Below, piece after piece: positions 1 through 10,042 of a stretch of 10,042 nt of DNA. Both the position numbers and the translations under genes were made by a program. This DNA is from Candidatus Poribacteria bacterium. GTDB taxonomy: Bacteria > Poribacteria > DTPJ01 > WJIO01. The notes under the pieces were generated by a model. That model had not been told where the DNA came from, searched no databases, and saw nothing but the letters and a program-made list of their open reading frames with translations. Positions within the stretch are counted from its first letter, which is position 1. Every line of letters begins with the position of its first letter. Location: the NCBI GenBank assembly GCA_014730235.1, contig WJIO01000312.1, positions 1 through 10,042 of the forward strand, written 5' to 3'.

Positions 1-123
1 GCCGAACAGGTTATCCACCGGATCAGCTTCACTTCCGACCTGTATGTCAACCCAGAAGGCTTCACCGGGGTCATGTAAGGGATCGGCTATGATAGACAGT
101 CCGTTGGACGAAGATACCACAGC
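1..123 (-). other. Domain: start of a second cohesin-like module (cut by window edge)
   Basis: Residues 2394 onward: LDAVVSSSNGLSIIADP, then EAFWVDIQVGSEADPVDNL. This mirrors the opening of the first cohesin-like domain (NEFWVDIKVGNESDPVTDM) with about the same spacing, so a second copy begins here and continues past the left edge. Confidence 0.6.
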
Positions 124-3100
124 ATCCAGCATCATATCAGGCGATGAATCATGGGTCTGATGCCAGTTGATACCGATAGGCAGGACATCGGCCTGGTCCA
201 CCTGACCGCTTCCGTTGGCGTCGGCATAGGCAGCGTTGACCGGATCCCACATATCCACATAGTGACATTCCCAGCTCATGGACTGAGGTTCACGGGCAGG
301 GCCTGTGGTGTGCCAGTTAAGTCCCAGAGGTAACACGTCAGCCTGGTTGACTATACCGTCGTTGTTGGTGTCACCAGGATATACACATATGCCGCAGCAT
401 ACATAAACTTCGACATTTCCTGAGCCCAGGTTTATAGGGCTTCCGTCAGACTTGGTAGCTGCTATTTCTGTAAGACTAAGGATACTTTTCTGATTGCATA
501 AAGCCAGATCGTTGAATTTTATAGTTATTCTTGCCACTGTTCCATATCCGGTTGCACTTTTTCCATCTATTCTGGTAATACCTATACTTACTTTTCCAGA
601 TGGATCATCTTTTATTACAAAGGGAAGAATATCAGAACCGAGAAAACCGTCTTTCAATACCACAGCATCCACCAGGTCGACTATGCCTGTATTAGAATAA
701 TTGAATACAAAAGACAGGCCAGACATATCTGTTACAGGGTCAGATTCATTACCTACTTTTATATCCACCCAAAATTCATTTTGTGGACATTGAGGAGATT
801 CGACTACAGGATATATAGATACTGCCGATCCGTCCTTTCCTGTTCCCTGTAAAGCTACATCCAATGGATTCTTTTCGGTAACATTGTTGGTTAGAGTAAG
901 AGTAGCAGATTTATTACCTGTAGCTGATGGCATGAAGCGTACCACAATATTATGGGTATTACCAGATCCCAGATTGAAGATACTACCACCGCTCTGGATG
1001 CTGAAATTTGTATTTCCTGTAAGATTAATATCCGTTACACTTAATAATGCATCCCCTGGGTTAGATACAATAAATGTTTTATCAACATAGTTTCCTACGC
1101 TAACATCCCCATAGTTCCAGCTTGTTGGATTCACTGCTATATCCGGGTTGGCTCCAGGGTTGTAAAAAGTTTCTGTTGAATATTCAGAAATTAATACATT
1201 ACCTATGGCCGAATCATCTTTCTTATCGAATATTTTTTCCAGGTTAAAGACACCATCTTTTATCTGGGTGTTAGTAGGCTCTCCCCAATAGTTGTTATTA
1301 GCAATAACATCATGTTCCGAGACATTCTCCAATTCAAAATCTGTGTTGTCAAATATATCATTTCCAGATATATTAACGGAATTGCGAGTTTGTACCCCAA
1401 CCTTATTGAGTGATATTTTATTGCCAATAAACTGTGTTGTTGCTTCCAAAGATATACCATTATCCGCGTTATTTGTAATACTGCAATCTTTTATCAGAAC
1501 CGTATCGCTATTAATTCCATCCCCATTGTTATCCGCTATTTCGCAGTTGTATACATTCGCAGTTTTATTGCCTGTACCTTTACTGCTCATCAATATTCCT
1601 GTTTTATCATTATTTTTTATTGTGCAGTTGCTAACCTGTGCATTCAAATCAACCGGAGCATCTTTTTGAAATAGTACGATAATGCCTGTTCCCCCATTAT
1701 CTGTTAAAAGGCAATCATCTATGGACAGATTAGATATTTTCGATTCTAACACCAATCCATGAGAGTTGTTATCGTTGATACTGCATCCACTGATATTGAC
1801 ATTGGTTGTTCCGTGGTTATACAGGTATACACCTGCTTTATCGTTGTTTAATACATTAGAATCTGTTAGAGTGAGATTAATTACATTTTCTCCATAATGA
1901 TAACCATACAGGCCTTTATCACCGTTCATTGTAAAATCACATCTCTGGAAACTGGCGTTTTCTCCAAAAAGCAGACCATATTTAGTGTTATACTTGAACT
2001 CGCAGTCTGCAAATTCGCAAAAGTCTTTTAACTTTACACCAAATTCTTCATTGTTTTTAAAAGAGCAATGAGAAATCACGTTTGCTATGGGATTATCTGT
2101 CAGCAATCCCCGCTTTCCGTATTCTTCATTACAGTATTCAAGAGAAATGCTTCCTTTATCAAATCTTATTCCGTACCAATCCCCCTTATTTTTATTAGGA
2201 TTTTCCTGGATTGATGTAAAGGTAATAACATTTCCATCTTCCCCTATGGCTGAAAGCTGTCCACCGTCAACAATAAGTTCTATCAGACTTTCATCCATTC
2301 CGCCTGCCTGATCGTCGGTTGTGGCAACTTTTACTATAGTTCCTGGTTGAATATTTACATTGCCACCGCTTGCTATTATCACATCCCCTGTAAGGATTAC
2401 TTCATCTGACCATGTTTCAGGACTATTAATAATTCCCGATTTAGTTACACCTTCATTAAACAACTTGAGTTTCTTCATTGTCTCTGGATTTTTACCATAT
2501 GCTATGGCATGGCTTCCCCAGCCTATCCATCCACCCTGTCCGGTTGCATCGGTGTCGCTGTCGTCTACTATAATAGCAAAGGCTATCTCCATTCCTGAAG
2601 TGAATCCGGCAGCAGTATCACTCAACATCTCTTTTGTAAATTTCCATTCATAGAAGGTTTGATTTGTGCCTTCATCTCTTCGCATTTGGCTATCAACATC
2701 TATAACTTCATATGTATATTTAATGGTAGAATAAGTCTCTTCATGCCACCCATCTTTTATACTGAAATTATACATGCGCGTAGTACCGTTAGGCATTCCT
2801 GGTGGTATTTCACCGGCTGTAACGTCAATCATAACTTGGATACCGTCATTTTCCCAGGGCCAGGGTTTTGTGCTTTCTGCAACATATTCATCATCCTTAA
2901 CGCATAAAGCAAAATACAGGTTATCCTTGTCATATCGAATTTTCAGCTTTGCACTTAGATCGTCTTCACCTTCCCATGCACCACCAAGCGATTCCCATGA
3001 ACTAACGCTTAGGGGTAATATGTCCTGAGAAAAATCCCAGTCGCCTAACTGGGAGTCTATGACTATTTGTTGACCGTTGAGATGATTGACTGTATATTCC

Positions 3101-6100
3101 GACGGAATATTTACTGGTATTACTGTAACAATTATAGTATCATCATCACTCGCTCCGGCTGTGTCTGTTCCTGTGAATGTTATATTCTCACTCCCACTCC
3201 AGCCAGCCTTCGCTGTGAAAGTAACCACATGAGTATTGGGATTTATTGACACAAAAATATTCGTATTACCGCTATACGTCCAATTTATTTCAGCATCAGT
3301 ATTGTCGGGATCATTCACGTAGTCGTCCAGATCAATGCTGTTATCAGATTCACCTTCAAAGAAATCCACATCGGGAATATTGCTGACAACAGGAGGACTT
3401 TGGGGATATGTAAAGACTTCTACAGAATAGTCACTTTCTTTGTCTCCTACATAATATGCAGTTAATGCTGCATAATATGTAACGCCATTGGTTAGACCTG
3501 TTAATTGGTAACTGGTGTTATTTCCAACGTCAATTGAAAAATCATAACTTCGTGTAGAAGTTCCATAGTGTACCTTATACCCCAAAAGATCCGGATCATC
3601 AATAGGTGACCAGGTTAGATCAATAACTGTATCACCTGATACAGCAGTTAATCCACCAGGTACTTCTTTCGGTTCTTCAATGTGAATTGTCAAAGCCCCG
3701 GTTATAGAGCTAACGACAACATCTGTAGCATGGGTTTCACCTTCTTTTATCGTTTTTGTAAAGCTTTGTGAGGATATCTGGGTATCATCCCTATATCCTT
3801 CAATGGTTAAAGTGTATCCACCGTCCCCTGTGCCTACCAACTCAATCGTATAAGCACCAGCCTCAAGCTGTGCCGAATTGATAATATGTCTTCCATACGG
3901 ATCTACTTTTAATGCGACTCCTGGTATCTCTGACTCAATCTCTCCTGTATCATAATTCTTACCTACATGCCGTCCCTGGGGATCATAAAAATGAAGGTCG
4001 GCATTGGAAGCAAGTATAATAGAAACCCATGACTTAGCTACAGGGGGAAGTGTTTTGGTTTCCAGCGATAATAATGCGTAGGCAGTAACCAGGGGATTTT
4101 GACCTTCTCGCCCACCTGAAGGGTTTGTCCAGTAACCGTCCTGATGTTGCTTGTTGGCCAATTCGGTTGATAGTTCTTCAAACCAATTATGTCCGTCAAG
4201 CTGAATTTGACCTGTCATAGCCAGGGCTTTAGCCATTGTGATATAATAGTAATATAGATCAGTATTACCACAGGTAGGTGGGTGGTCTGTTACGGTATAA
4301 TTATCTTTTGCCCAATCTAAAGCTGCCTGTATTCTTGTATCCGCAACGTTAAGCCCGGTAAGTAACATGCTCCAGATTCCGGCATAGGTCATACTACCGT
4401 ATGATGTATAGGTTGATGCACAAACGGCACTACCACTGGGTGTATAGACAAATCCACCGTCTTCTCCGTTCCACGATTGATCATTGGTACTATGATTTTG
4501 ACATCTCTCTAGAAATTTTACAGCTTTGGCAGTCCAGGTATTTGGATCAGCAGGATCAGGTTTTTGTTCTTGCAGATAGGAATAGGCTGCATCCAGACCC
4601 ATTAAAGCCCATTGAGTATTGGAGAGGTCTGCAACACCATAAGGTGCAGGTTCATAACTCCATCCACCATAATATTCGTCTTCACTATCAATAGCATTTA
4701 TGTTTGACCCTGGGGTTTGGATAGTTGATAGAAATCTCTCGGCACGCGATTTACTAGTTGTATTTTCAGGAATAGCATTTTGGATGTCTGTGATTAATTC
4801 ATCAACATTCATAGTTATACTGCTGAGTGTATTTGTTTCTATGTTTTGATTTCCCAAAAGAAAATTTCTGGCATTTTCTATTTCATTATAATACTTTGGT
4901 GGATTATTTGTTTGATCAGCAGCTACCAGTGTCAGTATACCAATAGCCGTACAGTAGGTTGCTCGTGAAGAACTATCGTAGATCCCACCGTTAAGCTGGA
5001 CACGGGCAAGTATATAATCCATAGCTTCTCTTATATCCGGTGTTCCATCATTATCGGAGTCAATACTATCACTCTCATTTACACCATAATTAAAAAAGGC
5101 TAAGGTTGCTAATTGAGTAATTCCCAATATATAGTCTGACTGTGTTCCCCATGAACCATTAGCATTCTGCTGGCTTCTAAGCCATGCTAATCCTTTTGCG
5201 ATTACACCGCTTGCAGTATTAAATGATTCTGTTTCTGACCAAGGGCCTGAATGGCCGGCATAATCTTTCGCCTTAACCCGCCAGTAATAGGAGGTGCTAG
5301 GCTGCAATGGTATGTAAAATATATTACCAGCAACTTGATGTTCCTGAGGGGAGTTAAATTGGTCTGTCGTATCTATCTGGACAATATACATCGTACCGCT
5401 TGCTATTTTCTGATTAAGGGATGACATATTCTTGTCTTCCACTATATCCCAGCCTAAATAAACTATCTCACCATTGATAGATGATGTGAGATTTGATGGC
5501 TTGTCTTCAGGCGCGTCAGGATCATTTATCCCATGATTGCTAAATATCTCCCATAATTGGGTTCTACTTTGGGGGTATTCAAAATATAGATCCTCATACA
5601 GTTCTTTTGTTGTGTAAGGTTGTCCATCCATCATTATATGCGATACTGTCGTACCACCAAATAGTAGATGATCATTATCAGCCTCATTTTGTCCATCATG
5701 AATATCCCATAAAATACCGACTATTGACCATTCATCCTTGCGTCCGACATCAGTATTTGTGTTTATCTCAATATCTTTCGAGCCAGGGGATACCGCTGGC
5801 CAGTCAAAAGATGTATCGCTGATATCATTAGAATAATTGGCAGCTATTGCGAAATAACTTGCCCAGCCCTCACTTATTGCGTCGGCACTACAATCATTTT
5901 TAACTCCATCATGATTTATACATTTGCTACAGTTATTAGGACATTCACCAGCATGCCCACTTGTATGCCTTCTCGTCATATGATTGTCGTATTTCTCATA
6001 CATTAAAGTGTGTCCGAATTCATGCAAGATCACATCACTAGGTAATGTCGCCCATCCTGTATGAAATGTGATCTTGTTGCCACTTGCCCATGCTTTATAG

Positions 6101-7302
6101 CCTTTTGGATCTGGGTGGTGTATTTGTACCGTAACCTTATCTTCCTTACCGCTATATGCAAAACCACGACGCACTTCACGAAAAACACATGCAGCTTCTC
6201 TCTGGATAGCGCTATCGAATTCTATATCCATTGCATAGGTTTGCTGATTATCTGGCTTAAAAGTTTCTGCGGGTATTCTGGCACTAATTAAAGGATGCGA
6301 CTCTATACTTCCATCTCTTACATCCACTTGTTCATCGTCAAGATAAGCCTCGCAGTAGAGATCAGCATTATTCCCTGGTATAATTCCATCCCAAATCCTT
6401 ACTGACTGTGGATCAGTTTCATTATATCTTCCCAGGTTATCAGTTCTGCCTTCCCAGAAAGTTTCCGTTGGAAGAGGACTATCATCATCAAGGATTTTTA
6501 CCTCTACATTATTCAATGGTTCATCACTTACAGCGCGACCATCTGTACTACCGCTTACTAAACCGTGAATGTAGCAGTAACCATCGGGAACTTGTTCAAC
6601 AAGATTATCCCAGTCTGATATAACAATTCCTGTTATTGCATCAATTAGAGAATCTTTGTAGATCGGCTCTCCTGTTTTCACCCACCAAACCAGCTTGTTT
6701 GGCGCCATAATATAAAGTTCCGGTTCCTCCAGAAAGTCAATATTAGGTTCACCATAGTTATTCCTTGCTGTTTGTTTCACATCATCCACTGAAAGTGCAG
6801 GGGATATTGGGGCTGTAATATTGGTATACCAGATATGCTTCAGCCGGTAAATTTCTGCATATTTTGTCATTGCTACCAGGCCAAAAGAATCGAAAACAGG
6901 TATATCGTTATAAACCTGATGGAATCTCACGATCATGCTGTAATCTCTATCAGCATATCCAGGCTCGGTATAATGATATTCCTTTACCGCATCAACAGCA
7001 ATATCAGAAACATTGGCAATACCAAGTTCTTCCTTTAGACGCAAAAGAAACTCATAAGCAACATCCGCAGCAGAACTTGCAGAGCTAACAGCAGTATATG
7101 ATCCTGGAGCGCGTTTTGGGTATGCTCTACCTAAACTACTAACAAGTCCTGTTGACGAATTGATATGATACATTTCCCATTTTATACCAGTTTTTTCTTC
7201 GACCCCTTGTACTACCACTGGAGCGGTATTAGCGAAGGTAGCAACAGTAATAAACATAAAGACCACTGTTATTAAAATCCATATATTAAATTTAGTTCCC
7301 AA
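1..7302 (-). CDS. Giant secreted multidomain zinc metallopeptidase with toroid, CBM9-like, beta-helix, cohesin-like and dockerin-like modules (C-terminus beyond left edge)
   Basis: I translated the minus strand from 7302 to 1 by hand: 2434 codons, no stop, still open at the window edge. The start is TTG at 7302, six bases after a perfect AGGAGG, and it leads straight into a signal peptide (charged GTKFN, hydrophobic ILITVVFMFITVATFA, likely cleavage after Ala24). The product should therefore be exported. The catalytic core has HEFGH at residues 427-431 and a SEGWASYF glutamate at 478, the pattern of gluzincin zinc peptidases preceded by an FTP/PepSY-like propeptide (about 70-230). From about 597 to the end there are at least ten non-catalytic modules, listed as separate entries. 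They point to binding of carbohydrate or cell-surface material and to calcium-dependent assembly. Known from families: the individual folds. Inferred: a cell-surface or extracellular degradative or adhesive role. The substrate cannot be read. The gene has no partner in an obvious operon, because mobile DNA lies directly upstream. Confidence 0.93.
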   Translation of the reverse strand, partial: MGTKFNIWILITVVFMFITVATFANTAPVVVQGVEEKTGIKWEMYHINSSTGLVSSLGRAYPKRAPGSYTAVSSASSAADVAYEFLLRLKEELGIANVSDIAVDAVKEYHYTEPGYADRDYSMIVRFHQVYNDIPVFDSFGLVAMTKYAEIYRLKHIWYTNITAPISPALSVDDVKQTARNNYGEPNIDFLEEPELYIMAPNKLVWWVKTGEPIYKDSLIDAITGIVISDWDNLVEQVPDGYCYIHGLVSGSTDGRAVSDEPLNNVEVKILDDDSPLPTETFWEGRTDNLGRYNETDPQSVRIWDGIIPGNNADLYCEAYLDDEQVDVRDGSIESHPLISARIPAETFKPDNQQTYAMDIEFDSAIQREAACVFREVRRGFAYSGKEDKVTVQIHHPDPKGYKAWASGNKITFHTGWATLPSDVILHEFGHTLMYEKYDNHMTRRHTSGHAGECPNNCSKCINHDGVKNDCSADAISEGWASYFAIAANYSNDISDTSFDWPAVSPGSKDIEINTNTDVGRKDEWSIVGILWDIHDGQNEADNDHLLFGGTTVSHIMMDGQPYTTKELYEDLYFEYPQSRTQLWEIFSNHGINDPDAPEDKPSNLTSSINGEIVYLGWDIVEDKNMSSLNQKIASGTMYIVQIDTTDQFNSPQEHQVAGNIFYIPLQPSTSYYWRVKAKDYAGHSGPWSETESFNTASGVIAKGLAWLRSQQNANGSWGTQSDYILGITQLATLAFFNYGVNESDSIDSDNDGTPDIREAMDYILARVQLNGGIYDSSSRATYCTAIGILTLVAADQTNNPPKYYNEIENARNFLLGNQNIETNTLSSITMNVDELITDIQNAIPENTTSKSRAERFLSTIQTPGSNINAIDSEDEYYGGWSYEPAPYGVADLSNTQWALMGLDAAYSYLQEQKPDPADPNTWTAKAVKFLERCQNHSTNDQSWNGEDGGFVYTPSGSAVCASTYTSYGSMTYAGIWSMLLTGLNVADTRIQAALDWAKDNYTVTDHPPTCGNTDLYYYYITMAKALAMTGQIQLDGHNWFEELSTELANKQHQDGYWTNPSGGREGQNPLVTAYALLSLETKTLPPVAKSWVSIILASNADLHFYDPQGRHVGKNYDTGEIESEIPGVALKVDPYGRHIINSAQLEAGAYTIELVGTGDGGYTLTIEGYRDDTQISSQSFTKTIKEGETHATDVVVSSITGALTIHIEEPKEVPGGLTAVSGDTVIDLTWSPIDDPDLLGYKVHYGTSTRSYDFSIDVGNNTSYQLTGLTNGVTYYAALTAYYVGDKESDYSVEVFTYPQSPPVVSNIPDVDFFEGESDNSIDLDDYVNDPDNTDAEINWTYSGNTNIFVSINPNTHVVTFTAKAGWSGSENITFTGTDTAGASDDDTIIVTVIPVNIPSEYTVNHLNGQQIVIDSQLGDWDFSQDILPLSVSSWESLGGAWEGEDDLSAKLKIRYDKDNLYFALCVKDDEYVAESTKPWPWENDGIQVMIDVTAGEIPPGMPNGTTRMYNFSIKDGWHEETYSTIKYTYEVIDVDSQMRRDEGTNQTFYEWKFTKEMLSDTAAGFTSGMEIAFAIIVDDSDTDATGQGGWIGWGSHAIAYGKNPETMKKLKLFNEGVTKSGIINSPETWSDEVILTGDVIIASGGNVNIQPGTIVKVATTDDQAGGMDESLIELIVDGGQLSAIGEDGNVITFTSIQENPNKNKGDWYGIRFDKGSISLEYCNEEYGKRGLLTDNPIANVISHCSFKNNEEFGVKLKDFCEFADCEFKYNTKYGLLFGENASFQRCDFTMNGDKGLYGYHYGENVINLTLTDSNVLNNDKAGVYLYNHGTTNVNISGCSINDNNSHGLVLESKISNLSIDDCLLTDNGGTGIIVLFQKDAPVDLNAQVSNCTIKNNDKTGILMSSKGTGNKTANVYNCEIADNNGDGINSDTVLIKDCSITNNADNGISLEATTQFIGNKISLNKVGVQTRNSVNISGNDIFDNTDFELENVSEHDVIANNNYWGEPTNTQIKDGVFNLEKIFDKKDDSAIGNVLISEYSTETFYNPGANPDIAVNPTSWNYGDVSVGNYVDKTFIVSNPGDALLSVTDINLTGNTNFSIQSGGSIFNLGSGNTHNIVVRFMPSATGNKSATLTLTNNVTEKNPLDVALQGTGKDGSAVSIYPVVESPQCPQNEFWVDIKVGNESDPVTDMSGLSFVFNYSNTGIVDLVDAVVLKDGFLGSDILPFVIKDDPSGKVSIGITRIDGKSATGYGTVARITIKFNDLALCNQKSILSLTEIAATKSDGSPINLGSGNVEVYVCCGICVYPGDTNNDGIVNQADVLPLGLNWHTTGPAREPQSMSWECHYVDMWDPVNAAYADANGSGQVDQADVLPIGINWHQTHDSSPDMMLDAVVSSSNGLSIIADPLHDPGEAFWVDIQVGSEADPVDNLFG
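135..390 (-). other. Domain: paired dockerin-like calcium-binding loops
   Basis: There are two loops. The first is DTNNDGIVNQAD (residues 2311-2322), with oxygen ligands at positions 1, 3, 5 and 12. The second is DANGSGQVDQAD (2361-2372), with Ser at position 5. Each is followed by the same helix, VLPLGLNWHTT or VLPIGINWHQT. The spacing between loops is 50 residues, longer than classical type I dockerins, with SMSWECHYVDMWDPVNAAY between them. A cysteine-rich lead (VCCGICVYPG) comes first. I call it dockerin-like; cohesin binding is not shown. Confidence 0.75.
420..824 (-). other. Domain: cohesin-like beta-sandwich, first copy
   Basis: Residues about 2160-2295 follow the cohesin pattern: NEFWVDIKVGNESDPVTDMS, then LSFVFNYSNTGIVDLVDAV, KVSIGITRIDGKSATGYG and TVARITIKF, ending in LSLTEIAA. 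In true cellulosomal cohesins this fold binds dockerins. Outside cellulosomes many cohesin-like domains have no known partner. It lies directly upstream in the chain of dockerin-like loops, so both halves of such a pair are present in one protein. Confidence 0.65.
825..1155 (-). other. Domain: ASH / choice-of-anchor-D-like immunoglobulin module
   Basis: Residues about 2050-2160 read as the familiar pattern: PDIAVNPTSWNYGDVSVG, then KTFIVSNPGDALLSVTDI, LTGNTNFSI, HNIVVRFMPSATGNKSATL and LDVALQGTG. Both the 'F.P...G...A.L.' core and the 'V.L.GTG' end are present. It is a beta-sandwich spacer frequent near the C-termini of exported proteins in FCB-group and related bacteria. Confidence 0.8.
1245..2454 (-). 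other. Domain: right-handed parallel beta-helix (NosD/PbH1-like repeats)
   Basis: Residues about 1617-2020. It starts with the usual cap (WSDEVILTGDVIIASGGNV, NIQPGTIVKV), then many 20-25-residue turns with recurring 'N-x-x-x-G-I/L' and 'I-x-x-C-x-I' positions, for example CSINDNNSHGLVLES and CSITNNADNGISLEA. It ends in NNNYWGEPTN, the typical exit motif of NosD/PL6-like helices. Such domains are found in polysaccharide lyases, adhesins and surface proteins. No lyase active-site set is evident. Confidence 0.85.
2460..3105 (-). other. Domain: CBM9-like carbohydrate-binding module
   Basis: Residues about 1400-1615. It begins with IVIDSQLGDWDFSQDI, the 'd G.i..W' entry typical of CBM family 9 modules. 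KLKIRYDKDNLYFALCVKDD follows, then PWPWENDGIQVMIDV, the most characteristic CBM9 segment (W-x-x-D-x-v-e/q). It closes with YEWKFTKEML and GWIGWGSHAIAYG. Known members bind xylan, cellulose reducing ends or other sugars. The ligand here cannot be told from sequence. Confidence 0.75.
3115..4049 (-). other. Domains: beta module, second FN3 module and cadherin-like Ig module
   Basis: Three beta modules follow the toroid. Residues about 1086-1205 (DLHFYDPQGRHVGKNYDTG, then AYTIELVGTGDGGYTLTIEG) look like a bacterial prepeptidase/jelly-roll-type linker. Residues about 1208-1298 are a clear FN3 (PGGLTAVSGDTVIDLTWSP, GYKVHYGTSTRSYDF, LTNGVTYYAALTAYY). Residues about 1300-1396 are cadherin-like (SNIPDVDFFEGESDNSIDL, DLDDYVNDPDN, FTGTDTAGASDDDTIIVTV), a fold that usually binds calcium between repeats. 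All are common spacers in surface proteins. Confidence 0.65.
4050..5211 (-). other. Domain: squalene-cyclase/prenyltransferase-like alpha/alpha toroid
   Basis: Residues about 698-1085 carry the repeating helix-turn motifs of the prenyltransferase/squalene-oxidase repeat superfamily: AWLRSQQNANGSWG, LARVQLNGGIYD, YYGGWSYEP with TQWALMGLDAAY, NGEDGGFVYTPSG, YGSMTYAGIWSMLLTGL, LANKQHQDGYW and LVTAYALLSLE. The segment YGSMTYAG...LYYYYITMAKAL matches my recollection of the stand-alone planctomycete/acidobacterial secreted members. I see no DxDD cyclase motif and no GCGEQ thioester motif, so terpene cyclisation or macroglobulin-type coupling is not supported. A binding or scaffold role is the inference. 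Confidence 0.75.
5220..5514 (-). other. Domain: first fibronectin type III-like module
   Basis: Residues about 597-695. It shows the FN3 pattern: a proline-rich entry (APEDKPSNLTSS), a core tryptophan strand (VYLGWDIVED), then the terminal PSTSYYWRVKAKDYAGHSG with the usual tyrosine corner, ending in WSETESFNT. In extracellular enzymes this type of module is a spacer between catalytic and binding domains. Here it links the peptidase to the toroid. Confidence 0.7.
5530..6290 (-). other. Domain: zinc metallopeptidase catalytic core (HEFGH...E)
   Basis: Residues about 338-591. HEFGH (427-431, bases 6010-6024) supplies two zinc histidines and the general-base glutamate. Glu478 in AISEGWASYF, 46 residues after the second histidine, is the expected third ligand. 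The preceding strand NKITFHTGW resembles the edge strand of this fold, and WSIVGILWDIHDG lies in the helical C-terminal lobe. A cysteine cluster (454, 458, 461, 471) sits between the ligands. The core is compact compared with thermolysin (M4) and does not give a clear M4 or M36 signature, so I leave the MEROPS family open. Confidence 0.8.
6610..7100 (-). other. Domain: FTP/PepSY-like propeptide of the metallopeptidase
   Basis: Residues about 70-230 have the layout of fungalysin/thermolysin propeptides. There is an N-terminal helix (ADVAYEFLLRLKEELGI), then a strand pair typical of FTP (YSMIVRFHQVYNDIPVFDS), then a PepSY-like half with SVDDVKQTARNNYG, KLVWWVKT and DAITGIVIS. In this family the propeptide acts as an intramolecular chaperone and inhibitor that is removed on maturation. 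The assignment rests on pattern recognition, without a profile search. Confidence 0.7.
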
Positions 7303-7308
7303 TTTTAT

Positions 7309-7314
7309 CCTCCT
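7309..7314 (-). promoter_or_regulatory. Ribosome binding site AGGAGG of the giant metallopeptidase gene
   Basis: AGGAGG on the minus strand, six bases (ATAAAA) before the TTG codon at 7302. It decides the start: no ATG nearby has a comparable site, and translation from this TTG gives a clean signal peptide. The two 5' bases (7313-7314) also belong to the CTTAG duplication flanking the MITE-like element, so the site straddles the insertion boundary. Confidence 0.85.
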
Positions 7315-7317
7315 TAG
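7313..7317. repeat. Target site duplication CTTAG, left copy
   Basis: CTTAG next to the left end of the MITE-like element. It matches the copy at 7518-7522. On the minus strand it reads CTAAG and its last two bases (AG) form the 5' part of the AGGAGG site. Confidence 0.8.
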
Positions 7318-7517
7318 CCTGTTTTCAACACCTTTGAAAATACTATTGAAGGATCCAGTGTTCATGCGCCTTCCGGGCTGTATGAGATCTCTGCATCAGA
7401 TACGAGGAAGTCGCTGAAATAAAAACGTAAATTCAGAGGAAATACACAAATCTGCGTCATTACTGCTTTCCTCACGTCTTTGTCGTGAATAGAAAATTGA
7501 GGGGTGTTGAAAACAGG
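7318..7517. mobile_element. 200-bp MITE-like element with 15-bp terminal inverted repeats
   Basis: The ends are CCTGTTTTCAACACC (7318-7332) and its exact reverse complement (7503-7517). CTTAG stands directly outside both ends (7313-7317 and 7518-7522), a convincing 5-bp target duplication. The element is too small for a transposase. Its only open frame is a 32-codon minus-strand ATG frame (7460-7362) of no recognisable product. The 7517 end resembles the end of the larger element at 9909 for about 34 bases, 28 of them identical, so it is probably mobilised by that element's transposase. It sits between the giant gene's ribosome binding site and anything that was once its promoter. Confidence 0.85.
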
Positions 7518-7522
7518 CTTAG
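7518..7522. repeat. Target site duplication CTTAG, right copy
   Basis: CTTAG directly after the right terminal repeat of the MITE-like element, identical to 7313-7317. Confidence 0.8.
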
Positions 7523-7609
7523 CCATTTAGCACGCAAACAGACCTACTGAATTACTATTCGCCTGCGACGAACAACGGAATAGAAAGTAATGCCAGCATC
7601 AAAAAAAGT
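7523..7609. other. 87-bp spacer between MITE-like element and IS3 relic, nothing recognised
   Basis: Neither strand yields a frame with recognisable protein similarity, and I see no hairpin terminator. If the IS3 element had simply inserted into the phosphoesterase gene, this stretch should continue that gene. It does not look like phosphoesterase sequence in any minus-strand frame. Confidence 0.5.
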
Positions 7610-7995
7610 TGAGGTGGCCCGATTTTTTTGGACACAAAAAGGGCAACCTTAAGCTGGATTTTTATGTGAAATTATAATTTTTTCCTCCTTTGGGACCAGT
7701 ATTGTGACTCAAACTCAGCGGGTGTCATATAACCCAACGATGAATGAATCCGCTCATGATTGTAGAACACATCAAGAAAATAACACAGATTTGCATAAGC
7801 ATCAGCAAAATCAGCATATTCCTTTATCCATACCTCCTCATCTTTCAGATGACCTATGACACTCTCTGCAAATGGATTTTCCCATGCCTTTCCCTTACCT
7901 GCCATGCTTATCCTGGTATCCAGTTTCAGAAGTCTTGAGGTATAACCATTGGCTTTATACTGGGTTCCCTGATCCGAATGATGGATGTAAGGAAC
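7610..7995 (-). mobile_element. Truncated IS3-family insertion sequence (3' part only)
   Basis: The left boundary TGAGGTGGCCCG followed by TTTTTTTGGACAC has the TG start and TTGGACA core seen in IS3-family termini. Next to it, inside, is the C-terminal third of a DDE transposase on the minus strand. The opposite end, the orfA region and the first two thirds of orfB are absent. The sequence changes to the vWA gene near 7990-8003. It is a dead relic, neither complete nor capable of transposing alone. Confidence 0.8.
7672..7995 (-). pseudogene. IS3-family transposase OrfB, C-terminal fragment
   Basis: The frame reads VPYIHHSDQGTQY, then ISMAGKGKAWENPFAESVIG and finally NHERIHSSLGYMTPAEFES, stopping at 7672. 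These are the second half of an rve-type DDE integrase. The middle Asp (base 7974) and the Glu of FAES are separated by exactly 35 residues, the DD(35)E spacing of IS3 transposases. The first catalytic Asp and the N-terminal HTH are missing. About 107 residues remain of the roughly 270-300 usual for OrfB. An ATG at 7905 opens the frame but lies inside the catalytic domain, so it is not a genuine start. Confidence 0.9.
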
Positions 7996-9725
7996 ATGCG
8001 TTGTTCCATTACTTCTGATACTGTTGTTATAGCATCTGAATTGTATAGATCAACAATAGGTTCTCTTGCATCCCAACCAATATGCACATCCGTAATATGA
8101 ATAAAGGTGAAATCGGAAAAGACACTAATAGAATGTGGGTAATCTGCTGTACCATCATAGTTAGCTACTCCGAGATCGTCCTGAGCGAAGATATAATATT
8201 CTAGTCCATCAAATGTTACATAATTATCAGGAATTTCTGCCTTATATACCGAGTCCAAAATCATATCTACAGATTGATAAAGCAATTGGCCTGTCTTTCT
8301 GTAAAACAGCTTTAATATATCTAGCTGATTCGTATTGTCTAATATATCAGCAGAAATCAGAACAGTCTTTCCTGCTTGCGCTGTAGTAACTGGTATGTGT
8401 GTAATCTGTGGTGCTACATTAGGCAATATAGCCAGTTGATGAGGTTTATTTTGATGTATCATAGATGGATTGGATGCTGTACTTTGCCCATCGGAAGCTG
8501 TAATGTAATAATCAACTCCTGGAGAATTTACACTGCTACCAGCAATTGTGCCCGACCATAAATTGCCTGAAAAGCTATTCATACTTAAAGCTTGATAGTC
8601 TGAAGCCGATGTATTTTTATGATAAAGAGTGGCTCTCTGGGTATATGGTGAGACATCATCATTTATCTCCACTTCTATTGTAAAATCTGTACCAGCACCC
8701 CATAATTGATTATGCAAGTCTAATGTTTGCTGTGTCCGTTGTATTCGAGGTTCTGCACCTGGAATGTAAGATCCCTGTGCGCTGGATTGATATCCCTGAT
8801 AATCTATAGCAACTTCTACATTCCTCAAAGTTCCGTTAAATATAGGATTGCTTGATTTATAACGGATCAGATAAGTGCTGGTTACTCCTGATGAGATATA
8901 GTTGAGAATCTCATCGAATGAACTATAAATATCAAAATACTGACCATTAGTTTGCTCCGATATAACCCCATAATCAGAAACAGCATATTCATCGTTTAAA
9001 TTTATTAGCGAAAAGGTTGTAATTGAATTTGACTGTAAAATAGATATTGTTTCATTTTGATTATAATCACCAATATTGTTATAACCTGTGGGAGTTTCAT
9101 CAGTTATTAAAATAAAAATTTTCTGAGAACCTGTACGAAAATTAAATTGGCTTGCCGAATTATACAAAGCATCCCATCCAACTTCTTTTCCAGCTTGGTT
9201 TAAAGTATTTCTGTTCCAGACATCATTCTTAAAGTAATCCGCATCCGGAGTTAGAGTCCCATTATCTTCAATGATAGCAGGATATCCAAAGCGGCATAGA
9301 CCTAAAGCAAAATCAACACCTTTTAGTTTTAAGCTGTCGACAAAATCAATAACATTATTTCTTACATCATTTTGCTCATCTCTCATACTTCCACTATTAT
9401 CCATTAAGAAAACTATATCGGTTAAGCGCGAACCCCCGCTAGTTCCAGGTGGAGAAACCTCAAAATATTCAGTTTGTAATGTTCCGTTCTCATAAACTCT
9501 GAAATTCGATTGTTCTAAATCTGTAACCTCTTGACCAGACATATCTACACTAGAGTTCATATAAATAAAGGGAAAATTCTGAGGATTGAGACTGGTTATA
9601 TTGGTATTCAAGTCTGTTGATTCCGAATCCAGTATACTCATTCCTGCTTCTTCCTGGGTATAACCCATAGATACAAATAATAGTAATAAAAATGTTATTA
9701 AAGTTAATAGTCTTCTAATAAGCAT
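7926..9725 (-). CDS. Secreted von Willebrand factor A protein, truncated within a C-terminal calcineurin-like phosphoesterase domain
   Basis: 599 residues from ATG at 9725, chosen over the in-frame TTG at 9785 because it begins a proper signal peptide (MLIRRLLTLITFLLLLFVSM, cleavage near GYTQ) behind GGGGG five bases upstream. Residues 50-90 resemble the strand that precedes acidobacterial-type vWA domains (VTDLEQSNFRVYENG). The vWA domain spans about 103-285 and has the MIDAS sequence DNSGSM (109-114) and ITDE (207-210). Two Ig/FN3-like stretches follow (about 325-535). At 538-550 FTFIHITDVHIG gives the first DxH metal motif of calcineurin-like phosphoesterases. Shortly after VSEVMEQ the frame enters the IS3 relic, and the last ~23 residues are out-of-frame insertion sequence. 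The remaining phosphoesterase motifs (GDxxD, GNHE, histidines) are missing, so that activity must be lost. The vWA part could still fold and be secreted. Confidence 0.85.
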   Translation of the reverse strand: MLIRRLLTLITFLLLLFVSMGYTQEEAGMSILDSESTDLNTNITSLNPQNFPFIYMNSSVDMSGQEVTDLEQSNFRVYENGTLQTEYFEVSPPGTSGGSRLTDIVFLMDNSGSMRDEQNDVRNNVIDFVDSLKLKGVDFALGLCRFGYPAIIEDNGTLTPDADYFKNDVWNRNTLNQAGKEVGWDALYNSASQFNFRTGSQKIFILITDETPTGYNNIGDYNQNETISILQSNSITTFSLINLNDEYAVSDYGVISEQTNGQYFDIYSSFDEILNYISSGVTSTYLIRYKSSNPIFNGTLRNVEVAIDYQGYQSSAQGSYIPGAEPRIQRTQQTLDLHNQLWGAGTDFTIEVEINDDVSPYTQRATLYHKNTSASDYQALSMNSFSGNLWSGTIAGSSVNSPGVDYYITASDGQSTASNPSMIHQNKPHQLAILPNVAPQITHIPVTTAQAGKTVLISADILDNTNQLDILKLFYRKTGQLLYQSVDMILDSVYKAEIPDNYVTFDGLEYYIFAQDDLGVANYDGTADYPHSISVFSDFTFIHITDVHIGWDAREPIVDLYNSDAITTVSEVMEQRMFLTSIIRIREPSIKPMVIPQDF

Positions 9726-9730
9726 ACTTA

Positions 9731-9735
9731 CCCCC
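9731..9735 (-). promoter_or_regulatory. Probable ribosome binding site (GGGGG) of the vWA gene
   Basis: GGGGG on the minus strand, five bases before ATG 9725. It is weaker than the canonical site of the giant gene. A GAGGAG lies further upstream, only two bases before a TTG at 9785; that spacing is too tight and the product would carry a 20-residue extension before the signal peptide. The downstream start is preferred. Confidence 0.5.
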
Positions 9736-9903
9736 AAATTACAATGGTTTGCCAGATATGAGATGCCAAAAACAATCGTAAACAATACTCCTCACTTATA
9801 TAGACACCTAAAAGAAATAATATGTGACAAAAAAAGATATTTTACTTAATTTATGCGCCTTTTTTATAAACATAGTTGAAACTGGCTGAAGCCCATAGTA
9901 ATA
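9736..9903 (-). other. Upstream region of the vWA gene
   Basis: About 170 AT-rich bases without a gene. A minus-strand TTGTCA (9822-9827) and a downstream TATATAAG are promoter-like but are about 22 bases apart, longer than a normal sigma-70 spacer. No clear promoter or hairpin terminator can be assigned. Confidence 0.35.
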
Positions 9904-9908
9904 CTAAG
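9904..9908. repeat. Putative target site duplication CTAAG of the right-edge element
   Basis: CTAAG directly outside the terminal repeat that starts at 9909. It has the same CTWAG form as the duplication around the MITE-like element. The matching copy would lie beyond the right edge. Confidence 0.55.
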
Positions 9909-10042
9909 CCTGTTTTCAACACCCCTTTAAATCCTATTCAAGTTTTACAGGTTCCAGATAAACATCAGGATGTAGCAAACCCAAAACCTGAATTAAGTCA
10001 TTCTGAAACTGGGTTAAAGGCGCAATCTGCTTCCAGCAACTA
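9909..10042 (-). mobile_element. Insertion sequence, one end and transposase 3' end (continues past right edge)
   Basis: It opens with CCTGTTTTCAACACCCC, which shares its first 15 bases with both ends of the 200-bp MITE-like element. A transposase-like reading frame ends 25 bases inside this terminus, as expected for a compact insertion sequence. The family cannot be named from 134 bases. A 5-bp CTWAG target and CCTG-starting ends are the clues for a search. Confidence 0.7.
9934..10041 (-). CDS. C-terminal end of a transposase (partial)
   Basis: The frame is open from the right edge and ends at TAG (9934-9936). It reads SCWKQIAPLTQFQNDLIQVL, then GLLHPDVYLEPVKLE. 35 residues are too few to name a family. 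Its identification as a transposase rests on position: the last gene before an insertion-sequence terminus. It could be an accessory gene of the element instead. Confidence 0.55.
   Translation of the reverse strand, partial: SCWKQIAPLTQFQNDLIQVLGLLHPDVYLEPVKLE

Follow-up and report, generated by a model that had tools for sequence, protein, structure and literature searches.

The locus described here raises the question of what a single exported chain might do that joins a zinc peptidase to an alpha/alpha toroid, CBM9, a beta-helix and cohesin/dockerin modules, and of whether this order of modules is intact and novel. The window, that is the whole stretch of DNA analysed (10,042 nucleotides), is the complete contig C252 of a Candidatus Poribacteria genome of 5.53 Mb in 451 contigs, the sole member of its genus and family among the genomes compared.

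On the minus strand a single frame runs free of stop codons from base 7365 (ATG) or base 7302 (TTG) to base 1, comprising 2434 codons when counted from the TTG. We regard the TTG (7300-7302) as the better start, because the Shine-Dalgarno sequence AAGGAGG lies 7-8 nt upstream and a signal peptide follows, and the ATG at 7365 was dropped as it belongs to an inverted repeat at the end of a mobile element. The first-pass annotation had chosen the same start and had read an uninterrupted frame of at least 2434 residues with a signal peptide; both points hold, no frameshift being seen in the window frame. The contig stops inside the gene, and the C-terminus was recovered from contig C40: 127 nt of it are identical to the end of the window, and beyond this overlap the open frame runs on to a stop at C40:11009. 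The missing part thus very probably lies on C40, and the complete chain would have about 2715 residues. From the N- to the C-terminus the modules follow one another in this order:

7231..7302, minus strand: TTG start and signal peptide, residues 1-24 (hydrophobic stretch ILITVVFMFITVATFA, judged by eye)
6589..7230, minus strand: probable FTP/PepSY-type propeptide, residues 25-238 (sub-threshold Pfam FTP, weak BLASTP, position)
6268..6588, minus strand: transthyretin/CarboxypepD_reg-like domain, residues 239-345 (matches of relatives, weak Foldseek rows)
5509..6267, minus strand: zinc peptidase core, residues 346-598 (HEFGH at 427-431, E478 in SEGW, fold comparison)
5212..5508, minus strand: fn3/Ig-like domain, residues 599-697 (Ig_Rha78A_N, 3.8e-6)
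4048..5211, minus strand: alpha/alpha toroid of squalene-cyclase type, residues 698-1085 (profile against 2sqc, SQHop_cyclase_C)
3661..4047, minus strand: uncurated beta-rich module with an LHxYDxxGRH motif, residues 1086-1214 (kept with the toroid in L072, L073, L074 and L110)
3400..3660, minus strand: fn3, residues 1215-1301 (Pfam fn3, 1.1e-7; same place after the beta module in L110)
3103..3399, minus strand: cadherin/Big-like domain, residues 1302-1400 (tand_rpt_95 8.2e-5 and Big_9 0.0017, both below cut-off; tandem paralogs are present in contig C297)
2452..3102, minus strand: CBM9-like domain, residues 1401-1617 (Pfam CBM9_1, 3.5e-9, above cut-off)
1153..2451, minus strand: right-handed beta-helix, residues 1618-2050 (Pfam Beta_helix, 4.1e-23, and 4.2e-25 with four stretches, above cut-off)
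829..1152, minus strand: choice-of-anchor-D/ASH Ig domain, residues 2051-2158 (NCBIfam choice_anch_D, 7e-14)
385..828, minus strand: cohesin 1, residues 2159-2306 (profile against 2xdh, Pfam Cohesin in relatives)
148..384, minus strand: dockerin with two Ca-loop repeats and a long spacer, residues 2307-2385 (Dockerin_1, 5.3e-5)
1..147, minus strand: start of cohesin 2, the rest of which, followed by two GWNLI domains, is on C40 (127-nt overlap, open frame)

The modules and the order in which the first-pass annotation had placed them are borne out by Pfam, NCBIfam, profile and fold searches.

In the remaining DNA of the window a repeat of about 37 nt, ending in GTGTTGAAAACAGGCTTAG, is present in inverted copies (7313-7351, 7486-7522 and 9904-9942), and further copies sit close to contig ends, at a distance of about 100 nt, in C451, C225 (at either end), C76, C407 and C259. 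Being located near so many contig ends, the repeat probably marks the end of an insertion element present in many copies, at which the assembly is interrupted. A gene encoding a VWA-domain protein (7926-9785 and 7672-7980, minus strand) is truncated: its frame passes, in a different register, into a fragment of an rve-type (integrase core) transposase that represents the 3' end.

The zinc-site signature of the peptidase consists of H427, E428 and H431 (HEFGH) and of E478 (SEGW), with HE.GH and EG invariant in an alignment of 14 sequences from several phyla, and so has the HExxH motif and downstream Glu that mark the MA(E) thermolysin-fold metallopeptidases. In an AlphaFold model of moderate confidence (mean pLDDT 53.5, confident in the core alone) the core matches thermolysin with a Z of 16.7 over 247 residues (rmsd 3.8) and M36 with a Z of 14.6-14.8, the next class, M1, reaching only about 10.6; Foldseek retrieved vibriolysin (1.2e-5). 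The HEFGH...E peptidase core recognised at first pass is therefore upheld by invariant residues and by a thermolysin-like predicted fold. A residue corresponding to His231 of thermolysin was not found. None of the Pfam peptidase families claims residues 346-598, and Pfam M4 and M36 gave no match for the window protein (E up to 10) or for 14 relatives (E up to 1).

Thermolysin (M4) and fungalysin (M36), both of the MA(E) clan, share with this peptidase the predicted fold, HExxH with a downstream Glu, EGW and a probable FTP-type propeptide, whereas identity in the structural alignments is about 8-13% and the window peptidase has a transthyretin-like domain in front and a four-Cys insertion. The four cysteines (454, 458, 461 and 471; window 5890-5943) are placed between HEFGH and the third ligand, and possibly form a second metal site; the relative L085 has a Cys-rich insertion as well. 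Residues 25-238 are a probable FTP/PepSY-type propeptide, as suggested by a Pfam FTP match below cut-off (E=0.047) and by one BLASTP comparison (E=0.013) with the FTP+PepSY region of L084. For the region that follows, relatives match TTR-52 and CarboxypepD_reg, and transthyretin rows appear in Foldseek at weak E-values.

Relatives of the peptidase range from Streptomyces to archaea, several having a transthyretin-like domain before the core. The uncurated HE.GH...EGW secreted peptidases of Poribacteria, Streptomyces, Nitrospira, Micrarchaeota and Odinarchaeota (L086-L098, L082, L085) have the transthyretin-like domain and the same core, but, unlike the window protein, show no BLASTP match to its toroid, CBM9, beta-helix and cohesin regions. 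Among the other genomes of the phylum that were compared no close relative was found, those of G073 (L087) and G055 (L094) being distant and without the toroid.

A profile of the toroid built from eight relatives matched squalene-hopene cyclase 2sqc with E=3.6e-22, and SQHop_cyclase_C was matched by all eight. The DxDD motif of class II cyclases is absent from the window toroid, NCBIfam cyclase scores fall far under their cut-offs, and the CGEQ thioester motif of the alpha-macroglobulin TED is absent from the window toroid and from all 14 homologs checked; without these two motifs, cyclase or thioester chemistry of the toroid is unlikely. Almost every genome of the phylum encodes secreted toroid proteins of about 370-450 aa, which have common motifs with the window toroid and are 32-41% identical to it. 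Most of them are standalone, whereas the window toroid forms part of a longer chain together with the beta module and fn3, and no functional clue was gained from the standalone forms.

The beta module belongs to no curated family, and its best match in a profile search of the PDB was not significant (E 0.26); a single-sequence AlphaFold model of toroid and beta module was unusable (pLDDT 38.5). The module is rare (8 of the 386 genomes searched), and it occurs together with the toroid in two genomes of this phylum, G016 and G074, and in two other lineages, represented by G140 (L074) and G219 (L110). In L074 an M14 carboxypeptidase lies ahead of the same toroid and beta module, and in L110, a frame of 1902 residues, a GH18 domain lies ahead of toroid, beta module and fn3 (38% identity over 541 aligned columns). 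A C39-like peptidase had been guessed from the sequence of L110; it is unsupported by Pfam, which gives GH18. Both proteins differ from the window protein: their catalytic domains are unrelated to its peptidase, neither CBM9 nor a beta-helix is matched, and the C-terminal tail is of Por type. These fusions hint that the toroid works extracellularly beside degradative enzymes. We are tempted to suggest, though only tentatively, that toroid and beta module (with fn3) could be a portable cassette, so far undescribed, that serves extracellular hydrolases as an accessory unit; it would have moved between phyla, joined unrelated catalytic domains (thermolysin-like, M14, GH18) and have a conserved ligand- or substrate-handling function of its own.

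In the C-terminal tail, cohesin 1 alone remains under the Pfam level, although the profile of its family matches the PDB cohesin 2xdh (5.1e-5) and Pfam Cohesin is found in six of the eight family members (best 2.2e-13); cohesins 1 and 2 of the window protein are 43% identical. The dockerin, when searched as an isolated segment, scored 23.8 bits against the Dockerin_1 cut-off of 22.9. Cohesin and dockerin modules are shared with cellulosome systems, which differ in that here both are on one peptidase chain, the dockerin has a long spacer between its repeats and no scaffoldin was identified. A frame of 2610 residues in G016 has choice-of-anchor-D, cohesin, dockerin and cohesin in the same order as the window tail, and the cohesin-dockerin-cohesin part of an 839-residue frame of the same genome aligns with it. 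Both G016 frames end in an FNPETWIPF tag. In the recovered C-terminus of the window chain this tag, and with it a Por/T9SS-type signal, is absent and a duplicated GWNLI domain stands in its place.

The GWNLI domain (L122, C40:11012-11500) is about 80 residues long, is duplicated, has no match in Pfam or NCBIfam and stands at the end of many large proteins of this genome. Seventeen further matches were found in the genome (L123-L139), mostly 0-13 residues before the stop codon. Possibly it is a C-terminal domain for sorting or attachment that has escaped recognition and that is employed alongside the FNPETWIPF tag.

Considering the chain as a whole, we think it probable that it is a secreted, zymogen-type degrader of glycoprotein or polysaccharide-protein material, either part of an assembly or held at the cell surface. 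The signal peptide would export the chain, and the FTP-like propeptide would probably fold the peptidase and block it until cut off. The thermolysin-fold peptidase would then cut protein, with His427, His431 and Glu478 as predicted ligands and Glu428 as base, while CBM9, the beta-helix, the toroid/beta-module unit and fn3 would grip or dock on a substrate that is particulate or rich in carbohydrate. Through its cohesin/dockerin/cohesin tail the chain could contact similar tails on sister proteins in a calcium-dependent manner, and the GWNLI domain would serve as the attachment or sorting end used in this genome. This reading is drawn from the intact frame, the invariant zinc residues, the thermolysin/M36 fold, CBM9 and beta-helix matches above cut-off and the supported cohesin and dockerin, as well as from the tail conserved in G016, the presence of GWNLI at many protein ends and the association of the toroid unit with secreted hydrolases elsewhere. 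Counted against it are the sub-threshold FTP match, the low mean pLDDT of the model, the failure to find a His231 equivalent and the uninformative standalone toroids.

Rather unlikely, in our judgement, is that the chain is chiefly an adhesin or structural surface protein in which the beta-modules do the work and the peptidase merely matures the chain or its neighbours. Binding or structural modules do make up most of the chain, and its C-terminal domain is common to several large proteins of the genome (frames of about 1200-2400 aa); against this, no zinc-site residue is lost, and in other proteins the toroid unit goes with enzymes (M14, GH18), which fits a degrader. That the toroid itself is catalytic, like a polysaccharide lyase or a cyclase, making the protein a bifunctional enzyme, seems improbable. 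The toroid profile also matches the pectate lyases 1gxm/1gxo at about 3e-5, Pec_lyase is found in two of the eight members and the motifs DGGFxY and SYxSMT are strongly conserved, but the window toroid has neither DxDD nor CGEQ, and the likeness to lyases may reflect the fold only.

It would be most surprising if the gene were an assembly chimera or a recent fusion not expressed as a single chain. Such an origin would agree with the end of the contig inside the gene, with the mobile-element end that adjoins the Shine-Dalgarno sequence, and with a jump in GC3 at about codon 2300 (window ~400, at the start of the dockerin) from 0.12-0.38 to 0.5-0.7, the high-GC3 stretch covering window ~1-400 and C40:11009-11981; in the other GWNLI-ending proteins of the genome, unlike in this one, composition matches that of their own upstream part. 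On the other hand the frame is unbroken throughout, the order across the break is kept in the two proteins of G016, an independent genome, and no repeat covering the break was found elsewhere in the genome. An assembly join at window ~400, to which the GC3 jump might point, was for these reasons judged unlikely, and with the module order conserved elsewhere it is more likely that recombination replaced the tail than that the assembly is in error.

The surface degrader, which the first-pass annotation had proposed beside an adhesin, remains the best-supported reading, the zinc-site residues being intact and the toroid unit accompanying secreted hydrolases in other lineages. The same annotation did not recognise the architecture, and this stands for the full combination, which is absent from the 84 genomes examined in the phylum and from all further genomes that were searched; nothing was found in viral contigs scanned with the peptidase and the toroid or in the plasmids searched, nor was an account of the full architecture found in open-access papers. 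The parts are less unusual, with pairwise precedents in M14 plus toroid (L074), GH18 plus toroid (L110) and an FTP/PepSY metallopeptidase plus beta-helix (L084), and with the tail in G016. As judged from sequence comparison, the full order appears new within the genomes searched, yet built of recurring cassettes, so that its novelty would lie in the combination alone. What the protein points to is an uncurated, widespread family of thermolysin-fold peptidases and a toroid cassette carried on secreted hydrolases of distant lineages.
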